Part shown: piece by piece, positions 1 through 64,000 of the stretch
Numbering within the stretch: the stretch's first letter is position 1
Layout of the letters: each line of letters begins with the position of its first letter
From: Novosphingobium sp. BW1
GTDB taxonomy: Bacteria > Pseudomonadota > Alphaproteobacteria > Sphingomonadales > Sphingomonadaceae
DNA: 64,000 bases
Assembly (NCBI RefSeq): GCF_008107685.1
Contig: NZ_VIRF01000081.1
Coordinates: forward strand, 1 to 64,000
Direction of reading: 5' to 3'
The notes under the pieces: model-generated
Databases searched by the model: none
What the model saw: the letters and a program-made list of their open reading frames with translations, nothing else
What the model was told of the DNA's origin: nothing
Made by a program: the position numbers and the translations under genes

Positions 1-127
1 GGCAGCCATCAACCGCTTCATCAAAGAGCACAACGAGGATCCGCGTCCCTTCGTCTGGAAAGCCGACCCCCACGACATCATCGCCGCTGTCAGGCGCGGG
101 CACCAAACGTTGGAATCAATCCACTAG
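1..127 (+). mobile_element. IS630-family transposase, C-terminal end (cut by window edge)
   Basis: Frame 2 is open from the first base to a TAG at 125-127 and encodes about 41 residues with the run FIKEHNEDPRPFVWKADP and then IIAAVRRGHQ. This matches the typical C-terminus of IS630-type DDE transposases, recognised from memory of the family and not by a search. The 5' part lies outside the window, so I cannot say whether the element is intact or a relic. No terminal inverted repeat could be identified after the stop codon. Confidence 0.7.
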
Positions 128-499
128 GCGTGCCTCCACCGCGAGAGCGGAAAGTGACAAGTTGTGTCAGAAAAAAACACGGATTAAAATTGCGGGAACC
201 AGTCTTCAAGGCATACGACAAGACCTTGATTTACTTACCTCCCGCCGGACCAGCATGACCAAATTGCAACACTATCCGGCAAATACTTAGACACTACTGA
301 CAATCTCTATTGCGATCTGCTCCGGCCTGCCGAACCTTGCGGTCGTCCAATGAGCCACCGTGGCTCGATGGGCGCACGAAACGTATTCAATCACAAGGCA
401 CCAGCCACCGAAGGCCGGGCCGTAATCCGCCGGTCGCGCCGTAGCGGGTCAGGAATGTACACTCGCGAAGGCAGCCGGCACAGCAGAACCGGGGCTTTT
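128..499. other. gene-free leader upstream of the autotransporter
   Basis: No convincing gene lies here. The stretch is locally AT-richer (about 160-240) and contains a perfect inverted repeat, TGACA-N5-TGTCA, at 155-169, listed separately. An in-frame ORF extends upstream of the chosen autotransporter start to 350, but its 50 extra residues are arginine-rich and would bury the signal peptide, so I treat that part as untranslated leader. Confidence 0.5.
155..169. promoter_or_regulatory. TGACA-N5-TGTCA operator candidate
   Basis: The sequence TGACAAGTTGTGTCA is a perfect inverted repeat with 5-nt half-sites and a 5-nt spacer. The same architecture, TGACA-N5-TGTCA, recurs at 4867-4881 in front of the Crp/Fnr-type gene. 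Two identical palindromes flanking this part of the window suggest one regulator. The Crp/Fnr protein itself is the obvious candidate, but this is inference. Confidence 0.5.
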
Positions 500-3400
500 A
501 TGAGGATTGCACAAGTTTCGTCTCGCAAGGTGATGCGCCGTAGCCTGCTTCTGGGCTCGGCGGCGGGGCTCGCGCTCCTGTCTGTCGAGGCCGGGGCGCA
601 GGAGCGGCCGGGTCAGGCCTGGAACACCGCGCATGGCGCAGATGCCGGCACGATCTTCGAGGCGGCCTACCGACAGATCCAGGCGCCCGATGTTGTCAAC
701 GCGCCGCACATCGTGGTCGCCGATCCGGGCAATAGCACCACCAGCCTCGATCCCGAAGACGTGAACGGCGTCGGTCAGATGATCATCGACCAGCAGAACG
801 GCTTCATTGGTCTGTGCACCGGCACGCTGATCAACCCGCGCACGGTGATCTTCGCCGCGCACTGCGTGAACGATCGCGATCCCGCCACCTACGGCTCCAC
901 GACCGGCGGCGTGCCGATCGGCTTCGGCTTCGCGCAAGACAATTACAACGGCCTCATCGACTGGTACTTCGGGGGCAACCAGTCCAACCCGGACCTGGCC
1001 TTCTACAACGCGGACTGGGTGAACTATCACCCTGCCTCGCTCGAACCCGATGCGATTTCGTTCCTCTATGGCGATGTCGCGATGGCCTCGCTCGACACGC
1101 CCGCCGCCGACGTACCGACCTGGGCGCTGATGTTCTCGCCGCTGCCCACGCCCGATGAGATCACCGACGAGAACGGCACCGGCTACCACGTCAAGATCAC
1201 CGGCTATGGCCGCAACGGCTCGGGTTCAACGGGCGACACCGGCGGCATCGACTACCGCCGCCGCGCCGCCGAGAACATGCTCGGCGCCCTCGCCAGCCTC
1301 GACCAGCGCGACCTCTTCCTGTTCGGCAGCACCTCAGGTCTTCCGCAGAACCTCTACATGCTCGACTTCGACGACCCGCTGCGCGGAACGCCGGACGCGA
1401 ACCCCTATGACTTCAACCTGTGGAAGGATGCGGCCACGCCCAACGAGGGCACGACCGCAGGCGGCGACTCGGGCGGGCCGCTGATCCTTGACGAGACCTA
1501 CGATATCGACGTCGTCATCGGCGTACTCTCGGGCGGCAGCCGTTTCTTCGGCCCCCAGCCCTTCAGCACCTATGGCACGATGAGCTTCTACCAGCCGCTT
1601 TACCTTTACTGGGACTGGATCGCGGCCAACAACCCGTACCGCTATGCGAGCGCTGTGGAAGGTGACGGAGCCTGGGAGGACCCCGAACACTGGGTTACCA
1701 TCACCGATCCCAACTACATGGTGCTCGACGCCGACGGCAACCTCGTCAACGGCGTCCCCGATACCCCTGGCGCCGGCTCGGCCGGCAGCCCGGATTCGTT
1801 CGGCCACGCGTGCTTCCAGCTGGGCGGCGACGACATCTGCGAGGACATGGCGACAGGCGACATCTACATCGACGGCGAACTTGTCGATGCGAGCACGCCG
1901 GTGACCACCGATGCCGGTGCGACCGTCGCCATCGGTGACCTGCTTGCCCGCGCCGATGATGCGGCCCAGGCCACGGATACTCCGTTTGTCCTCAATGCGC
2001 CCACCATCGCCAACGGCCTTCCCGGTGCGAGCGGATTCGTGCCGGGCAACGATGCGGGCGATCCCGCAAACGGCGTGCGTCCGACCTACTACGATGTGAC
2101 ACTGAGCGCGGATGGTAAGACCACGCTCTCGAGCGCGGTCACCATCGACCGTTTCTCCATGGACGGTGCAGGCGCGGCGCTCGACATCACCGAGGAGGGC
2201 TCGCTCACCTCGCTCATGTCGATCAACCAGTATCAGGGCATGGTCCGCGTCGACGGCGAACTGGCCACCAATGGCGACTATATGCTGATGACCGGCGGTC
2301 TGCAGGGTTCGGGCATGATCACCACGCCCTACTTCACGAACGTCGCCGGCGTGATCGCGCCGGGCGGCGTGGGCGAGATCGGCACGTTGAGCTTCAATGG
2401 CAACGTCATCCTCTCCTCGGGCAGCACCTACCTCGTCGACCTCGGACCCGCACGCACGTCCGACATGATCGCGGTCAACCCCACGATGCTCGATGCCGCC
2501 GACGTTCCGCTCGACGGCATGGCCGACATCGGCGGTCTCGTCATGTTCAATCCCACCGGCATGGTGCGTTACGGCGACGAATACACCATCCTGACCGCCA
2601 CGGGCGGCATCGAGGGCGAGTTCGACAACTGGAACGCGATCAGCGCCATCCTCATGCCCGAACTGAGCTACGGCCCCACCGACGTTACCGTGACGATCGC
2701 GGCGGGAAGCTATGCCAACGTCATCGCACCTGGCTCGAACGTGCAGTCCGCCTACGCGCAGCTGCTCGACCAGAACCGCCAGCTCTACGATGACTACGCC
2801 AGTGTCTATGGCCCGCTCGACATGATGGGTGTTGCCGCCATCCAGGGCACGCTGGAAGGGCTCGCTCCGCGCGAACAGCCCCTGCTCCAGTCGATGGCGA
2901 CCGCCGCTCTCGACACCAACTCGCGCTTTCTGCGTGAGCGCATCGCCACCGTCACGGCGGGCAATACGGGTGGCACCTTGTCCTATTACGGCAGCCCGAG
3001 CGGTGCGATGTCCGCCCTCGACACCAGCAACACGGCTGGCACGGCGCCGTCGATGGCGGGCGCAGGCGGCGCGCCAGGATCAGTCGTCGCAGGCGCCCTT
3101 CCCGAGACCATGAGCGCCTTCGTGGCCGGTGGCTACATTGACGGCAAGAGCGACGGCGCTCCCACCGCGCAGCCCTACGCCGGGGACAAGTTCGATGGCT
3201 ACTACCTCGCGGGCGGTCTCGAGATCATGGCCGGCAATTCCACCTTTGTCGGCATGGCGCTCTCGTACACCCGCATGGAGGGCGACCCGGGTTATCCCAC
3301 GCGCGATGTCACCGGTGACATGTTCCAGGTCAATCTCTATGGCGGCACGCGCTCGGCGAGCGGCTTTGGCATCGATGCCCAACTGAGCGGCGGTTTCTGG

Positions 3401-3931
3401 GACTTCAAGACGCAGCGCGACGTGATGATCGGCACCAGCGAATGGTCGCTTCGCGCCGACGACTCACCTCTCGTACTGAGCGGTGAGGCGGGCATCAGCC
3501 AGATGATCGGCATGGGCGGCGCGTTGAGCTTCACCCCGCGCGTTGCCTTCCGCTACGCTTCGGTCGATTTCACCCGCACCAAGGAAGTGGGAGGAGGTCC
3601 CGTCCTGCAGTACAAGATGGACAACTACGAAAGCGCCCAGGCGCGGGCTGGTGCCCGCCTCGCCGCCAACGGAGCGATCAAGCCCTATATCTCGGCAACC
3701 TATATCCACGACTTCCAGGACAAGCCCGGCTTCTTCGGCGCGAACTTCGTGGGCGGCCGTGGCCCCGACGCCTTCTTTGCTCTTCCAGGCGACGATCAGG
3801 ACTGGGGCGAGATCGGCGTGGGCATCACCACCGGTGGTCAGATCGCCGTTTCGCTCCATGCTGAAACGACCGTGTGGCGTAATGACCTGAGCTACCAGTC
3901 CTACCGCGGCACGGTCAGCGTCCGCTTCTGA
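500..3931 (+). CDS. autotransporter with trypsin-like (S1) serine protease passenger
   Basis: Probable secreted type Va autotransporter, 1143 aa from the ATG at 500. This start is chosen because it gives a clean signal peptide: basic MRIAQVSSRKVMRR, a hydrophobic stretch, and cleavage after AGA near residue 34. The ORF stays open upstream to 350. An S1 protease domain follows, with catalytic His in FAAHC (about residue 120), a candidate Asp in GDVAMASLD (about 192-199) and Ser in GGDSGGP (about 324). A glycine-rich, beta-strand-like passenger continues to about 850. The last 280-300 residues look like an autotransporter beta-barrel and end in the aromatic YRGTVSVRF signature. The substrate is unknown. 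It is transcribed alone and convergent to crp, with strong hairpins in between. It would act at the outer membrane or outside the cell. Confidence 0.85.
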   Translation: MRIAQVSSRKVMRRSLLLGSAAGLALLSVEAGAQERPGQAWNTAHGADAGTIFEAAYRQIQAPDVVNAPHIVVADPGNSTTSLDPEDVNGVGQMIIDQQNGFIGLCTGTLINPRTVIFAAHCVNDRDPATYGSTTGGVPIGFGFAQDNYNGLIDWYFGGNQSNPDLAFYNADWVNYHPASLEPDAISFLYGDVAMASLDTPAADVPTWALMFSPLPTPDEITDENGTGYHVKITGYGRNGSGSTGDTGGIDYRRRAAENMLGALASLDQRDLFLFGSTSGLPQNLYMLDFDDPLRGTPDANPYDFNLWKDAATPNEGTTAGGDSGGPLILDETYDIDVVIGVLSGGSRFFGPQPFSTYGTMSFYQPLYLYWDWIAANNPYRYASAVEGDGAWEDPEHWVTITDPNYMVLDADGNLVNGVPDTPGAGSAGSPDSFGHACFQLGGDDICEDMATGDIYIDGELVDASTPVTTDAGATVAIGDLLARADDAAQATDTPFVLNAPTIANGLPGASGFVPGNDAGDPANGVRPTYYDVTLSADGKTTLSSAVTIDRFSMDGAGAALDITEEGSLTSLMSINQYQGMVRVDGELATNGDYMLMTGGLQGSGMITTPYFTNVAGVIAPGGVGEIGTLSFNGNVILSSGSTYLVDLGPARTSDMIAVNPTMLDAADVPLDGMADIGGLVMFNPTGMVRYGDEYTILTATGGIEGEFDNWNAISAILMPELSYGPTDVTVTIAAGSYANVIAPGSNVQSAYAQLLDQNRQLYDDYASVYGPLDMMGVAAIQGTLEGLAPREQPLLQSMATAALDTNSRFLRERIATVTAGNTGGTLSYYGSPSGAMSALDTSNTAGTAPSMAGAGGAPGSVVAGALPETMSAFVAGGYIDGKSDGAPTAQPYAGDKFDGYYLAGGLEIMAGNSTFVGMALSYTRMEGDPGYPTRDVTGDMFQVNLYGGTRSASGFGIDAQLSGGFWDFKTQRDVMIGTSEWSLRADDSPLVLSGEAGISQMIGMGGALSFTPRVAFRYASVDFTRTKEVGGGPVLQYKMDNYESAQARAGARLAANGAIKPYISATYIHDFQDKPGFFGANFVGGRGPDAFFALPGDDQDWGEIGVGITTGGQIAVSLHAETTVWRNDLSYQSYRGTVSVRF

Positions 3932-3944
3932 GAATACACCCGTT

Positions 3945-3979
3945 CCGTTCGCGCGGTTTGCCGAGTGCCGCGCGAACGG
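3945..3979. terminator. hairpin between convergent genes (first of two)
   Basis: CCGTTCGCGCGG at 3945-3956 pairs perfectly with CCGCGCGAACGG at 3968-3979, giving a 12-bp stem 14 nt after the autotransporter stop. No U-tract follows directly because the next hairpin starts at 3980. It probably helps to end transcription in the convergent interval. Confidence 0.6.
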
Positions 3980-4045
3980 GCCTCGGGACACGAAAGGGCG
4001 CGCAAGGACAGATGTGTCCCTGCGCGCCCTTTCGTGTCCCGAGGC
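3980..4045. terminator. very long inverted repeat, probable bidirectional terminator
   Basis: The arm at 3980-4004 is the exact reverse complement of 4021-4045 (25 bp, starting GCCTCGGGACACGAAAGG). The inner bases (AAGGACA against TGTCCC) extend the stem to about 31 bp with one mismatch. It lies midway between the convergent autotransporter and crp genes. The stem is longer than usual for an intrinsic terminator and has no clear U-tract, so a role in RNA stability is also possible. Confidence 0.6.
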
Positions 4046-4073
4046 TTGCAGCGAGACGCCAAGCCCTACCCAA

Positions 4074-4790
4074 TCAGTAAAGCCCGCCTAGAACTCGCTC
4101 GAAGTGGGCATCGACATGGTCGTTGCAGGCGCAGGCCCGTTTCGCGAGGCCGTCGCGGTCCAGCACCTCGATGCCGCCGCGCCGTGTGCGCAGCAGGCCA
4201 TCGCGCTTGAAGCGCTGGAGAACACGGCTGGCGTAGCTGCGCCCGACCCCCATCATCGAGGCAAGCTGCTCCTGCGTCATCGTCACGCTGGGGCGGCCCA
4301 TGCGCGCCACGGCAGCAACCAGCCACTTGGCCGCCCGCTGCTCGATGGTGTGGACCGCGTTGCAGGCGATCGACTGGAACACTTGCGCCATGACGCAGTC
4401 GCTGTAGCGGCTCATCAGGTGTGCAATCGCCGGATTGTCGCGCTTAATGCGGTCAAGGTCACGCAGCGCTATGCGCTGGAAAACCCCGCCGTGGAGCACG
4501 TTGGAGCGGGCGAAAGCCGGCAGGTTGCCGTGGCTGACCACGCCGCCAAGTGCCCCTTCCTTGCCGATCAGGATGGTCTCGACGGCTACACCTTCATCCA
4601 TTTCGACAAAGTAGGAACTGATGGCCGAGCCGGTCGGAAAATAGCAATAATCGATATTGGTGCCCGGCTCGTAGAGCACCGCACCGGATTCAAAGCGGAC
4701 TTCCTCGACCGCAGAAGACAAGGCGTCGCGATCGCGCGCCTCCAACCGGTCCAGAAGAGCGTTGTCGTTGTTGAGGGCCATAGCGTCCAT
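4074..4790 (-). CDS. Crp/Fnr-family transcriptional regulator
   Basis: DNA-binding regulator, 238 aa, close to the family norm of 220-250. Residues about 10-140 form the cyclic-nucleotide-binding-like beta-roll (ESGAVLYEPGTNIDYCYFP, then ETILIGKEG). The C-terminal third carries the winged-helix HTH with MTQEQLASMMGVGRSYASRVL, the usual Crp/Fnr recognition-helix region. No Fnr-type N-terminal cysteine cluster is seen, so an Fe-S oxygen sensor is unlikely; the ligand is unknown. The start at 4790 has GGGAAG upstream; a second in-frame ATG lies 9 nt later. The gene is divergent from bphO-bphP. A GGAAC-N16-CGTT promoter and a TGACA-N5-TGTCA palindrome sit directly upstream, suggesting EcfG control and possibly autoregulation. 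Confidence 0.88.
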   Translation of the reverse strand: MDAMALNNDNALLDRLEARDRDALSSAVEEVRFESGAVLYEPGTNIDYCYFPTGSAISSYFVEMDEGVAVETILIGKEGALGGVVSHGNLPAFARSNVLHGGVFQRIALRDLDRIKRDNPAIAHLMSRYSDCVMAQVFQSIACNAVHTIEQRAAKWLVAAVARMGRPSVTMTQEQLASMMGVGRSYASRVLQRFKRDGLLRTRRGGIEVLDRDGLAKRACACNDHVDAHFERVLGGLY

Positions 4791-4841
4791 AAGGTCTTCC
4801 CGACGCCTTCGCGCCGCCAGTCACATGTCTTGATCCCTCTC

Positions 4842-4866
4842 TAACGAGCCGATCCCGTGCATGTTC
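4842..4866 (-). promoter_or_regulatory. EcfG-type (general stress) promoter of the Crp/Fnr gene
   Basis: On the minus strand GGAAC (4866-4862) is followed after exactly 16 nt by CGTT (4845-4842). This is the consensus recognised by EcfG sigma factors in alphaproteobacteria. The -10 lies about 50 nt upstream of the ATG at 4790. Confidence 0.72.
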
Positions 4867-4881
4867 CTGACACGAACTGTC
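4867..4881. promoter_or_regulatory. TGACA-N5-TGTCA operator candidate
   Basis: TGACACGAACTGTCA is a perfect inverted repeat that abuts the -35 element of the crp promoter (minus strand) and lies about 60 nt upstream of the bphO -35 element. It has the same half-sites and spacing as the site at 155-169 upstream of the autotransporter. The position suits an activator, or a regulator shared by the two divergent genes. Confidence 0.5.
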
Positions 4882-4890
4882 ACTTTCGAG

Positions 4891-4910
4891 ATCTGTGCGC
4901 TAATGCACAG
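4891..4910. promoter_or_regulatory. second palindrome in the crp-bphO interval
   Basis: TCTGTGC at 4891-4897 and GCACAGA at 4904-4910 form a perfect 7-bp inverted repeat with a 6-nt centre. It lies between the two divergent EcfG-type promoters. The bound factor is unknown. Confidence 0.4.
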
Positions 4911-4944
4911 ACAGACGTGTCACACGCTGCTATTGCGTGCCTCA

Positions 4945-4969
4945 GGAACATTTCTCGAACCTTGACGTT
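4945..4969 (+). promoter_or_regulatory. EcfG-type promoter of the bphO-bphP operon
   Basis: GGAAC (4945-4949) and CGTT (4966-4969) are separated by exactly 16 nt, a perfect match to the EcfG consensus on the plus strand. It predicts a leader of about 135 nt before the bphO ATG at 5114 and places the phytochrome operon in the general stress regulon. Confidence 0.72.
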
Positions 4970-5113
4970 CGATCACACCGAACGCGACGTCCGATCGCGG
5001 TGCGTGGATCGCTTCCCCCTCATATAGCGCTTCTTGCAAATGGTGGCGGTTCAACTATTCGATCATGCAATGGATTTCCCGACGTTTATGACAAAGGCCC
5101 GGAAGACAAATAC

Positions 5114-5680
5114 ATGCTGAGCCATCTGCGCACAGTGACACGCGCGTCGCATGACCGACTCGATGCGGCCTTTGGCGCTCTCGACCTGAGCGCGGCGGAT
5201 GACTGTGCGCGCTTCCTTTCGGCCCATGCCATTGCTCTCAAAGGCCTTTCCACCCCCTTCCGCCGGTTCGTTGAGGAAGAACTCGACGTACCCTGCCCGG
5301 ACTTTCCCGCCATGCTCGCCGCCGACCTCACTGAGCGTGGTCTGGCGATGGAGGCGCTGCTCTCGCCCGAGCCCGATCCGGCCGTGCACGCGCCTTGTGG
5401 CGGGGCCGGAGTGGCCTATGTCATCGCCGGATCGCGCCTCGGCAACGCGGTGATCCGCGCCGAGGGATACCACGGGCGCGACACCGGGCTGCCCTCGCGC
5501 TACATGGAAGACGATACTGGCCACGCCGTCTGGAAGGCCCTTAGCACCTGGGCGCGCGCGCGCAGCTTCGGTCAGTCCGAAGCGCGTGCGATCGAAGCCG
5601 CTGCCCTTGCCACTTTCGCTCACTTCGAGACCGCCTTCGCCGTCGGGTCGAACATGGAGACACCTCGCGCCGATGGCTGA
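5114..5680 (+). CDS. bphO: biliverdin-producing heme oxygenase (BphO type)
   Basis: Cleaves heme to biliverdin, the chromophore of the bacteriophytochrome encoded next. The protein is 188 aa from the ATG at 5114, with GGAAGA eight bases upstream; the open frame extends further upstream but without family similarity. It opens with MLSHLRTVTRASHDRLD, whose His (about residue 13) corresponds to the proximal heme ligand in the BphO/HmuO family. Overall similarity is the divergent bacterial BphO kind rather than HmuO. The stop overlaps the bphP start (ATGGCTGA), so the two are translationally coupled. The upstream EcfG-type promoter ties chromophore supply to stress induction. Confidence 0.82.
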   Translation: MLSHLRTVTRASHDRLDAAFGALDLSAADDCARFLSAHAIALKGLSTPFRRFVEEELDVPCPDFPAMLAADLTERGLAMEALLSPEPDPAVHAPCGGAGVAYVIAGSRLGNAVIRAEGYHGRDTGLPSRYMEDDTGHAVWKALSTWARARSFGQSEARAIEAAALATFAHFETAFAVGSNMETPRADG

Positions 5681-8240
5681 AGACCAACACCAAGTCGATC
5701 TTACCACCTGTGACCTTGAACCGATCCACATCATCGGACGGATCCAGAGTTTCGGCTGGCTCATCTCATTTTCGAGCGACTGGATCATCAATCACGCCTC
5801 GCGCAACTGCGACACGCTGTTCGGGCAGAGCGCGGAAGACCTGATCGGCCTCAACGCCGCGCAGTTCCTCTCGCCCAGCGCGATGCACGACATCCGCTCG
5901 CGCCTGCAGATCCTGGGCGCGGCCGGCACGGTCGAACGGATCTTCGAGTTGGACCTCCTGAGCGACGGGCGCCTCTTCGATCTTGCCGTGCACACCTCGG
6001 GCCGGTCCTTCGTGGTCGAGATTGAGGAGCACGAAAGCGGCCGGCGCCGCGACTTCGTCTCCTACGTGCGCCCGATGATCGAGCGCATGCGCCAGACAGA
6101 AACCACCGAGAAACTGTGCGCGAGCGCCGCGCGCCACCTGCGTGGCCTCACCGGCTTCGACCGGGTCATGGTCTACCGCTTTTCGGAAGAAGGCGCCGGC
6201 GAAGTCATTGCCGAAAGCCTCAACGGCCTCGTGGATAGCTTCAAGGGCCTGCACTTCCCGGCCTCCGACATTCCCAAGCAGGCGCGCAAGCTCTACACCC
6301 GCAATCTGCTGCGTATCATCACCGACATCGATGATCCCACTGTGCCGGTGATCCCGGCCACGGGCCCGACCGGCGATCCGCTCGATCTTTCGATGTCGGG
6401 CCTGCGCGCGGTATCGCCCATTCACATCGAGTACCTGCGCAACATGGGGGTCAAGGCCTCGATGTCGGTATCGATTATGCGCCGAGGCAAACTGTGGGGC
6501 CTGATGGCCTGCCATCACTACAGCCCGCTGCGCCTGTCCTACTCGGTACGAACCGCAGCCGAACTGTTCGGCGAGTTCTTTGCCTACCTCCTCGAGCAGA
6601 AGGAAACCGACGCGGCTTTTGAGCGTCGTGGCGATTCAATGAAGCTGCACGACGAGATTATGAGCCGGGTCGCCGGGGGCGGTTCGTTACTCGACGCCTT
6701 TGGCGACTTCAGCCAGTCGATCGGGCGGGTGATCAGCTTTGACGGTGCAATCGGCTGGGTTGATGGCGAGTTCATGGCCGACGGGCTCACTCCGACCCGC
6801 ACACAGTTCGGCCAGCTCGCCCGTTTCCTCAACACCGCGGGCGCCAGCACCGTGTGGGCCACCGACAACATCACCGCGATCTTCGACCCTGCCCGCGAGT
6901 GGGCGGACAAGGCCGCGGGCGTCATGGCCCTGCCCGTCAGCCGCAGCCCGCGCGACTACATCGTGCTGTTCCGCAAGGAGCAGCTGCGCGAGGTGAACTG
7001 GGCGGGCAACCCCGAAAAGTCGGTCGAATTTGGTCCCAACGGTTCGCGCCTCACCCCGCGCAAGAGCTTCGACCTGTGGAAGGAAGAGCGCCGGGGCTAT
7101 TCGCGGCCCTGGACCGAGGAGGAAGTGTCCGCTGCGGAATCGCTGCGCATCACCCTTTTGGAAGTCGTCCTGCGCATGTCGGACGCAGCCCATGCCCAGC
7201 GCGAACAGGCCAGCCAGCAGCAGGACATGCTGATCGCCGAACTCAACCACCGCGTGCGCAACATCCTCAACCTTATTCGCGGCCTCGTCTCGCAGAGCAA
7301 GGACGGCGCCAGCACCATCGACGAATTCGCCGAGATCGTCGGCAGCCGCATCCATGCCCTCGCCCGGGCGCACGACCAGGTAACCGAGAAGGACTGGCGC
7401 CCGTCCTCCTTCTACGACCTTATCCGCACCGAAACCGCCGCCTACGCCGGCCACGGCACGGACCGCGTCGTGATCGAGGGCCCCGATGCCCTTATCGCCC
7501 CCAGCGCCTTCACCACGCTAGCGCTGGTCGTCCACGAGCTGATGACCAACTCTTGCAAGTACGGCGCGCTGTCGGACAGTCAGGGCTCGGTTCATGTTAC
7601 TATCGCGCGCAGCGACGATGGCGCTCTGGAGATCGACTGGCGCGAGGAGCACGGTCCGCCCGTCACTCCACCCTCCCGGCGTGGCTTCGGCTCGACCATC
7701 ATCGAGCGTACCATCCCGCATGAACTGGACGGCAGCGCCTCGGTTATCTACCCCGAAGCCGGAATGCAGGCCTTCTTTCTCATTCCCAGTGACCATATCG
7801 CGACGTTCGAGACCCCCGGTGCGGACCCCCGCCAGGGTGTGATCGACGTGCCCGATGGGACCGATCTTCGCGCACAGCTGCCCGAAGGCGCTGCCCTCAT
7901 CGTCGAAGACAATGTCATCATCGCGATGGAGGCCGAGGACCACATGCGCGCTTGCGGCTTTAGCGATTGCCGTGTGGCGGGATCGGTGGCGGCCGCGATA
8001 AACCTTGTTGAGAACACCGATATCGCCTTCGCCATGCTCGACATCAATCTGGGCAGGGACACCAGCGCACCGATCGCCGAAGCCCTGCGCGAAAGGGGCA
8101 TAGTCTTCATCTTCGCCAGTGGTTATGGCGAGCGGACGCTGCCCGAAGGCAACTTCACCGGCGTTCCCGTAGTGACCAAGCCTTACGGTGAGCGCGACTT
8201 GCGCTCGGCCATCGCCCGGGCCAGCGCGGAACAGCGTTAA
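5673..8240 (+). CDS. bphP: bacteriophytochrome hybrid HWE histidine kinase with C-terminal receiver
   Basis: Red/far-red photoreceptor kinase, 855 aa. Order: PAS with the biliverdin-binding Cys at residue 13 (TTCDLEPIHIIGRIQSFG), GAF with PASDIP (about 197-202) and the conserved SPIHIEYLRNMGV, PHY with the PRKSF tongue motif, HWE kinase with phospho-acceptor His526 in AELNHRVRNILN, the N-box HELMTNSCKYGALS and WREEHGP, then a receiver (from about 741) with phospho-acceptor Asp790 in AMLDINLG. The receiver has FASGYGER, resembling the FATGUY-type receivers linked to sphingomonad stress signalling. It lies in the general stress locus, so its kinase output may feed PhyR or the nearby single-domain regulator; that is inference. 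Confidence 0.92.
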   Translation: MAEDQHQVDLTTCDLEPIHIIGRIQSFGWLISFSSDWIINHASRNCDTLFGQSAEDLIGLNAAQFLSPSAMHDIRSRLQILGAAGTVERIFELDLLSDGRLFDLAVHTSGRSFVVEIEEHESGRRRDFVSYVRPMIERMRQTETTEKLCASAARHLRGLTGFDRVMVYRFSEEGAGEVIAESLNGLVDSFKGLHFPASDIPKQARKLYTRNLLRIITDIDDPTVPVIPATGPTGDPLDLSMSGLRAVSPIHIEYLRNMGVKASMSVSIMRRGKLWGLMACHHYSPLRLSYSVRTAAELFGEFFAYLLEQKETDAAFERRGDSMKLHDEIMSRVAGGGSLLDAFGDFSQSIGRVISFDGAIGWVDGEFMADGLTPTRTQFGQLARFLNTAGASTVWATDNITAIFDPAREWADKAAGVMALPVSRSPRDYIVLFRKEQLREVNWAGNPEKSVEFGPNGSRLTPRKSFDLWKEERRGYSRPWTEEEVSAAESLRITLLEVVLRMSDAAHAQREQASQQQDMLIAELNHRVRNILNLIRGLVSQSKDGASTIDEFAEIVGSRIHALARAHDQVTEKDWRPSSFYDLIRTETAAYAGHGTDRVVIEGPDALIAPSAFTTLALVVHELMTNSCKYGALSDSQGSVHVTIARSDDGALEIDWREEHGPPVTPPSRRGFGSTIIERTIPHELDGSASVIYPEAGMQAFFLIPSDHIATFETPGADPRQGVIDVPDGTDLRAQLPEGAALIVEDNVIIAMEAEDHMRACGFSDCRVAGSVAAAINLVENTDIAFAMLDINLGRDTSAPIAEALRERGIVFIFASGYGERTLPEGNFTGVPVVTKPYGERDLRSAIARASAEQR

Positions 8241-8256
8241 AAAGGGCGCATTCGCG

Positions 8257-8282
8257 GGAAACAAAAGCGTGTCCTACCCGTT
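8257..8282 (+). promoter_or_regulatory. possible EcfG-type promoter of the hemerythrin gene
   Basis: GGAAAC (8257-8262) is followed after 16 nt by CGTT (8279-8282). The -35 has one extra A compared with GGAAC, so this is a weaker match than the other sites in the window. It lies 44 nt upstream of the ATG at 8326. Confidence 0.4.
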
Positions 8283-8325
8283 GTTATTGGCAAAACCGAC
8301 AACCACAGGATTTGGAGACGCACCC

Positions 8326-8808
8326 ATGGCAGACGCACGGATCTTCGCCGATCTCAAGGCCGACCACGACCGTCACCGCGACATACTGGCCAAGCTCGGC
8401 GATACGCACGGGAACAGCGAGGAGCGCCGCACGCTCTTCGCTGCCCTCAGCAAAGAACTGCAGGCCCACGCCGCCGCTGAAGAAGAATCGCTTTATGCGG
8501 CCATGCTTGCCGCGCCCAAGCTGCGCGATGAAGCGCGCCACTCAGTCGCCGAACACAAGGAGATCGACGATTTCCTCGCCGAACTGGCCGACACCGACAT
8601 GAGCAGCAACGCCTGGCTGATGACCTTCAAGGACATGCGCCATCGCTACCTGCACCACATTGAGGAGGAGGAGGAGGACATGTTCCCCGCCGCCGCAGAA
8701 GGCCTTAGCGCCGAAACCGAGGCCAAGATCGCCAAGGTCTTCGAAAAGCGCAAGCCCAAGGAGCTGGAACTCGCCGAGGACCAGGGCCCGGGTGACGAGC
8801 GCGAGTAA
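8326..8808 (+). CDS. hemerythrin HHE-domain protein
   Basis: Predicted non-heme di-iron, four-helix protein of 160 aa, probably cytoplasmic. The metal-ligand pattern is visible: DHDRHRD near residue 14, HAAAEEESLY near 48, AEHKEID near 80 and HHIEEEEEDMFP near 112. The acidic, lysine-rich tail lacks further domains. The start at 8326 is preceded by GGAG about 10 nt upstream; the frame is open further upstream but overlaps the bphP end. It is a likely stress gene that could bind oxygen or iron or repair iron-stressed proteins; the exact function is not deducible. A weak EcfG-type promoter precedes it and a strong terminator follows. Confidence 0.85.
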   Translation: MADARIFADLKADHDRHRDILAKLGDTHGNSEERRTLFAALSKELQAHAAAEEESLYAAMLAAPKLRDEARHSVAEHKEIDDFLAELADTDMSSNAWLMTFKDMRHRYLHHIEEEEEDMFPAAAEGLSAETEAKIAKVFEKRKPKELELAEDQGPGDERE

Positions 8809-8911
8809 GGCATACCACAGACACCGGGCGAGCGCCCCCCACCGCGCTCGCTCCGTACCTTTGGGAGAGAGAGCGAACCGTCATCCCCCGCCGGGATCGC
8901 TCCTTGAGAGG

Positions 8912-8945
8912 AGGCCTCTTTCGTTATGCGGAAGAGGCCTTTTTT
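8912..8945 (+). terminator. rho-independent terminator after the hemerythrin gene
   Basis: AGGCCTCTT (8912-8920) pairs with AAGAGGCCT (8932-8940) and is followed by a T-run. The interval 8809-9108 holds no gene; it also contains GCGAGCG/CGCTCGC arms at 8828-8851 and a GGGAGCAG/CTGCTCCC palindrome at 9014-9030. Confidence 0.85.
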
Positions 8946-9050
8946 CGTAGGCGGGGCTCAGCAGCCCCGGCCACTCTACCGCCCCGCTCTTCCGCATGTA
9001 TTGCCAAAAAGTCGGGAGCAGACTGCTCCCTCCATTGGCCAACGCATGAA

Positions 9051-9084
9051 AAAGGGCGCCGTCCCTCTTGGAACAGCGCCCTTT
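9051..9084 (-). terminator. terminator of the single-domain response regulator gene
   Basis: AAAGGGCGC (9051-9059) and GCGCCCTTT (9076-9084) form a stem with T/A runs on both sides, so it can stop transcription in either direction. It lies just downstream of the minus-strand response regulator. Confidence 0.8.
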
Positions 9085-9108
9085 TTTGAAGGCAGGATGA
9101 TCCCGAGC

Positions 9109-9528
9109 CTAGCTCGAAGCCATCGAAAGCTTGTCGAGACCGGCCGGACGGGATCCCTCCGGGCACCCATCCAAGACATAGCGGATAGCCGCAAGGATCG
9201 ATTCCGGTCCGAATGGTTTCTGGACCACGCCCACCGCGCGCGACGCCGGATCGCCAATCTGCGCCGGGTTGGCCGTGACGTAGATCACATGGGCCCCGAA
9301 CTTGTCGCACAGATCACGCGCCACTCCCGGTCCGGTCAGTCCGTCACGCAGATTGAGATCGACCAAAGCAATGTCCGGGCGCACCCGGTTTTGCGACAGC
9401 GCATCGAGCGCCGAGCGTTCGCTTACGGTTCCGACCACCGCGTGCCCCCCATCCATAAGGATATCTTCAAGCTGCAGGGCGAGCAGAAATTCGTCTTCGA
9501 CAATCAGGATATTGGCCGCGTGGGGCAT
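9109..9528 (-). CDS. single-domain response regulator
   Basis: Stand-alone receiver, 139 aa, with no output domain. The acidic pocket is in NILIVEDEF, the phospho-acceptor is Asp57 in ALVDLNLRDG, the switch Thr is in VIYVTANP and the Lys is in QKPFG. The sequence resembles the PhyR receiver more than a CheY type. The start is taken at MPHAAN (9528); an upstream in-frame extension would overlap the sigma factor gene and looks non-coding. It lies downstream of the second EcfG-like gene with a 64-nt gap holding a CCCCTTTTAAGGGG-like element, so it may be co-transcribed. A likely role is a phosphate sink or adaptor between HWE kinases and PhyR. Confidence 0.85.
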   Translation of the reverse strand: MPHAANILIVEDEFLLALQLEDILMDGGHAVVGTVSERSALDALSQNRVRPDIALVDLNLRDGLTGPGVARDLCDKFGAHVIYVTANPAQIGDPASRAVGVVQKPFGPESILAAIRYVLDGCPEGSRPAGLDKLSMASS

Positions 9529-9592
9529 GGGGACACAAGGATCCAGCTGGGGCGAAGCCCCCTTAAAAGGGGCACACCGAATGAGTGGGAAA

Positions 9593-10228
9593 TCAGGCCG
9601 CGATGCGGCGCAGCTCCTCGACGTTGGAAACCTTGCCCAGTTCGGCAAAGAAGGCGTCGATCGCCTCGCCGGTAAGCACGAATTCATGGCGCGAGTCCGG
9701 CAGCTGGCCCGACTCGATGATCTTGGAAAGCATGGCCCGCGCGCGGCAGATCCGGCTCTTCACCGTGCCCAGCGCAATATCGCAAATGCTCGCGATTTCC
9801 TCGTAGGAAAGATGGCCCGCAGCGACCAGTATGAGTGCTTCACGATAGTTGGCCGGGATCGCCTCCAGAGCGCGCAGGACATCGGCCAGCTCGATAGCGC
9901 TTTCCTGGGTCGCATCAGTGCGCAGGATACGCTCAGCAGCCAGTTCATCGTATTCGCCATGGAAGCGCGCGCGGCGTGCCTCGGAATAGAAATGGTTACG
10001 CAGAATCGTGAAGGTCCAAGCCTTGAAGTTGGTGCCCGCGGCATAACGCTCGCGTGCAGCCCAAGCCCGCAACATCGCCTCCTGTGCCAGATCGTCGGCC
10101 CGATCGCGGTTGCCACAAAGGCCCCGTGCAAAGGCACGCAGGTGCGGCGCGACGTCGGCAAGCGCGCGCTTGAACTCTTCGTCCGAAAGCGCCGTGGTTT
10201 CGCCGGCTTCGCTAAGCTGTGCGGTCAT
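9593..10228 (-). CDS. EcfG-like ECF sigma factor (second copy)
   Basis: RNA polymerase sigma factor, 211 aa. Region 2 shows HLRAFARGLCGNRDRADDLAQE and FKAWTFTILRNHF; region 4 shows YREALILVAAGHLSYEEIAS and LGTVKSRICRAR. Both halves closely resemble the EcfG at 14430-14960, but this copy has a longer linker and an extra tail of about 35 residues ending in EELRRIAA. The start at 10228 has a strong GGAGGG about 10 nt upstream. Its own promoter fits the EcfG consensus (10264-10289), implying auto-amplification or a cascade under the primary EcfG. The gene is divergent from phyR. Confidence 0.9.
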   Translation of the reverse strand: MTAQLSEAGETTALSDEEFKRALADVAPHLRAFARGLCGNRDRADDLAQEAMLRAWAARERYAAGTNFKAWTFTILRNHFYSEARRARFHGEYDELAAERILRTDATQESAIELADVLRALEAIPANYREALILVAAGHLSYEEIASICDIALGTVKSRICRARAMLSKIIESGQLPDSRHEFVLTGEAIDAFFAELGKVSNVEELRRIAA

Positions 10229-10263
10229 CTGGATTACCCTCCGTTGAATTCCGTTATGAGGCC

Positions 10264-10289
10264 AACGTGAAGCGGGCGTGAAAAGTTCC
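10264..10289 (-). promoter_or_regulatory. EcfG-type promoter of the second EcfG-like sigma gene
   Basis: On the minus strand GGAAC (10289-10285) is followed after 17 nt by CGTT (10267-10264), 36 nt upstream of the ATG at 10228. Spacing and both hexamers fit the EcfG consensus. Confidence 0.75.
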
Positions 10290-10422
10290 GGAATGCACAC
10301 ATCGCATGGTCCATCAGCGACAAAGCGCTCCATGCGTGCGATGAATTGAAATTCTCACGTGCAACCACCGCACAATCGAAAAAAACCTTTCTTCGGGGGA
10401 ACACATGCCGCGCCCAAACTTT

Positions 10423-10456
10423 GAGGCCTCCGATCATGCTCGTGATCGGAGGCCTC
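10423..10456. repeat. strong isolated hairpin in the phyR upstream region
   Basis: GAGGCCTCCGATCA (10423-10436) and TGATCGGAGGCCTC (10443-10456) are perfect reverse complements with a 6-nt loop. Only two T residues follow on the plus strand. No gene ends here, so it may terminate a small RNA or shape the phyR leader; this is unresolved. Confidence 0.6.
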
Positions 10457-10764
10457 TTGGGATCAGGTTGACGCCGGATCGCGGGGGGTGGGGGTGGTCC
10501 CGGCGGCAACACAGGCGTAACGCCGCTTCCGGAAATTCGTTCCCGGGATCGGCCGCGCGGAGGAAAAATTTTGATGTTGCTCTCAAGGCAGCTCCGCGCC
10601 AGACCTTGAACGAGGTTCGCGCGCCAAAGCTGGCTAGGGAAAGGCCCGGACATCCCGTTCCGGTACAGCCCCAGCCCGATCGCGCCGCGCCCGACGCCGT
10701 TCCCCTCTTCAGGGAGCACGGACGGGTACACAGGAAATACAGATTGCAAGGACGAGGAATACGG

Positions 10765-11562
10765 ATGTCCGTCTCAGATCAGATCGCACTGCAGCTTCCC
10801 TATCTACGCCGCTATGCACGTGCGCTCACCGGCTCCCAGCAGTCCGGCGATACCTATGTGCGCGCAACGCTTGAGGCCGCGCTGGCCGATACCGAACTGC
10901 GTAGCTCCATCGCACGGAGCCGCGCGGCCCTTTACGGGGCTTTCACCCGGATATGGACGACCGGCCACGTCGAAGGTGAACTCGGCTCTGATCTTGCCGA
11001 CAACCGTCATGAGCAGGCCGCCCAGGCGCGTCTCTCGACAATTGCCCCGACCCACCGCCAGGCTCTGCTCCTAAACACGGTGGAGGAATTCAGCCGCGAG
11101 GATACCGCCGCGATCCTCGACGTCACGCCCGACGCCGTCGACGCCCTGATCGGGCAGGCCATTGCCGAGATTGAGGGCGAAAGCGCAACCCGCGTCCTCA
11201 TCATCGAGGACGAGCCCCTGATATCGATGCAGCTCGAAAGCCTCGTCTCGGATGTGGGCCACACGGTTGTGGGCACCGCGGCCACGCGCACGCAGGCCCT
11301 TGAAATGTTCGAGCGCGAACCCGCCGGGCTCGTCCTCGCCGACATCCAGCTGGCCGACGGCAGCTCGGGGATCGACGCGGTGGAAGACCTGCTTAAGTTT
11401 GGTGACGTGCCGGTGATCTTCATCACCGCTTATCCTGAACGCCTGCTCACCGGCGAACGCCCGGAGCCTACCTACCTCGTGACCAAGCCGTTCAAGGAGG
11501 CAACCGTGCGCGCCGCGATCAGCCAGGCGCTGTTCTTCGGTTCGAGCAAGCCCCTAGGCTGA
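10765..11562 (+). CDS. phyR: general stress response regulator PhyR
   Basis: Master regulator of the alphaproteobacterial general stress response, 265 aa. Residues 1-135 are a sigma-factor-like (EcfG-mimic) domain; residues 142-262 are a receiver with IIEDEP, phospho-acceptor Asp193 in LVLADIQLADGSSG, Thr in FITAYPER and Lys in TKPF. When phosphorylated, PhyR sequesters the anti-sigma factor NepR and so frees EcfG (established for the family). The start at 10765 follows AGGACGAGGA; the longer upstream frame is not similar to PhyR. Its partners nepR and ecfG lie 2.7 kb away, and two HWE kinases flank it. A strong bidirectional terminator follows. Confidence 0.95.
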   Translation: MSVSDQIALQLPYLRRYARALTGSQQSGDTYVRATLEAALADTELRSSIARSRAALYGAFTRIWTTGHVEGELGSDLADNRHEQAAQARLSTIAPTHRQALLLNTVEEFSREDTAAILDVTPDAVDALIGQAIAEIEGESATRVLIIEDEPLISMQLESLVSDVGHTVVGTAATRTQALEMFEREPAGLVLADIQLADGSSGIDAVEDLLKFGDVPVIFITAYPERLLTGERPEPTYLVTKPFKEATVRAAISQALFFGSSKPLG

Positions 11563-11585
11563 GGCTCCAGCTTCCACGTTCCTGC

Positions 11586-11622
11586 AAAAAAGGGGCCGTC
11601 CTAGTGGGACGGCCCCTTTTTT
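11586..11622. terminator. bidirectional rho-independent terminator
   Basis: A six-A run, then GGGGCCGTCC, a short loop, GGACGGCCCC and a six-T run form a symmetric hairpin between the convergent phyR and the unknown gene at 11644. It can end transcription from both sides. Confidence 0.9.
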
Positions 11623-11643
11623 CATGTCCGCAGGCGGCGAGCC

Positions 11644-12036
11644 TCAGGCCGCGAGCGACAGCTCCGCTTCGACCAGCGCCTGCGCATAGGCCGCAAGGAG
11701 AGCGAGAGCAGGTGTGCGCGCTGTCGCGGTGGCCTCGGCACCATTGCGTCTATCGAGCCGCACGCTCGCACAGGCCAGTGCACCACGTCCCGCCTGCGAA
11801 ATCATCCTGGCACAGTACCCCGGCAACAACGCAAGAGCCGCATCGGTATAGGCATCCACGGAGAGAAAACGGGCGGCGCGAGCCTCCGCGCGCGCATTGA
11901 GGCCCTGGTGCTTGCTGAGGAACTGCATCATCGCCACTAGGCAGGCGCCCTGCTGCTGGTCCTCGGCATCGCTGCAGAAAAGCGCAATCTCGTCCGCCTG
12001 CGCAAGCCAACGGCTGGCCCTGATGGTGCAACCCAT
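11644..12036 (-). CDS. hypothetical protein in the general stress locus
   Basis: I do not recognise this 130-residue protein. It is alanine-rich (about a quarter of residues), probably alpha-helical and soluble, with no signal peptide or clear membrane segment. Four cysteines are spread through it (MGCTIRASRW, LFCSDAED, GACLVAMM, PGYCARM), plus ALACASV. The ATG at 12036 is chosen because AGAAGGA lies about 10 nt upstream; the frame continues upstream without a good start. It sits between phyR and the CHASE-HWE kinase in the same orientation as the kinase, with its own terminator, so a link to stress signalling is possible by position only. Confidence 0.6.
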   Translation of the reverse strand: MGCTIRASRWLAQADEIALFCSDAEDQQQGACLVAMMQFLSKHQGLNARAEARAARFLSVDAYTDAALALLPGYCARMISQAGRGALACASVRLDRRNGAEATATARTPALALLAAYAQALVEAELSLAA

Positions 12037-12214
12037 GTCTCGTTTTCCTTCTGGTCTTGTTCTCGGCTCTGGTTGCGGCTGCGACCCGCTTTTGCGCTGC
12101 AGCATTACCAGGGCCCGAAAGCAAGCCTCGGAAAAATACCTAAGAAGCAACTATATATCTGAAAACGATGGAGAAGCGCCGCGCAGCTGAATTTTCCCGG
12201 CAGGCCCCTCAAGG

Positions 12215-13936
12215 CTACTGGCTACGCAGGACGAAATCGCGAGAGACACGCACCGGAACCTTGAGTTCGCACTCAACGCCGCCAGGCTTGAACTCGAGAT
12301 TGACCTGCGACTTCAACTCATGCGCCACGATCTTCTCGATAAGATCGCGCCCGAAGCCACGCTTGACCGGTTCGGTCACCGGCGGGCCGCCCTTTTCGCG
12401 CCAACGGATTGTTGCCCGATCATGACAGATGAGAGCCCAGTCGACGTAAACCCGGCCTTCGCCGACACTGAGCGCGCCGTACTTGGCTGCATTGGTCGCC
12501 AACTCGTGGATGGCGAGGCCCAGTGACATCGCATCGTTGGGTGCAAGCTTGATGTCGGGGCCCGACATCTCGACGTGGCTCTCGCTGCCTTCCATGTACG
12601 GCGCCAGCTCGGAGGCCACGACATCGCCCAGGGCCGCGAAGCCCCAGTCCGATTGCGAAAGGAGGTCATGCGTAGCCGACAGCGCACGGATGCGCGCGGT
12701 CAGACTGTCGGTGAAGTCATCGATATCCCTAGAGCGGCGCCGAGTCAGCGCGGCGATCGACAGCACATTGGCCAGCGTGTTCTTCACGCGGTGGTTGAGT
12801 TCACGCGTCAGCGAATCCCGGATCGAGGCCTGGCTGCGCAACCATTCGAGCACCCGTCGGTCTTCGGCGGCACGCTTGGTGATAAGCCGCCCGATGGCCA
12901 TGACCATGAGCGAGGCGATTGCCCCGAAAAACAGCGTGATGCGCGAAAGCGGCGAGAGCAGACGGCTCTTCTTGTCGCGCACCTGCAGCACCCAATGGTG
13001 CCCTGCGACTTCCAGACGGCGGGCCAGCATGGGCCCGCCGGTCCCCTCGACACGGTGCTCGGCGAGCAGATTGGCCGGATCCACCTTCTCGTCGTAGATC
13101 GCCATCTCAAGGCGCGAACTGGAGAAAAGCTCACTTGCCGAATCGAGAAATTCGCTCGCCTCGAACGGCGAATAGATGAACCCCTTGACCCGTTTGCCTC
13201 CCCATGTGTCGACAAGAACGGGCATGTAGATCAGGAACCCGGCCGAATCATCTCCGCGACCGTTCTGGATCAGACGAACCTTGCCCGAGGCAATCGGTTG
13301 CGCCAGCTCCATCGCCTTTTCCATCGCGGCGCGGCGCACGTCTTCCGAATACATATCGTAGCCGATCGCGCGCAGGTTGGCGGCGCTTGCAGGACGCAAA
13401 TAGACAATGGGCGCCACCAATTCGTCGCCCGCTTCCGGACGCGGATGGACGAGAAAATCGACCCGCCCCGCCTCGGCCTCGGCCACTTCAAAGGCCGCCA
13501 GGTCCTTGCGCTGGACCAGAGGAGCCCAGCCAATCCCGAGCGATCCGTAGAGGTCTCCCTCGTGCTGCATGTCCCCGACGAATTCAGCGAACTGATCCTG
13601 GCTTACCTCCTTCTGCGTCGCGAAGAGCGCGCTGCCCGCGCGCAGCAAGGCAATAGTCTCGGTGGCACGGCGCTGCAGCGCGGACGAGACCTCGGTCATG
13701 CTGCTTTCCAACGCAAGGCGGCGCGTTTCACGGTCAGCGCGCTCAATCGCCATGACCGAGACAGCCGTCGTCACGCTTGCAATAACGAAGAGAAGGAATG
13801 GCCAGCCACGCGGATACTTGTGGAACCATGCCTGCTTTTCGACCCTGTCCAGCAGAGGCTGGTCAACCACCGTACATACCCCCAAGATCCGCTCCGGCCG
13901 ATCTTCGGCCGCTTCGTGCGGTGCAAATTCGTCCAT
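12215..13936 (-). CDS. CHASE-domain membrane sensor HWE histidine kinase
   Basis: Predicted inner-membrane sensor kinase, 573 aa. A TM helix at about 44-64 and a second at about 333-352 bracket a periplasmic CHASE domain (about 80-310, including LYGSLGIGWAPLVQR and LRAIGYDMYSED). The HWE core follows, with phospho-acceptor His382 in TRELNHRVKNTLANVLSIA, the N-box IHELATNAAKYGALSVGEG and WREKGGPPV. HWE/HisKA_2 kinases of this layout phosphorylate PhyR in related bacteria (PhyK/PhyP-like role), and the gene sits divergent to nepR-ecfG, so it is a strong candidate for the PhyR kinase. Its upstream palindromic site is a candidate EcfG promoter, which would make feedback. Confidence 0.9.
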   Translation of the reverse strand: MDEFAPHEAAEDRPERILGVCTVVDQPLLDRVEKQAWFHKYPRGWPFLLFVIASVTTAVSVMAIERADRETRRLALESSMTEVSSALQRRATETIALLRAGSALFATQKEVSQDQFAEFVGDMQHEGDLYGSLGIGWAPLVQRKDLAAFEVAEAEAGRVDFLVHPRPEAGDELVAPIVYLRPASAANLRAIGYDMYSEDVRRAAMEKAMELAQPIASGKVRLIQNGRGDDSAGFLIYMPVLVDTWGGKRVKGFIYSPFEASEFLDSASELFSSSRLEMAIYDEKVDPANLLAEHRVEGTGGPMLARRLEVAGHHWVLQVRDKKSRLLSPLSRITLFFGAIASLMVMAIGRLITKRAAEDRRVLEWLRSQASIRDSLTRELNHRVKNTLANVLSIAALTRRRSRDIDDFTDSLTARIRALSATHDLLSQSDWGFAALGDVVASELAPYMEGSESHVEMSGPDIKLAPNDAMSLGLAIHELATNAAKYGALSVGEGRVYVDWALICHDRATIRWREKGGPPVTEPVKRGFGRDLIEKIVAHELKSQVNLEFKPGGVECELKVPVRVSRDFVLRSQ

Positions 13937-14016
13937 GCCATGGCATGCCGCCCGCCTCCAGCCTACCCATTAATTTCTTCTAATTCGGCGGCATGTTGCG
14001 AGACACTTGTCATTCG

Positions 14017-14043
14017 GGAACCATGCAGCCCCCCAATGGTTCC
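14017..14043. promoter_or_regulatory. palindromic, possibly bidirectional EcfG-type promoter
   Basis: GGAACCAT (14017-14024) and ATGGTTCC (14036-14043) form an inverted repeat. On either strand the order reads GGAAC, 17 nt, GTT, which fits the EcfG spacing with GGTT instead of CGTT at -10. On the plus strand it points at nepR-ecfG (leader about 200 nt) and on the minus strand at the CHASE kinase (about 75 nt). The remaining interval 13937-14251 has no gene. Confidence 0.55.
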
Positions 14044-14251
14044 GTGTGTAAGAGCAATTTGAGCAGCACTTCGCAGCTGTATCCGCCCGCAGGTCAGCCC
14101 GTTCAGGCAACCCGGGCGACGAGAATGACACAAGCGATCCGGGCGCGTCTCGCCCGGCACGCTGGGGGAAGAATTGCGCGGCACACTGCCCGTGCAAGGC
14201 TTGACCGGCGTGCCTACGGGCCGCAAGGAGCTTTGAAGCAAGGAGTCAGCT

Positions 14252-14437
14252 TTGGACCACCCCAAATCGAATGGCCAACCCGGCGAGATACCGGGTCTCC
14301 CGCCGGAGGTTCGCCGCGACGGCGAGCCCGGCTGGGCCGGTGGATTGAGGAAGCTGTACAACTCCGTGGTGGATGAACCGCTGCCGGACAGCTTCCAGGA
14401 TCTCCTGAAGAAGCTGGACGACGGCGACGATGCCTGA
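14252..14437 (+). CDS. nepR: anti-sigma factor NepR
   Basis: Small anti-sigma factor that holds EcfG inactive until phospho-PhyR binds it. It is 61 aa, starting at TTG with AAGGAG seven nt upstream. The NepR signature is present: GLRKLYNSVVDEPLPDSFQ, the conserved helix that binds PhyR and EcfG, followed by an acidic lysine-rich end (DLLKKLDDGDD). The stop overlaps the ecfG start by 8 nt, so inhibitor and sigma factor are made together. The N-terminus is short, proline/glycine-rich and probably disordered. Confidence 0.92.
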   Translation: MDHPKSNGQPGEIPGLPPEVRRDGEPGWAGGLRKLYNSVVDEPLPDSFQDLLKKLDDGDDA

Positions 14438-14960
14438 GCGGATAACGCCTCCCTCGGGCGACGAGGCATTCCGCCGCGAACTCATGGGGGTGCTGCCGCA
14501 CCTTCGCGCTTTCGCACGCGGCCTGTGCGGCCGTCATGACTTTGCCGATGACCTGGTCCAGGAAACCGCGGTCAAGGCCTGGACCGCGCGCGAGCGTTAC
14601 CAGGTCGGCACCAACATGCGCGCCTGGACCTTCGCGATCCTGCGCAACCACTACCTGTCCGAGCTGCGCAAGTCCAAGCGCCACACCGACGTCGAAGACG
14701 CAGACATGGAGCGTATGCTGGTCATGGAAGCGGACCAGGAGGGGCCGGTCCATCTGGGCGACATGGAAGCCGCGCTTCAGAAACTGGCGCCCGAACGGCG
14801 CGAAGCCGTCCTGCTGGTGGGCGCTTCGGGCTTCAGTTATGAAGAGGCAGCCGATATCGCAGGTTGTCCGATCGGTACGATGAAGAGCCGCGTGGCCCGT
14901 GCCCGCACCGATCTTACCCGCATGCTGGCCGACGAACCCGAGAAAATCGGGGCGCGCTAA
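14430..14960 (+). CDS. ecfG: general stress ECF sigma factor EcfG
   Basis: Sigma factor of the general stress response, 176 aa. Region 2 has HLRAFARGLCGRHDFADDLVQET and MRAWTFAILRNHYLSE; region 4 has ERREAVLLVGASGFSYEEAADIAGCPIGTMKSRVARAR. It overlaps nepR by 8 nt (ATGCCTGA), the arrangement typical of nepR-ecfG pairs. Compared with the paralogue at 9593-10228 it lacks the C-terminal extension and matches the usual EcfG length, so I take it as the primary EcfG. It should drive the GGAAC/CGTT sites seen in this window. Confidence 0.93.
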   Translation: MPERITPPSGDEAFRRELMGVLPHLRAFARGLCGRHDFADDLVQETAVKAWTARERYQVGTNMRAWTFAILRNHYLSELRKSKRHTDVEDADMERMLVMEADQEGPVHLGDMEAALQKLAPERREAVLLVGASGFSYEEAADIAGCPIGTMKSRVARARTDLTRMLADEPEKIGAR

Positions 14961-14980
14961 CCTTTGTAACCCCTCGGCAT

Positions 14981-15021
14981 GGCAGTGTCCTGCGGACCTT
15001 TAATCGGGCAGGACACTTGCC
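14981..15021 (+). terminator. hairpin after ecfG
   Basis: GGCAGTGTCCTGC (14981-14993) pairs with GCAGGACACTTGCC (15008-15021) with one bulge, shortly after the ecfG stop. There is no U-tract, so termination efficiency is uncertain. Confidence 0.5.
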
Positions 15022-15070
15022 AAGCGTCTAGGCAGCCGCTCTAGTATCTCCTTGTAATAGGGGGGGACTG

Positions 15071-16627
15071 ATGAAACGACTGGTTCTGGCCGCCTTGAGC
15101 GCAGCGGCCTTTCTGCCGTCCGCAGCAATCGCCGCGGACTGGTACAAGGCGGCGAGCCCGCACTTCGTGGTCTATGCCAAGGACAGCGCCAAGGACCTGG
15201 AGACCTTCACCACCCGGCTGGAGCGCTTCCACGAAGCCATGGCGCTGGTGACCAACGACGTCACTCCACCGCCCAGCCCTTCCAACCGGGTGACCATCTT
15301 CGTGGTCAGCAGCGAGCGCGAGGTGCGCCGCCTCCATGGGGGGGATGACAAGTACGTCAACGGCTTTTATGTGCCACGCGCGGGAAAGTCGCTCGCCATC
15401 GTGCCGCGTCTCGGCTCCACATCCGGCACGCCCGATGTGGCGCTCATCACGCTCCTGCACGAATACGCACACCATTTCCTGCTCTCGGGCCAGAGCCTGA
15501 CCATGCCGCGCTGGATGAGCGAGGGAGCGGCCGAATTCTTCGCCTCCAGCACCTTCAAGCGCGACGGCTCGATCCTGATGGGGCGTGCTGCGCAGCACCG
15601 TGGCTACGAACTGTTCAACGCCAAGAGCGTGCCGGTCGAGGACCTGCTCGCCCCCCAGCTCTACGAGGCGCACCGTGGCAAGGGCTACGATGCCTTTTAC
15701 GGCCGCAGCTGGCTGCTCTACCACTACCTGACCTTCGCACCTTCCCGAAAGGGACAGATGCGCGCCTATCTTGTGCGGATCGCGCAAGGTGACGGAGAAC
15801 GCGCGGCAGCCGAGGAGGTTTTCGGCGACTTCGAGACGCTTGAGGACGAACTCGACGATTATCTCGATCAGCGGCGCATCTCAGCCCTCAATCTGAGCCC
15901 GGAAAACCTCCCCGCCGTAGCCGTGACGATCACGCGCCTGCGTGAGGGCGAGGCCGAGATCCTGCCGCTTACCATCGAGAGCCGACGTGGTGTCGACAGC
16001 GAGGCTGCAGCCGAAATCGTGACCGAGGCGCGTGAAATCGCGGCCCTGTACCCCGACGACCCGGCCGTCCTCTCCGAACTGGCTGAAGCCGAATACGACG
16101 CGGGCCAATACGATGCTGCCATCGCTGCGGCCGACCGGGCGCTGGCCGCCGACCCAGGTACGGTCAACGCCTACCTCCAGAAGGGCTATGCCCTCTTCGC
16201 CAAGGCGCGCGACGCCGAGGATGCGAGCGCCGGGGCCTACAAGGCGGCGCGCGCACCATTCCTGGCGCTCAACAGGATCGAGAACGACCACCCGCTGCCT
16301 CTGGTCTACTACTACCGCAGCTTTGCCGAGGCCGGGATCACGCCGCCTGAACTCGCGGTGCAGGGGCTCGAGCGCGCGAGCGAGCTGGCCCCCTTCGATC
16401 TCAGCCTGCAGATGAATGTTGCCACGACCCTGATCGGCCTGGGCGAAGGTCAGCGGGCGCTGCGCCATCTCCAGCCGGTTGCCTATAATCCCCACGGGGG
16501 CAGCCAGGCCAGAGCCGCACACGCGCTGCTGGCCCGGCTGAATACCGAGCCGGACTGGACGGGTGAGAATCTGAACGAGGTGCTGTCCCTTTCCTATCGC
16601 TCCGGCGACGTGTTTGCGGCGCACTAG
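15071..16627 (+). CDS. secreted TPR protein with HEYAH metallopeptidase-like motif
   Basis: Exported protein, 518 aa, with a Sec signal peptide (MKRLVLAALSAAAFLPSAAIAA, cleavage near 22). The N-terminal half (about 25-280) resembles peptidase-MA/DUF1570-type gluzincin-like domains: HEYAHH at 130-135 gives an HExxH zinc motif and WMSEGAAEFF at about 149-158 supplies a possible third ligand. The C-terminal half has TPR-like repeats (SELAEAEYDAGQYDAAIAAADRALAADP and a further set). The start at 15071 has GGGGGGA upstream. It is transcribed alone downstream of ecfG. Protease activity is plausible but the substrate is unknown. Confidence 0.75.
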   Translation: MKRLVLAALSAAAFLPSAAIAADWYKAASPHFVVYAKDSAKDLETFTTRLERFHEAMALVTNDVTPPPSPSNRVTIFVVSSEREVRRLHGGDDKYVNGFYVPRAGKSLAIVPRLGSTSGTPDVALITLLHEYAHHFLLSGQSLTMPRWMSEGAAEFFASSTFKRDGSILMGRAAQHRGYELFNAKSVPVEDLLAPQLYEAHRGKGYDAFYGRSWLLYHYLTFAPSRKGQMRAYLVRIAQGDGERAAAEEVFGDFETLEDELDDYLDQRRISALNLSPENLPAVAVTITRLREGEAEILPLTIESRRGVDSEAAAEIVTEAREIAALYPDDPAVLSELAEAEYDAGQYDAAIAAADRALAADPGTVNAYLQKGYALFAKARDAEDASAGAYKAARAPFLALNRIENDHPLPLVYYYRSFAEAGITPPELAVQGLERASELAPFDLSLQMNVATTLIGLGEGQRALRHLQPVAYNPHGGSQARAAHALLARLNTEPDWTGENLNEVLSLSYRSGDVFAAH

Positions 16628-17066
16628 CGGTTGCGCCAGACACTTTCAGAACCGTCGGGCCAGCGTGAGGCGCGGGGCGAATAAGCCGCGCCATATCGGG
16701 CTTGGAGGCCCCGAGATGGGTTGCATAAACCGCCCCCGACCCCACCCGACACATCCCGGCGCACTTCGCCTTCGAAGAAACCGGAGAGGTTTTTCGGGCA
16801 GCTGCCATCCTCAGCCCGGCACACACTCCACACCTTTTCATGGACCATGGCGATCCGGAGGCGGAGCGTGCCGACACGCGCGCGGGCGAGAGGAGCCAGC
16901 TTTGCACGCCTCTTGCCGTCAAATCTTCCGCATGGCCGCCGTCGCCGCGGCAAGCCCACGAAAAAAGGGCGCCCCCCTTGCCGGGAGCACCCCCTCCTTT
17001 TTCAATGCGGTCCGGCCCGCGCCTGCCGGTACGAGCGGCGCGGTAACCGGGTTCGCCCGCCGTGCC
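16628..17066. other. gene-free interval between convergent genes
   Basis: No credible gene is seen; open frames here are arginine- and alanine-rich shadows. The only structure I can support is the sodB terminator at 16961-17003. Confidence 0.5.
16961..17003 (-). terminator. terminator of sodB
   Basis: Read on the minus strand, GGTGCTCCC and GGGGGCGCC form a 9-bp stem (two G-U pairs) around CGGCAA, with an A-run before and CTTTTTT after it. It lies about 65 nt beyond the sodB stop. Confidence 0.65.
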
Positions 17067-17669
17067 TCAGGCCGGGTAGGTCCAGGGCGTGCCGCGGTCG
17101 AAGTTGTCGCTGGCGAACTTCCAGTTGATGAGGTTCTCCAGAACTGCCTTCACATAAGCCGGGCGCTTGTTCATCTGGTCAATGTAGTAGGCGTGCTCCC
17201 ACACGTCGATAGTGAGGAGCGGGTTCACGTCCTCGGTGATCGCAGTGGCCGCGTCATGGGTCGAGATGACCTTGAGCTTGCCCGCGTCGACGACCAGCCA
17301 GGCCCAACCGCTGGCGAAGTGGCCAACCGCTTCGTTGGTCAGCGCTTCGAGGAGAGCGTCCATCGAGCCAAAGTCGTTCTTGATCGCAGTGGCGAGGCTT
17401 TCGCTGGGCTCGGTCTTCTCACCCGACAGCGACATCCAGTAAAAACCGTGATTGTAGGTCTGCGCCGCGTTGTTGAACAGGCCGCCCGAAGCCGACTTGG
17501 TGATTTCCTCAACCGACTTGTCGGCGTTCTCGGTGCCTTCAATGGCTGCGTTCAGCTTGTCGACGTAGGTCTTGTGGTGCGCGCCGTGATGGATTTCGAG
17601 AGTCTTGCTCGAGATGTGCGGTTCGAGGGCGTCGTGCGCATAGGGCAGCGGCATCAGCGAAATGGTCAT
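17067..17669 (-). CDS. sodB: iron superoxide dismutase
   Basis: Cytoplasmic Fe-SOD, 200 aa, dismutating superoxide to H2O2 and O2. Metal ligands are visible: His27 (EIHHGAHHKTYV), His in QTYNHGFYW, and Asp and His in DVWEHAYYID. The Gln in FNNAAQTYNHGFYW is the Fe-type active-site glutamine, which argues against the Mn type. The start at 17669 has AGGAAAG about 10 nt upstream; the upstream in-frame extension is not SOD-like. It is monocistronic with its own terminator. No EcfG-type promoter was found upstream. Confidence 0.96.
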   Translation of the reverse strand: MTISLMPLPYAHDALEPHISSKTLEIHHGAHHKTYVDKLNAAIEGTENADKSVEEITKSASGGLFNNAAQTYNHGFYWMSLSGEKTEPSESLATAIKNDFGSMDALLEALTNEAVGHFASGWAWLVVDAGKLKVISTHDAATAITEDVNPLLTIDVWEHAYYIDQMNKRPAYVKAVLENLINWKFASDNFDRGTPWTYPA

Positions 17670-17926
17670 GGCTAGTCTTTCCTGTTCTCTCGAGTTTTCG
17701 AACGCGTGGCCCCGAAGTCGAAGCCGTCCGTGTGCGAAGCCCGGCCGCGTTCCGCCAGGCCTTACGCAAAACACAGCGCCTATGTCTGTGTTGCAGCGCC
17801 ACAATTCAAGCGTGGAAATGTGTCATTTTAAACATTTTGAACATCTCGGGCGGCGACGTCGCGCCTGCGGGAAGCCCGGACGGCGAAAAGGGACAGAAGC
17901 CTTAAGCGGCTGCCGTCCCCTTTGGC

Positions 17927-17957
17927 CGGATGGGCCCTTGGCTCAAGGGCCCGTCCG
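17927..17957. repeat. hairpin next to the GlsB-like gene end
   Basis: CGGATGGGCCCTT (17927-17939) pairs with AAGGGCCCGTCCG (17945-17957) with one G-U pair. It lies 9 nt beyond the stop of the minus-strand gene at 17966. No U-tract follows, so it may be a weak terminator or an mRNA-stabilising stem. Confidence 0.5.
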
Positions 17958-17965
17958 TATCCGGA

Positions 17966-18235
17966 TTAACGCACCGAACCGCGACGGAAGAGGTTGACGA
18001 TCGCCAGGAGGACAACCGCGCCGAGGAACGACGAGATCAGGCTCATGAGATCGAACGAACCGCTGGTGATGGGCGCACCGCCGATGAGCGGCGTGATGAT
18101 GAAGCCGGCGATAAGTGCGCCGACGATGCCGACGATCACGTTCAGGAAGATGCCCTGCTGAGCGTCGGTCCGCATGAGGATCGACGCCAGCCAGCCCAGG
18201 ATGCCGCCGACGAGAAGGATAAGAAGAAGTGTCAT
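17966..18235 (-). CDS. GlsB/YeaQ/YmgE-family small membrane protein
   Basis: Transglycosylase-associated-protein family, 89 aa, three predicted membrane helices with the glycine-rich family pattern (LVGGILGWLASILMR, NVIVGIVGALIAGF and LISSFLGAVVLLAIVNLF). The biochemical role is unknown; relatives are stress-induced. The start at 18235 follows GGAGACGG; the upstream frame is non-coding. A GGAAC-N18-GTT element about 40 nt upstream of the ATG places it in the EcfG regulon, consistent with stress induction. Confidence 0.88.
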   Translation of the reverse strand: MTLLLILLVGGILGWLASILMRTDAQQGIFLNVIVGIVGALIAGFIITPLIGGAPITSGSFDLMSLISSFLGAVVLLAIVNLFRRGSVR

Positions 18236-18273
18236 AGGTCCGTCTCCGAAAAGTCTGTGTCTGTTGCACTCTA

Positions 18274-18299
18274 AACTAAGGGCACCCGTCAAAAGTTCC
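18274..18299 (-). promoter_or_regulatory. EcfG-type promoter of the GlsB-like gene
   Basis: On the minus strand GGAAC (18299-18295) is followed after 18 nt by GTT (18276-18274), equal to N17 plus AGTT, within the range seen at the other EcfG-type sites in this window. Confidence 0.6.
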
Positions 18300-18486
18300 G
18301 GCCGTGGACATCTGCGCGATCTGGTTTTATTTTTCCAGAATGTGGGAAACCTGCGGCTGTGACCTGCGTTATCGCGCGCTACCCCTGCGCCAGCCACCTC
18401 TCCCTCTTGGCCGACTTGACGCTGCAAGCCATTGCACCCCAAGGAGGACTCTCACTTTCCTCCTGCTTCGCGGAGTCGCGTTCCCC

Positions 18487-18933
18487 ATGCTTGCGCAGAA
18501 GACCCGGTACGCCATCCGCGCCATGCAGCATCTTGCCGACAGGCATGGACAGGGCCCGATCCAGCTGACCGAAATCGCCGAGAGCCAGAACATCCCGGCC
18601 AAGTTCCTGACCGTGATCCTCTCCGAGTTGTCCCGTGCCGGCCTCATCGATTCGCAGCGTGGCAAGGATGGCGGGTACTGGCTGGCCCTTGCGCCCCGGG
18701 AGATCAGCTACGGCGACCTGGTTCGGCTCGTACGCGGATCGGTAGCCCTCGTCCCCTGTGCCAGTCGCAACGCCCATGAGACCTGCAAGAACTGCGTACC
18801 CGAGGCCGAATGCCGCACGCGCGCCCTCATGTTGCAGGTCCGCGACGCCACGGCCGAACTCCTCGATGGGATAAGCCTCTCCGATCCCATCGAACTGGCC
18901 CCGCCCGCCTGGGACGCGCCCGAGCCGTCCTGA
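18487..18933 (+). CDS. Rrf2-family regulator with cysteine cluster
   Basis: Transcriptional repressor-type protein, 148 aa. The N-terminal winged helix (MLAQKTRYAIRAMQHLA to KDGGYWLALAP) is typical of Rrf2, including the conserved RGxxGG-like wing. Cysteines at 91, 100, 103 and 109 (CASRNAHETCKNCVPEAEC) could bind an Fe-S cluster as in IscR, NsrR or RsrR, so it may sense iron, oxygen or nitrosative stress. The start at 18487 is chosen for domain fit, with GCGGAG upstream. It stands alone, divergent from the GlsB-like gene. Its targets cannot be read from the sequence. Confidence 0.85.
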   Translation: MLAQKTRYAIRAMQHLADRHGQGPIQLTEIAESQNIPAKFLTVILSELSRAGLIDSQRGKDGGYWLALAPREISYGDLVRLVRGSVALVPCASRNAHETCKNCVPEAECRTRALMLQVRDATAELLDGISLSDPIELAPPAWDAPEPS

Positions 18934-19010
18934 GCCTCGGCGCGATCATGGTTTTGCTTTTGCCTCTCGCGCGTTAAGCTGCTGGGCAAAAGAACAGGCG
19001 AGAGGACCAG

Positions 19011-20336
19011 ATGCCCACCCCCATGCCCACCATCGACGAGACCCATGCCCCCGGCCTTGGTTCGTGGGTGGACGGCGCCGACACGCACTTCGACTTCCCG
19101 ATCCAGAACCTTCCACTCGGGGTTTTTTCGGTAGACCAGCAGACGCCGCGCGGAGGCATTGCCATCGGCGCGATGATCCTAGACCTCGCTGCGCTCGCGC
19201 ACAGCGACCTCTTGGAAGGCGAGGCGCTTGCCGCCGCTGAAGCCGCCTCTGGCCCAACGCTCAATCCCCTGTTGGCGCTGGGAACAGGGCCGCGCCGGGC
19301 GCTGCGCCGCGCAGTCAGCGCGCTGCTGGCGACAGGCGCCCCGAAACAGCCCCATGTTGCCCCCCTCCTTGTCCCTGCACACCACGCCGAGATGCACCTC
19401 CCGGCCAGGATCGGCGACTATTCGGACTTCTACGTCGGCATTCATCATGCAGCCGAAGTCGGCGCGCTGTTCCGGCCCGAGCAGCCGCTTCTGCCCAACT
19501 ACAAGCACATTCCCATTGGCTATCACGGCCGCGCCTCGACGATCCGCCCAAGCGGCTCCTGCGTCATCCGCCCCAACGGTCAGACCCGAGGGACCGACGC
19601 CGATACGCCACGCTTCGGCCCAACCCAACGTCTCGACTTCGAATTGGAACTGGGGCTCTGGATCGGTCCGGGCAACGCGCATGGCGAGCCCGTCCCCCTC
19701 ACGCAGGCCTGGGACCACATGGCCGGTCTGACATTACTCAACGACTGGTCCGCGCGCGACATCCAGGCCTGGGAGTACCAGCCACTCGGCCCGTTTCTTT
19801 CCAAGAGCTTCCACACCACGGTCTCGCCGTGGATCGTGACCACAGAAGCGATGGCCCCCTTCCGGATCGGCCAGCCTTCTCGCGCCGACGCAGACCCCGG
19901 CGTTCTGCCCTATCTTCAGGATGCGCAGGATCAAGGCAAAGGCGCGCTTGCGCTCGATCTCGAGGTTACGCTTTCCAGCGCCGCGATGCGCGCGCGCGCA
20001 GAAGATCCGCAAGTACTCAGCCACACGCAGGCCCGGACGATGTACTGGACACTGGGCCAGATGGTCGCGCACCACACCGTGAACGGCTGCGCGCTTGAAA
20101 GCGGAGATCTCCTGGGTACCGGCACATTGTCCGGCCCGGAACCCGGCAGCAAGGGGTCGCTGCTCGAAATCACCTGCGGCGGCGCACAGGCGCTGCAACT
20201 GCCACGCGGAGAGACACGCACGTTCCTGGAGGATGGCGACGAAGTCGTACTGAAAGGCCGTTTCATGGCCGAAGGTCGCCGAAGCATCGGCTTTGGCGAG
20301 TGCCGCGGGCTTATCGCGCCTGCGCCAGCAATCTGA
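19011..20336 (+). CDS. fahA: fumarylacetoacetase
   Basis: Last step of tyrosine/homogentisate catabolism: fumarylacetoacetate to fumarate and acetoacetate. The 441-aa length is as expected. Conserved stretches include FYVGIHHAAEVGALFRPE, NYKHIPIGYHGRAS, LNDWSARDIQAWEYQPLGPF and GDLLGTGTLSGPEPGS, which supply the metal and catalytic residues. The ATG at 19011 has GAGAGGA upstream. Homogentisate dioxygenase and maleylacetoacetate isomerase genes are not in the window, so the pathway is split. Confidence 0.95.
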   Translation: MPTPMPTIDETHAPGLGSWVDGADTHFDFPIQNLPLGVFSVDQQTPRGGIAIGAMILDLAALAHSDLLEGEALAAAEAASGPTLNPLLALGTGPRRALRRAVSALLATGAPKQPHVAPLLVPAHHAEMHLPARIGDYSDFYVGIHHAAEVGALFRPEQPLLPNYKHIPIGYHGRASTIRPSGSCVIRPNGQTRGTDADTPRFGPTQRLDFELELGLWIGPGNAHGEPVPLTQAWDHMAGLTLLNDWSARDIQAWEYQPLGPFLSKSFHTTVSPWIVTTEAMAPFRIGQPSRADADPGVLPYLQDAQDQGKGALALDLEVTLSSAAMRARAEDPQVLSHTQARTMYWTLGQMVAHHTVNGCALESGDLLGTGTLSGPEPGSKGSLLEITCGGAQALQLPRGETRTFLEDGDEVVLKGRFMAEGRRSIGFGECRGLIAPAPAI

Positions 20337-20497
20337 GAAGATTGCATCTTTTCAAGGAGCCACCGCCCCTTGCCCTTATCTGCGATACTTCCCCTCACCT
20401 CTCTCGTCCGGCATTGGCCCGCAGGACAAGACCTCAACAGTTCGGGGAGCCCGAGGGCAAAGGCCCTCGAATCAATCCTTGCGAATTGCCTTGCTGT

Positions 20498-20698
20498 TCA
20501 GCCCTTGGGCGTGACCCAGACCTCGACCGGGGTGATGAACTTGCCCGGCGCGGGCTTGCCCACGTGAACGCGATCAGCAGTGACCTGCTCGCCGTTCTCC
20601 AGGTGGAAGGTTACCCAGGGCTTGGGCATGCGCTCGAACTTCATCTTCTGAATGGCAAGGCCGGTGGTCGAATTCATGACGGTTGCGATGATACTCAT
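20498..20698 (-). CDS. small conserved-looking hypothetical protein
   Basis: 66 aa with balanced composition and no repeats: MSIIATVMNSTTGLAIQKMK, then PKPWVTFHLENGEQVTADRV and a C-terminal PVEVWVTPKG. It looks like a compact beta-rich fold. No Shine-Dalgarno is obvious upstream. Amino-acid use is unlike the arginine-rich shadow frames nearby, which is the main reason to accept it. Function unknown. It ends convergent to fahA; a CGAGGGC/GCCCTCG hairpin at 20452-20469 lies between them. Confidence 0.55.
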   Translation of the reverse strand: MSIIATVMNSTTGLAIQKMKFERMPKPWVTFHLENGEQVTADRVHVGKPAPGKFITPVEVWVTPKG

Positions 20699-20772
20699 GG
20701 CGCGCCGTTAGGCTTGGCGGCCACGCTCCGTCCAGATATCCCTAAAGGTTATCGACCGACCTTTGCAGCCCC

Positions 20773-21768
20773 TCAGGCCGAGGTGGCCTCGCCCTTGGCT
20801 TCCAACTCAGCCGTCTCGGCCGCGTAGCGCCGCGCGAGCACCGCACAGACCATCAGCTGGATCTGGTGGAAAAACATGACGGGAAGAATCACCACGCCCA
20901 CCTGTGCGGCCGGGAACAGCACACCTGCCAGCGGCACACCGCTCGCCAGGCTCTTCTTGGAACCGCAGAAGAGCATGACGATACGATCTTCGCGCGCGAA
21001 GCCCATCGCCCGGCCCAGCAGGTTCGTGGCCGTCATCACCACCGCCAGGAGAGCGAGCGCAATGACGACGATCAGCGCAAGCTCACCCAGCGTCACCGTC
21101 TGCCACAGGCCATCGAGCACGGCTGCGCCAAAGGCCGTGTAGACAACTAGCAGGATCGAGCTACGGTCGACATAGCCCACCATCTTCTTGTGGCGGGTGA
21201 CGAAGCCCCCGATCACTGGCCTCAGCAAATGGCCCGCCACGAACGGCAGGAGCAGCTGCGAAGCGATGGCGATAACCGGATCGGCCGAAAACCCCTGACT
21301 CTGGCCTGTAATGAACAGCGCGGTAAGAAGCGGCGTCGCGAAGATGCCGGCAAGGTTCGAGAACGAAGCCCCGCACACGGCGGCGGCCACGTTACCGCCC
21401 GCGATCGCGGTGAAGGCAATCGAGGACTGCACCGTTGACGGGAGGAGCGTGAGAAACAGGAGGCCCGTCCCCAGGTTTGCATCCATCCCCGGAATGGCGC
21501 GCAGGCCCAACCCCAGGATCGGGAAGAGGACGAAGGTGATCGCCATAGTGGCCACATGCAGCTTCCACGCCTTTGCCCCCGCGATCACTGCCTCGCGCGA
21601 GAGCTTGGCGCCGTGCAGGAAGAACAGGAGCGCAATGGCGACGTCGGTTGCCTTGTCGGCAATCTGCGCCCAGATGCCCTGCGCGGGAAAGAAACTGGCG
21701 AGCACCACCATGCTGACAAGCGCCAGCATATAGGGATCGAGATTGAGGCGTTTGACGAGGCTCTGCAT
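20773..21768 (-). CDS. bile acid:sodium symporter-like membrane transporter
   Basis: Polytopic inner-membrane protein, 331 aa, about 10 predicted helices, of the SBF-like (YfeH/BASS-related) family. Family features are the inverted-repeat helices, FLHGAKLSREAVIAG, LLPSTVQSSIAFTAIAGGNVAAA and the conserved FCGSKKSLASGVPLA. The start is uncertain: ATG at 21768 gives the family-like N-terminus, whereas a GTG at 21846 would add 26 residues but has its AGGAGG directly abutting it. The substrate is unknown; relatives move organic anions with sodium. Confidence 0.82.
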   Translation of the reverse strand: MQSLVKRLNLDPYMLALVSMVVLASFFPAQGIWAQIADKATDVAIALLFFLHGAKLSREAVIAGAKAWKLHVATMAITFVLFPILGLGLRAIPGMDANLGTGLLFLTLLPSTVQSSIAFTAIAGGNVAAAVCGASFSNLAGIFATPLLTALFITGQSQGFSADPVIAIASQLLLPFVAGHLLRPVIGGFVTRHKKMVGYVDRSSILLVVYTAFGAAVLDGLWQTVTLGELALIVVIALALLAVVMTATNLLGRAMGFAREDRIVMLFCGSKKSLASGVPLAGVLFPAAQVGVVILPVMFFHQIQLMVCAVLARRYAAETAELEAKGEATSA

Positions 21769-21871
21769 GGCCTTGCGCTTAGCCGTCGCCGCCTGTCGGG
21801 GCCAGTACCTGTTTATGACACTGCACGCATAGAATTTTGAGAGCACCCTCCTGGAAGGTTGCCCCGAACCT

Positions 21872-22795
21872 TTAAAGCCACTTGTTCGCGCGGTACCACT
21901 CGGCGGTCGAACGAAGGCCCTCGCGGGTCTCTATCTGCGGGCGCCACAGCGTCTCTGGCGGCCGCGCCGCGGGCGAGACGACCCAGTCGGGATGCGCGAA
22001 ATAGGCGGCGCGGTCCTTGGTCATCTTCGCCTTGGTGCCGCGCACGAAATTATCGAGGCTGGCCACGCGTTCGAGTGCCTTTTGCGACAGGCCGATCACC
22101 TTGGGACGGCGCCCCATGGCCTGCCCGATGGCGAGCGCCATCTCGGTATGCTCCCAGCCCTCGGGCTTGCCGTCGTCGGGCTCAAAGGTCATGCGGTGGA
22201 CGGCCTCGCCCGGCACGACCAGCGCGACAAGCAGGCGCGCTAGGTCCTCGACATGGAGCATCGAGGCGCGTCCCTCGGCCGGAACCGGGACAAGACCCCA
22301 GCGCGCCGCCCGGAAGAGTTCCATCATTTCTTTGTCCCGCGGGCCGAAAATCGCGGGCGGGCGCACTATTGTCCAATCGAGTGGGCTCGCCTTGAGGAGC
22401 TTCTCGGCCCTCGCCTTCGACGCGCCGTAAGCCGAAAGGCCCGGTTCGCGCGCAGAAAGCGAGGAGACGCAGACGAAACGCGGGATGCCCTTGGCCACAA
22501 CGGTCTCGATAAGGTTGAGCGTGCCTGCGACGTTTCCTGCCTCGAAGCCCGCCGCATCGGACGCGTTGGTCACGCCCGCCACGTGGACCGTCGCCTCGGC
22601 CCCGCGCGTGAGTTCCGAGAGCGCGGCGGTGTCCGAGAGATCGCCCGGCACCCAGATCACGCCCTCGCGAGGCCCCTGTTCGCGCCGCGTGAGCGCGCGC
22701 ACGCGATAGCCCTGGGCGAGCGCTTCTGTGAGAACACTATGGCCGACAAAACCCGTCGCGCCGGTAAGCGCGACGATGGGGCTCTCGCTGTGCAT
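21872..22795 (-). CDS. NAD(P)-dependent epimerase/dehydratase (extended SDR)
   Basis: 307 aa Rossmann-fold protein. It starts with the cofactor loop TGATGFVGHSV (about 11-21). The catalytic YGASK lies about residue 122, preceded by the Ser in VCVSSLSA. The layout fits the NDUFA9/complex-I-associated or NmrA-like extended SDRs. No substrate can be assigned. ATG at 22795 with AAGGACC upstream. It lies 40 nt downstream of proB on the same strand, so it may be part of the obgE-proB transcript. Confidence 0.82.
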   Translation of the reverse strand: MHSESPIVALTGATGFVGHSVLTEALAQGYRVRALTRREQGPREGVIWVPGDLSDTAALSELTRGAEATVHVAGVTNASDAAGFEAGNVAGTLNLIETVVAKGIPRFVCVSSLSAREPGLSAYGASKARAEKLLKASPLDWTIVRPPAIFGPRDKEMMELFRAARWGLVPVPAEGRASMLHVEDLARLLVALVVPGEAVHRMTFEPDDGKPEGWEHTEMALAIGQAMGRRPKVIGLSQKALERVASLDNFVRGTKAKMTKDRAAYFAHPDWVVSPAARPPETLWRPQIETREGLRSTAEWYRANKWL

Positions 22796-22835
22796 GCAGT
22801 GTGTGGTCCTTCAGGCCTTATCCCGTGCCCGAAAA

Positions 22836-24014
22836 TCAGGCGACAGTTGGCACATACTTGATCGACATGAGGTCGCGATGAACGACGGAGGAACGCGGTG
22901 CGTAGCCCAGGACCGTCTGCTGTTCATTCGAATGCAGGCGCCGAATCGCGTGGATCTCCTTGGCGTCGTACTCGGACAGGCCATTGGCGACAACGGTTCC
23001 TTCCGAATTGACAATGGAGACCGGATCGCCGCGGCGGAAACGCCCGTCGACATCGATCACGCCCTTGGCGAGCAGGCTCGCACCCTCGTGGATCAGCGCC
23101 TTCATCGCGCCGTCATCAATGATGATCTTGCCCTTGGTGCGCAGGCGTCCACCCAGCCACACTTTGCGCGCTCCCGGCTTGCTGGCCCCGCGGCGGCGGC
23201 GCGGCAGGAACAGCGTGCCCACGCCCGCCTCGTCACGCGAGCCCATGACCCGCTCGACCGGACGTTCATGGAAACCGTTGCCGATGACGACGCAGGCGCC
23301 CGCGATCGCGGCGATTTCAACGGCCTGAAGCTTGGAGACCATGCCGCCCGAACCCATGCCGGAATTCGATTCGGTCGAGGCCATGGCCTTGATCTCGGGC
23401 GTGATGCCCTTGACCACTTCGAGCCGCGTGGCGCCCGGCTCCTTGGGGTGGCGATCGTAGAGGCCGTCAATGTCCGACATCAGCAGGACCGAGCTGGCGC
23501 CAGCGGCCTGCGCTACGCGCGCGGCCAGGCGGTCGTTGTCGCCAAAGCGCAGTTCCTGCGTGGTGATCGAATCGTTCTCGTTGATGACAGGCACCACGCC
23601 AGCATCGAGCAGGCGTTCGATTGTCGCGGTAATGTTGAGGTAGCGGCGGCGATCTTCAAGATCCATCAGCGTGACCAGCATTTGCGCAGCGGTCAGGCCG
23701 TGGTTGCCAAGGAGCTGGGCCCACATGCCCGAGAGCGCGATTTGGCCTACGGCGGCCGAAGCCTGCGCATCGGCAAGCGAGCCGCGCCCGCCCTTGTCGA
23801 GGCCCAGCGTACGCGCGCCCAGGGCCACTGAGCCCGAGGACACGACAATGACATTCTGCCCCCGCCGACGCGCTTCGGAGATTTCACCGACGAGGCCGTT
23901 GAGCCAGACCGTACGGACCCCGTCATCGTCGACAAGAAGGGACGAACCCACCTTGATAACGAGACAGGGATTGAGTTCAGGATCGGCGAGGTCGGAAAGT
24001 TTGGTAATAGGCAT
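22836..24014 (-). CDS. proB: glutamate 5-kinase with PUA domain
   Basis: First enzyme of proline synthesis: phosphorylates glutamate. It is 392 aa. The amino-acid kinase domain (about 15-260) shows VIKVGSSLLVDDDG, VVSSGSVALGARTLGL, PVINENDSI, FGDNDRLAARVA and SGMGSGGMVSKLQA. A C-terminal PUA domain follows (about 290-375, with KGVIDVDGRFRRGDPVSI). The start at 24014 is picked by family fit; the frame runs on upstream without similarity. It follows obgE on the same strand after about 390 nt. The proC gene, which completes the pathway, is 4 kb away. Confidence 0.95.
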   Translation of the reverse strand: MPITKLSDLADPELNPCLVIKVGSSLLVDDDGVRTVWLNGLVGEISEARRRGQNVIVVSSGSVALGARTLGLDKGGRGSLADAQASAAVGQIALSGMWAQLLGNHGLTAAQMLVTLMDLEDRRRYLNITATIERLLDAGVVPVINENDSITTQELRFGDNDRLAARVAQAAGASSVLLMSDIDGLYDRHPKEPGATRLEVVKGITPEIKAMASTESNSGMGSGGMVSKLQAVEIAAIAGACVVIGNGFHERPVERVMGSRDEAGVGTLFLPRRRRGASKPGARKVWLGGRLRTKGKIIIDDGAMKALIHEGASLLAKGVIDVDGRFRRGDPVSIVNSEGTVVANGLSEYDAKEIHAIRRLHSNEQQTVLGYAPRSSVVHRDLMSIKYVPTVA

Positions 24015-24403
24015 AAGCTCGGCTTCTAGAAGAATTGCGCAAGAGTGCAAAGGTGGACCCAACGAACCGGCGCAGCGTACCGGCATTTCGGCACGCGGAA
24101 GCCGCACGAAAGTCCCCTTTTCGTGCAGTGAGCATTTTTTAACGCAGCCACATCTGCAATGTTCCCTCTCACATCCCTCTTTTCGCCCCTGCACAAGATC
24201 CGCCTCGGCCGCTCTGACGCGGATCCTAGGCGCGAAAGGCGAATCACCTGCAGGAGACAAAGGCCGCAGATGCGACCCTCTCCGGCCCAAACGAACAGCG
24301 CGCAGGGGGCACCTGGCCTCCTGCGCGCTCATCGCGTCCAATGATGATGGTGGCGCGGCCAAAGCTTAGGCCGACTCTGGCTGAACCGCGCTAAACTACC
24401 GAA
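24015..24403. other. obgE-proB interval with a terminator-like hairpin
   Basis: No gene is seen in these 389 nt. A GC-rich hairpin at 24298-24329 (AGCGCGCAGG arms around CACCTGG) lies 75 nt beyond the obgE stop and could attenuate or end the obgE transcript. A proB promoter must then lie in the remaining 280 nt, but I could not identify it. Confidence 0.5.
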
Positions 24404-25459
24404 TCAGATCGGGGACCAAGGCGTCTCGTTCGCCTCTTCCTGTTCGCCTTCGGGACGTTCCGTGACCGTGGCGGCCGGCAGATGCTCGATTGCCGCATCG
24501 AGGAGCGCAGGGAGGCCCTGTCCGGTCACGCCTGAGATCGGGAAGACCTCGTGAGCACCGGCCTTGAGCAGTTCGCGCGCGTATTCGGCGGCGAGCTCAT
24601 CGTCGACCAGATCGACCTTGTTGAGCGCGACGAGGCGCGGCTTGTCCGCCAGTTCGCCCGCGTAGGCTTCCAGTTCCTGCTCAACGACTTTCATTGCCTC
24701 GACCGGATCGTCGACCGAGATGTCGATGAGGTGGAGAAGCACGCGGCAACGCTCGATGTGCCCGAGGAACCGGTCGCCGATACCTGCCCCATCCGCGGCG
24801 CCCGCGATCAGGCCCGGGATGTCGGCCAGCACGAACTCGCGGCCCTTGTGGTAGACCACGCCCAGCTGCGGACGTAGCGTGGTAAAGGCGTAGGCGCCGA
24901 CCTTAGCCTTGGCGTTCGACAGCTTGTTGATGAAGGTCGACTTGCCTGCGTTGGGCAGGCCGACAAGGCCCACGTCCGCAAGCAGCTTAAGGCGCAGCCA
25001 GACCCACATCTCCTCGTACGGGATGCCGGGCTGGTGCTGGCGCGGGGCGCGGTTGGTGCTGGTCTTGTAGCTGGCGTTGCCGCGCCCCCCCATGCCGCCT
25101 TCGAGCAGGACCTCGCGCTGGCCCGCCTCGGTGAGATCGAGCAGGACGGTCTCCCCGTCCTCGTCCGAAATCACCTGTGTGCCTACGGGCACCTTGATGA
25201 CGAGATCATCGGCCGCCGCGCCATTGCGGTTCTTGCCCATGCCGTGGCCGCCGCGCTTCGCCTTGAAGTGCTGGGTGTAGCGAAAGTCGATCAGCGTGTT
25301 GAGGCCGGGCACGGCCTCGAACACGACATCGCCGCCCTTGCCGCCATTACCGCCGTCAGGGCCGCCGTACTGGATGTACTTCTCGCGGCGGAACGAGACC
25401 GCCCCGGGGCCACCCGCGCCCGAGCGAATGTAGATCTTGGCCTGGTCGAGAAAATGCAT
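24404..25459 (-). CDS. obgE: Obg-family GTPase
   Basis: Essential ribosome-associated GTPase linked to stress and growth control, 351 aa. The glycine-rich Obg fold fills residues 1-158 ([31 protein letters not shown] and [21 protein letters not shown]). The G domain follows with G1 GLPNAGKS, G3 DIPGL and G4 NKVD. The ATG at 25459 gives the canonical N-terminus. The C-terminal tail is short and acidic. tRNA-Ala lies upstream. Confidence 0.96.
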
Positions 25460-25524
25460 GGGGTAGTGGTCCCAACGGTTCCAAAGGGGGCACATCGCGC
25501 GCCACGGTGCGCCCTAGCCCCATA

Positions 25525-25552
25525 AACAAAAAACCCGGCCATGGCGACCGGG
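25525..25552 (-). terminator. terminator of tRNA-Ala
   Basis: On the minus strand CCCGG and CCGGG close a short stem around TCGCCATGG, followed by TTTTTTGTTT. It lies about 45 nt past the tRNA 3' end. Confidence 0.75.
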
Positions 25553-25595
25553 CGGATATCCGGCCTGTACCGGATCGTGATCTGGCGTGTGGTAC

Positions 25596-25671
<76 letters not shown>

Positions 25672-25817
25672 GTTCCAGTATCGCCCTGCCCCGAGCTTCC
25701 CCGCAGCAGGAGCGCTCCCTTAGCGAAGCTTGGGACGCTTGAAAAGCCCCCTTTTTCGCAAAAGGCGAGCGAGAGGGCCGCCTTCCGGCCACCTCCAGCC
25801 GGGCAGCCCCCCACTTT

Positions 25818-26576
25818 TTACTGCTCGTACGTTTCCTGGGCGCGGGCCGTCTGCTGCTCGAAGCTGGGGCGCACGGTGACAAGACCGCCGCCGTAGGCCG
25901 ATTCCCAGGCCGCCAGGTCCGCGCGGTACTGCTCGAAGGCGTCGAAGAATTCCTTGAAAGGCTTCTCCATCTTGGCCAGCCCGATGAAGGACCAGGTCTC
26001 GAACTGGCTGGGGTCGACCGTCTGCAAGTCCTGCGACACCCCCATGGCAGCTTCGCAAAAGCCGGTATCGACAGGAGGAAGCGAGAAGTAGTTGTAGACC
26101 TGGGTCTGATAGCTCTCGCGCGCCTTGATGGCATCGCGGCGGGTATGTCCCTGGCGGAAGCTGCGATCAATTGCCTCGCTCGCCTTGTCCAGCGACGCAT
26201 CGTAGAGCGTCAGGAAGCGCTTGTAGCCTTCGAGGATCGGCGCGTACTCAGGCTCGATGCAATTGAGCGCAGCCACGTTGTAGGCCGAACGCAGGTTCCA
26301 CACCGCCTGCGGTGTGGAAATGCCGTAGTTCACGGTGTGACGTTCGCCTTGCTCGTTTACCGGCGGAATGTTCATGGTCAGCTGCGCGCCGTTGGGCGGC
26401 GTAGGCTTGGGCGGAATAACCACGACGGGCGGCGGCGGCGGCGCGGTCACGACGTACTGCTTGGGGCCACACGCGGCAAGGGCTGCGAGCCCCATCAGGC
26501 TTGCGCCAGTCAGCATCCGCCGAAGCCCGGAAAGCGTGCTCTTCACCTTCGTACCCACCCTCAAAAAAGAACTCAT
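25818..26576 (-). CDS. putative lipoprotein
   Basis: Exported lipoprotein, 252 aa. The lipobox LAAC places the lipidated cysteine at about residue 36, followed by a proline-rich spacer ([17 protein letters not shown]). The mature part is helical, with [23 protein letters not shown] and [17 protein letters not shown]; no domain is recognised. The start at 26576 is a compromise; an ATG at 26516 would give a shorter signal. It is probably periplasmic, attached to a membrane. Function unknown. Confidence 0.75.
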
Positions 26577-26614
26577 CTCGTCACAAACCACATTACGCGC
26601 TCTGTCTAACAAAG

Positions 26615-26648
26615 AAAATGCCCGGGGCGAGGTTTCGCACCGGGCATC
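26615..26648 (-). terminator. terminator of the Bax-inhibitor-1 family gene
   Basis: ATGCCCGG and CCGGGCAT arms around GGCGAGGTTTCGCA, followed on the minus strand by TTTTCTTTG. It lies 55 nt downstream of the stop at 26704. Confidence 0.8.
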
Positions 26649-26703
26649 GCATTGTTTCCACGCTTTACCGCTTTTGCACGGCTAAGCGGGCCTCCCGCCT
26701 CAC

Positions 26704-27441
26704 TCAGTCGCGCTGACCAAGGAAGTTGAGGAGGAAGAGGAACATATTGATGAAGTCGAGGTACAGCGTCAGCGCGCCCATGACCACGGCCTTACCGAGG
26801 AACTCAGTGCCCTGCAGATACTGGTACTGCATCTTGAGCTTCTGAGTGTCGTAGGCGGTAAGGCCCGCGAAAATCAGCACACCCAGGATCGAGATCGCCA
26901 TATTAAGCGCGCTCGACTGCACGAACAGGTTGATGAGCATCGCCACGAGAATGCCGACCAGGCCCATGATCAGGAAACGACCAAAACCCGAAAGGTCCTT
27001 CTTGGTGGTGTAGCCGAACAGGCTCAGCCCTGCGAAGCCAGCGGCCGTCGCGAAGAAGGTCGTTGCGATCGACTCCCCGGTGTAGACAAGAAAGACCGAC
27101 GAAAGCGACAGCCCCATAACCACGGCAAAGCCCCAGTAGAGAATCTGCAGCGTCGAGGTCTTCATCTTGTTGAGACCGAAGCTCATCGCGAGGACGAAGC
27201 CGAAGGGGGCCAGCATGATCACCCAGCGCAGCGGCGTGGTCAGAACCGAATAGGCCAGACCCGACGAAGCGAAAAGCATCGCCACGATGCCCGTCAGCAG
27301 CACGCCCGAGGCCATGTAATTGTAGATCGACAGCATGTACTTGCGCAGGCCCGCATCGTAGGTGGCGCGGCCAGCGGTGCGTCCATCAATCGGAGACGCA
27401 CCGAAGCCCTGACGGGGCTGGGGGTCGTTCCAATTTGCCAT
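26704..27441 (-). CDS. Bax inhibitor-1/YccA-family membrane protein
   Basis: Seven-helix inner-membrane protein, 245 aa, of the BI-1 family. The N-terminus is soluble (MANWNDPQPRQGFGASP, then GLRKYMLSIYNYMASG), followed by regularly spaced helices including TTKKDLSGFGRFLIMGLVGI and LTAYDTQKLKMQY, a family signature with the conserved Asp. E. coli YccA binds the FtsH protease; a similar quality-control role is possible. ATG at 27441 with GGGAG upstream. Monocistronic with its own terminator. Confidence 0.92.
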   Translation of the reverse strand: MANWNDPQPRQGFGASPIDGRTAGRATYDAGLRKYMLSIYNYMASGVLLTGIVAMLFASSGLAYSVLTTPLRWVIMLAPFGFVLAMSFGLNKMKTSTLQILYWGFAVVMGLSLSSVFLVYTGESIATTFFATAAGFAGLSLFGYTTKKDLSGFGRFLIMGLVGILVAMLINLFVQSSALNMAISILGVLIFAGLTAYDTQKLKMQYQYLQGTEFLGKAVVMGALTLYLDFINMFLFLLNFLGQRD

Positions 27442-27586
27442 GTTAAACTCCCTTGGGGGGAAGCGCGCATGATGCCGCCTCCCGATATTCTACCAATATC
27501 TGCCTTCACGGCACAGTTTTCAAGGAAAACCGGCGCGGCTTTCGTGTAACGAAATGTGTCGTGGCCACAGATGCGCCCCGCCGGGC

Positions 27587-28399
27587 TCAATCCTTGGCGC
27601 GCGCTTCCTCAGCCATTTCAGCGCTGCGATTGCGCGCGGCGGTGAGCGTGGCGAGCATCAGCGCGTTCACCGCGCCATCCTCGTCCAGCACGTTCATGCC
27701 CGCGCGCGTCGTGCCGCCCGGGCTCGCCACCTTGTCCGCGAGCTCGCCCGCGGTGAGCGGGGACGCGCTGGCCAGCGAGGCCGCGCCCTCGACCATGGCC
27801 GTGGCGAGACGCTGCGCCGTGCCCGGCTCGACGCCCAGCTCGGCAGCCCCCTTCGCCAGCGCGTCAATGAAGCGGTATACATAGGCAGGGCCGCTCCCCG
27901 CGAGCGCGGTGACGGCGTGGAACTGCTCTTCGTCCTCAAGCCATTCCGGCGTGCCCAGAGGCTCCATGAGCTTGGTGATTTCAGCCTTCTCATCCTCATC
28001 GAGACCGCTCGAACCGAGCGCAATCGGCGACTTTCCAAGTGCGCAGGCAAGGTTGGGCATGATGCGAAGAACGGCATGGGCGCGTGGGAACTGCGCGGAA
28101 AGGCTTGCCAGTTCATTGCCGGCCAGAATCGAGAATACAGTCGTGCCAGGCCCGACGAGCGGCTCCATCGTGTCGAGGACGGTGGGGAGAACCTGCGGTT
28201 TCACGCCAATCATCACGGCATCGAAATCACGGCCCGTGGGCACCTCGTTCACCTGCTCTACACCCCCGGGTACGGGCTTGGGCGTCCGGTTGTAGACCGT
28301 GAAGGTCGAGGCCGGAATACCACCGGCGAGCCACCCGTCCAGCATGGCACCGGCCATATTGCCGCAACCGTAGATAAGGATGGATTCAAAGTTCGCCAT
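27587..28399 (-). CDS. proC: pyrroline-5-carboxylate reductase
   Basis: Last step of proline synthesis, NAD(P)H-dependent, 270 aa. The N-terminal Rossmann motif is YGCGNMAGAML, replacing the usual GxGNM form. The C-terminal catalytic signature is FHAVTALAGSGPAYVYRF followed by SPGGTTRAGMNVL. ATG at 28399. It lies downstream of the ybjN-like gene on the same strand; the gap of 154 nt shows no obvious terminator. Confidence 0.95.
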   Translation of the reverse strand: MANFESILIYGCGNMAGAMLDGWLAGGIPASTFTVYNRTPKPVPGGVEQVNEVPTGRDFDAVMIGVKPQVLPTVLDTMEPLVGPGTTVFSILAGNELASLSAQFPRAHAVLRIMPNLACALGKSPIALGSSGLDEDEKAEITKLMEPLGTPEWLEDEEQFHAVTALAGSGPAYVYRFIDALAKGAAELGVEPGTAQRLATAMVEGAASLASASPLTAGELADKVASPGGTTRAGMNVLDEDGAVNALMLATLTAARNRSAEMAEEARAKD

Positions 28400-28553
28400 G
28401 GTGCGTTTCCCGTTGTCTGCTGTCAGTCGAAATCGGGCTTCGACTTAGGGACGGGAACCGGATGGGGCAAGGCCAGTGCCGCACGTCGATGGCGCCGCTG
28501 GCGTGACGGAAGGGAGCCCTTTGCCCTTCCCGTTTAGTCCTGCATGGACCGGA

Positions 28554-29060
28554 TCAGGCTTCGCCGTGCGCGTCCACGAGCGCAGCGACAAGCGCCTCCT
28601 GGGGCGTCTTGTCACCCCACAGGATGAACTGGAAGACCGGGTAGAAACGATCGCATTCCTCGATCGCGGCCTCGACGACCATCTGCGCCTGGCCCGGCCC
28701 GAGAAGGCCGTCCTGCCCCAGCATCAACCCGTGACGGTAGAGCACGACCGAACCGTTCGACCACAGATCAAAGTGGCCAACCCACAGTTGCTCGTTGATC
28801 AGCGCCAGCGCCTCGTAGACATAGGCGCGCTTCTCTTCGGGAATACGCAACTCAGGCAAGCACAGGAGCTGCAGGACATGGTCCTCACGCCGCCAGATCG
28901 CCTGGAACTGGTAGGTCGTCCAGGCCCCCTTCAGCTCAGCCGAAATCTCGTCCTCGCTGGCATGGGCGACAGGCCAGTCGCGCGCCTCGAAGAGCGACGC
29001 CAGCATCTCCACGGGAGCGGCGTCGTCGTCGTGTCCGATAGTGTCGCGCACAATTCTCAT
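28554..29060 (-). CDS. YbjN-domain protein
   Basis: 168 aa, YbjN/type-III-secretion-chaperone-like fold. Similarity is seen in LFEARDWPVAHASEDEISAEL, ALINEQLWVGHFDLWSNGSVVLYRHGL and VVEAAIEECDRFYPVFQFILWGDKTPQEAL. Members are often paired with proC in sphingomonads and alphaproteobacteria, as here. The molecular function is unknown; in E. coli YbjN affects motility and stress. Confidence 0.9.
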   Translation of the reverse strand: MRIVRDTIGHDDDAAPVEMLASLFEARDWPVAHASEDEISAELKGAWTTYQFQAIWRREDHVLQLLCLPELRIPEEKRAYVYEALALINEQLWVGHFDLWSNGSVVLYRHGLMLGQDGLLGPGQAQMVVEAAIEECDRFYPVFQFILWGDKTPQEALVAALVDAHGEA

Positions 29061-29270
29061 ATTGGCTCAGCAGCCCCCCTATCCGCGTGTTCGGATAGAG
29101 GGATGCTTTGCCTGCCCCTGTCAGCACAATGGAGCGCCTTCCATCACCGGGGCAAAACCCGACAAGTCTGTTTACAGGATGTGGATAAGCACGCCGCGTG
29201 TCCGATCCCGGGACAGCTGTTCCCGCCCCGTTCCGTGGCAGCGGCTATCGCGCTGGCAGCTTTGGAAAAA

Positions 29271-31184
29271 CTAGTCCTCTCCGTCAAGCGCGTCGACGAC
29301 CTGGCCTGCCGGACTGGTCCAGACCAGCGCCCGGCCGTTGCCCGCCTCCGCGAAATCATCGACGAAGCGGTCCGCCGCCTTGCGCGTGGCAAAGGGCCCG
29401 ACGAGGATGCGATGGGTGCGCCCCATATCGGTTACATGCGCTTCCTGCCCCTTGAACAGCGCAGGATTGCGACGCGTGTAGCGCCGCCAGTCAAACGCGA
29501 TTGCGTCGGTATCACGGCCAACCCCGATCTGCACCCAGATCCGGCTGGGATGTGCCGGTTTCTTGGGTTTGGGCGGCGGTGGCGGCGCCGGACGTGCCGG
29601 CGTTACCTTGCGAATATCGACGGCGCCTGAGACGGGGGTATCGGGCGAACGCGGCTTGCCGAGGTCCGCAAAGGCCTCGCTCAGCGACATCTGCGCGACG
29701 GCCTCTTCGGCCGCGCTCGAGGGCGCTTCGCCGCTACGCGCTGGTGGCGCACCGGCCTGACTTGCCCGAGCCAGATCAAATCCGGGCACGGTCGAACGCG
29801 TGGAAATCAAGCCACCCGAGCCAGGAGTTTCCGTCGTTGCGACAGCGGATGTCGCAGTTGGCAATGCGACAGAGACCGGGGCTGTGGCTGAGGGATCAGC
29901 CGACGCCGCCATCGCGGCTGCCTGTTGCAAAGGCGCCGGGGTCGGCGCGGCACGGGCAATCCGGTCACGCGCGGCGGCCGAGGCTGACGCCGAAACCGGG
30001 GGAAGTTCGCCATTAGCACTCAGCACTGGGCCACCATCGCCCGGGACCACTTCGATGCCCGGCCGGGGCTCGGGCGGTGCCACCCGTTCGACCTCGGCTT
30101 CCGCCTCCGGCTGACGAACCGGGCGAAGCGCGGTTTCACGCAGCACAGGCTCGTCCAGATCACGCTCACCCAGACGCAGCGAGCGTCGTGCGCGGCGTGC
30201 AGGGCGGCTCGGCGTCTGCGCCTCGGCAGCCCGTGCAGGCTTTGCCGTACTGATGTCAGGCACGCCCGAGCCCGACGTCGCGGTAGGCACGATAGGCTGA
30301 GCGGGTTGATAGGCCGCGATACGCGCGCTGTCGCGACCGATCTCCGAAGCCCTGGGGAAGCGCCCCAGATTGGCGGCCGCCGCCTGCTGCGCAGCGGTCA
30401 AGCGCGGCATATAGCGGAGATAAGGCGCTACATCCTCGGCAAGCGGCGGGGGCAGGATGCGCTCGGCCAGCTTTACCGCTTCCTTTGTCTCCCCCGCAAT
30501 CGCCAGCGTAAAGGCGCGCGTGCGCCAGCCAGGCTTATCTTGCGCGCGCAAGAGCGGCATCAGCGTGTCTTCGGCCCCATCGAGATCACCGCCGATCGCC
30601 TGGCTGACCGCAAGCCGCCGGCGCACCAGGTTTTCCTCATCCGAGGTAAGCGCGCCTCCCGAGAGAACACGGCGATAAAGCGCCTGCGCTGCGACCGTAT
30701 CCCCCACCATGTCGTAAGCGAGTGCCTGATCGCTGGCCAGAGCTGCAACCGGGCGCCCGGCCTTGCGCGCATTGTCGAAGTACGCGAGCGCGCCGACCGG
30801 ATCACCCGCACGAAGCGTGGTGCGCGCCAGACCTTCGGCGATCCGGCCATCGCGCGGCGCCACCTCCTGCGCCCGCTGGAAGAAGCCCTTGGCGGCATCG
30901 AAATCGCCCAGTTCGCGCGCAGCGTTGCCCGCGTCCAGCAACGCCTCCAGATCGTTCTGGTCGCGCGCCAGGCGGGTCAGCGCATCGCCAAGGCGTGCCG
31001 TGTTGGGATCGGGAAGCGCCTGGACAACCTCGCTGGCCGTGGCCGGCTGCACCGCCAGGCCGCCCCCCCCGCTCAGCAAGGCGCAGCCCAGCGCATAACG
31101 AACGGCATGGAACGACGGGCGGGTGGCGGGAATGGAAACGCGCAGTGCGGCGCGAAGTACGCTCGGAGCCTTGGGCCGGATCAT
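29271..31184 (-). CDS. SPOR- and TPR-domain exported protein
   Basis: 637 aa. The signal peptide ends near PATA (residue about 50). TPR-like repeats cover about 60-290 (LEALLDAGNAARELGDFDAAKGFF and further). A long proline/alanine/threonine-rich linker follows, then a C-terminal SPOR domain (WVQIGVGRDTDAIAFDW to RILVGPFATRKAADRFV), which binds denuded septal peptidoglycan. The start at 31184 has AAGG seven nt upstream. It lies just downstream of the dcw cluster and ftsZ terminator, which fits a role at the division site. Confidence 0.85.
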   Translation of the reverse strand: MIRPKAPSVLRAALRVSIPATRPSFHAVRYALGCALLSGGGGLAVQPATASEVVQALPDPNTARLGDALTRLARDQNDLEALLDAGNAARELGDFDAAKGFFQRAQEVAPRDGRIAEGLARTTLRAGDPVGALAYFDNARKAGRPVAALASDQALAYDMVGDTVAAQALYRRVLSGGALTSDEENLVRRRLAVSQAIGGDLDGAEDTLMPLLRAQDKPGWRTRAFTLAIAGETKEAVKLAERILPPPLAEDVAPYLRYMPRLTAAQQAAAANLGRFPRASEIGRDSARIAAYQPAQPIVPTATSGSGVPDISTAKPARAAEAQTPSRPARRARRSLRLGERDLDEPVLRETALRPVRQPEAEAEVERVAPPEPRPGIEVVPGDGGPVLSANGELPPVSASASAAARDRIARAAPTPAPLQQAAAMAASADPSATAPVSVALPTATSAVATTETPGSGGLISTRSTVPGFDLARASQAGAPPARSGEAPSSAAEEAVAQMSLSEAFADLGKPRSPDTPVSGAVDIRKVTPARPAPPPPPKPKKPAHPSRIWVQIGVGRDTDAIAFDWRRYTRRNPALFKGQEAHVTDMGRTHRILVGPFATRKAADRFVDDFAEAGNGRALVWTSPAGQVVDALDGED

Positions 31185-31355
31185 CTGGGACCTTGCATCT
31201 CGTGTCATGGGGTCCGCGCAGCTACGGCGACCTCGGACCATCTGTTATCTGGGATACACCATATCTTCACAGAACCTGCAGGCCAAGCAGTCTGGCCGCA
31301 GCCGCCCCACGGCCCGCCCCATCCAGCAAAGCGGGATAGCAAGCACCGGATACAC

Positions 31356-31396
31356 AAAAGGCCGCAGCCGCGCTTCTGCGCGCATCCGCGGCCTTT
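31356..31396 (-). terminator. terminator after ftsZ (end of dcw cluster)
   Basis: AAAGGCCGC and GCGGCCTTTT arms with a nested CGCGC stem, U-run on the minus strand. It lies 64 nt beyond the ftsZ stop. Confidence 0.8.
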
Positions 31397-31459
31397 CACA
31401 CTGCAAGGCCCGGCTAGAGCCAGCCGGAGGGAGTTCCCGCGCGCGCCTGGCGCCCGGCC

Positions 31460-33010
31460 TTACTGGTTGTTCTGGCGGTTGAGGAAACGCGGGATGCTGA
31501 GCGATCCACTATCGTCCTCACCCTCACCGCCCTCGCGCAAGGGCGCGGCGGGCTTGGGCCGTGAAAGGCTGGTCATGCGCTCGAACAGGGTGCTGCCACC
31601 ACCGCCAACGGGGCGCTGCGGGGCAGGTGCGGGTGCCGGGCTTGGCGCGGGAGCCGCCGCCTTGTTCTCACCGCCGAACAGCTCGTCCTGGCGCGTCGGC
31701 GGGGTCTGCTGCGGACTGCGCGGAGCAAAGCTGCGCGAGCCCGAAATGCTGGCGTAGTTGCTCTCGTCAGTGTCGTCCTGACCTTTGTCCTCGACCTCCT
31801 CGGTTGCGCCCAGCTCCAGCTCCGCAGACGGCGAGAACGGTTCGGGCACGTAAGGCTTTGAACCACTGGCCGCCTCCGGTGCCTTCTCGCTCTCGGCTTC
31901 GGGAGCGGGGGTCGAAAGATCGAGCGGGGCAGACTCGGGTGCCAGAGCCGGTGCGCTGAAAGCCGGCGCCTGCACGGCCGGACGGACAGGACCACGACCG
32001 CCGCCAATCGCCATCGGCCGCGCCGGGGCGTCGGCCTGCTCCGCGGTCTGCTCGATGCCGGTGGCCACGACCGAAACCCGGATCTTGCCGTCAAGCTCGG
32101 GATTAAAGGCCGACCCCCAGATGATGTTCGCATCCGCATCGACGAGTTCGCGGATATGGTTTGCCGCTTCATCGACTTCGAGAAGTTTCATGTCCTCACC
32201 GCCGATGATCGAAATGATGACGCCCTTTGCGCCCTGCATCGAAACGCCATCCAGCAGCGGATTGGCGATGGCGTGTTCGGCCGCCTCGAGCGCACGGTTG
32301 GGGCCTTCACCCTCCCCGGTGCCCATCATCGCCTTACCCATCTCCCCCATGACCGAGCGCACGTCGGCGAAGTCGAGGTTGATGAGGCCTGGCATGATCA
32401 TCAGGTCGGTGATCGAGCGCACGCCCTGCTGCAGAACCTCATCGGCGAGCTGGAAGGCTTCCTTGAAGGTGGTCTCCGCCTTGGCGATCAGGAACAGGTT
32501 CTGGTTGGGAATGACGATGAGCGTGTCGACGTTCTTCTGCAGCTCCTCGATGCCCGCCTCGGCCGCGCGCATGCGGCGCGTGCCTTCGAACAGAAACGGT
32601 TTACAGACAACGCCGACAGTCAGGATGCCGCGTTCGCGTGCAGCCTGGGCGATGATCGGGGCCGCGCCAGTGCCGGTGCCGCCGCCCATACCGGCTGCGA
32701 TGAAGACCATGTGCACGCCGTCGAGCACACGACCGATCTCTTCCAGCGATTCCTCGGCAGCCGCACGACCGACCTCGGGCCGCGCCCCTGCACCGAGCCC
32801 TTGCGTGATCTCGTGGCCGAGCTGGATGCGGGTTTCCGCGATCGAGTTGTTGAGAGCCTGCGCATCGGTGTTGGCGACGACGAAATCGACCCCTTCGACC
32901 TGCGCCTCAATCATGTTGGCGATGGCGTTGCCGCCCGCCCCGCCTACGCCGATGACGACGATACGCGGGCGAAGTTCGTCGATCGTCGGCAGTCCGATGT
33001 TAATGCTCAT
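31460..33010 (-). CDS. ftsZ: cell division protein FtsZ
   Basis: Tubulin-like GTPase that forms the Z-ring, 516 aa. The GTP-binding motif GGGTGTG is at about 108-114, with GVGGAGGNA near the N-terminus, the T7 loop [11 protein letters not shown] and the globular core ending near 320. A disordered linker of about 180 residues rich in P/A/E follows, as in other alphaproteobacteria. The conserved tail [11 protein letters not shown] binds FtsA and other partners. It has its own 206-nt upstream gap, with DnaA-box-like sites, and a terminator after it. Confidence 0.97.
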
Positions 33011-33101
33011 TAGTGACTCCTGCCAGACACATGCGCGTCAGATATTTCTCAACCATCCTGATTGCACGCTTCGACTTGGCGAGGCAAAGGACGGCCTTGT
33101 G

Positions 33102-33175
33102 TTGTCCACAGGCAAAAACGCCCGATACCGGCGGTTTCTGCCACGTTGTCGCGCCTCTCGCACGTCCTGTCCACA
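33102..33175. promoter_or_regulatory. DnaA-box-like sites upstream of ftsZ
   Basis: TTGTCCACA (33102-33110) and CTGTCCACA (33167-33175) differ by one and two bases from the DnaA box TTATCCACA. They lie in the ftsA-ftsZ gap (33011-33216). DnaA regulates ftsZ in Caulobacter, so control here is plausible but not shown. Confidence 0.35.
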
Positions 33176-33216
33176 GCCTCTATTTAGGATGGGAACCGGA
33201 CCGCCAACAGGCGCGT

Positions 33217-34497
33217 TCAGAAATACTCCCGAACCGCCTGAAAGATCCGGGAAAACATTGTGTTCCAGCCCAATTTCACGGTCCTGTTCGAAGAACGGGC
33301 AAAACTGCGGATGTCTACCGGGTCGTTCGCCGCGTAGAGAACCAGCCCCGTCAGCGTCGAGAACCCGGGCTTGAGGTGCGCTTCGGCAAGCCCGGGAAGG
33401 TGCGGCACGCGTCCGATGCGGACCGGACGGCCGAGCGCAGCCTGCGCGTAATCGGCAAGCCCCACCAGTTCCGCGCCACCGCCGGTAAAGACCACCTGCT
33501 TGCCGCGCTGGCTGGAGAACTGCATAACTTTCAGAGCCTTGCTGACTTCTTCCATCAACATGCCAAGCTGCCCGGTGATGACACCGATCAGTTCGGCGCG
33601 CGGAATGCGGTTCTTGTCGTCGGCGTGGCGCGCGATGGGGCCCGTGCCCTCTTCTCCGGGTGCGTTCACGGGAATCATTTCGCGATGGTCATGGGGCGAG
33701 GCGATGGCCGAACCGTTCACGCATTTCAGGCGCTCGGCCTGGTAGCGACGGATACCAAAAGCCGAGGCAATCGCGTCGGTGATATCGGCCGACCCGATGG
33801 GAATGGAAATCATGTCGCGCAGCATCCCCCCCGCATAAAGCGAGACGTTGGTCACTTCTGCGCCGAATTCGACGAGCGCGACCCCAAGGTCCCGCTCCTC
33901 TGGCGAAAGACAGGCCTGCCCCGCCGCAATTGGCGAGCCCACCACCGCCTCGACCTCGAGATGCGCGGACTGCACCGCTTCTGTCAGATTGCGGATAGGG
34001 GCGCCGTCGGCGAGCATGACGTGGATATCGACGCCAAGCCGCTCGGCATGGAGACCACACGGGTCACCCACGCCGTGCGCGCCGTCGAGACGGTACTGGG
34101 CGGGCTGGACGTGAAGCACCATGCGTCCATCCGGCTGGATCGCATCGCGCGCAGCGACGAGCAACTGGTCGATGTCCTCCTGCTCGATCCGGCGTCCGCC
34201 GATCTCGGCATCGAAGGGCTGGAGACGGCTGGCAAGCCCAGCCCCCGAACAGCCGATCCACACTTTCTGGACCGAAACGTCGGCCATGCGCTCAGCACGT
34301 TCGATCGCGTCGCGCACCGCGTAGGTTGCCGCCGCCATGTCGGTCACGAAGCCCCGCTTGATGCCTTGGCTGGCGCGATGCCCAGAGCCGAGCACGACGA
34401 GCTCACCGCTCTCGGAGATGCCCGCAATGATTGCGGAAATGCGGAACGAGCCGATGTTGACCGCTCCGAAAACCTTGCTGATGCGTGTTGCCGCCAT
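33217..34497 (-). CDS. ftsA: cell division protein FtsA
   Basis: Actin-like ATPase tethering FtsZ to the membrane, 426 aa. Visible are the N-terminal phosphate-1 strand (GAVNIGSFRISAIIA), SGHRASQGIKRGFVTDM, the adenosine motif VVFTGGGAELVGL and a C-terminal amphipathic helix (NTMFSRIFQAVREYF) for membrane binding. The start at 34497 has GGGGAGGGG upstream. It lies 49 nt after ftsQ. Confidence 0.95.
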   Translation of the reverse strand: MAATRISKVFGAVNIGSFRISAIIAGISESGELVVLGSGHRASQGIKRGFVTDMAAATYAVRDAIERAERMADVSVQKVWIGCSGAGLASRLQPFDAEIGGRRIEQEDIDQLLVAARDAIQPDGRMVLHVQPAQYRLDGAHGVGDPCGLHAERLGVDIHVMLADGAPIRNLTEAVQSAHLEVEAVVGSPIAAGQACLSPEERDLGVALVEFGAEVTNVSLYAGGMLRDMISIPIGSADITDAIASAFGIRRYQAERLKCVNGSAIASPHDHREMIPVNAPGEEGTGPIARHADDKNRIPRAELIGVITGQLGMLMEEVSKALKVMQFSSQRGKQVVFTGGGAELVGLADYAQAALGRPVRIGRVPHLPGLAEAHLKPGFSTLTGLVLYAANDPVDIRSFARSSNRTVKLGWNTMFSRIFQAVREYF

Positions 34498-34546
34498 CAG
34501 GCGTGCCCCTCCCCTGTTGCCGCGCGCACATGAGCCGCGCATTGCC

Positions 34547-35485
34547 TCACTGCCCGTTCCCGCCCGAGGCAAGCGCAACTGTGCCGCCCTTGGTCGAGAT
34601 CTCCTGAACCTCGCCCTCGGGCACCCGCAGGTAGACCCGGTCTGGCGCGCGCATATCGATGGCGAGGGCCCTACCCCCGATCAGGCGGTTGGTGCCGTCC
34701 AGACGTGCGAAAGTGACAAGCGCCCCCGCCGATTCCTTGACGCCCTCGGGCAGCGCGAGAACCTGGCCTGTCTCGAATACGAGATTCCAACGCCGATTTC
34801 CCACCCACTGCGCCTCGCGCACACGGGGCTTGAGCGCGGGAGCCGCCTCCAGCAGGTGCGATAGCTGGATGATCTCCTGCCCTGCCCCCTCGCCCGAGAC
34901 GATAAGCTTGCCCTTGGCCGCCGAACGGTCGATCACTTCCAGCTCGTGCCCGGTCTCGTCGATCAGCGCATACGTATCCGCCTTGCGCAGCACCGCGCGG
35001 GGAGAGCGCTCCACGATATCGATGACCAGCGTCGTAGGCAGCTGACGTGACACACGCGCATCTTCGACCCAAGGCAGTTCGAGCAGTTCACTGCGCAACT
35101 GCTCCAGATCGACCAATGGCATAGCGCGGTACTTCTGCGCGAGCGCCCGCTCGTAGATCTTGAGCTCGTTGATGTTCTTCACGCCGCGCAGTTCGATGTG
35201 CTTCACCTCGAATCCCGCCTGCTTGGAGATCTGCGCGAACCGCGCTTCGGCCATGCCCGGCACCCCAGCAGCGGAGGCGACGACCCACGCCAGCGCGGCC
35301 ACGGCTACCAGGATCGCAAGCACGAACAGCCGCTGCAGCTGCGCTTCTGTGAAGGGCAGCCAGCCCATCGCCATGTCGAGCGCGCTGCCGCCGGTGGCCT
35401 TGGCGCTGCGTACCTTGGCGCGGTTGCCCTGCGCGGCTGCAGCCTTGCGGGCGGTCTTGCCCTTGCGCTTGATCGTCTGGCTCAT
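34547..35485 (-). CDS. ftsQ: cell division protein FtsQ
   Basis: Bitopic divisome protein, 312 aa. A lysine/arginine-rich cytoplasmic head (to about 50) precedes one TM helix (about 52-72, LFVLAILVAVAALAWVVASA). The periplasmic POTRA segment (EVKHIELRGVKNINELKIYER) and the FtsQ beta domain (VEDARVSRQLPTTLVIDIVERSP) follow. Its ATG overlaps the ddl stop (ATGA). Confidence 0.94.
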   Translation of the reverse strand: MSQTIKRKGKTARKAAAAQGNRAKVRSAKATGGSALDMAMGWLPFTEAQLQRLFVLAILVAVAALAWVVASAAGVPGMAEARFAQISKQAGFEVKHIELRGVKNINELKIYERALAQKYRAMPLVDLEQLRSELLELPWVEDARVSRQLPTTLVIDIVERSPRAVLRKADTYALIDETGHELEVIDRSAAKGKLIVSGEGAGQEIIQLSHLLEAAPALKPRVREAQWVGNRRWNLVFETGQVLALPEGVKESAGALVTFARLDGTNRLIGGRALAIDMRAPDRVYLRVPEGEVQEISTKGGTVALASGGNGQ

Positions 35486-36462
35486 GGCGAAGCGGCCTTT
35501 TCCGGCGAGGCACCCGCCTTGCTCCTGTCCGCGGCATCGGCTAGCGCCTCGGCAATGATCGCCTCGACAAGGTCGGGGTATTCGATACCGCAGGCCTTGG
35601 CCTGTTCGGGCACGAGGCTGAGCGGGGTCATGCCCGGCTGGGTGTTGGTCTCCAGCAGGAACAGGCCTTCCACCCCTTGCGTGTCATCCCAGCGAAAGTC
35701 CGAACGGCTGGTACCCTTGCACCCCAACAGTTGGTGCGCGCGCAATGCCAGCGCCTTGCAGGCCTCGGTGATCTCGCCTGGCACGTCGGCCGGGCAGACA
35801 TGCTCGGTCATGCCGTCGGTGTACTTGGAATCGAAGTCGTAGAAACCGGACTTGGGCTTCAGTTCGGTAACAAGCAGCGCCCGCTCGCCGATCACGGCCG
35901 TCGTCAGTTCGCGGCCGCGAATGTAGGGCTCGGCCAGAAGCGTGTCGAACTCCTGCCAAGGGCCTTTGGCCTCACGGCTGATGGGACTGCCGTAGTTGCC
36001 CTCCTCGGTCACGATGGCAACGCCGACCGAGGACCCTTCGTTAACGGGCTTGAGCACATAAGGGCGCGGCAGCGGGTCCTTCGCGAACAAGGTCTCGGTC
36101 TCGACCACGCGGCCGCCGGGCATGGGCACGCCATGCGGGACAAGCGCCTGCTTGGTCAGCTCCTTGTCGATGGCGATGACCGAAGTCGCCAGCCCCGAAT
36201 GCGTGTAGGTGAGGCCCATCAGGTCCATCATGCCCTGCACCGTGCCGTCTTCCCCCGGCGCCCCGTGGAGCGCGTTAAAGACGACATCGGGCCTCGTCTC
36301 GGCGAGGCGCAGCGCGACCTCACGGTCCATATCGATGCGGGTGACCTTGTGGCCCTTGCTTTCAAGCGCCTTGGCCACGCCTTCGCCGCTCATCAGCGAA
36401 ACGGGACGTTCGTTCGACCAGCCACCCATCAGAACGGCGACGTGGAGCTTGGGGAGTGTCAC
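35482..36462 (-). CDS. ddl: D-alanine--D-alanine ligase
   Basis: ATP-grasp ligase making D-Ala-D-Ala for the peptidoglycan stem, 326 aa. The N-terminus is KLHVAVLMGGWSNERPVSLMSG; ATP-grasp regions are PYVLKPVNEGSSVGV and EPYIRGRELTTAVIG, with the Mg-binding end FLLETNTQPGMT. The start is a GTG at 36462 that overlaps the murB TGA (GTGA); an upstream-extended frame lies inside murB and is rejected. Confidence 0.95.
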   Translation of the reverse strand: MTLPKLHVAVLMGGWSNERPVSLMSGEGVAKALESKGHKVTRIDMDREVALRLAETRPDVVFNALHGAPGEDGTVQGMMDLMGLTYTHSGLATSVIAIDKELTKQALVPHGVPMPGGRVVETETLFAKDPLPRPYVLKPVNEGSSVGVAIVTEEGNYGSPISREAKGPWQEFDTLLAEPYIRGRELTTAVIGERALLVTELKPKSGFYDFDSKYTDGMTEHVCPADVPGEITEACKALALRAHQLLGCKGTSRSDFRWDDTQGVEGLFLLETNTQPGMTPLSLVPEQAKACGIEYPDLVEAIIAEALADAADRSKAGASPEKAASP

Positions 36463-37361
36463 TTGTGCGATCCTACTCGTTGAATTTCCCACTCGAGCGA
36501 GACGCCCGAGGCTTCCTTGACCCGGCGGCGCACTTCCTCGCCCAGCGCCTCGATGTCGCTGGCGGTGGCATCGCCAGTGTTGAGAAGAAAGTTGGTGTGT
36601 TTTTCCGAAACCTGCGCCCCGCCCAGCTGGAGCCCGCGGCACCCGGCCTCGTCGACCAGCTTCCACGCCGAGGTCCCTTGCGGATTCTTGAACGTAGAGC
36701 CGCCGGTCTTGGAGCGCAGCGGCTGTGAAGCCTCGCGGCTTGCCGAAATCCGGTCCATCTCGGCCTGAATCTCGGCGGGATCGCCCGCACGGCCCTGGAA
36801 GCGGGCAGCAACGACCACCGCGTCTGCCGGAAGCTGCGAATGCCGGTAGGTGTACCCCAGCTCCGCGTTGGCCAGCGTGTGCAGCGATCCGTCACGCAGG
36901 ACCACATCGCAGTCGACCAGGATATCCTTCACCTCGCCGCCATAGGCGCCGCCGTTCATGCGCACGAAGCCGCCCACCGTGCCCGGGATCGAACGCAGGA
37001 ACTCGGTCCCCGCAATCCCCGCATCGCGCGCGGTGGAAGAAACCAGAATACCGCTCGCCCCCCCCCCGCATTCGAGCGTGAGGTCCTCGTGCGTGGTGAC
37101 CTTGGCAAAGGGCTTGCCAAGCCGGATCACCACGCCCGCAACGCCGCCATCGCGCACGATCATGTTCGAGCCCAGTCCCAGCGCCATGACCGGAATGGCA
37201 GGGTCCAGATCCTTGAGGAACGCCTGCAGGTCTTCGCTATCCTTGGGCTCGAACAGCCACTGCGCGCATCCACCCGCCTTGAACCAGACGAGCGGGGCCA
37301 ATGGCGCGTTCACCGTCAGCTTGCCCCGGACGGGCGGTAGGGAGGCCGCGATCTCGCTCAT
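36459..37361 (-). CDS. murB: UDP-N-acetylenolpyruvoylglucosamine reductase
   Basis: FAD-dependent second step of UDP-MurNAc synthesis, 300 aa. FAD-binding [33 protein letters not shown] and the catalytic Ser in [12 protein letters not shown] are visible. It ends EIQRVGSHK. The ATG at 37361 overlaps the murC stop (ATGA). Confidence 0.95.
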
Positions 37362-38779
37362 GCGCCGCGCTTTTCCGTAATCGCGGTGGCAAGGCTGGCG
37401 GCCCACTTGGTGATGTCGCCTGCCCCCAGGCACACGATCATGTCGCCCGGCAGGATCGTCTCGGCCAGCGTCTCAACCAGGGCGTCAGCGCCTGCAATTT
37501 CCTGCGCCGAGCGGTGCCCGCGCGACTTCAGGCCCTTGACCAGGTGCGCACTGTCCACGCCCACGATCGGCTCTTCGCCCGCTGCATAAACCGGCGTGAT
37601 GTAGACAATGTCCGCATCGTTGAAGCAGCTTTCGAACTCATCCATGTGGTCGCGCAAGCGCGTGTAGCGGTGCGGCTGGGCGACCGCGATGACCCGGCCC
37701 TTCACGCCCTCGCGCGCGGCCGCCAGCACAGCCCGGATCTCGACCGGGTGATGGCCGTAGTCGTCGATCACCGAAACCGCGCCCTCGCCCACGGCGATTT
37801 CACCCACCTTGGTGAAGCGGCGCTTGACCCCGCCAAACTTGGAGAAGCCGGTGCGGATCACGTCATGCGGGCAGCCCATCTCGATCGCGACGCCGACCGC
37901 AGCGAGCGCGTTCTGCACGTTGTGGCGCCCCGGCATGGGAAGCTCAATTCCCTCGATACGCTGGAACGAGCCGTCGCGCTGGCGCAGCGCCACATCGAAA
38001 CGGTTGCCGCCCGCGATCGGGGTCACGTTTTCGCCGCGAATGTCGGCCTGCGCACTGAAACCGTAAGTGACGACGCGGCGGTCGCGCACCTTGGGGATCA
38101 CCGCCTGGACTTCAGGATGGTCGATGCACAGGAGCGCCGCACCGTAGAAGGGCACATTCTCGATGAACTCGACAAAGGCTTCCTTCACCTTGTCGAACGA
38201 GCCGTAGTGGTCGAGGTGCTCGGGATCGATGTTGGTGACCACCGCAATGGTGCCATCGAGGCGCAGGAACGAGCCGTCGCTTTCGTCGGCCTCGACGACC
38301 ATCCAGTCGCTCTCACCAAGGCGCGCGTTGGAACCATAGGCGTTGATGATGCCGCCGTTGATGACGGTGGGGTCGATGCCGCCCGCATCAAGAAGCGCGG
38401 CGACCATCGAGGTGGTGGTAGTCTTGCCGTGCGTGCCCGCGACCGCGACGGTCGATTTCAGGCGCATGAGCTCGGCCAGCATCTCGGCGCGGCGCACGAC
38501 CGGGATGCGGTGCTCCAGCGCGTAGACGACTTCGGGGTTGCTGCGCTTGACCGCGGTCGAGATGACAACAACCGCCGCCCCATTCACGTTCTCGGCCCGC
38601 TGTCCGATGTTCACCGTGATCCCGCGCGAACGCAGGTGTTCAACAACGTAGCTCTCGGCCATGTCCGAGCCCTGCACCGAGTAGCCCAGGTTGTGCATGA
38701 CCTCGGCAATGCCCGACATGCCAATGCCGCCAATGCCGACGAAGTGGATGGTCCCGATATCGGTGCCGACGGCTTTCAC
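37358..38779 (-). CDS. murC: UDP-N-acetylmuramate--L-alanine ligase
   Basis: Adds L-Ala to UDP-MurNAc, 473 aa. The N-terminal domain has [18 protein letters not shown]; the ATP P-loop is [12 protein letters not shown]; the domain-3 loop is [10 protein letters not shown]. The start is GTG at 38779, overlapping the murG TGA; the upstream extension lies within murG. Typical length for the family. Confidence 0.96.
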
Positions 38780-40062
38780 TGGGCAAATTCCTTGTTGCTC
38801 GCAGAAACGGAGCGGGCGAACGCCTCGCCACCCCTTGCAGGTGCCCCGCCTTCGGGCACGACGCGCAGCACGTCCATCATCGGGGCGGCCCCGAAGCTTT
38901 CGACAAGATCGGCAAGATCCTTGGCCGCCTTGGGATAGCCGCAGTTCCACGAGGCGTGCGCGGCATTGGCGAGCGTCTGGGGGTTCTTGGCAATGGCCTG
39001 AACCTGCAGGCAGATGTCCTTGGCCATCTTGTCGAAGATCGCGCCCTGCTCGCGCAGCAGCGCATTGCGCTTATCGCCCGTCAAAAGGTCCGGGTCCTCA
39101 GTCGTGATCGCGGGCTGGCGGATGACACGCGCGCCCCCCGCCGCCACGATTTCACGCGTGTTGGCAACCTGGTGGTCGTCCATCGCGTAAGGAAGCGGGA
39201 TCAGGATCGCGGGTCGGCCCACGGCGGTCAACTCGGCAATCGTCGAGGCACCCGAGCGCCCGATGAACAGGTGCGCGCCGGCAAGCCGCTCGGCCATGTC
39301 CTCGAAATAGGTCGCGAGTTCGGCCGGGATACCGTGGTGCGCAAAGCGCTGGCGCACGCCGTCGATGTCCTCGGGCCGGCACTGCTGGATGACCTGAAGA
39401 CGCGAGCACAGCGTGGGCGGAAGCATCGCCAGCGCCTCCGGAATGACCTGGCTCAAGATCCGCGCGCCTTGACTCCCGCCGGTCACGAGGATGCGGAACA
39501 GGCTGTCTTCCGAGAAATCGGGAAACGGCTCCTCGCGCAGGGACAGCACCTGCGCACGGACCGGATTGCCGACCAGCGTGACCTTGTCCTCATGGCGCGC
39601 ATCGAGGAAGTCGACATCCTCGCACGGGGTGGCGATGGCATTGACGCGCTTGGCGAAATAGCGGTTCACCCGCCCCAGCACCGCGTTCTGCTCGTGCAGG
39701 ACGGTCGGGATCTTCATCGCAGTTGCCGCCAGCATGGTGGGGAGTGAGGGATAGCCGCCAAAGCCGATCACGGCGCTGGGCTGGAAGCTCTCGAACAGGC
39801 GCTTGGCCATGCTCCGCCCCTTAAGCACACCGCGTGCGCCCTTCACCCAGTTCAGCGGATTTTTCCCCGCGATGCGGCCCTGCGGGAGGACGTGGGTGGT
39901 CAGGTAATCGGGCTTACCGGGGATCTTGGCGCCGCGCTCGTCGGTGATAAGCGCGACATGGTGCCCACGCGCGTGGAGCTCGGCGGCCAGCGCAAAGGCC
40001 GGGATCAGGTGGCCGCCGGTGCCACCGGCCGCAAGGACGTAGTGCCGCGAGGGGCCGCTCAT
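38776..40062 (-). CDS. murG: UDP-N-acetylglucosamine--undecaprenyl-PP-MurNAc-pentapeptide GlcNAc transferase
   Basis: Makes lipid II from lipid I on the inner face of the membrane, 428 aa. It opens with [18 protein letters not shown]; the G-loop [14 protein letters not shown] and the donor region [33 protein letters not shown] are present. The C-terminus is extended by about 40 residues ([18 protein letters not shown] and on) beyond the usual catalytic end. Its ATG overlaps the ftsW TGA. Confidence 0.95.
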
Positions 40063-41336
40063 GAAAGCTCTCCGTTGGTGCGCAAGGTAAACCGCTCGCG
40101 CTGGATAAAGGGATTGCGCCGGGTAATGGCGAGTAGAAGGCCCATCGTCAGACACAGCGCGATCGTCGACGAACCGCCATAGCTGATCAGCGGCAGCGTC
40201 ATGCCCTTGGAGGGAAAGAGCTGCAGGTTGACGAGAATGTTGATGAAGGCCTGCCCGCCAAACTGCGCGGCAATGCCGGCCGCGGCCAGCACCGAGAAGA
40301 GATCTTCCTCATCGATCGTTCGCATCAGCACGCGCACCAGGAAGGCGATGTAGAGCGCGACGATGACCATGCAGGCCAGCAGGCCGAACTCCTCGCCGAT
40401 CACCGAGAAGATATAGTCGGTATGGGCTTCGGGCAGCGACATCTTGCGCACCCCCATCCAGAAGCCCTGCCCCGTCCACCCGCCATTGAGAAACGTGCGC
40501 TCGGCAAGATCCACCTGGTCGAACGCGGTGCCGCCGAACAGGAAGTTGTCGATGCGGTTACGCCCGTTGTCATAGGTGAAGTACATGATGACGAGGCCGA
40601 CTACCCCGACGACGCCGAGCGCGACAAGGCGCCGCCAGTCGAAGCCGGAGAGCAGCACCATCACCGCAAAGCTGCCCGAAAACAGCATGGTAGAGCCGAA
40701 GTCGGGCTGAAGCATGAGCAGGCCGCCCAGAACCACCATCAGCGCGGCGCAGATGCCCACGACAGGGATATTCGGGTCGCGCGCGCGCCAGGACAGGATC
40801 CAGGCCAGCAGGATCGGCCAGCCCACCTTGAGGAACTCGGAGGGCTGGAGCGAGAAGCCCAGACGCAGCCAGCGCTTCGCCCCGTTCACTTCCGAGCCGA
40901 CCACCGGCACGAGGAAGAGTGCTGCAAACATGATGCCTGCGATCAGGATACCAAAGCGCCGGGCCGCATCCTTATCGAGGCTGGAGGCCCAGAGCAGCGC
41001 GACGATGCCCACCAGCTGCCAGCGCATGTGCAGGAAAAAGAAGTAGAGATCGGGCAATCGCTCGGCAGAGGTCGACAGGCGCCGCGCAGAGGCGGGCGAT
41101 CCTGCAGCCACCGCCACCGCACCGATCCCCATGAGGATGAGGACAATGTACAAGGCAAAGCGGTCGATCTCCTGCCACCACACGGCCAGCCTCTGGCGCC
41201 GGGTGCGCGCCCCCGGCCCCTTGCCTGTGGGTAGCGGGCCCGTCGCGGGTGCGAAATGGCCGCTCACCGCGCCGCGATGCCCTCCAGCCATGGGAATGGT
41301 AAAGCCCTGCGGGCCTTCGGGTGCCACACTTGCCAT
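40059..41336 (-). CDS. ftsW: septal peptidoglycan polymerase FtsW
   Basis: SEDS-family glycosyltransferase, 425 aa, about 10 TM helices. The N-terminal about 50 residues are cytoplasmic and basic. Family stretches are NGAKRWLRLGFSLQPSEFLKVGWPI, LMLQPDFGSTMLF and, near the end, LPLISYGGSSTIALCLTMGLLLAI. It works with FtsI encoded upstream. The ATG at 41336 overlaps the murD stop (TGATG). Confidence 0.95.
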   Translation of the reverse strand: MASVAPEGPQGFTIPMAGGHRGAVSGHFAPATGPLPTGKGPGARTRRQRLAVWWQEIDRFALYIVLILMGIGAVAVAAGSPASARRLSTSAERLPDLYFFFLHMRWQLVGIVALLWASSLDKDAARRFGILIAGIMFAALFLVPVVGSEVNGAKRWLRLGFSLQPSEFLKVGWPILLAWILSWRARDPNIPVVGICAALMVVLGGLLMLQPDFGSTMLFSGSFAVMVLLSGFDWRRLVALGVVGVVGLVIMYFTYDNGRNRIDNFLFGGTAFDQVDLAERTFLNGGWTGQGFWMGVRKMSLPEAHTDYIFSVIGEEFGLLACMVIVALYIAFLVRVLMRTIDEEDLFSVLAAAGIAAQFGGQAFINILVNLQLFPSKGMTLPLISYGGSSTIALCLTMGLLLAITRRNPFIQRERFTLRTNGELS

Positions 41337-42733
41337 CAGCCCGCTGCTCCTCCCTGGCCGCGCCCCTCCCCGTCCTTCTCGTCCCCATCTTCGGGCGCGA
41401 GCAGCGCCTCGACGATCTGGCGGAAGGCCTCGCCGCGCGCTTCGTAGTCGCGGAACTGGTCGAAGCTCGCACAGGCAGGTGAGAGCAGGACGACATCGCC
41501 GGATGCGGCGGCGTTCATGGCCTGGCGGATGGCCTGTGCCATCATCTCACTGCGCACGATGCGGGTATAAGGCTCGAGGATCTCGGCAAAGAGCGAGCCC
41601 GCATCGCCGATGGTGTAGGCCGCCTTGATGTGGCCGAACCAGGGCTTGCAGTCATCAAGGTCCTCGCCCTTGGGAAGACCGCCCACGATCCAGTGGATGC
41701 GCGGTGCAGGGTCGGGCGGAAAGGCAGCAATGGCAGGCGCGGCCGAGGCCGGATTGGTGGCCTTGCTGTCGTTGATGTAGTCGACCCCATCGGCCCGAGC
41801 GACGCATTCCATGCGGTGCGGCAGCCCACGAAAGTCGCGAAGCCCCGGCTCCCAATCCGCGCGCGCGATACCCAGCGCCTCGACGATGGCGATGGCGATG
41901 GCGGCATTCTGGAGGTTGTGCGGCCCCTGGAGCGAGGGCCAGTCCTTTTGCAGCGCGTCAAGGTCGGCCCCGTCGACACGGGCAACGCCCTTGCCCTCAC
42001 GCCGGGCTTCCTCGCGCCGGGCCACGCCCAGCGTCTGCGCATCGCCCTTGCCGAAGACCGCGGCATGGCCAGGCGACTGCATTGCGAAGAGACGTGCCTT
42101 GGAGGCGGCGTAGGCAGAAAAGCCATCGTAGCGATCAAGGTGATCGGGCGTCACGTTCAGGAGTGCGGCCACGTCGCAATCAAGGCTGCGGGTAAGATCG
42201 ATCTGGTAGCTGGAAAGCTCCAGCACATAGACACCTGAACCATTTGCGTTGGGCTTGAGCGGCACCGTGCCCAGGATCGGCAGGCCGATATTGCCACCCA
42301 TGCGCGCAGGCACGCCTGCTTTTTCAAGGAGATGCCGCACGAGCGCGGTCGTCGTCGACTTGCCATTGGTGCCGGTGATGCCCACCACCCGATGCTCCGG
42401 CAGGCTGGCGCGGGCGAGCGCAAAGAGTTCGATGTCACCGATGAGCGGCACCTCCGCCCGCGCCGCCGCTGCGGCAATCGGATGGCTGTTGAGCGGGACG
42501 CCCGGCGAGACGACGACGCCGTCGTAGCCGGAAAGGTCCGCGCTGGTGGGATCGGCAATCTCGCAGGTGCCTGCCTCACAGTCGCGCAGAAGCGCCTGGC
42601 GCGGCTCTTCACGGCTGTCCCAGGCCATGACGTGGGCCCCACTCGCCAGCAGCGAGCGCACCGCCGTCATCCCCGAGCGGGCAAGCCCGAGGACCGCGTA
42701 GCGTTTGCCGGCAAAGGCGGGGGAGACGATCAC
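41336..42733 (-). CDS. murD: UDP-N-acetylmuramoylalanine--D-glutamate ligase
   Basis: Adds D-Glu to UDP-MurNAc-L-Ala, 465 aa. N-terminal YAVLGLARSGMTAVRSL, P-loop GITGTNGKSTTTALV, YVLELSSYQID, NVTPDHLDRYDG and NDSKATNPAS are canonical. The start is GTG at 42733 with AAGGAGAGC eight nt upstream; the frame is open upstream only into mraY. The lysine/glycine-rich extreme C-terminus is longer than in E. coli. Confidence 0.95.
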   Translation of the reverse strand: MIVSPAFAGKRYAVLGLARSGMTAVRSLLASGAHVMAWDSREEPRQALLRDCEAGTCEIADPTSADLSGYDGVVVSPGVPLNSHPIAAAAARAEVPLIGDIELFALARASLPEHRVVGITGTNGKSTTTALVRHLLEKAGVPARMGGNIGLPILGTVPLKPNANGSGVYVLELSSYQIDLTRSLDCDVAALLNVTPDHLDRYDGFSAYAASKARLFAMQSPGHAAVFGKGDAQTLGVARREEARREGKGVARVDGADLDALQKDWPSLQGPHNLQNAAIAIAIVEALGIARADWEPGLRDFRGLPHRMECVARADGVDYINDSKATNPASAAPAIAAFPPDPAPRIHWIVGGLPKGEDLDDCKPWFGHIKAAYTIGDAGSLFAEILEPYTRIVRSEMMAQAIRQAMNAAASGDVVLLSPACASFDQFRDYEARGEAFRQIVEALLAPEDGDEKDGEGRGQGGAAG

Positions 42734-42747
42734 CTGCGCAGCTCTCC

Positions 42748-43818
42748 TTATCGTAGCTTCAACGTGGCAAGGCCGAGAACGGCCAGTACCAGCGAGATGA
42801 TCCAGAAGCGCACGACGACAGTCGATTCCTTCCAGCCCAACTGTTCGAAATGGTGGTGGATCGGCGCCATGCGGAAGACCCGGCGGCCTGTGCGCTTGAA
42901 CCAGAACACCTGGATTATGACCGAGGCCGCTTCCAGCACGAAGAGACCGCCCACTACCGCAAGCACGATCTCGTGATGCGCGGCGACCGCGATGCAGCCA
43001 AGCGCACCTCCGAGTGCGAGGCTGCCGGTGTCGCCCATGAACACGGCTGCAGGCGGCGCGTTGAACCACAGAAAGGCAAGGCATGCGCCCATGATGCCGG
43101 TGCAGAAGATCGCAAGTTCACCCGCGCCCGGCACATGCGGAATGCCCAGATAGGTCGCAAAGTCGACGCGGCCCGCCAGGTAGCAGATGATCGCGAAAGT
43201 GCCCGCCGCGACGAATACCGGGAATGTCGCCAGGCCGTCGAGCCCGTCGGTCAGATTCACCGCGTTGCCCGCCCCCACGATCACGAAGGCAGCGAAGACA
43301 TAGTAGAGCGGCCCCAGCGGGATGTAGCGCCCGGTCAAAAAGGGCACGTAGAGGTTCGTGTTCAGCTGGCTGACGATGATGTACGAGGCGAGCCCCGCCA
43401 CGGCGAACTCCATGAGCAGGCGCACCCGTCCTGGAACGCCCGCCGTGCTGCGCTTGGCAACCTTGTCGTAGTCGTCCATGAAGCCGATTGCGCCAAAGCC
43501 GATTGTAACCGCGATACAGGCCCACACGAACGGGTTGGTCACGTCCATGAACAGAACCATCGCCGCGATCAGCGCGGTCAGGATCATCAGACCGCCCATC
43601 GTGGGCGTGCCGCGCTTGGCAAGGTGGCTCTGAGGCCCGTCCTCGCGGATCGGCTGGCCCTTGCCCTGGCGCACGCGCAGCATGTTGATGAACTTCGGAC
43701 CGATCAGGAGACCGACAAAGAGCGCAAACAGAAGCGCGCCACCGGCCCGGAAGGTCTGGTAGCGGAAGAGGTTGGCGAGCCCCTGATAATCGAACCAATC
43801 TGCGAAAAGATACAGCAT
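42748..43818 (-). CDS. mraY: phospho-MurNAc-pentapeptide translocase
   Basis: Forms lipid I, 356 aa, about 10 TM helices. Catalytic Asp-rich stretches: [21 protein letters not shown]-like FMDDYDKV, the [13 protein letters not shown] segment and [14 protein letters not shown], followed by [11 protein letters not shown]. It sits 16 nt after murF and 14 nt before murD. Confidence 0.96.
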
Positions 43819-43834
43819 GTTGCGGGAGCGACCC

Positions 43835-45334
43835 TCACCCTTCCTGCTTGTTCAGCTCCGAAACGAGCGAGGCCAGGCCCACTGAATTGGACCCTTTGAC
43901 GAGAATGGCATCCCCGCTTTCGAGTCCGAAAGCGCGCACACGATCCACAGCCTCCCTCACACTCTGGCAATGCGCGAAGGCGGCCGGTTTGCCAAGCGAG
44001 GAGGCCGCGTTTTCCCCCGCATCCGCGCGGGTTTCGAGTTCCCGGACAAGCGGGAGCATTTCATCGCCGACCAGCACCAGATAGTCGACACCGGCCTCAC
44101 GAATCGGCTCTTCGAGCGCGGCGTGATAGCCGGGCCCGTGAGTACCCAGTTCCTTCATGGCGCCCAGCACCGCAATGCGCCGCTTGGCGCTGGTGCGACC
44201 GAGCTGCGCAAGCGTCGCACGCATCGAGGCTGGATTGGCGTTGTAGCTTTCATCGATGAGGAGCGCGGTACGCGAACCGTCCGCCTTGGCCTCCCCGCGC
44301 GAAACCGCGATTTCCAGACGCGCGCCGCGCCCAGCAAGGCCGCCCATTTCGGCAAGCGCTACGCCCGCCGCGCCCAGATCGCCGCCGATGGCGCGGATGG
44401 CCGCCATGACTGCAAGCGAGTTCATCACCTGGTGCTCGCCCGGCGCGGCCACGGCGTAGCACACCCGGCGATCGCCCATATCCGCAGTGACGAGCGAGCC
44501 CCCGCCAATCGCATCGACTGCGTCGAGCAGGCGCACGTCCGCGTTGGCACCTCGACCGAAAGCGACGACATGCGCGCCGCAGCGCAGCGCCGCCTTGCGC
44601 AGGCGCTCGTAATGCGGACTGTCGGCCGGGATCACCGCCGTGCCGCCGCGTTCAAGCCCCTGGAATATCTCCGCCTTGGCGTCGGCAATGGCCTCTTCGG
44701 ACCCCAGGTTCTCGATGTGGGCGGGCGCGATAGTGGTGATCACCGCCACATGCGGGCGAACCTGGCGCGTCAGCGCGGCGATCTCGCCTTCGTGGTTCAT
44801 CCCCATCTCGAACACGCCGAAGCGGGCCCTGGCGGGCATGCGCGCAAGGCTGAGCGGCACCCCAACATGGTTGTTGTAGCTCTTGACCGAACGGTGCGCA
44901 TCGCCGCGCGTCGCGCGGTCGAGGCCCTCGAAAATCATCTCCTTGACGCCGGTCTTGCCAACCGATCCGGTCACTCCGATCACCGGCCCGCGCGCACGCT
45001 GGCGCGACGCGGCGCCAAGACGCTCAAGCGCCTCGGTCGTGTCCTTGACGAGGATGTGCGGTCCTTCCACCGGGCGGTCGACGACACACGCCGCCGCCCC
45101 CTTGGCGAAGGCCATCTCGACGAAGCGGTGGCCGTCCATGCTCTCGCCTTTCAAGGCGAAGAACAGGTCACCCGTCTGGACGTCGCGGCTGTCGATCTCG
45201 ACGCCCGATACGGTGAAGGGACCACTCGCCGTGCCGCGCAATACGCGTTCGAGTGTCGCGGAATCCCAGAGGCCCTGCGCCTGCTCTTCCGCCTCCGGTG
45301 CGGGCCAATCGAGGATACGTGCCAGTGCCGTCAT
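43835..45334 (-). CDS. murF: UDP-MurNAc-tripeptide--D-alanyl-D-alanine ligase
   Basis: Adds the D-Ala-D-Ala made by Ddl, 499 aa. P-loop [14 protein letters not shown], the region [27 protein letters not shown] and [13 protein letters not shown] are typical; the Thr of the usual GKTTTK is replaced by GVK. ATG overlaps the murE stop. Confidence 0.95.
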
Positions 45335-46803
45335 GCGTCGCCTACCTTCCCCAGTGCACCTGCCATCTCGCGCGCCACGTCCACGTCGTCGAAGGGCAGC
45401 ACACGCATGGCCTCGCCGCTGCCGATGATCTGCCCCTGCTCGTGCCCTTTGCCCGCGATGAGGACGATGTCGCCGCCCTTGGCCTCGGCAAGAGCCGCAC
45501 CGATGGCTGCGCGCCGATCGCCGATTTCGCGAGCGCTCGCACTCGCACCCGCAAGCACCATACCGCGGATTGCGGCCGGATCCTCGCCGCGCGGGTTGTC
45601 GTCAGTGACGATGGCGATGTCGGCGAGTTCGCTGGCCACCCGGCCCATCGGTGCCCGCTTGCCAGTATCGCGGTCGCCCCCTGCCCCAAACACGACGATG
45701 AGCCGCCCCGAGACATGTGGGCGCAGCGCGGCAATCGCGGCTTCCAGCCCATCGGGCGTGTGGGCGTAATCGACGTAGACCGGCGCGCCAGAGGGCGTGA
45801 TCGCGGCGCGTTCAAGACGTCCGCGTACGGTGACGAGCCGCTTCATCGCATCGAACACCCGGTCCGCATCGCCGCCCGTCGCCAGAACCAAGCCTGCAGC
45901 GACCAGCGCGTTTGCGGCCTGGTAAGCACCGATCAACGGGAGCGAGATCATGCGCGAAACGCCAGCATACTGAACTTCCAGCTGCTGCCCCAGGCCTCCA
46001 GGCTTGCGCGCGGCCAGGCGGATATCCTTGCCCTGTTCCCCCACGGTAAAAACCTTGAGCCCGCGCGCCCGGGCATGGACGACGGCCCGCTGCGACCAGA
46101 CGTCGTCGGCCCAGATCACCGCCGTACCCTCGTCGGCTACAACTTCGTCGAAAAGGCGCATCTTGGCTGCGAAGTACTGTTCCATGGTAGCATGGTAGTC
46201 CAGATGATCGCGACTAAGATTGGTAAAGGCGCCCGCCGCCGCGCGCGGCCCCTCGATGCGGTACTGCGAAAGGCCGTGGCTGGAGGCTTCGTAAGCGACG
46301 TGGCTGACGCCCTCGCGGGCGAGCCCTGCCAGATTGCCGAGGAACGTCACCACGTCTGGCGTTGTCAACCCGGTCGAAACCCGCGCATCGCCGGTCGTCA
46401 CACCCAGCGTACCGATGGAGGCCGCACGCTCCCCTACCATGTTCCAGACCTGGCGCGTGAGCTCGACCGTCGAGGTCTTGCCGTTGGTCCCGGTCACGGC
46501 GACGAGCGTTTCGGGCACAGGGCGATAGAACGGCGCGGCCAGCTGGGCGAAAAGGCGGCGCGGCTCGACATCGACGAAGGACGCCGCACCCGTGATGGGC
46601 GCCTCGCTGGCCGAGACGATGGCGACCGCGCCTGAAGCGATGGCGTCCGCGATGTAGTCCTCGCCGTTGAAGCGCGCGCCTTTAAAGGCGCCGAACACGG
46701 TTCCGGGTGCGACCTTCCTGTGGTCGATGGCGAAGCCGGTCACCTCTGCATCGGGACCGGGAAACGCAAGGCCGGCGGTGGCGCAGAGGGCGGAGAGTTT
46801 CAT
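45331..46803 (-). CDS. murE: UDP-MurNAc-L-alanyl-D-glutamate--meso-diaminopimelate ligase
   Basis: Adds the third residue of the stem peptide, 490 aa. P-loop VTGTNGKTSTVEL, SSHGLSQYRIEG, FTNLSRDHLDYHATMEQY and VYVDYAHTPDGLEAA are visible. The DNPRGEDP motif is the signature of meso-DAP rather than lysine specificity. ATG at 46803 overlaps the ftsI TGA; the longer upstream frame lies inside ftsI and is rejected. Confidence 0.96.
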   Translation of the reverse strand: MKLSALCATAGLAFPGPDAEVTGFAIDHRKVAPGTVFGAFKGARFNGEDYIADAIASGAVAIVSASEAPITGAASFVDVEPRRLFAQLAAPFYRPVPETLVAVTGTNGKTSTVELTRQVWNMVGERAASIGTLGVTTGDARVSTGLTTPDVVTFLGNLAGLAREGVSHVAYEASSHGLSQYRIEGPRAAAGAFTNLSRDHLDYHATMEQYFAAKMRLFDEVVADEGTAVIWADDVWSQRAVVHARARGLKVFTVGEQGKDIRLAARKPGGLGQQLEVQYAGVSRMISLPLIGAYQAANALVAAGLVLATGGDADRVFDAMKRLVTVRGRLERAAITPSGAPVYVDYAHTPDGLEAAIAALRPHVSGRLIVVFGAGGDRDTGKRAPMGRVASELADIAIVTDDNPRGEDPAAIRGMVLAGASASAREIGDRRAAIGAALAEAKGGDIVLIAGKGHEQGQIIGSGEAMRVLPFDDVDVAREMAGALGKVGDA

Positions 46804-48578
46804 TCTTCGGCTTCGCTCACTTCGTGGGGGATGAGAGGCTTGAGATCCGAGATGTCGATATCGCGGGTCTCGTCGGGCATGATGCCCAGCAGCGGTCCGA
46901 TACGCGGGACCACGCGCGCCACCACCGGCGCCGCGTTCCAGGCGGCTGTGCGCTGGTAGCTGGTCGCGACCGTGCCCTTGGGCTCGTCCATCATGGCTAT
47001 GACGACATAGCGCGGCTTGTCCATGGGGAAGGCCGCCGCGAACGTGGAAATCAGCGAGTGGTGGCGATAGCCGCCATTGCCCGGCTTTTCCGCCGAGCCG
47101 GTCTTGCCCCCGATCCGGAAGCCCGGCGCATCGCCCTTGCGGCCCGTACCATAGAGCACGATCATGCGCAGGAGTTGGCGGATACGCGCCGAGGTCGCCG
47201 CGCTGAATACCCGGCGCCCTTCGGGCACCTCGCCCGCGCTCAGCTTGCGCAGCGTGGCCGGGCGCCACATCCCGCCGTTGACGAGCGCGGCGTAGGCCGT
47301 GGCCAAATGCAGCGGGGTGACCGCCACGCCGTGCCCGTAGGATACCGTCATTGTGCGCAGGCGCCGCCACTTGCCGTTGTCCCAGATCGGAAAGCCGCGC
47401 GCAGGAAGCTCGATGGCGGGCCGCGTGTTCATGCCCAGCGTCTTGAGCTTGGCCTTGAGCCGCTCTCCGCCCAGTTCATCGGCGATCTGGGCTGTCACCA
47501 CGTTCGAGGAATGGATCAGCGTTTCAGGCACGTTGAGCGAATCGCCCATCGCGTGGCTGTCCTTAATCGTGAAGCGCCCGACATGGAGCGGGGCCGCGGG
47601 CCAGCGGCGCGCCAGGTTCGTGACCGTGCCGGCATCAAGCGCGGCTGCAACCGTGATCGGCTTGAAGGTCGAGCCCAACTCGTAGACCTGGTTGGTCGCG
47701 CGATTAAAGCCCTTGGGCACCTCGCCCTCTTTGGCCTCTTCAGGCGTCACCACCATGTCATTGGGCTTCACGTGATTGGGATCGAACCCGGGAAGCGAAG
47801 CCAGCGCCATGACTTCGCCGGTATCGACATCGAGCACCACACCGGCCGCGCCTTTGGCCTCGGACAGCGCCATGCCCTTGGCGAGTTCGTCCTCCAGCGC
47901 ACTCTGGACGCGAAAGTCGATGGAGATGACCGAAGGCGCCGAGCGGCCTTCTGGGCTCACCAGTTCCTTGTCGAAGTACTGCTCCATGCCGACCTTGCCG
48001 TGACCGTAGCTGTCGACATAGCCCAGCACGTGCGCGGCAAGCGAGCCTTGCGGGTAGTATCGCGTCGTCTCCAGCGGGAACTCAAGTGCAGGCTCGCCCA
48101 GTTCGTGGACGCGGTTGGCGTCCTCGGGAAGCAGCGACTTGCGGATGTAGCCCGCCTTGCCCGACGAAAGCTTTTCGATCACCTCATCCTGGTCAATGTC
48201 GGGGAAGATGCGCGCCAGGCCCGCCGCGATTTCCTTGGGCGAATGGATCAGGGGCTCGCCCTCGGCCATCGCCTTAGGGTTGAACCAGAGCGAATAGACC
48301 CGAAAGTCGCGGGCCAGCGGCGCCCCGTTGCGATCGACGATCTCGCCGCGCTGGGGTGTCAGCAGATCAGCCAGACGCACCTCGCGAGGTGACGGACCCG
48401 TGGTGCCGAGGTACGCGATGCGCAGCGCAGCGATCAGCCCCACCAGCACAAACGCGACGAGCACCCAGAGGGTTCGCGCCTTGGCCATAAGCAGCGAGCG
48501 CTGGCGTTCGTTGACGAGCCCGCGTGAGCCCGTCGAGACCGTGACCGGAACCGTCGACTGAAGAGCCAGCGCGGTCAC
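46800..48578 (-). CDS. ftsI: septal transpeptidase FtsI (PBP3)
   Basis: Class B penicillin-binding protein, 592 aa. TM helix at about 34-54; the pedestal domain contains RGEIVDRNGAPLA. The transpeptidase motifs are STFK (Ser303), SSN (in IHSSNVV) and KTGS. Cross-links septal peptidoglycan with FtsW. It starts at GTG 48578, overlapping the ftsL stop, and contains 30 extra cytoplasmic residues before the TM helix. Confidence 0.95.
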   Translation of the reverse strand: MTALALQSTVPVTVSTGSRGLVNERQRSLLMAKARTLWVLVAFVLVGLIAALRIAYLGTTGPSPREVRLADLLTPQRGEIVDRNGAPLARDFRVYSLWFNPKAMAEGEPLIHSPKEIAAGLARIFPDIDQDEVIEKLSSGKAGYIRKSLLPEDANRVHELGEPALEFPLETTRYYPQGSLAAHVLGYVDSYGHGKVGMEQYFDKELVSPEGRSAPSVISIDFRVQSALEDELAKGMALSEAKGAAGVVLDVDTGEVMALASLPGFDPNHVKPNDMVVTPEEAKEGEVPKGFNRATNQVYELGSTFKPITVAAALDAGTVTNLARRWPAAPLHVGRFTIKDSHAMGDSLNVPETLIHSSNVVTAQIADELGGERLKAKLKTLGMNTRPAIELPARGFPIWDNGKWRRLRTMTVSYGHGVAVTPLHLATAYAALVNGGMWRPATLRKLSAGEVPEGRRVFSAATSARIRQLLRMIVLYGTGRKGDAPGFRIGGKTGSAEKPGNGGYRHHSLISTFAAAFPMDKPRYVVIAMMDEPKGTVATSYQRTAAWNAAPVVARVVPRIGPLLGIMPDETRDIDISDLKPLIPHEVSEAEE

Positions 48579-49156
48579 TGGTCGGGCGCCTCCGCGATTT
48601 CGATGCTAGCCAGGCGGCGCGACAAGTCGGCAGCTTCGGCGCGCAGGGCTGCGCGGTCGCTGTCGCGCGTCTTTGCGGCCGCCACCTCGCGCCGGCGCTC
48701 TTCTTCGGGCATCGCGGCAGCTGTCGCGCCGCTCACCGGATTGACCATAGCCAGCAGCGAGCCAGCCTTCTCCTCGGCGCGCTCGGCCACGTCCTCACCC
48801 GGGATGTCGGCTGGCTCGGCGTTGGCGTAGCGGATCGGCGCGGGCGCATCGGGCCCCGGCGCGGCGCCCAGCGCGGCAAGCTGGCGCTCCCCTTCCAGGT
48901 ACTGGCCTGCACCCGGCGCCGCGTAGCCGAACTCCAGGTCATTGAGCTTCTTGAGCGCCTGCTGGTTGGCCCGCGTCTGGAACTCGGTCTCAAGGAAGTT
49001 GATCTGCTGCTGGGTGTACACGATCCGCTTCTCGGCCGCGTAGACCTCGCTCTTCACCGCGTTGACGCGCAAGGTCAGCGCCACCAGCATCGCTGCACAA
49101 ATTGCGAGCACCGTGATCCACCCGATGGAGCGAACGCGATCTTGGGTCAGGTTCAT
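48575..49156 (-). CDS. ftsL: FtsL-like cell division protein
   Basis: Bitopic protein, 193 aa. One TM helix (about 12-30) is followed by a coiled-coil-like segment ([25 protein letters not shown]), as in FtsL. The rest is an alanine/proline/glutamate-rich tail of about 120 residues, so it is longer than the roughly 100-120 aa usual for FtsL. Position between rsmH and ftsI supports the call. ATG at 49156 overlaps the rsmH stop. Confidence 0.85.
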
Positions 49157-50136
49157 GGGTTTTTCCTTGAGGGTGAACGGTTTTCAGCAGAACGGGCGGG
49201 AGCGTGGGTACGAATGGCACTACGCAGGGTGGAGGAACGGGACCGGGGGTTGAGCTCCAGCTCAGCGGCGCTGGGCTTTACCGGCTTGGCCACTTTCGCA
49301 AAGGTCGCCGCGGGACCGGTATCGACGAGCGGCAGGTGGCGCGAGGTGGAGCGCGCTTGGCCGCTCGCCTCCTTGAGGAAGCGCTTGACAATGCGGTCTT
49401 CCAGGGAGTGGAACGTGACCACGGCCAGTCGCCCGCCTTCGCGCAGCAATCCCTCGGCTGCGGCCAGCGCGACCTCGAGTTCGTCGAGCTCGCCGTTCAC
49501 GTGGATGCGGATCGCCTGGAAGCTGCGCGTCGCAGGATCCTTGGGAGCGCCGGGGCGGTGGCCAAGCGCCTTGCGGATGACACGCGCCAGCTCGCCCGTC
49601 GTGGTGATCGGACGCGCGGCGACAATGGCGCGGGCGACGCGGCGCGACTGGCGTTCTTCACCGTAAAGATAGAGCACATCGGCAATCGCGCTCTCCTCGC
49701 CTTCGTTCACGAAGTCGGCGGCCGAGTAGCCATCCTGACTCATACGCATGTCGAGCGGACCGTCGCTGGCAAAGGCAAACCCGCGCTCCGCCTGGTCGAG
49801 CTGCATCGAGGAGACACCGATGTCGGCCACAATCCCGTCGACGGTTTCGATACCTGCGTCAGACAGGGCATCGACCATTTCGGAGAAGCGGCGGGGATGC
49901 AGGACCAGGCGGGGCGGCACACTGGAAAGTTCGGGCCAGCGTTCAGGGTTCGCGTGGACGGCCGCGATCGCGTCGGGATCGCGGTCGAAGGCGTGGACGG
50001 TCGCACCGGCATCCAGCAGGCGACGCGTATAGCCGCCCGCCCCGAAGGTCGCATCGACGACCACCTGACCGGCAAGCGGCAGCAGCGCGGCTTCGACTTC
50101 GTCCAAGAGGACGGGGATGTGGGGAGCCTCGCTCAC
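49153..50136 (-). CDS. rsmH: 16S rRNA (cytosine-1402-N4) methyltransferase
   Basis: SAM-dependent methyltransferase (MraW), 327 aa. Conserved: [71 protein letters not shown] and [18 protein letters not shown] at 50136 overlaps the mraZ TGA. Confidence 0.96.
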
Positions 50137-50636
50137 TTCTTCTTCGCCTTGGCAAGTTCGGCGTCGGCCAGCGAACGGCAGGTGGCGACGATGGTTTCCA
50201 TCTCGGGATCCTCGGCGAGCGCATAGAGCTCGGCCGGGTTCCAGATGGTGATGAAGCGACCCACACCCTGAAAGAAGAGCTGGTCCTCGATGTTGGCAAG
50301 ACCCGACAGCGCCTCGGGCAGGACGAAACGGCCCGAGCCGTCGAAAGGTACCTGCTGGAACGAGTAGAGCTGCATCGCACGCTTGTCGCGGCTGAAAGGG
50401 CGCCCGGCGCGGTCCGCGCGCTCTTCCTCAGTGTCGAGCTGCTTCTCGAAGTCGTCCACGCGTGAAAGGCCGAAGGCGACGAGGCACTTCCACTCGGGAT
50501 GCTTGGCCAGGCAGATGATGTCCTTGCCGCTCGATTCCCGAACCGTGGGGCGAAGGGTGTTGGGCAGCACAAAGCGCTTCTTGTCGCGTATAAGCGAGAA
50601 GCCCTGTCCGCTGTAGATGGTTGGCTGCCCAGCCAT
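50133..50636 (-). CDS. mraZ: dcw-cluster transcriptional regulator MraZ
   Basis: AbrB-like DNA-binding repressor of its own operon, 167 aa. Two tandem MraZ repeats are visible, around [12 protein letters not shown] and [15 protein letters not shown]. The longer upstream frame is arginine-rich and not MraZ-like, so ATG 50636 is taken as the start; the Shine-Dalgarno AGGGCGG is only moderate. First gene of the dcw cluster. Confidence 0.88.
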
Positions 50637-50853
50637 GCCGCCCTGTTGATCCCCGTGGGTTTTGCCGCCTCGGAGCATGACCGAGACCACCCCCCGCAGC
50701 GCAGGTGCGCAACAGGGTCCGCACCAACCGAACACGGCGCGGCGGGACTCAGGCATTCCGATTGCGTTTCCTTCTACCTTGCCCCCTTGGGGGATAAAAG
50801 GGAAATTTGGGGAATGACGGGAATTTTCACGAGATCGCACGCCCTGGGGACTT

Positions 50854-50875
50854 TACCCACATACTTTCCACAGGG
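50854..50875 (-). promoter_or_regulatory. possible MraZ-box-like direct repeat
   Basis: The minus strand reads TGTGGAAAGTA then TGTGGGTAAAG, two TGTGG units 11 nt apart, within flanking CAGGGC/GCCCTG arms at 50841 and 50871. MraZ binds tandem GTGGG/TGGG-type repeats upstream of its gene. Only two units are seen and the spacing is not exactly 10, so confidence is low. It lies about 220 nt upstream of the chosen mraZ start. Confidence 0.35.
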
Positions 50876-51192
50876 CCTGTTAAGCCTAAGTTATCCAATA
50901 ATACCTTTGAATTTGTGTAATTTTATGTAGTTCCACTGAGTTTGCGGCTGCGAAGATAGCGCCACTCGCCGCTGTCCCCGAGCGTCCCCACCCTTGCCGC
51001 AAGAACCTGCGTAAAGACACGGATTGCAGCCATCATGAATGCACGATCCCGCGATCTCCCCTTTTGCCCGCCGGAAAGGCCAACCGGCGCAATCATGGCA
51101 AAAAGTCCCGGTTTTTCGCGCCTCAGGGAACCCTTTACTACGAAAAACAGGACCGATGCGCCCCCGTAGCGACCACGTGGGGAGCCAATCGA

Positions 51193-51346
51193 TCCCCAGT
51201 CCTCCCCGAAACGGCCCACGCCCATCCCCGCAGATCTCCATATGGACCCACCCCAAGCCGAAATTGCGCAATATGGCGCGAGGATCAGGAAGCCAAAAGG
51301 CCGGGGCCTCTCCCTAGGCCCCGGCCTGTCCCCAGTCCTCCCCGAA
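51193..51346. repeat. 18-bp direct repeat, two copies
   Basis: TCCCCAGTCCTCCCCGAA occurs at 51193-51210 and again at 51329-51346, exactly identical, 136 nt apart. A GC-rich hairpin (51298-51327) abuts the second copy. Nothing coding is seen here. Confidence 0.7.
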
Positions 51347-51557
51347 CCGGGACGAAGTTCCACTCAGCCAAGGTCCTGGCAATCGTCCTTAGGGATAGTC
51401 CGGAAGGAAACACGGCGCCCGGCACTGCCAATCCCCGCCCACTCCCCACGAGGAACCGACGCAGACCGAGAATCGGACGCAAATTTCTAAGTGATTCTCA
51501 GGACGCCTGCGGGGCACGAGGCCCCACGCACACCTCATCCAGAACAAGGGACGAGGT

Positions 51558-51950
51558 CTATTCCTCGCGCAGCGGCGCATCGAAAGGCGCCGCACGCGGA
51601 TCGAGCGGCCCTTCCACATCGCGCGTCGAGGTGCCTTCGGCTTCCTTGGCCTTCGGCGAAGGTTCGGCTGCGGGCATCACGCCGATATCCGCGAGCGGGT
51701 CGCTTGCCGGCTTCTTCTCGGGCGCATCAGCCGCGACGACCTCGCGGATGGGGTCTTCCTCATCCGCAAGGCGCGCGCGCTCCATGATGATGCTCGCCAG
51801 CCCGACGATGAGCAGCATCGCACACAGGCCGAAAAGCCCGACCTGCAACCGATGCATCGCCTGCGAGCGCAGTTCGCGCGAAGACGGTTCTGCAAAATGC
51901 TGCGGAGTGGTCAGTGGTTCGACGACCTGGGGGGGAAGCTTGGCTGCCAT
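51558..51950 (-). CDS. single-pass membrane protein of unknown function
   Basis: 130 aa. A soluble N-terminus (about 35 residues) precedes one TM helix (RLQVGLFGLCAMLLIVGLASIIM, about 34-56) and a long acidic, alanine/proline-rich tail (DEEDPIREVV to PLREE). No family is recognised. It starts 18 nt after the cysteine synthase stop on the same strand, so it is probably co-transcribed. Confidence 0.6.
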   Translation of the reverse strand: MAAKLPPQVVEPLTTPQHFAEPSSRELRSQAMHRLQVGLFGLCAMLLIVGLASIIMERARLADEEDPIREVVAADAPEKKPASDPLADIGVMPAAEPSPKAKEAEGTSTRDVEGPLDPRAAPFDAPLREE

Positions 51951-51967
51951 CTCGGGGAAAGATTACC

Positions 51968-52978
51968 TCAGCGCACCAGCCACGGGAAGATGGGCAGACC
52001 CTTGGTTTCGAGCCACTCGGGGTTGTAAAGTGTGGACAAGTACCGGAAGCCGGTGTCGCACAGGATCGTGGCAACACGCGCATCCTTGCGACCTTCCGCG
52101 ACAAGCTTCCGACCAAGCGCTACCGCACCTGCCACGTTGATGCCCGAAGACAGGCCCAGGCACAGCCCCTCTTCGGCCAGCAGACGACGCACCCACTCGA
52201 GACCTTCCTCGTCCGACATGCGGAACTGGGTGTCGATCGGCGCACCCTCCAGGTTGGCGGTGATGCGGCCCTGGCCGATCCCTTCTGCAACCGAAGACCC
52301 TTCGGCCTTCAACTCGCCGTTGGCATAGTAGTTGTAGAGCGCCGCGCCATACGGATCGGTCAGCGCAACGAGGATGTTCTCGTCGAAGGCCTTTAGGCCA
52401 AGGCCGGTGCCCGCAATCGTACCGCCGGTGCCCGCCGCGCAGGTGAAGCCATCGATGCGGCCACCCAGCTGCTCCCAGATTTCCGGCGCAGTGCTTTCGA
52501 TGTGGGCTTTGCGGTTGGCGACGTTGTCGAACTGGTTGGCCCAGACGGCCCCTTCGGTTTCTTCGGCCAGACGGCGCGAGGTGTGCACGAAGTGGTTGGG
52601 GTCGGCGAACTTGGTGGGCGGGACAAGGACCAGCTCGGCGCCGAGCGCGCGCAGCGTGTCCATCTTTTCCTTCGACTGGTTGTCGGGCATGACGATGACC
52701 GACTTGTAGCCGCGCGCATTGGCCACCAACGCGATACCGATGCCAGTATTGCCCGCCGTGCCTTCGATCACCGTTCCACCCGGCTTCAGCTCGCCGCGCA
52801 CTTCGGCGTCGCGCACGATCCAGAGCGCCGCGCGATCCTTGACCGAGGCGCCGGGGTTGGCGAATTCGCACTTGCCCCAGATTTCGCAGCCGGCAGCGGC
52901 GCTGGGCCCTTTGAGAAGTACGAGCGGGGTATTGCCGATCAAGTCGATCGAGGAAGGCGTGGCGTTTGGTGCTGTCAT
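51968..52978 (-). CDS. cysK: cysteine synthase A-like PLP enzyme
   Basis: Makes cysteine from O-acetylserine and sulfide, PLP-dependent, 336 aa. The PLP-lysine motif is PGASVKDRAA (about 42-51); the substrate loop reads EGTAGNTGIG where classical CysK has EPTSGNTGIG; the phosphate-binding loop CAAGTGGTIAG and DTGFRYLST are present. The EGTAGNTG form marks an alphaproteobacterial subgroup, so the exact acceptor may differ. ATG at 52978 is chosen from family length. Confidence 0.85.
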   Translation of the reverse strand: MTAPNATPSSIDLIGNTPLVLLKGPSAAAGCEIWGKCEFANPGASVKDRAALWIVRDAEVRGELKPGGTVIEGTAGNTGIGIALVANARGYKSVIVMPDNQSKEKMDTLRALGAELVLVPPTKFADPNHFVHTSRRLAEETEGAVWANQFDNVANRKAHIESTAPEIWEQLGGRIDGFTCAAGTGGTIAGTGLGLKAFDENILVALTDPYGAALYNYYANGELKAEGSSVAEGIGQGRITANLEGAPIDTQFRMSDEEGLEWVRRLLAEEGLCLGLSSGINVAGAVALGRKLVAEGRKDARVATILCDTGFRYLSTLYNPEWLETKGLPIFPWLVR

Positions 52979-53095
52979 GGCCGCTGACTTAGGAAGTGTC
53001 CCTGCATGTCGCAATCGAATTGCGCTTTAGGCGTAAAAAGCTGGACCGCGGGTTAACGCATACCGCCGGAACCCGCCGAAAGGGCCGCTCGCAAC

Positions 53096-53155
53096 GAAAA
53101 GGGGCGCAAGGCCGGCCGGACGTATCGTCCGGCACCGACCTTGCACCCCATTTTC
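53096..53155 (-). terminator. terminator after the ferredoxin gene
   Basis: A long imperfect inverted repeat: GAAAAGGGGCGCAAGG with CCTTGCACCCCATTTTC, with a core of GCCGGAC/GTCCGGC. It ends in TTTTC on the minus strand, directly between the ferredoxin and cysK genes. Confidence 0.8.
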
Positions 53156-53174
53156 GGAGCCAAAGGCGCGTCGA

Positions 53175-53492
53175 TCAATCCTCGGGGGCGATCGTTACCT
53201 TGCAGCCTTCAAGCGCCGCGGTAATGGGGATCTGGCAGGAGAGACGCGAGTACTCGTTGCGGTGGTCCGAGCTGTCGAGCAGGTCGTTCTCGTCTTCGCT
53301 CATCTCGGGCAGCTTGTCCATGTAGGCCGGGTCGACGTGGACATGGCAGGTCGCGCACGAGCAGCAGCCGCCGCACAGCGCGAGAAGTTCATCAAAACCG
53401 CTGTCGCGGATGGTCTCCATGAGCGTGCGGCCTTCGCTGGCCTCGACGCTCGATTCCTCGCCCGCGTGATTGACGACGGTGATCTGCGGCAT
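53175..53492 (-). CDS. 2Fe-2S ferredoxin (adrenodoxin type)
   Basis: Electron carrier, 105 aa. Cluster ligands Cys40, Cys46, Cys49 and Cys86 fit C-x5-C-x2-C ... C ([17 protein letters not shown] and RLSCQIPI). Extra cysteines at 43 and 44 surround the site. Such ferredoxins serve P450s, Fe-S assembly or Rieske oxygenases; no partner gene is adjacent. Ends PED; own terminator. Confidence 0.93.
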
Positions 53493-53644
53493 TGTCCTGT
53501 GTCCCCTCTTGGTAAAACCGGGTTGGTCGGCGGCGCTTCTACACGCCTCTGAGAGGAGGTGCTAGAAGCGCCATACGGCTTTGGCAAGCCGATTTGTTAA
53601 TACTAATCATCCAAAAGTTCATACTTAAACAAGAGAGATGCATC

Positions 53645-54262
53645 ATGGCGCTGGGCGCACACCAGATTGAGTATGGGCTTGATACCCTGGCCGGTATCGA
53701 GCCAGGCATCGCCCGGGCGCTGAAGGCGTGTGGCTACCCCGAACCACGCCCCCGCCCCACCGGCTATGCAACTCTTCTTCGCACAATCGTGGGCCAGCAG
53801 GTGTCGGTCGCCGCGGCAAGTTCGGTCTGGGCCAAGCTCGAATCGCTGCTCGGGCCCGAGCTGCCCCCCGAAGACCTCCTCGCAGCCGAGTTCGATGCGC
53901 TGCGCGGATGCGGCCTCTCGCGCCAGAAGCAGGGCTATGCACGCTCGCTGTGCGAGCTGGTGGTGGCGGGCGAACTTGACCTTGCAAACCTCCCAGATGA
54001 CGACGAGGCCGCCATTGCCGAACTGGTACGCATCAAGGGCATCGGGCGCTGGTCGGCCGAGATCTACCTGCTCTTCGCCGAGGGGCGCCCCGACATCTGG
54101 CCCGCAGGCGACCTGGCCGTACAGGTCGGCATCGGCAAGATACTGTGCCTTCCCGAAAGGCCGAGCGAGAAGGAGACCCGCAAGCTTGCCGAGAACTGGC
54201 GGCCGCACCGGGGCGCCGCGGCGATCTTCACCTGGCACTGCTACAACAACGCAGCCCTGTGA
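53645..54262 (+). CDS. DNA-3-methyladenine glycosylase II-like (AlkA/HhH-GPD)
   Basis: Base-excision repair glycosylase, 205 aa, removing alkylated bases. The helix-hairpin-helix (IKGIGRWSAEIYLLF, about 130-144) is followed by the catalytic Asp156 in PAGDLAVQ. It lacks the AlkA N-terminal beta domain, as in short AlkA homologues of alphaproteobacteria. ATG at 53645 with AAGAGAGA upstream. Divergent from the ferredoxin gene, with an AT-rich interval between. Confidence 0.88.
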   Translation: MALGAHQIEYGLDTLAGIEPGIARALKACGYPEPRPRPTGYATLLRTIVGQQVSVAAASSVWAKLESLLGPELPPEDLLAAEFDALRGCGLSRQKQGYARSLCELVVAGELDLANLPDDDEAAIAELVRIKGIGRWSAEIYLLFAEGRPDIWPAGDLAVQVGIGKILCLPERPSEKETRKLAENWRPHRGAAAIFTWHCYNNAAL

Positions 54263-54505
54263 CACGCACCAAACCGCTGAAAGCACGACACCTTCTCTCG
54301 TCCGGCGCAGGCTGGCCACGATCTGTCGCGCCCCCTCTCTTCCCTCGCCTCGGGCGGGAACCAATTTCCTCCCGTTCGCATTCCCGCCGCGATGGCGAAT
54401 TGCGCAGGGTCAAAGAATGGCCCTGCTCCATGGGCCATCGCCAAGAGTGAGAGAGAGTGCGCGGCCCGGAACCGGGTGCGAACGGTGGAAACCCGAGGAT
54501 GCCCG

Positions 54506-54748
54506 ATGCCAGTTTACCAGTTGCGCTTCGCCGAGGACGAAGTGGGTCTTGCCCAGCGGCTTGAGTTCACCGCCGCCGATTCGAGCGAAGCCCTGATTTT
54601 CGCGCACAAGGAAGCCCAGGACCGCAACGCCGAATTGTGGCTGGATGAAACCCGGCTGTGTACCATTCGCCGCGTGCGCACGCCCGCACCCGACCTGATC
54701 CCACCGCTGGTGCATGTCCCCGTGCGCGAAAGCGCGCTCGCGGGCTGA
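54506..54748 (+). CDS. small hypothetical protein
   Basis: 80 aa: MPVYQLRFAEDEVGLAQRLEF, then SSEALIFAHKEAQDRNAELW and LDETRLCTIRRV. Reads like a compact alpha/beta protein with well-mixed composition. ATG at 54506 has GAGG nine nt upstream; the earlier in-frame part is arginine-rich. Follows the AlkA-like gene after about 240 nt without a gene. Function unknown; the pattern recalls small sphingomonad proteins of unknown role. Confidence 0.7.
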   Translation: MPVYQLRFAEDEVGLAQRLEFTAADSSEALIFAHKEAQDRNAELWLDETRLCTIRRVRTPAPDLIPPLVHVPVRESALAG

Positions 54749-54754
54749 GGCGCC

Positions 54755-55114
54755 TCAGCCTTCCGCGTTCAACGCGTCCAGATAAAGGGCGACCGCATCG
54801 CGCACATGGCGAAAGCGGTCGCCACCCAAGTGCTTGCCCCCGTACCAGCGGGTCACCACTACAAGATGCGCCTCCAGCCCGGCCGCTTCGAGCTGCTGGA
54901 GGATGATCATGCCCGCCCCGCTTTCCCCGTCATCGTTCTTGACCGGACCTCCCGCCCCCAAGAGGCCCCATGAGTTGTGCGTGGCTTTGGCGAACCTTCT
55001 GGTCTTCTTCAGCCCTTCGATCAGCCCCTTTGCCTCTTCGGCGTCGCGGCACGGCGCGCCCGAAACGGCATATTTCGAGCCTCTATCGGAGATGATCTTG
55101 TCGAAAGTGCGCAT
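54755..55114 (-). CDS. IMPACT (YigZ/UPF0029)-family protein
   Basis: 119 aa, shorter than YigZ (about 200) because only the IMPACT N-terminal domain is present. Signature: NSWGLLGAGGPVKNDDGESGAGMIILQQLE and VVVTRWYGGKHLGGDRFRHV. Relatives bind RNA/ribosome or regulate translation; function here is unknown. Convergent to the small gene at 54506 with only 6 nt between. Confidence 0.85.
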   Translation of the reverse strand: MRTFDKIISDRGSKYAVSGAPCRDAEEAKGLIEGLKKTRRFAKATHNSWGLLGAGGPVKNDDGESGAGMIILQQLEAAGLEAHLVVVTRWYGGKHLGGDRFRHVRDAVALYLDALNAEG

Positions 55115-55161
55115 GCCCGCGCCTTAGCGTCCGTCCCTTGGCGATGCAAAGCACGCGCGAT

Positions 55162-56271
55162 TCAGACGATGGCCGGCTGAACCTTCGGCCTCGCTACGCG
55201 GGGATGGAAGCGACGCTCCATCCAGCGACGAAGATGCGGTGACATGCCCTCGGTCGCCTGCGAAAACAGCACGCAGAGCGCGGTCACCAGCATCAGCAGC
55301 CCGGCCCAGAGCAGCGGGCTGCCTCCCGCCTCGATCCCGTGCGAGCGCAGCAACTGGATCAGCGGCCAATGAAACAGGTAAAGCGTGAAGGAGAAGCCCG
55401 CGAGCGCATGAGCCGCCCCTCGCATCCGCAAGATCGGAGCTTCAAGGCGCGCCGCCAGCGGGCGCAGCGCGATGACGGCGGAGGCCATAATCGCGCCCAT
55501 CAACAGATCCGACAGCACCCAATAGGACCACTTCAGCGGCTCGGGCCAGATCCGCGCCGCCAGCGGATTGAGAACCGTCATATCGACCTGAAACAGTCCC
55601 CAGGCCGCAAGTCCGCAGCCCGCCAGCACCAGCGGCGCGACGCGCAGAGGCAATCTTTTTGCGGACGGCATAGCGGTCAGCGCCACGCCCATCAGCCAGA
55701 CCGGAAAGAGCAGGAGCAGCGTCGACCCGGCCAGAATACACGCAATCGCAATTGCCATCACGCGCGCCCAGCCCCTCAGGAAAAAGGCCAGCGCAAAGAT
55801 CGCGTAATACCAGACCTCGTAGCACAGCGACCAGTACGGCGGGTTCCAGACTGGTGCTGGCATTCCCGGCCAGGCGCTCAGGAATACCAGTGGCGGCAGG
55901 ATGCGCTCGGCGAAGAGCCGCGGATCGTCGGGGCTGTTGTCGATGCGCACATGCGCGTCCCCCGCCAGAAGATAGGCCGAAAGCGCCGCGAACAGCAGCG
56001 CGGGCACCGCGACCGGCAGGATACGACTAACCCGTGCGATGGTGAAGCGTGCGAGGCTGGAGGGACGCGCCGTCACCGAGGTCGCGATGACAAGGCCCGA
56101 CAACACGAAAAAGACGATGACACAGTAATGCTGGAGCCGCCCCGAGAACGGAAAGGGCCCAGTGTAGAGCTGAAGCTGCACGCTGTGCCCCACCACCACC
56201 AGGAACGCGGCCAGGAAGCGCACGAAATCGAGCACGACCGACAGCGGCCGGGTCAGGAAGGGGCTCTGCAT
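55162..56271 (-). CDS. acyltransferase 3 family membrane protein
   Basis: Polytopic O-acyltransferase, 369 aa, about 10 helices. Catalytic-region features: LDFVRFLAAFLVVVGHS with the active-site His (about 29), FFVLSGLVIATS, the R-rich RVSRILPVAVPALL and WSLCYEVWYY. It acylates sugars in polysaccharide or lipid; substrate unknown. ATG at 56271 is chosen because the upstream frame is arginine-rich. Confidence 0.88.
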   Translation of the reverse strand: MQSPFLTRPLSVVLDFVRFLAAFLVVVGHSVQLQLYTGPFPFSGRLQHYCVIVFFVLSGLVIATSVTARPSSLARFTIARVSRILPVAVPALLFAALSAYLLAGDAHVRIDNSPDDPRLFAERILPPLVFLSAWPGMPAPVWNPPYWSLCYEVWYYAIFALAFFLRGWARVMAIAIACILAGSTLLLLFPVWLMGVALTAMPSAKRLPLRVAPLVLAGCGLAAWGLFQVDMTVLNPLAARIWPEPLKWSYWVLSDLLMGAIMASAVIALRPLAARLEAPILRMRGAAHALAGFSFTLYLFHWPLIQLLRSHGIEAGGSPLLWAGLLMLVTALCVLFSQATEGMSPHLRRWMERRFHPRVARPKVQPAIV

Positions 56272-56305
56272 GGTGGCGCGCTCGGGACGGGGGCGGGGTG
56301 CGCGC

Positions 56306-56614
56306 TCAGTCGGCCCCGGCAGCCGTTGCCGCCGTGTCGATGAACTGCGCCATGTCCGCATCGCGGCCCGACAGGCCACCGCAATCGTGCGTCGTCAGCG
56401 CGATTTTCACGGTGTTATAGACATTCGACCACTCGGGGTGGTGATCGACCTTGTCCGCATGGAGTGCGACCCGCGTAATAAAACCGAAGGCAGCGTTGAA
56501 ATCGGCGAACTTCAGCGTGCGCTCGATCGCCTTGCCGTCGCCGCGCAAACGCCATGCAGCGTGCCTTTCCAGTAGCGGTTTCAACTCGGTGTCGGAGAGC
56601 CGGGTGACAGACAT
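56306..56614 (-). CDS. phhB: pterin-4a-carbinolamine dehydratase
   Basis: Recycles tetrahydropterin, 102 aa. The family signature [26 protein letters not shown] contains the catalytic histidines. Usually partners phenylalanine hydroxylase; phhA is not in the window, although fahA of the same catabolic route is. Located 34 nt upstream of the acyltransferase gene, in the same direction. Confidence 0.94.
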
Positions 56615-56692
56615 GCGCGATACCTTTCCTCGAATCGCCTGCCGCGTCAGGACGCTTGGCAGATCAGGGCCTTTCCACTAGGGCACGGCGTC

Positions 56693-57283
56693 ATGCAAGA
56701 GGCCAAGATCGCGATCCGTGACCTTGCCTGTCGCCGCGGCGACAGGGTGCTTTTTCGCGGCCTGTCGCTTGCCCTCAACGCGGGTGAAGCGCTGCAGGTT
56801 GCGGGCAGCAATGGAATTGGCAAGTCGAGCCTGCTGCGCATCGTCGCCGGGCTCGCCCCGGCCTTCGCCGGCACGGTGGAGCGCGAGGGCACTATAGGCC
56901 TCGTCGACGAACGCTCCGCGCTCGATACCTCGCAGGCGCTCGGCGATGCCCTTGCCTTCTGGGCGCGGACCGACGGCACTTCCCAAAGTGCAGCACAAGC
57001 CACGCGCGACCGGCTCGGCCTCACCGACCTTCTGGATGTCCCAGTGCGCTATTTGTCCACCGGCCAGAAAAAGCGCGCAGCGCTTGCCCGCCTGATCGGC
57101 CAGGCTGCCCCGCTCTGGCTTCTGGACGAACCACTCAACGGCCTCGATGTCCATGCGATCGAACTGACCGAAGCGATCGTCGCCGAGCATTGCGCGGGCG
57201 GAGGCATTGCCCTTGTCGCCTCGCACCAACCCTTCCGGATCGAGGGCCTCCAGCGCCTCACCCTTGCGGACTTCGCCCCGTGA
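56693..57283 (+). CDS. ccmA: heme exporter ATP-binding protein CcmA
   Basis: ABC ATPase of the cytochrome c maturation (System I) exporter, 196 aa. Walker A in GSNGIGKSSLL, signature LSTGQKKRAALARL and Walker B LWLLDEPLNGLD are visible. The stop overlaps the ccmB start by 4 nt (GTGA). No strong Shine-Dalgarno precedes the ATG. Confidence 0.93.
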   Translation: MQEAKIAIRDLACRRGDRVLFRGLSLALNAGEALQVAGSNGIGKSSLLRIVAGLAPAFAGTVEREGTIGLVDERSALDTSQALGDALAFWARTDGTSQSAAQATRDRLGLTDLLDVPVRYLSTGQKKRAALARLIGQAAPLWLLDEPLNGLDVHAIELTEAIVAEHCAGGGIALVASHQPFRIEGLQRLTLADFAP

Positions 57284-57939
57284 CGGGCCGAGTCTTCGCC
57301 CTCCTGAAACGCGACCTTGCACGCCTGCTGCTGGGCGGGCGCGGAGGCGGCGCACTGATGCCGGTCCTGTTCTTCCTTTCGGTTGCCATGCTCTATCCCT
57401 TCGCGGTCGGGCCGGACGCGCCCCTGCTCGCCCGCACGGGTGGCGGCGTGATCTGGGTGGCCGCGCTTCTCGCCGCGATCCTGCCACTCGACCGGCTGGT
57501 AGAGCCCGACATCGAACAGGGACAGTTCGACCAGTGGGCCTTGCGCGGAATTTCCGAGGAACTGGTGATCGCGGTGCGCGTCCTTGCCCACTGGTTGAGC
57601 TTCGGGCCGCCGCTCATGCTGGCCACCCTGCCCGCGGCCGCCCTGCTCGGGCTTGAGGCCGGTACGCTGGGTATCGTCGAACTGGGGCTCCTCGCCGGAA
57701 CTCCGGGACTGGCCGCGCTCGGCGTAACCGTGGCCGCCCTGACCGCAGGCCTGCGCGGCGGCACCGCCCTCGCCGGCCTGCTCGTCATCCCCATGGCTGT
57801 CCCCATCCTGATCTTCGGCGCGGGGAGCCTTGCCATCGGCGGAGAGAGCGGCCTTGCCCTGACCGCGGCGGCCAGCCTCGTCCTCTTGGCGATTGCCCCG
57901 TTTGCCGGCGGGGCCGCAGTGCGCGCCGCGCGCGGCTAA
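57280..57939 (+). CDS. ccmB: heme exporter membrane protein CcmB
   Basis: Permease partner of CcmA, 219 aa, six predicted helices. FALLKRDLARLL opens it, and the characteristic EPDIEQGQFDQW and ATLPAAALLGLEAGTL follow. GTG at 57280 overlaps the ccmA stop. No ccmC or other ccm gene follows; the next gene is 590 nt away and unrelated. Confidence 0.92.
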   Translation: MTGRVFALLKRDLARLLLGGRGGGALMPVLFFLSVAMLYPFAVGPDAPLLARTGGGVIWVAALLAAILPLDRLVEPDIEQGQFDQWALRGISEELVIAVRVLAHWLSFGPPLMLATLPAAALLGLEAGTLGIVELGLLAGTPGLAALGVTVAALTAGLRGGTALAGLLVIPMAVPILIFGAGSLAIGGESGLALTAAASLVLLAIAPFAGGAAVRAARG

Positions 57940-58090
57940 GAGTTTCGATCCAAGGGCTCTCACGCCCCGGTTTCGCGAACGGTCTGCCGCACCGCCGCAC
58001 CGCCGCACGCGGCCTTGCCACTTGAGAGATCAAGTCATCGAGGCGACCATGGACCCTTGCAAGGCCCCGCTCCTTCGCCCCTCTACCTAT

Positions 58091-58191
58091 GCATAAAGCT
58101 GTGTATAAACTGTTGGTCTGGTGCGTGTGGTTTGTGGGCAAAGCGTAGATATCTTGGCGTGATCAGACAATGTGCATAAAGCTGTGAATAA
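58091..58191. repeat. direct repeat with two DnaA-box matches
   Basis: GCATAAAGCTGTG occurs at 58091-58103 and 58174-58186. Each copy continues into TGTGTATAA (58100-58108) and TGTGAATAA (58183-58191), which on the minus strand read TTATACACA and TTATTCACA and match the DnaA box TTATNCACA exactly. A degenerate third unit (GGATAAGCTGTG) starts at 58219. No IHF site or unwinding region was identified, so it is not claimed as an origin. Confidence 0.6.
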
Positions 58192-58398
58192 CTGATGCAA
58201 AACCTGAGGATCTAGGCCGGATAAGCTGTGCCCTGTCGGCAAGCGGTCCTTGCCGAAAAAATGGCCGGGGCGGGCAAGGCAAGGAGCCGCCCCGGCCAAG
58301 GACACAGGATGGGAAAATCGAAGCCCCATGACACGAGCCGGACGGCTCTGACTTCGTTTCCCTGGGGCTTGACGGAAGCATCAAGCCGCGTATCAATA

Positions 58399-58417
58399 GC
58401 TAATGATAATCATTCTC
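58399..58417 (+). promoter_or_regulatory. Fur-box-like operator
   Basis: GCTAATGATAATCATTCTC matches the classical 19-bp Fur consensus GATAATGATAATCATTATC at 17 of 19 positions, and is itself a near palindrome. It lies about 110 nt upstream of the gene at 58529, suggesting iron-dependent repression. Confidence 0.7.
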
Positions 58418-58528
58418 ATCTACAAGCCCTAATTTCACATCACCGCGAAATTTAGCCAAGTCGCTGAGAGATTGTCGTTTTGAACCGCAGCCCGCACCCG
58501 CGGCCAGAGCCCCGATGGAGAGACTCGC

Positions 58529-58975
58529 ATGTACAAGTATGTCGACCGCCCGCTCAGCACGCTCGATGAAGGCTGCCGCTTTCTCGTCGCTTCCATGCGC
58601 GGTTGGGTCACCGCGATTTCCAAGCGCAACTGCCCCGCGCAGATGCTCGCACCCGCTTTCGCCCGCTGGCGCCTGATCGGAGCACTTCAGCCCTTTCACC
58701 GTCTCATGCTGATCCTAAACCGCGAGGCCCTCGACACCCTCCAGTTCTGTCCGGTGGGCTGCAATCACGTCTCCGAACACGAGGCGATCCTGCTCGAACT
58801 GGTCACATCCCTGCGCGAACGCGGAGCTGGCGAGACACGCCAGACACTCGAACTCGTCGTCGTCGAAGACGCGGTCGGCGACCTGCTCGACACCCTCACC
58901 CGGATCGGCGCAGCCATGGCCATCGCCGGGATCTTTCCTGGTGAGGTCGCACCTGTGCGCGGCACCCGCGATTGA
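58529..58975 (+). CDS. hypothetical protein behind a Fur-box
   Basis: 148 aa, not recognised. Soluble, probably helical. It contains FLVASMRGWVTAISKRNCPAQ and LDTLQFCPVGCNHVSEHEAILLELV, whose CPVGCNH and HEA could bind metal or a cluster. No signal peptide. Composition is ordinary for the window, unlike the shadow frames. The strong Fur-box upstream suggests iron-responsive expression. It stands alone; a CCGAGGG/CCCTCGG hairpin at 59040-59059 follows. Confidence 0.7.
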   Translation: MYKYVDRPLSTLDEGCRFLVASMRGWVTAISKRNCPAQMLAPAFARWRLIGALQPFHRLMLILNREALDTLQFCPVGCNHVSEHEAILLELVTSLRERGAGETRQTLELVVVEDAVGDLLDTLTRIGAAMAIAGIFPGEVAPVRGTRD

Positions 58976-59039
58976 GCCTTGGGGGAGCCGATTGCCGCAC
59001 GAAAGGCGCAATGAAAGCCGAAGAAGCTAGAAGGAACAT

Positions 59040-59059
59040 CCGAGGGCCATAGCCCTCGG
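59040..59059. terminator. hairpin between convergent genes
   Basis: CCGAGGG (59040-59046) pairs with CCCTCGG (59053-59059), loop of 6 nt. There is no U-tract. It lies 65 nt after the Fur-box-linked gene and 80 nt before the end of the DUF1294 gene. Confidence 0.45.
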
Positions 59060-59141
59060 GATCCCCAAAACTGGCGGGCGCACCTTGCGCATGCCAGTCA
59101 GCCCGAAGACGGTGGGTTCCGTTCTGCAAGACGAAGGGCCG

Positions 59142-59432
59142 CTAACCTGCAACCCAAACGACTAACGCCGCAATCGCCAGGACCTGCAACACAGCTAGCG
59201 CATGCAATCGGCCTACGAACGGTTGCTTGCGGGTCTTGTGGCGGAAATGGCGGCGCGCGGCGTAGGCGCCAGGCGTGCCGCCAAGAGCAGCAAGCAGCAG
59301 CAGCCGAGCCTCGGCCACACGCCGCCTACCGCACTGAGCCTGGCGCTTGTCCCAGCCGAAAAGCAGGAACGTCAGCGCGTTGATCACCGCCAGTGCGCCG
59401 ACCAGAAAGGTCAGTTCGACAGGGGAAGGCAT
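59142..59432 (-). CDS. DUF1294-family membrane protein
   Basis: 96 aa, two or three TM helices. Family features: FLLFGWDKRQAQCGRRRVAEARLLLLAALGGTPGAYAARRHFRHKTRKQPF, split here around the conserved basic loop. Function unknown. It starts 12 nt after the transglutaminase stop, so it ends the operon on the minus strand. Confidence 0.85.
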   Translation of the reverse strand: MPSPVELTFLVGALAVINALTFLLFGWDKRQAQCGRRRVAEARLLLLAALGGTPGAYAARRHFRHKTRKQPFVGRLHALAVLQVLAIAALVVWVAG

Positions 59433-59444
59433 GATGCGTACCGC

Positions 59445-60329
59445 TCAGTCCAGCGGCGCAACGTCGACGGCGAAGTGCATCGTCTGCTCCGAGGTTCCCC
59501 GAAACGTCCCGTCCAGCGGAGCAACATCGGAATAATCACGCCCCATGCCGATAAAGATGTGGTCGGCATCGGCCAGTTTGTTGTTGGTCGGATCGAAGCC
59601 CACCCAGCCCAGTTCCTCCCCGCACCACAGGTTGACCCAGGCGTGCATGGCATCCGCACCGACCAACCGTGCCTTCCCTGCAGGTGGGATCGTACGCAGG
59701 TAGCCACTGACATAGGCCGCCGGGATACCGCGTGCCCGCGCCGCGATGATCATGACGTGGGTGAAATCCTGGCACACGCCATGGCGTTTGCGGAAGGCCT
59801 CGATCGGCGGCGTGTCGGTGGCCGTTGCACGCGAATCGAAGCTGAATTCGCTGTAGAGCGCTTCCATCAGCGTGCGCCCCGCGTCCATCACCGGCATCCC
59901 CTCGACGAGGTGTTCGCCCGCCCAGACGGCGATCTCGTGCTCGGGCACCGCAATGGGCGAGGCGAAGCTGTAGGAGGCTGGCCCCAGCGCGGAAAGGTCA
60001 GGAAGCGCCATCGCCTTCTCGCGCAACTCGACCAGTGCGGGCCCTCTAGCGTCGGCAACGAAAAAGGGGGTATCCTCGCGCTCGACCAGGAAGCGACTCT
60101 CGATGACGAGGCGATCAATAGGTTCCTGAAGCCCGAAGCGCGCCTCGTTGACGTGGTAGCTGCCCTCCCCTTCGGAGATCGCGGCAGGACGCGGGTGTAC
60201 GTTGAGGGAATAGTCAGAGACACTCTGCCCGGGCCAGGCCGCGGGACGCAGGCGCACGTTGAACTGGGCGAGGCGCACAGGCGCTGCGTAGGACAGCGTG
60301 GTCTTGTGGCTGACGGCATAGCGCATCAC
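59445..60329 (-). CDS. transglutaminase-like cysteine protease/ligase
   Basis: 294 aa. The catalytic triad is Cys186 (GVCQDFTH), His229 (DAMHAWVNLW) and Asp246 (GFDPTNN). An N-terminal beta domain (about 1-130) resembles the bacterial transglutaminase N-terminal domain (YAVSHKTTLSYAAPVRLAQFNVRLRP). Presumably forms or cuts amide bonds together with the ATP-grasp protein encoded just upstream, whose stop overlaps this ATG (ATGA). Confidence 0.9.
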   Translation of the reverse strand: MMRYAVSHKTTLSYAAPVRLAQFNVRLRPAAWPGQSVSDYSLNVHPRPAAISEGEGSYHVNEARFGLQEPIDRLVIESRFLVEREDTPFFVADARGPALVELREKAMALPDLSALGPASYSFASPIAVPEHEIAVWAGEHLVEGMPVMDAGRTLMEALYSEFSFDSRATATDTPPIEAFRKRHGVCQDFTHVMIIAARARGIPAAYVSGYLRTIPPAGKARLVGADAMHAWVNLWCGEELGWVGFDPTNNKLADADHIFIGMGRDYSDVAPLDGTFRGTSEQTMHFAVDVAPLD

Positions 60330-62821
60330 AGAAGTCTCGTACGGCGTTCGGCACCTTCGCGGTCGAACTGGAGAAAATAGCGCTGCGAAATCGCATCCGA
60401 AAGCGCGAACAGGCGCCCCTCCAGAGTGCGCAGGCGCGCACGGGTTATGTCCTCGACCAGCGCGGCCTGAAGCTCGCCCTGCAATGCACGGGCCGAGCGC
60501 AGGGGAGCTTCGGGCACATTGTCGTCCCGCACACTCGGCAGCGCCTGAAGGTGCGTGACGATATCGGCAATCTGGAAGGCCAGGGCACGGGGATTGTCGG
60601 GATCAAGAAGCACCAGATCGCGCACCGGATCGGGCATCGGCGCGATGAGGTAACGGGTGCGGTAGACGATCTGACTGTCGCAAAGGTCAAGCAAGACGCC
60701 GCTTGCCACGTCCTCGCTCTCGCCCGTAAAGGCGGAAAGGTCGTGCGCCATGCGGCAGATCGCCTGCGCGCGCTCGATCCGCTCGCCGATCTTGAGAAAC
60801 CGCCAGGCCGAGGAGCGCACCATGTTCTCCGCGACAAGGCCCGAGAGCGCACTGAAATGCTCGCCCAGCCAGCGCGTGCTTTCAAGCATGGCCTGCGGGC
60901 GCGAGACGGTGACAGGTGGCATTGGACGGCTGACGATGCGCCAGAAGTCGCGCGCGAAACGCTCGCGCAAGCTCATACCCACGTCCATTCGGCGCTTCAG
61001 AAGCGTGGCGACCGAGCCCTGCAGATTGGCCGAGAGCAGGGCCTTCGCACAGACATCTTCAAGCTTCTTGCCGACCGACCCCGCATCGGCCGCGCCCCAA
61101 TATTCGAGCAGGCCGACAAGGCTTGCCGCGACCGCTCCACCACCGGTTGGCCCGCTTTCTCCTTCCATCGAATTGCCCAGCAGCGAGCGGACCACGCGCA
61201 GCACCAGTTCGGCACGCTGGTTGTAGCGTCCGAACCAGTAGAGATTGTCCGCTGCCTGGCTGGCAAGAATGCCGCCCCCGCGCGAAATCGGCGGGGAGCC
61301 CTGAAGCGTGGTGCGCTGGTGCTGTTCCGCCGCCTTCTCATCGACCACCCAGACATCGGCGGAAAGGTCACCCGCTCCCATCATCGTAGTCGGGAGGTCG
61401 CGGCTGGAGGACAGGCGCGCGAAACCACCGGGCATGACCGTCCAGCCGCCATCCGCGCGGCGCGCGACAAAGGCGCGCAATGTGAAGGGGCGCGGCACGA
61501 TTTCGCCGTCGATGATCGCGGGCGCGGTGGACAGCTGGACGATCTCCTGCCCGCAATAGTCCATGGGACGGCGGCGCAGGGCCTCGGCGAAGAGCGTGCG
61601 ATCTTCCGGCGTAAGCGATGCCCCGGCCACCGGATCACGTCCCGCCAATCCTTCGACCGGTTGTCCAAATGCCGGAAGCAGTGCCAGGTCGTCGAAGCGG
61701 CGGGCCACGGTGGCGCCCTCGCTTGCTTGTCCGCACCACCAGGTCGCGATACTGGGCAGGAGCGGATCCTCGTCCATCAGGAGGCGGCACAAGCGCGGCA
61801 TGAAGGCAGCCAGGGCTGCCGACTCCAGAACCTCGCTGCCCGGCGCATTCACCATACCCACCCCGCCCGAGTTCCAGGCTTCGAACAGATTGGCGACGCC
61901 GATCTGGGAGCGCGCATCGAAGGCGAGCGGATCGAGCAGATCGGTGTTGATCCAACGCCAGATGCCATCGACCCGCTTGGGCCCCGCGATGGTGCCGACG
62001 TAGAGGCGGTTGTCGAGCACCGAGAGGTCCCGCCCCTCAACCAGCGGCAGACCGAGATAACGCGCAAGATGAGCCTGTTCTGCGTAAGTCTGGTTGAAGC
62101 GGCCCGGAGTCAGCAGCGCAACGCGCGGCCGCTCGCGCCCGCAGGCCGCGGCCATACCCTCGCGCATGGCGCCAAAGAACCCGGCGGTACGGCGCACATG
62201 GCTTGCCGCAAGCAGATCGCCAGTCGTGCGCGAGAGGGCAAGGCGGTTCTCCAGCGTATAGCCGATCCCGCTCGCCAGCCGCACACGGTCCTGGAGAATG
62301 CGCCATTGCCCGCGCGGTCCGCGCGCCAGCTCGGCCGAATAGACCTGCAGGAAGCGCCCGCAGGCCGGGGGATGGCCGATCATGCGGCGCACGAAGAAGG
62401 GGTTGCCAGCGATGACGGCGGCGGGCAGATGCCCGTCCTTCACCAGCTTCTGCTCGCCGTAGATGTCGGCGGCCAGCTTTTCGAGCATGTCGGCGCGCTG
62501 GACGAGACCGCGTTCAAGCTTGGCCCATTCGTCCGCGCCGATGACAAGCGGCATGGCGTTCACCGGCCAAGCGCGTTCTTCCTCGTCGCCGGTGACGCGA
62601 AAGGTGAGGCCCAGGTCGGCGGCGTTGCGGCTGGTCGCTTCCTGCAGAGCAGCCGCATCGTTTTCACCCAGCCGAGCGAGTTCAGCAGCGACCGCGCGCC
62701 AGCGCTCCCCCACCCAGGCCGGGGCATCGGTGTAGAGATCGCCGCCCTCGGGCCCTGCGGAATAGCGATCGAGCCATCCCCGCGCCCGCACTGGCCGCCG
62801 GGAAGGGGGGCTAGTGGACAC
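60326..62821 (-). CDS. fused circularly permuted ATP-grasp / alpha-E protein
   Basis: 831 aa. The N-terminal two-thirds (to about 500) is the circularly permuted ATP-grasp domain (CP_ATPgrasp): [42 protein letters not shown] and the Mg-binding [11 protein letters not shown]. From about 510 the alpha-E domain follows ([25 protein letters not shown], a helical dimer-like domain). In many bacteria these are two genes; here they are one. The GTG at 62821 overlaps the DUF2126 gene end by 11 nt, so the set is one operon. Expected role: ATP-driven peptide ligation, target unknown. Confidence 0.9.
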
Positions 62822-64000
62822 GCGGCGGTCGTCTCAGATCAAGGGCATGGGGAAATTCACCCGGCAATTCCCCGGGCGGCGGTGCCATGGGCCCCGGTGA
62901 ATGGCCGTGCGGTGTGAAGCGCGCCTTGCGCCGTGCCTCGGCCTCGTAGCCGTTAACGGGCACGGTGTCGTAGTTGCGCCCGCCCGGATGGGCCACCTCG
63001 TAGACGCAGCCTCCCAGCGACCGCCCGTTCCAGGTGTCGTAGATGTCGAAGGTGAGCGGAGTGTGCGGCTCCAGCAACGGGTGCAGGCACTCGGCTGGCC
63101 ACCATGCCTTGTAGCGCACGCCGCCCACGCCTTCGTCCGGCCCGGTCATCGTCATCGGTACACGGCGCCCATTGCAGGTGATGACGTGGCGTCCCTTCAC
63201 CAGCCCCGTGGCCTTGACCTGCAGACGCTCGGTCGAGCTGTCGACATAGCGCACGGTCCCCCCGATGGCGCCGGTTTCCCCCAGCACGTTCCAAGGTTCG
63301 AGCGCGTGGCTGATTTCCAGGTTGACGCCCCCACCCTCGACTTCGCCATGGACGGGGAAGCGGAACATGCGCTGCGCTTCAAACCAGGCCGGGTCGAACT
63401 CGTACCCCGCACGGCCAAGGTCGGCGAGAACATCGAGGAAATCCTCCCAGACGAAGTGGCCAAGCATGAACTTGTCGTGGAGCTGCGTGCCCCAGCGCAC
63501 GAGGTCACCTTGCTGCGGCTCCTTCCAGAACCAAGCGGTCAGCGCGCGCAGGAGCAGCTGCTGGGCCAGACTCATCTTGCCGTCTGGCGGCATCTCGAAG
63601 CCGCGGAACTCGACAAGGCCCAGGCGCCCCGTGGGCCCATCGGGCGAGAACATCTTGTCGATGCATATCTCGGTGCGGTGGGTGTTGCCGGTGACATCGA
63701 CCAGGAGATTGCGGAACAAGCGGTCGACCATCCAGGGCGCGGGCTGCGGGGCATCGGGGCCGGGAACCTGCGCCAGCGCGATCTCCAGTTCGTACAAGGC
63801 ATCGTGGCGCGCCTCGTCGATACGCGGGGCCTGGCTCGTCGGCCCGATGAAGAGGCCCGAAAACAGGTAGGAGAGCGAGGGGTGGCGCTGCCAGAAAAGG
63901 ACAAAGCTCTTGAGCAGGTCCGGGCGGCGAATGAACGGGCTGTCGAGCAGGCTTGGTCCGCCCAGCACGATATGGTTGCCCCCACCCGTGCCGATCGAGC
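62811..64000 (-). CDS. DUF2126 large transglutaminase-linked protein (C-terminal part)
   Basis: Only the C-terminal 396 residues are inside the window; the gene continues to the right. It opens in-frame with [14 protein letters not shown] and includes [69 protein letters not shown] and [12 protein letters not shown]-like [20 protein letters not shown]. The family normally has an N-terminal transglutaminase domain, presumably outside the window. First visible gene of the operon with the ATP-grasp fusion and the transglutaminase. Confidence 0.88.

Follow-up and report, generated by a model that had tools for sequence, protein, structure and literature searches.

Blue-light HWE kinases are already known as PhyR inputs: the LOV-HK/LovK proteins of Brucella, Erythrobacter and Rubellimicrobium sense light through a flavin-binding LOV domain and feed PhyR. 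We found no phytochrome counterpart feeding PhyR in the open-licence literature; a subscription paper describing one is possible. The phytochrome BphP of Novosphingobium resembles the LOV kinases in joining a photosensor to an HWE kinase and, by its neighboring genes, in its link to PhyR–NepR–EcfG. In contrast to them, it carries a bilin phytochrome instead of a flavin LOV domain, belongs to the red/far-red rather than the blue range, and ends in a fused receiver.

Two further systems serve for comparison. Agp2 (AtBphP2), a bathy phytochrome from Agrobacterium fabrum, has the same PAS-GAF-PHY-HWE-receiver layout, and BphP shows the marker residues, the PHY tongue length and the linker length typical of bathy proteins. 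Unlike Agp2, BphP shares its operon with bphO, downstream of an EcfG-type promoter and next to phyR, nepR and ecfG. The SdrG–PhyT–PhyR network shares with this locus HRxxN kinases, an SdrG-like receiver and the PhyR–NepR–EcfG output. Here, however, the SdrG-like receiver is fused to a kinase, no free-standing SdrG turned up in a search with SdrG as query, and by motif the phyR-locus HWE protein is non-degenerate. We lean, if only somewhat, toward reading bphO-bphP as a module that feeds light signals into the Novosphingobium general stress response and is in turn induced by it.

Organization of the bphO-bphP locus

The window, i.e. the whole 64-kb stretch of DNA analyzed, holds the following features around bphO-bphP.

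4074..4790, minus strand: Crp/Fnr-type regulator gene, divergent from bphO (PF13545, E 4.8e-16)
4843..4867, minus strand: EcfG-type promoter toward the crp gene, exact GGAAC-N16-CGTT
4945..4969, plus strand: EcfG-type promoter of bphO-bphP, exact GGAAC-N16-CGTT
5114..5680, plus strand: bphO, putative biliverdin-supplying heme oxygenase (ortholog profile, fold search)
5673..8240, plus strand: bphP, PAS-GAF-PHY-HWE kinase-receiver hybrid phytochrome (PF08446, PF01590, PF00360, PF07536)
7893..8213, plus strand: C-terminal receiver of BphP, SdrG/Sma0144-like (phmmer, Foldseek)
8257..8282, plus strand: EcfG-like promoter ahead of the hemerythrin gene, with GGAAA as its single mismatch
8326..8808, plus strand: hemerythrin-domain protein (PF01814, E 1e-16)
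9109..9528, minus strand: single-domain receiver resembling that of PhyR, encoded second in the sigma operon
9593..10228, minus strand: second ECF sigma factor, EcfG-like (PF04542, PF08281, PF22029)
10264..10289, minus strand: EcfG-type promoter of the sigma-receiver operon, exact N17 site
10765..11562, plus strand: phyR (PF22029, PF22233, PF00072)
12215..13936, minus strand: CHASE-HWE histidine kinase, membrane protein, catalytic motifs intact (PF03924, PF07536)
14017..14043, both strands: palindrome GGAACC-N15-GGTTCC, an EcfG promoter as read on either strand
14237..14437, plus strand: nepR open frame, start codon not fixed (PF18557 at 14327-14425, E 6.5e-12)
14430..14960, plus strand: ecfG, next after nepR and overlapping it (PF04542, PF08281)

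The bphP ATG (5673) overlaps the end of bphO, stop codon included, by 8 bases, and both genes form one operon behind the exact EcfG-type promoter, the perfect match that the preliminary description had reported. That description began the region at 4842; ortholog alignment places the bphO start at the ATG at 5114, and the earlier boundary takes in the divergent promoter at 4843-4867. The receiver, the sigma factor, phyR, the CHASE-HWE kinase and nepR-ecfG all lie 0.9–6.2 kb downstream of bphO-bphP. The genes named earlier (phyR, the single-domain regulator and the two sigma factors at 9593-10228, minus, and 14430-14960, plus) and their order are as described, but nepR, the hemerythrin gene and the CHASE-HWE kinase had been left unlisted. 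A profile search of the genome returned this nepR as the sole PF18557 match.

The bphO protein matches no Pfam or NCBIfam model, single-sequence searches were empty, and Pfam matches none of 18 aligned family members. A profile built from the orthologs, in contrast, matches the heme oxygenases 1sk7 (E 1.9e-10) and 1j77 (E 4.8e-10), and the same two structures rank first, weakly, in a search with the predicted fold (E 1.3e-3 and 2.8e-3). BphO is thus probably a heme oxygenase that supplies biliverdin.

Photosensor, kinase and receiver of BphP

BphP carries the bacteriophytochrome motifs PASDIP and PRKSF and an N-terminal cysteine, Cys13, as the biliverdin-binding residue; His526 and Asp790 are the corresponding kinase and receiver residues. 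Its closest solved relative is 6g1y with its variants (E 5e-124), which we take to be Agp2. The PHY tongue spans 37 residues, 5 more than in DrBphP, the linker spans 47 (3 shorter), and the output domain is of the HWE type. Marker residues are a glycine at PRXSF-8, an arginine at PRXSF-3 and a histidine at LWGL+5. All six tested bathy hallmarks, taken from PMC12362586, were found in BphP; that paper treats such hallmarks as typical of bathy phytochromes, not as exclusive to them. As described in PMC11021371, the kinase of a bathy phytochrome works in the Pr state and is off in the dark, and autokinase activity was lowest in darkness for the four bathy phytochromes measured. On the strength of its six hallmarks, BphP is therefore probably off in the dark and on in far-red/light, and not simply a sensor of red light. 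It is indeed a phytochrome, as first proposed, but the emphasis on red light was probably misplaced.

HWE kinases are recognized by an HRxxN His box, a histidine in the N box and a WxE motif in the G1 box. BphP contains an HWE kinase domain (PF07536, E 3e-20) with the boxes HRVRN (containing His526), HELMTN and WREE, which bears out its original assignment to this class; the FASGYGER-bearing receiver follows at the C terminus. The best named NCBI model for the kinase core is the LOV blue-light kinase NF052306 (E 4e-37), outscored by the unnamed model NF010077 (E 7e-41). By eye, the other five HWE kinases show no recognizable photosensor.

Among solved structures, 2lpm (phmmer E 1e-16), presumably Sma0144, and SdrG (5ieb, E 3e-13) lead the 13 that match the BphP receiver, and Foldseek ranks SdrG first (E 4e-8, TM 0.81); PF00072 stays below the Pfam cut-off. 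VIA-align ties the receiver with many CheY entries (Z 16.5 for SdrG, 17.3 for CheY) and does not separate the two, so the FAT GUY assignment rests on Foldseek and sequence. By this likeness, the BphP receiver would be placed with the FAT GUY family (Sma0144, SdrG). The FAT GUY motif has FAT with a threonine. BphP reads FIFASGYG within FASGYGER, with serine for the threonine of FIFATGYG in 2lpm, and the threonine variant occurs in loci L026, L030-L032 and L034. Of the 33 other Agp2-type loci compared, 31 encode a FAT GUY-like stretch, some of them far from phyR; the exceptions are L022, where the receiver is lost, and L028, which is broken by a frameshift. The motif alone is therefore weak evidence for wiring to PhyR; the suggested kinship with FAT GUY receivers stands, with Sma0144 and SdrG nearest.

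The 9109-9528 receiver is of another kind. Its closest solved relative is the PhyR receiver 2n9u, and in a 27-row tree it branches on the side of PhyR and not within the group formed by SdrG, Sma0144 and BphP (support 97/95, long branches); on these two grounds, assignment to the SdrG or FAT GUY kind was rejected. The SdrG query matched a hybrid kinase receiver (43%), the BphP receiver (38%), the PhyR-like receiver (36%) and PhyR (32%), and four further proteins at E >0.01. No recognizable PhyT was found. PhyT has a degenerate ATPase domain (PMC5898713), and the CHASE-HWE kinase, which occupies the phyR–nepR interval, has N, G1 and G2 motifs that are intact by eye; it was rejected as PhyT on account of these ATP-binding motifs, being set apart by the description of PhyT, not by its sequence. 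Relatives of this kinase (44–50% identical) occur in 15 of 20 nepR regions at the family level. A protein beside ecfG in locus L103 was likewise rejected as a degenerate PhyT, since its sequence is that of a HisKA_2-type ATPase with recognizable motifs.

Promoter conservation and linkage to the stress cluster

The published EcfG promoter form is GGAAC-N16/17-C/GGTT (PMC12148442). The exact CGTT form occurs at 63 sites in the 4.46-Mb genome, fewer than its reversed control (110). Six of these exact sites fall in the window, where ∼0.9 would be expected from the genome density (Poisson P 3.5e-4). With C/GGTT, the window holds eight sites, six of them at 4843-14043; shuffled windows gave a mean of 1.63 and reached eight in 1 of 100 cases.

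For comparison, we used 25 related loci with BphP at least 59% identical. The strict CGTT form as the sole test was dropped, because most relatives showed no site under it, and the published C/GGTT form was adopted instead; the TGTT variant lies outside the published consensus and is reported only as a separate, looser count. A site directed toward bphO/bphP was present in 9 of 25 regions (15 with TGTT allowed). Dinucleotide shuffles gave 0.26 expected sites (at most 2 in 500 shuffles) for the C/GGTT form and 0.33 (at most 3 in 500) with TGTT, and reversed and complemented control patterns gave 0 of 25. In 13 of the 15 regions, the site lies 671–741 bp ahead of the bphP match, and the spacers have diverged. 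Ten regions lack it even with TGTT (L005, L009, L011, L014, L015, L017, L019, L021, L024 and L033). The site is kept in three relatives without cluster genes near bphP (L016, L020 and L022) and in two of four orthologs from Maritimibacter, Pseudooceanicola and Poseidonocella.

A site directed toward crp occurs in 14 of 25 regions (19 with TGTT), an exact EcfG-type site precedes the sigma-receiver operon in 21 of 21 upstream regions, and all 22 hemerythrin upstream regions come within one mismatch of an EcfG site (2.0 expected). The 9109-9528 receiver has no promoter of its own: just 3 of its 22 upstream regions come as close as one mismatch, where 2.0 would be expected. Site density per kilobase and strand is 0.619 in cluster upstream regions versus 0.039 in the rest of the same loci, in upstream regions partly defined by cross-hits and overlapping, which dilutes rather than inflates the effect. 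The promoter-table rows for phyR and ecfG were left out because of tblastn cross-hits, to the BphP receiver for phyR and to the second sigma gene for ecfG; clean counts for both come from the gene-neighborhood comparison.

In that comparison, the receiver and sigma genes adjoin bphP in 21 of 25 loci, and phyR itself lies within the fetched flank in 17. The Crp/Fnr-type gene adjoins bphO/bphP in 24 loci, and the contig of the 25th starts at that point. By hand count, the phytochrome lies at most 17 kb from nepR in 18 of 41 Novosphingobium genomes with a phytochrome, and within 20 kb in none of 30 phytochrome genomes from other genera of the family, several of them split-contig drafts; linkage of phytochrome and stress cluster was seen only in Novosphingobium. 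Among the 119 Novosphingobium genomes searched, NepR is present in 41 of 41 with a phytochrome versus 47 of 78 without, a co-occurrence that genome size and phylogeny may have caused.

Promoter conservation gives good support to bphO-bphP as a predicted member of the EcfG regulon, and the linkage data support its place in a conserved stress-response island, not a one-genome accident. The proposal that the operon lies both within and under the stress regulon has thus held up, as judged from promoters and gene order.

Possible signaling routes and biological meaning

In the reading that we favor, EcfG would transcribe bphO-bphP and the divergent Crp/Fnr regulator gene, and biliverdin produced by BphO would be bound at Cys13 of BphP. 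In the dark, BphP would rest as Pfr with its kinase off, and light containing far-red would convert it to Pr with the kinase on. It would then autophosphorylate on His526 and pass the phosphoryl group to Asp790 of its own SdrG-like receiver, to PhyR, or to both. Phosphorylated PhyR would remove NepR from EcfG and raise EcfG-dependent transcription, that of bphO-bphP included. The sequence itself shows the promoter of the regulon, the linkage of the genes, the layout of the domains, the bathy hallmarks and the SdrG-like receiver; the photochemistry, the transfer from BphP to PhyR with the feedback loop first proposed, and activation by light we infer.

Membership in a regulon makes a gene an output of it and need not make it an input as well. 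EcfG might regulate bphO-bphP while BphP signals elsewhere, e.g. to the 9109-9528 receiver or to other regulators, and not to PhyR. The promoter data speak to EcfG regulation and say nothing on input, the promoter is kept in the three loci where the operon is unlinked from the cluster, and Agp2-type receivers also occur without phyR linkage. However, the HWE class, the kinase core close to LOV-HK and the receiver nearest to Sma0144 and SdrG are traits of stress-response inputs, and bphP is linked to the core regulators. We regard a pure output role as possible but not probable.

BphP could also act in the opposite direction, lowering the level of phosphorylated PhyR through its receiver as a sink in the light phase or through phosphatase activity of its kinase core, so that darkness would favor the stress response. 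According to PMC12148442, genetic work suggests that the Erythrobacter litoralis stress response is dark-activated, and the Rubellimicrobium LOV kinase is dark-on. A fused receiver can serve as a sink, and the receiver aspartate of the Agp2 type influences kinase activity, as reported in PMC11021371. The tested residues, however, separate no kinase from phosphatase bias, and the four bathy phytochromes with measured autokinase in that paper were least active in darkness. Such a brake seems unlikely.

Still harder to sustain is a relay in which the BphP receiver, rather than His526 itself, takes the place of SdrG as donor to the CHASE-HWE kinase, which would pass the phosphoryl group to PhyR, as in SdrG–PhyT–PhyR. 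The missing standalone SdrG and the position of the CHASE-HWE kinase between phyR and nepR fit such a route, but the intact ATP-binding motifs of this kinase differ from PhyT as reported (PMC5898713), and direct transfer from kinase to PhyR is simpler. A chance promoter match in a chance neighborhood is very improbable: a lone motif match is weak, with fewer exact genome sites than reversed ones, but the site is conserved over 25 loci, the controls gave 0 of 25, and it is retained when unlinked.

Returning to BphP as a light input, its fused SdrG-like receiver might replace the standalone SdrG and, together with a bathy far-red input and EcfG-amplified, light-gated positive feedback, act as a memory. 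This extension is speculative and rather doubtful; if true, a single stress episode would leave the cell more responsive to light in the next, with the loop sitting at the head of the stress network.

What phytochromes do in heterotrophic bacteria is still described as enigmatic (PMC11021371). A phytochrome tied to PhyR–NepR–EcfG by regulon and gene order offers a concrete candidate role, namely light-set stress readiness. The natural fusion of a kinase to an SdrG-like receiver also provides a way into the choice between direct transfer and relay in PhyR networks. If the input reading is true, light input to the stress response would extend from blue (LOV) to red/far-red, and light may set the stress readiness of Novosphingobium cells.

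A phytochrome beside the stress-response core

Ten genes form an island at 4.0-15.0 kb of the window. The preliminary description placed phyR, a single-domain receiver gene and two sigma factor genes near bphO-bphP, and all of them are indeed located at 9109-14960.

Genes and promoters of the island
4074-4790, -, Crp/Fnr-type gene (crp)
4843-4867, second EcfG-type promoter, also an exact GGAAC-N16-CGTT, toward crp
4945-4969, EcfG-type promoter, exact GGAAC-N16-CGTT, toward bphO
5114-5680, +, bphO
5673-8240, +, bphP
8326-8808, +, hemerythrin gene
9109-9528, -, single-domain receiver, second gene of the sigma-receiver operon
9593-10228, -, second ECF sigma factor, EcfG-like
10765-11562, +, phyR
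12215-13936, -, CHASE-HWE membrane kinase
14237-14437, +, nepR (open frame)
14430-14960, +, ecfG

NepR was matched once in the whole genome, within this island, and the phytochrome therefore sits in the sole NepR locus. BphP is the only phytochrome found in the genome and one of six HWE kinases found there; inspection of the other five by eye, using the LOV cysteine motif, revealed no recognisable photosensor. The relatives place the window in Novosphingobium; the closest named one is N. profundi, whose BphP is 95% identical. An open frame for 130 amino acids (11644-12036, -) adjoins phyR; it has no Pfam match and is kept in some relatives.

The comparison took in 25 loci whose BphP shares 59% identity or more (24 from Novosphingobium, one from Sphingosinicella). 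In 21 of them bphP adjoins the genes for the receiver and the second sigma factor; phyR lies within the examined flank in 17 of these 21, and the examined DNA ends first in the other four. Loci L016, L017 (at a contig end), L020 and L022 have no receiver or sigma gene within the examined flanks. Four Novosphingobium islands have a further GAF-PAS-HWE kinase, encoded upstream of the receiver, with GAF and PAS assigned by eye (L018, 17399-19120; L019, 17420-18988; L024, 17528-19069; L033, 7798-9348).

Among 119 Novosphingobium genomes, a PHY domain is present in 41 and NepR in 88; NepR occurs in 41/41 phytochrome genomes versus 47/78 others (P 1.5e-7, ignoring phylogeny and genome size). By a hand count of any PHY protein, PHY lies within 17 kb of NepR in at least 18 of the 41, a lower bound because the contigs are draft. 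Across the family (69 genomes, one per genus), PHY was found in 31 and NepR in 61. Outside Novosphingobium, PHY within 20 kb of NepR was seen in 0 of 30 phytochrome genomes, several being drafts with the two on different contigs; linkage was thus seen in Novosphingobium only. NepR was present in all 12 searched genomes with unlinked, contig-cut or remote BphP orthologs, which counts for little because most relatives have NepR.

The relationship of the BphO family to heme oxygenases was found by ortholog profile only, the Pfam and NCBIfam heme-oxygenase models giving no match. A bphO match between crp and bphP is absent in L014, L021 and L028, where biliverdin would need another source.

EcfG-type promoters of bphO-bphP

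The perfect EcfG promoter match described earlier before bphO-bphP is the exact site at 4945-4969. The published general-stress promoter, GGAAC-N16-17-C/GGTT (PMC12148442), occurs eight times in the window, six times at 4843-14043; shuffled windows gave 1.63 sites on average, and 8 were reached in 1 of 100. Against the promoter evidence, the exact pattern is rarer genome-wide than its reversed control (63 versus 110). The palindrome GGAACC...GGTTCC at 14017-14043, between the CHASE-HWE kinase gene and nepR-ecfG, can be read in either direction as an EcfG-type promoter. An exact site at 24141-24165 (-) falls within the open frame of a proB-like glutamate 5-kinase (22836-24362, -; named by eye), at the upstream end of the frame and ahead of the likely start of the gene.

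The crp-to-bphP region was compared in the window and 24 loci, L010 being left out since its contig begins there. These 25 regions are not independent, since L002 and the window come from nearly the same species. A site toward bphO/bphP is found in 9/25 under the strict pattern and in 15/25 with TGTT allowed, and a site toward crp in 14/25 and 19/25, respectively. Dinucleotide shuffles gave 0.26 strict-forward, 0.33 loose-forward and 0.31 strict-reverse, with maxima of 2, 3 and 3 in 500 shuffles, and reversed and complemented control patterns gave 0/25 in either direction. The site lies 671-741 bp from the bphP match in 13 of the 15 regions, the exceptions being L004 (526) and L028 (266), the latter also lacking a bphO match; the spacers vary from species to species. 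Ten of the 25 regions (L005, L009, L011, L014, L015, L017, L019, L021, L024 and L033) have no site toward bphO/bphP, even with TGTT. In L006, L007, L008, L020 and L023, two-way overlapping sites (TGTT allowed) lie between crp and bphO.

As calibration, an exact CGTT site precedes the sigma-receiver operon in 21/21 upstream regions; the sigma gene of this operon (9593-10228, -) is a second EcfG-like one in addition to the nepR-linked ecfG. Hemerythrin upstream regions are within one mismatch in 22/22, and for the receiver gene, which comes second in the sigma-receiver operon, the count is 3/22 (2.0 expected for each). Site density per kb per strand is 0.619 in upstream regions of the cluster (94 sites; 25 loci) and 0.039 elsewhere in the same loci (36 sites). 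All three unlinked bphP loci (L016, L020, L022) have a site 684-713 bp before bphP, and L025 and L027 (Maritimibacter and Pseudooceanicola) have one at 668 bp; L029 has a TGTT site only, at 797 bp, and L026, L030-L032 and L034 have none before bphP. The EcfG-type promoter of bphOP was observed more widely than the linkage, which was seen in Novosphingobium only, and bphO-bphP very probably belongs to the EcfG regulon.

A candidate bathy phytochrome with a fused receiver

BphP has the layout PAS-GAF-PHY-HWE-receiver, and its closest solved structures are Agp2 entries (6g1y and variants). The kinase core scores best among named NCBI models with a LOV blue-light kinase model (E 4e-37) and higher with the unnamed NF010077 (E 7e-41); the receiver matches an unnamed receiver model (E 2e-15) and a PhyR-family model (E 3e-14). 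All four scores fall short of the cut-offs set for whole proteins, as single domains would be expected to. In Novosphingobium sp. Leaf2 (L022, 10001-12145), where bphP is unlinked, BphP ends at 715 residues, with the kinase core retained and the receiver gone.

Hallmarks published for bathy phytochromes (PMC12362586) include a tongue of 37 residues, an HWE output, a linker that is three residues shorter than in DrBphP, and the residues Gly at PRXSF-8, Arg at PRXSF-3 and His at LWGL+5. BphP has all of these six, which are the ones tested; that paper, whose criteria also cover positions of the chromophore pocket, cautions that the hallmarks are not exclusive to bathy proteins. Bathy phytochromes are described as having the kinase off in darkness and Pr as the active form, and members from Agrobacterium and Allorhizobium as HWE hybrids with a C-terminal receiver (PMC11021371). 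Judged by its sequence, BphP is most probably a bathy phytochrome. Going by the hallmarks and this published behaviour, dark-off and far-red/light-on describes the sensor best; the "red-light photoreceptor" of the preliminary description stands as a phytochrome, with the accent on red light probably misplaced.

The fused receiver is below the Pfam cut-off, yet clear in a sequence search against solved receivers, where Sma0144 (2lpm) and SdrG come first. Its predicted model lacks a helix between strands 4 and 5 (mean pLDDT 88, 69-83 at that spot); Foldseek ranks SdrG first, and VIA-align ties SdrG with CheY. The resemblance to FATGUY receivers that had been proposed is supported by sequence and by the Foldseek ranking. 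A tree of 27 receivers, including 9 of 18 aligned BphP receivers, groups these with SdrG, Sma0144 and the C68 hybrid (another hybrid kinase of the genome), and sets PhyR and the single-domain receivers of the window apart (97/95), a grouping that calls for caution given the long branches.

Possible routes from BphP to PhyR

In Sphingomonas melonis, signals are described as passing from Pak via SdrG and PhyT to PhyR; the PhyT of this route is an HRxxN protein whose ATPase is degenerate (PMC5898713). A search of the genome with SdrG found no standalone SdrG; it matched the C68 hybrid (43%), BphP (38%), PhyR and the PhyR-like receiver of the island (9109-9528), with four more at E >0.01. By eye, ATPase motifs are recognisable in all seven HWE/HisKA_2 proteins found, including the CHASE-HWE protein at the phyR locus, in contrast to the ATPase described as degenerate in PhyT. 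A CHASE-HWE relative adjoins ecfG in 15 of 20 nepR regions examined (from the 61 NepR genomes of the family), with phyR on its other side in 13. The N, G1 and G2 patterns were all matched in 12 of these 15 relatives; the other three (L086, L094, L095) are small motif variants by eye. With no standalone SdrG found, and with the motifs kept in the seven proteins and the relatives, this genome, as judged from sequence, shows no recognisable S. melonis relay.

A bolder reading is that the fused receiver of BphP would perform the job of SdrG. Most simply, BphP would pass its phosphoryl group straight to PhyR, and the fused receiver would act as a modulator. Our search of the open-licence literature found no report of phytochrome input to this stress response; light input to PhyR-type stress responses via LOV kinases is established (PMC8092228, PMC12148442). 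On balance, we lean toward BphP being an input to PhyR, and, were it one, light would probably activate the stress response rather than brake it.
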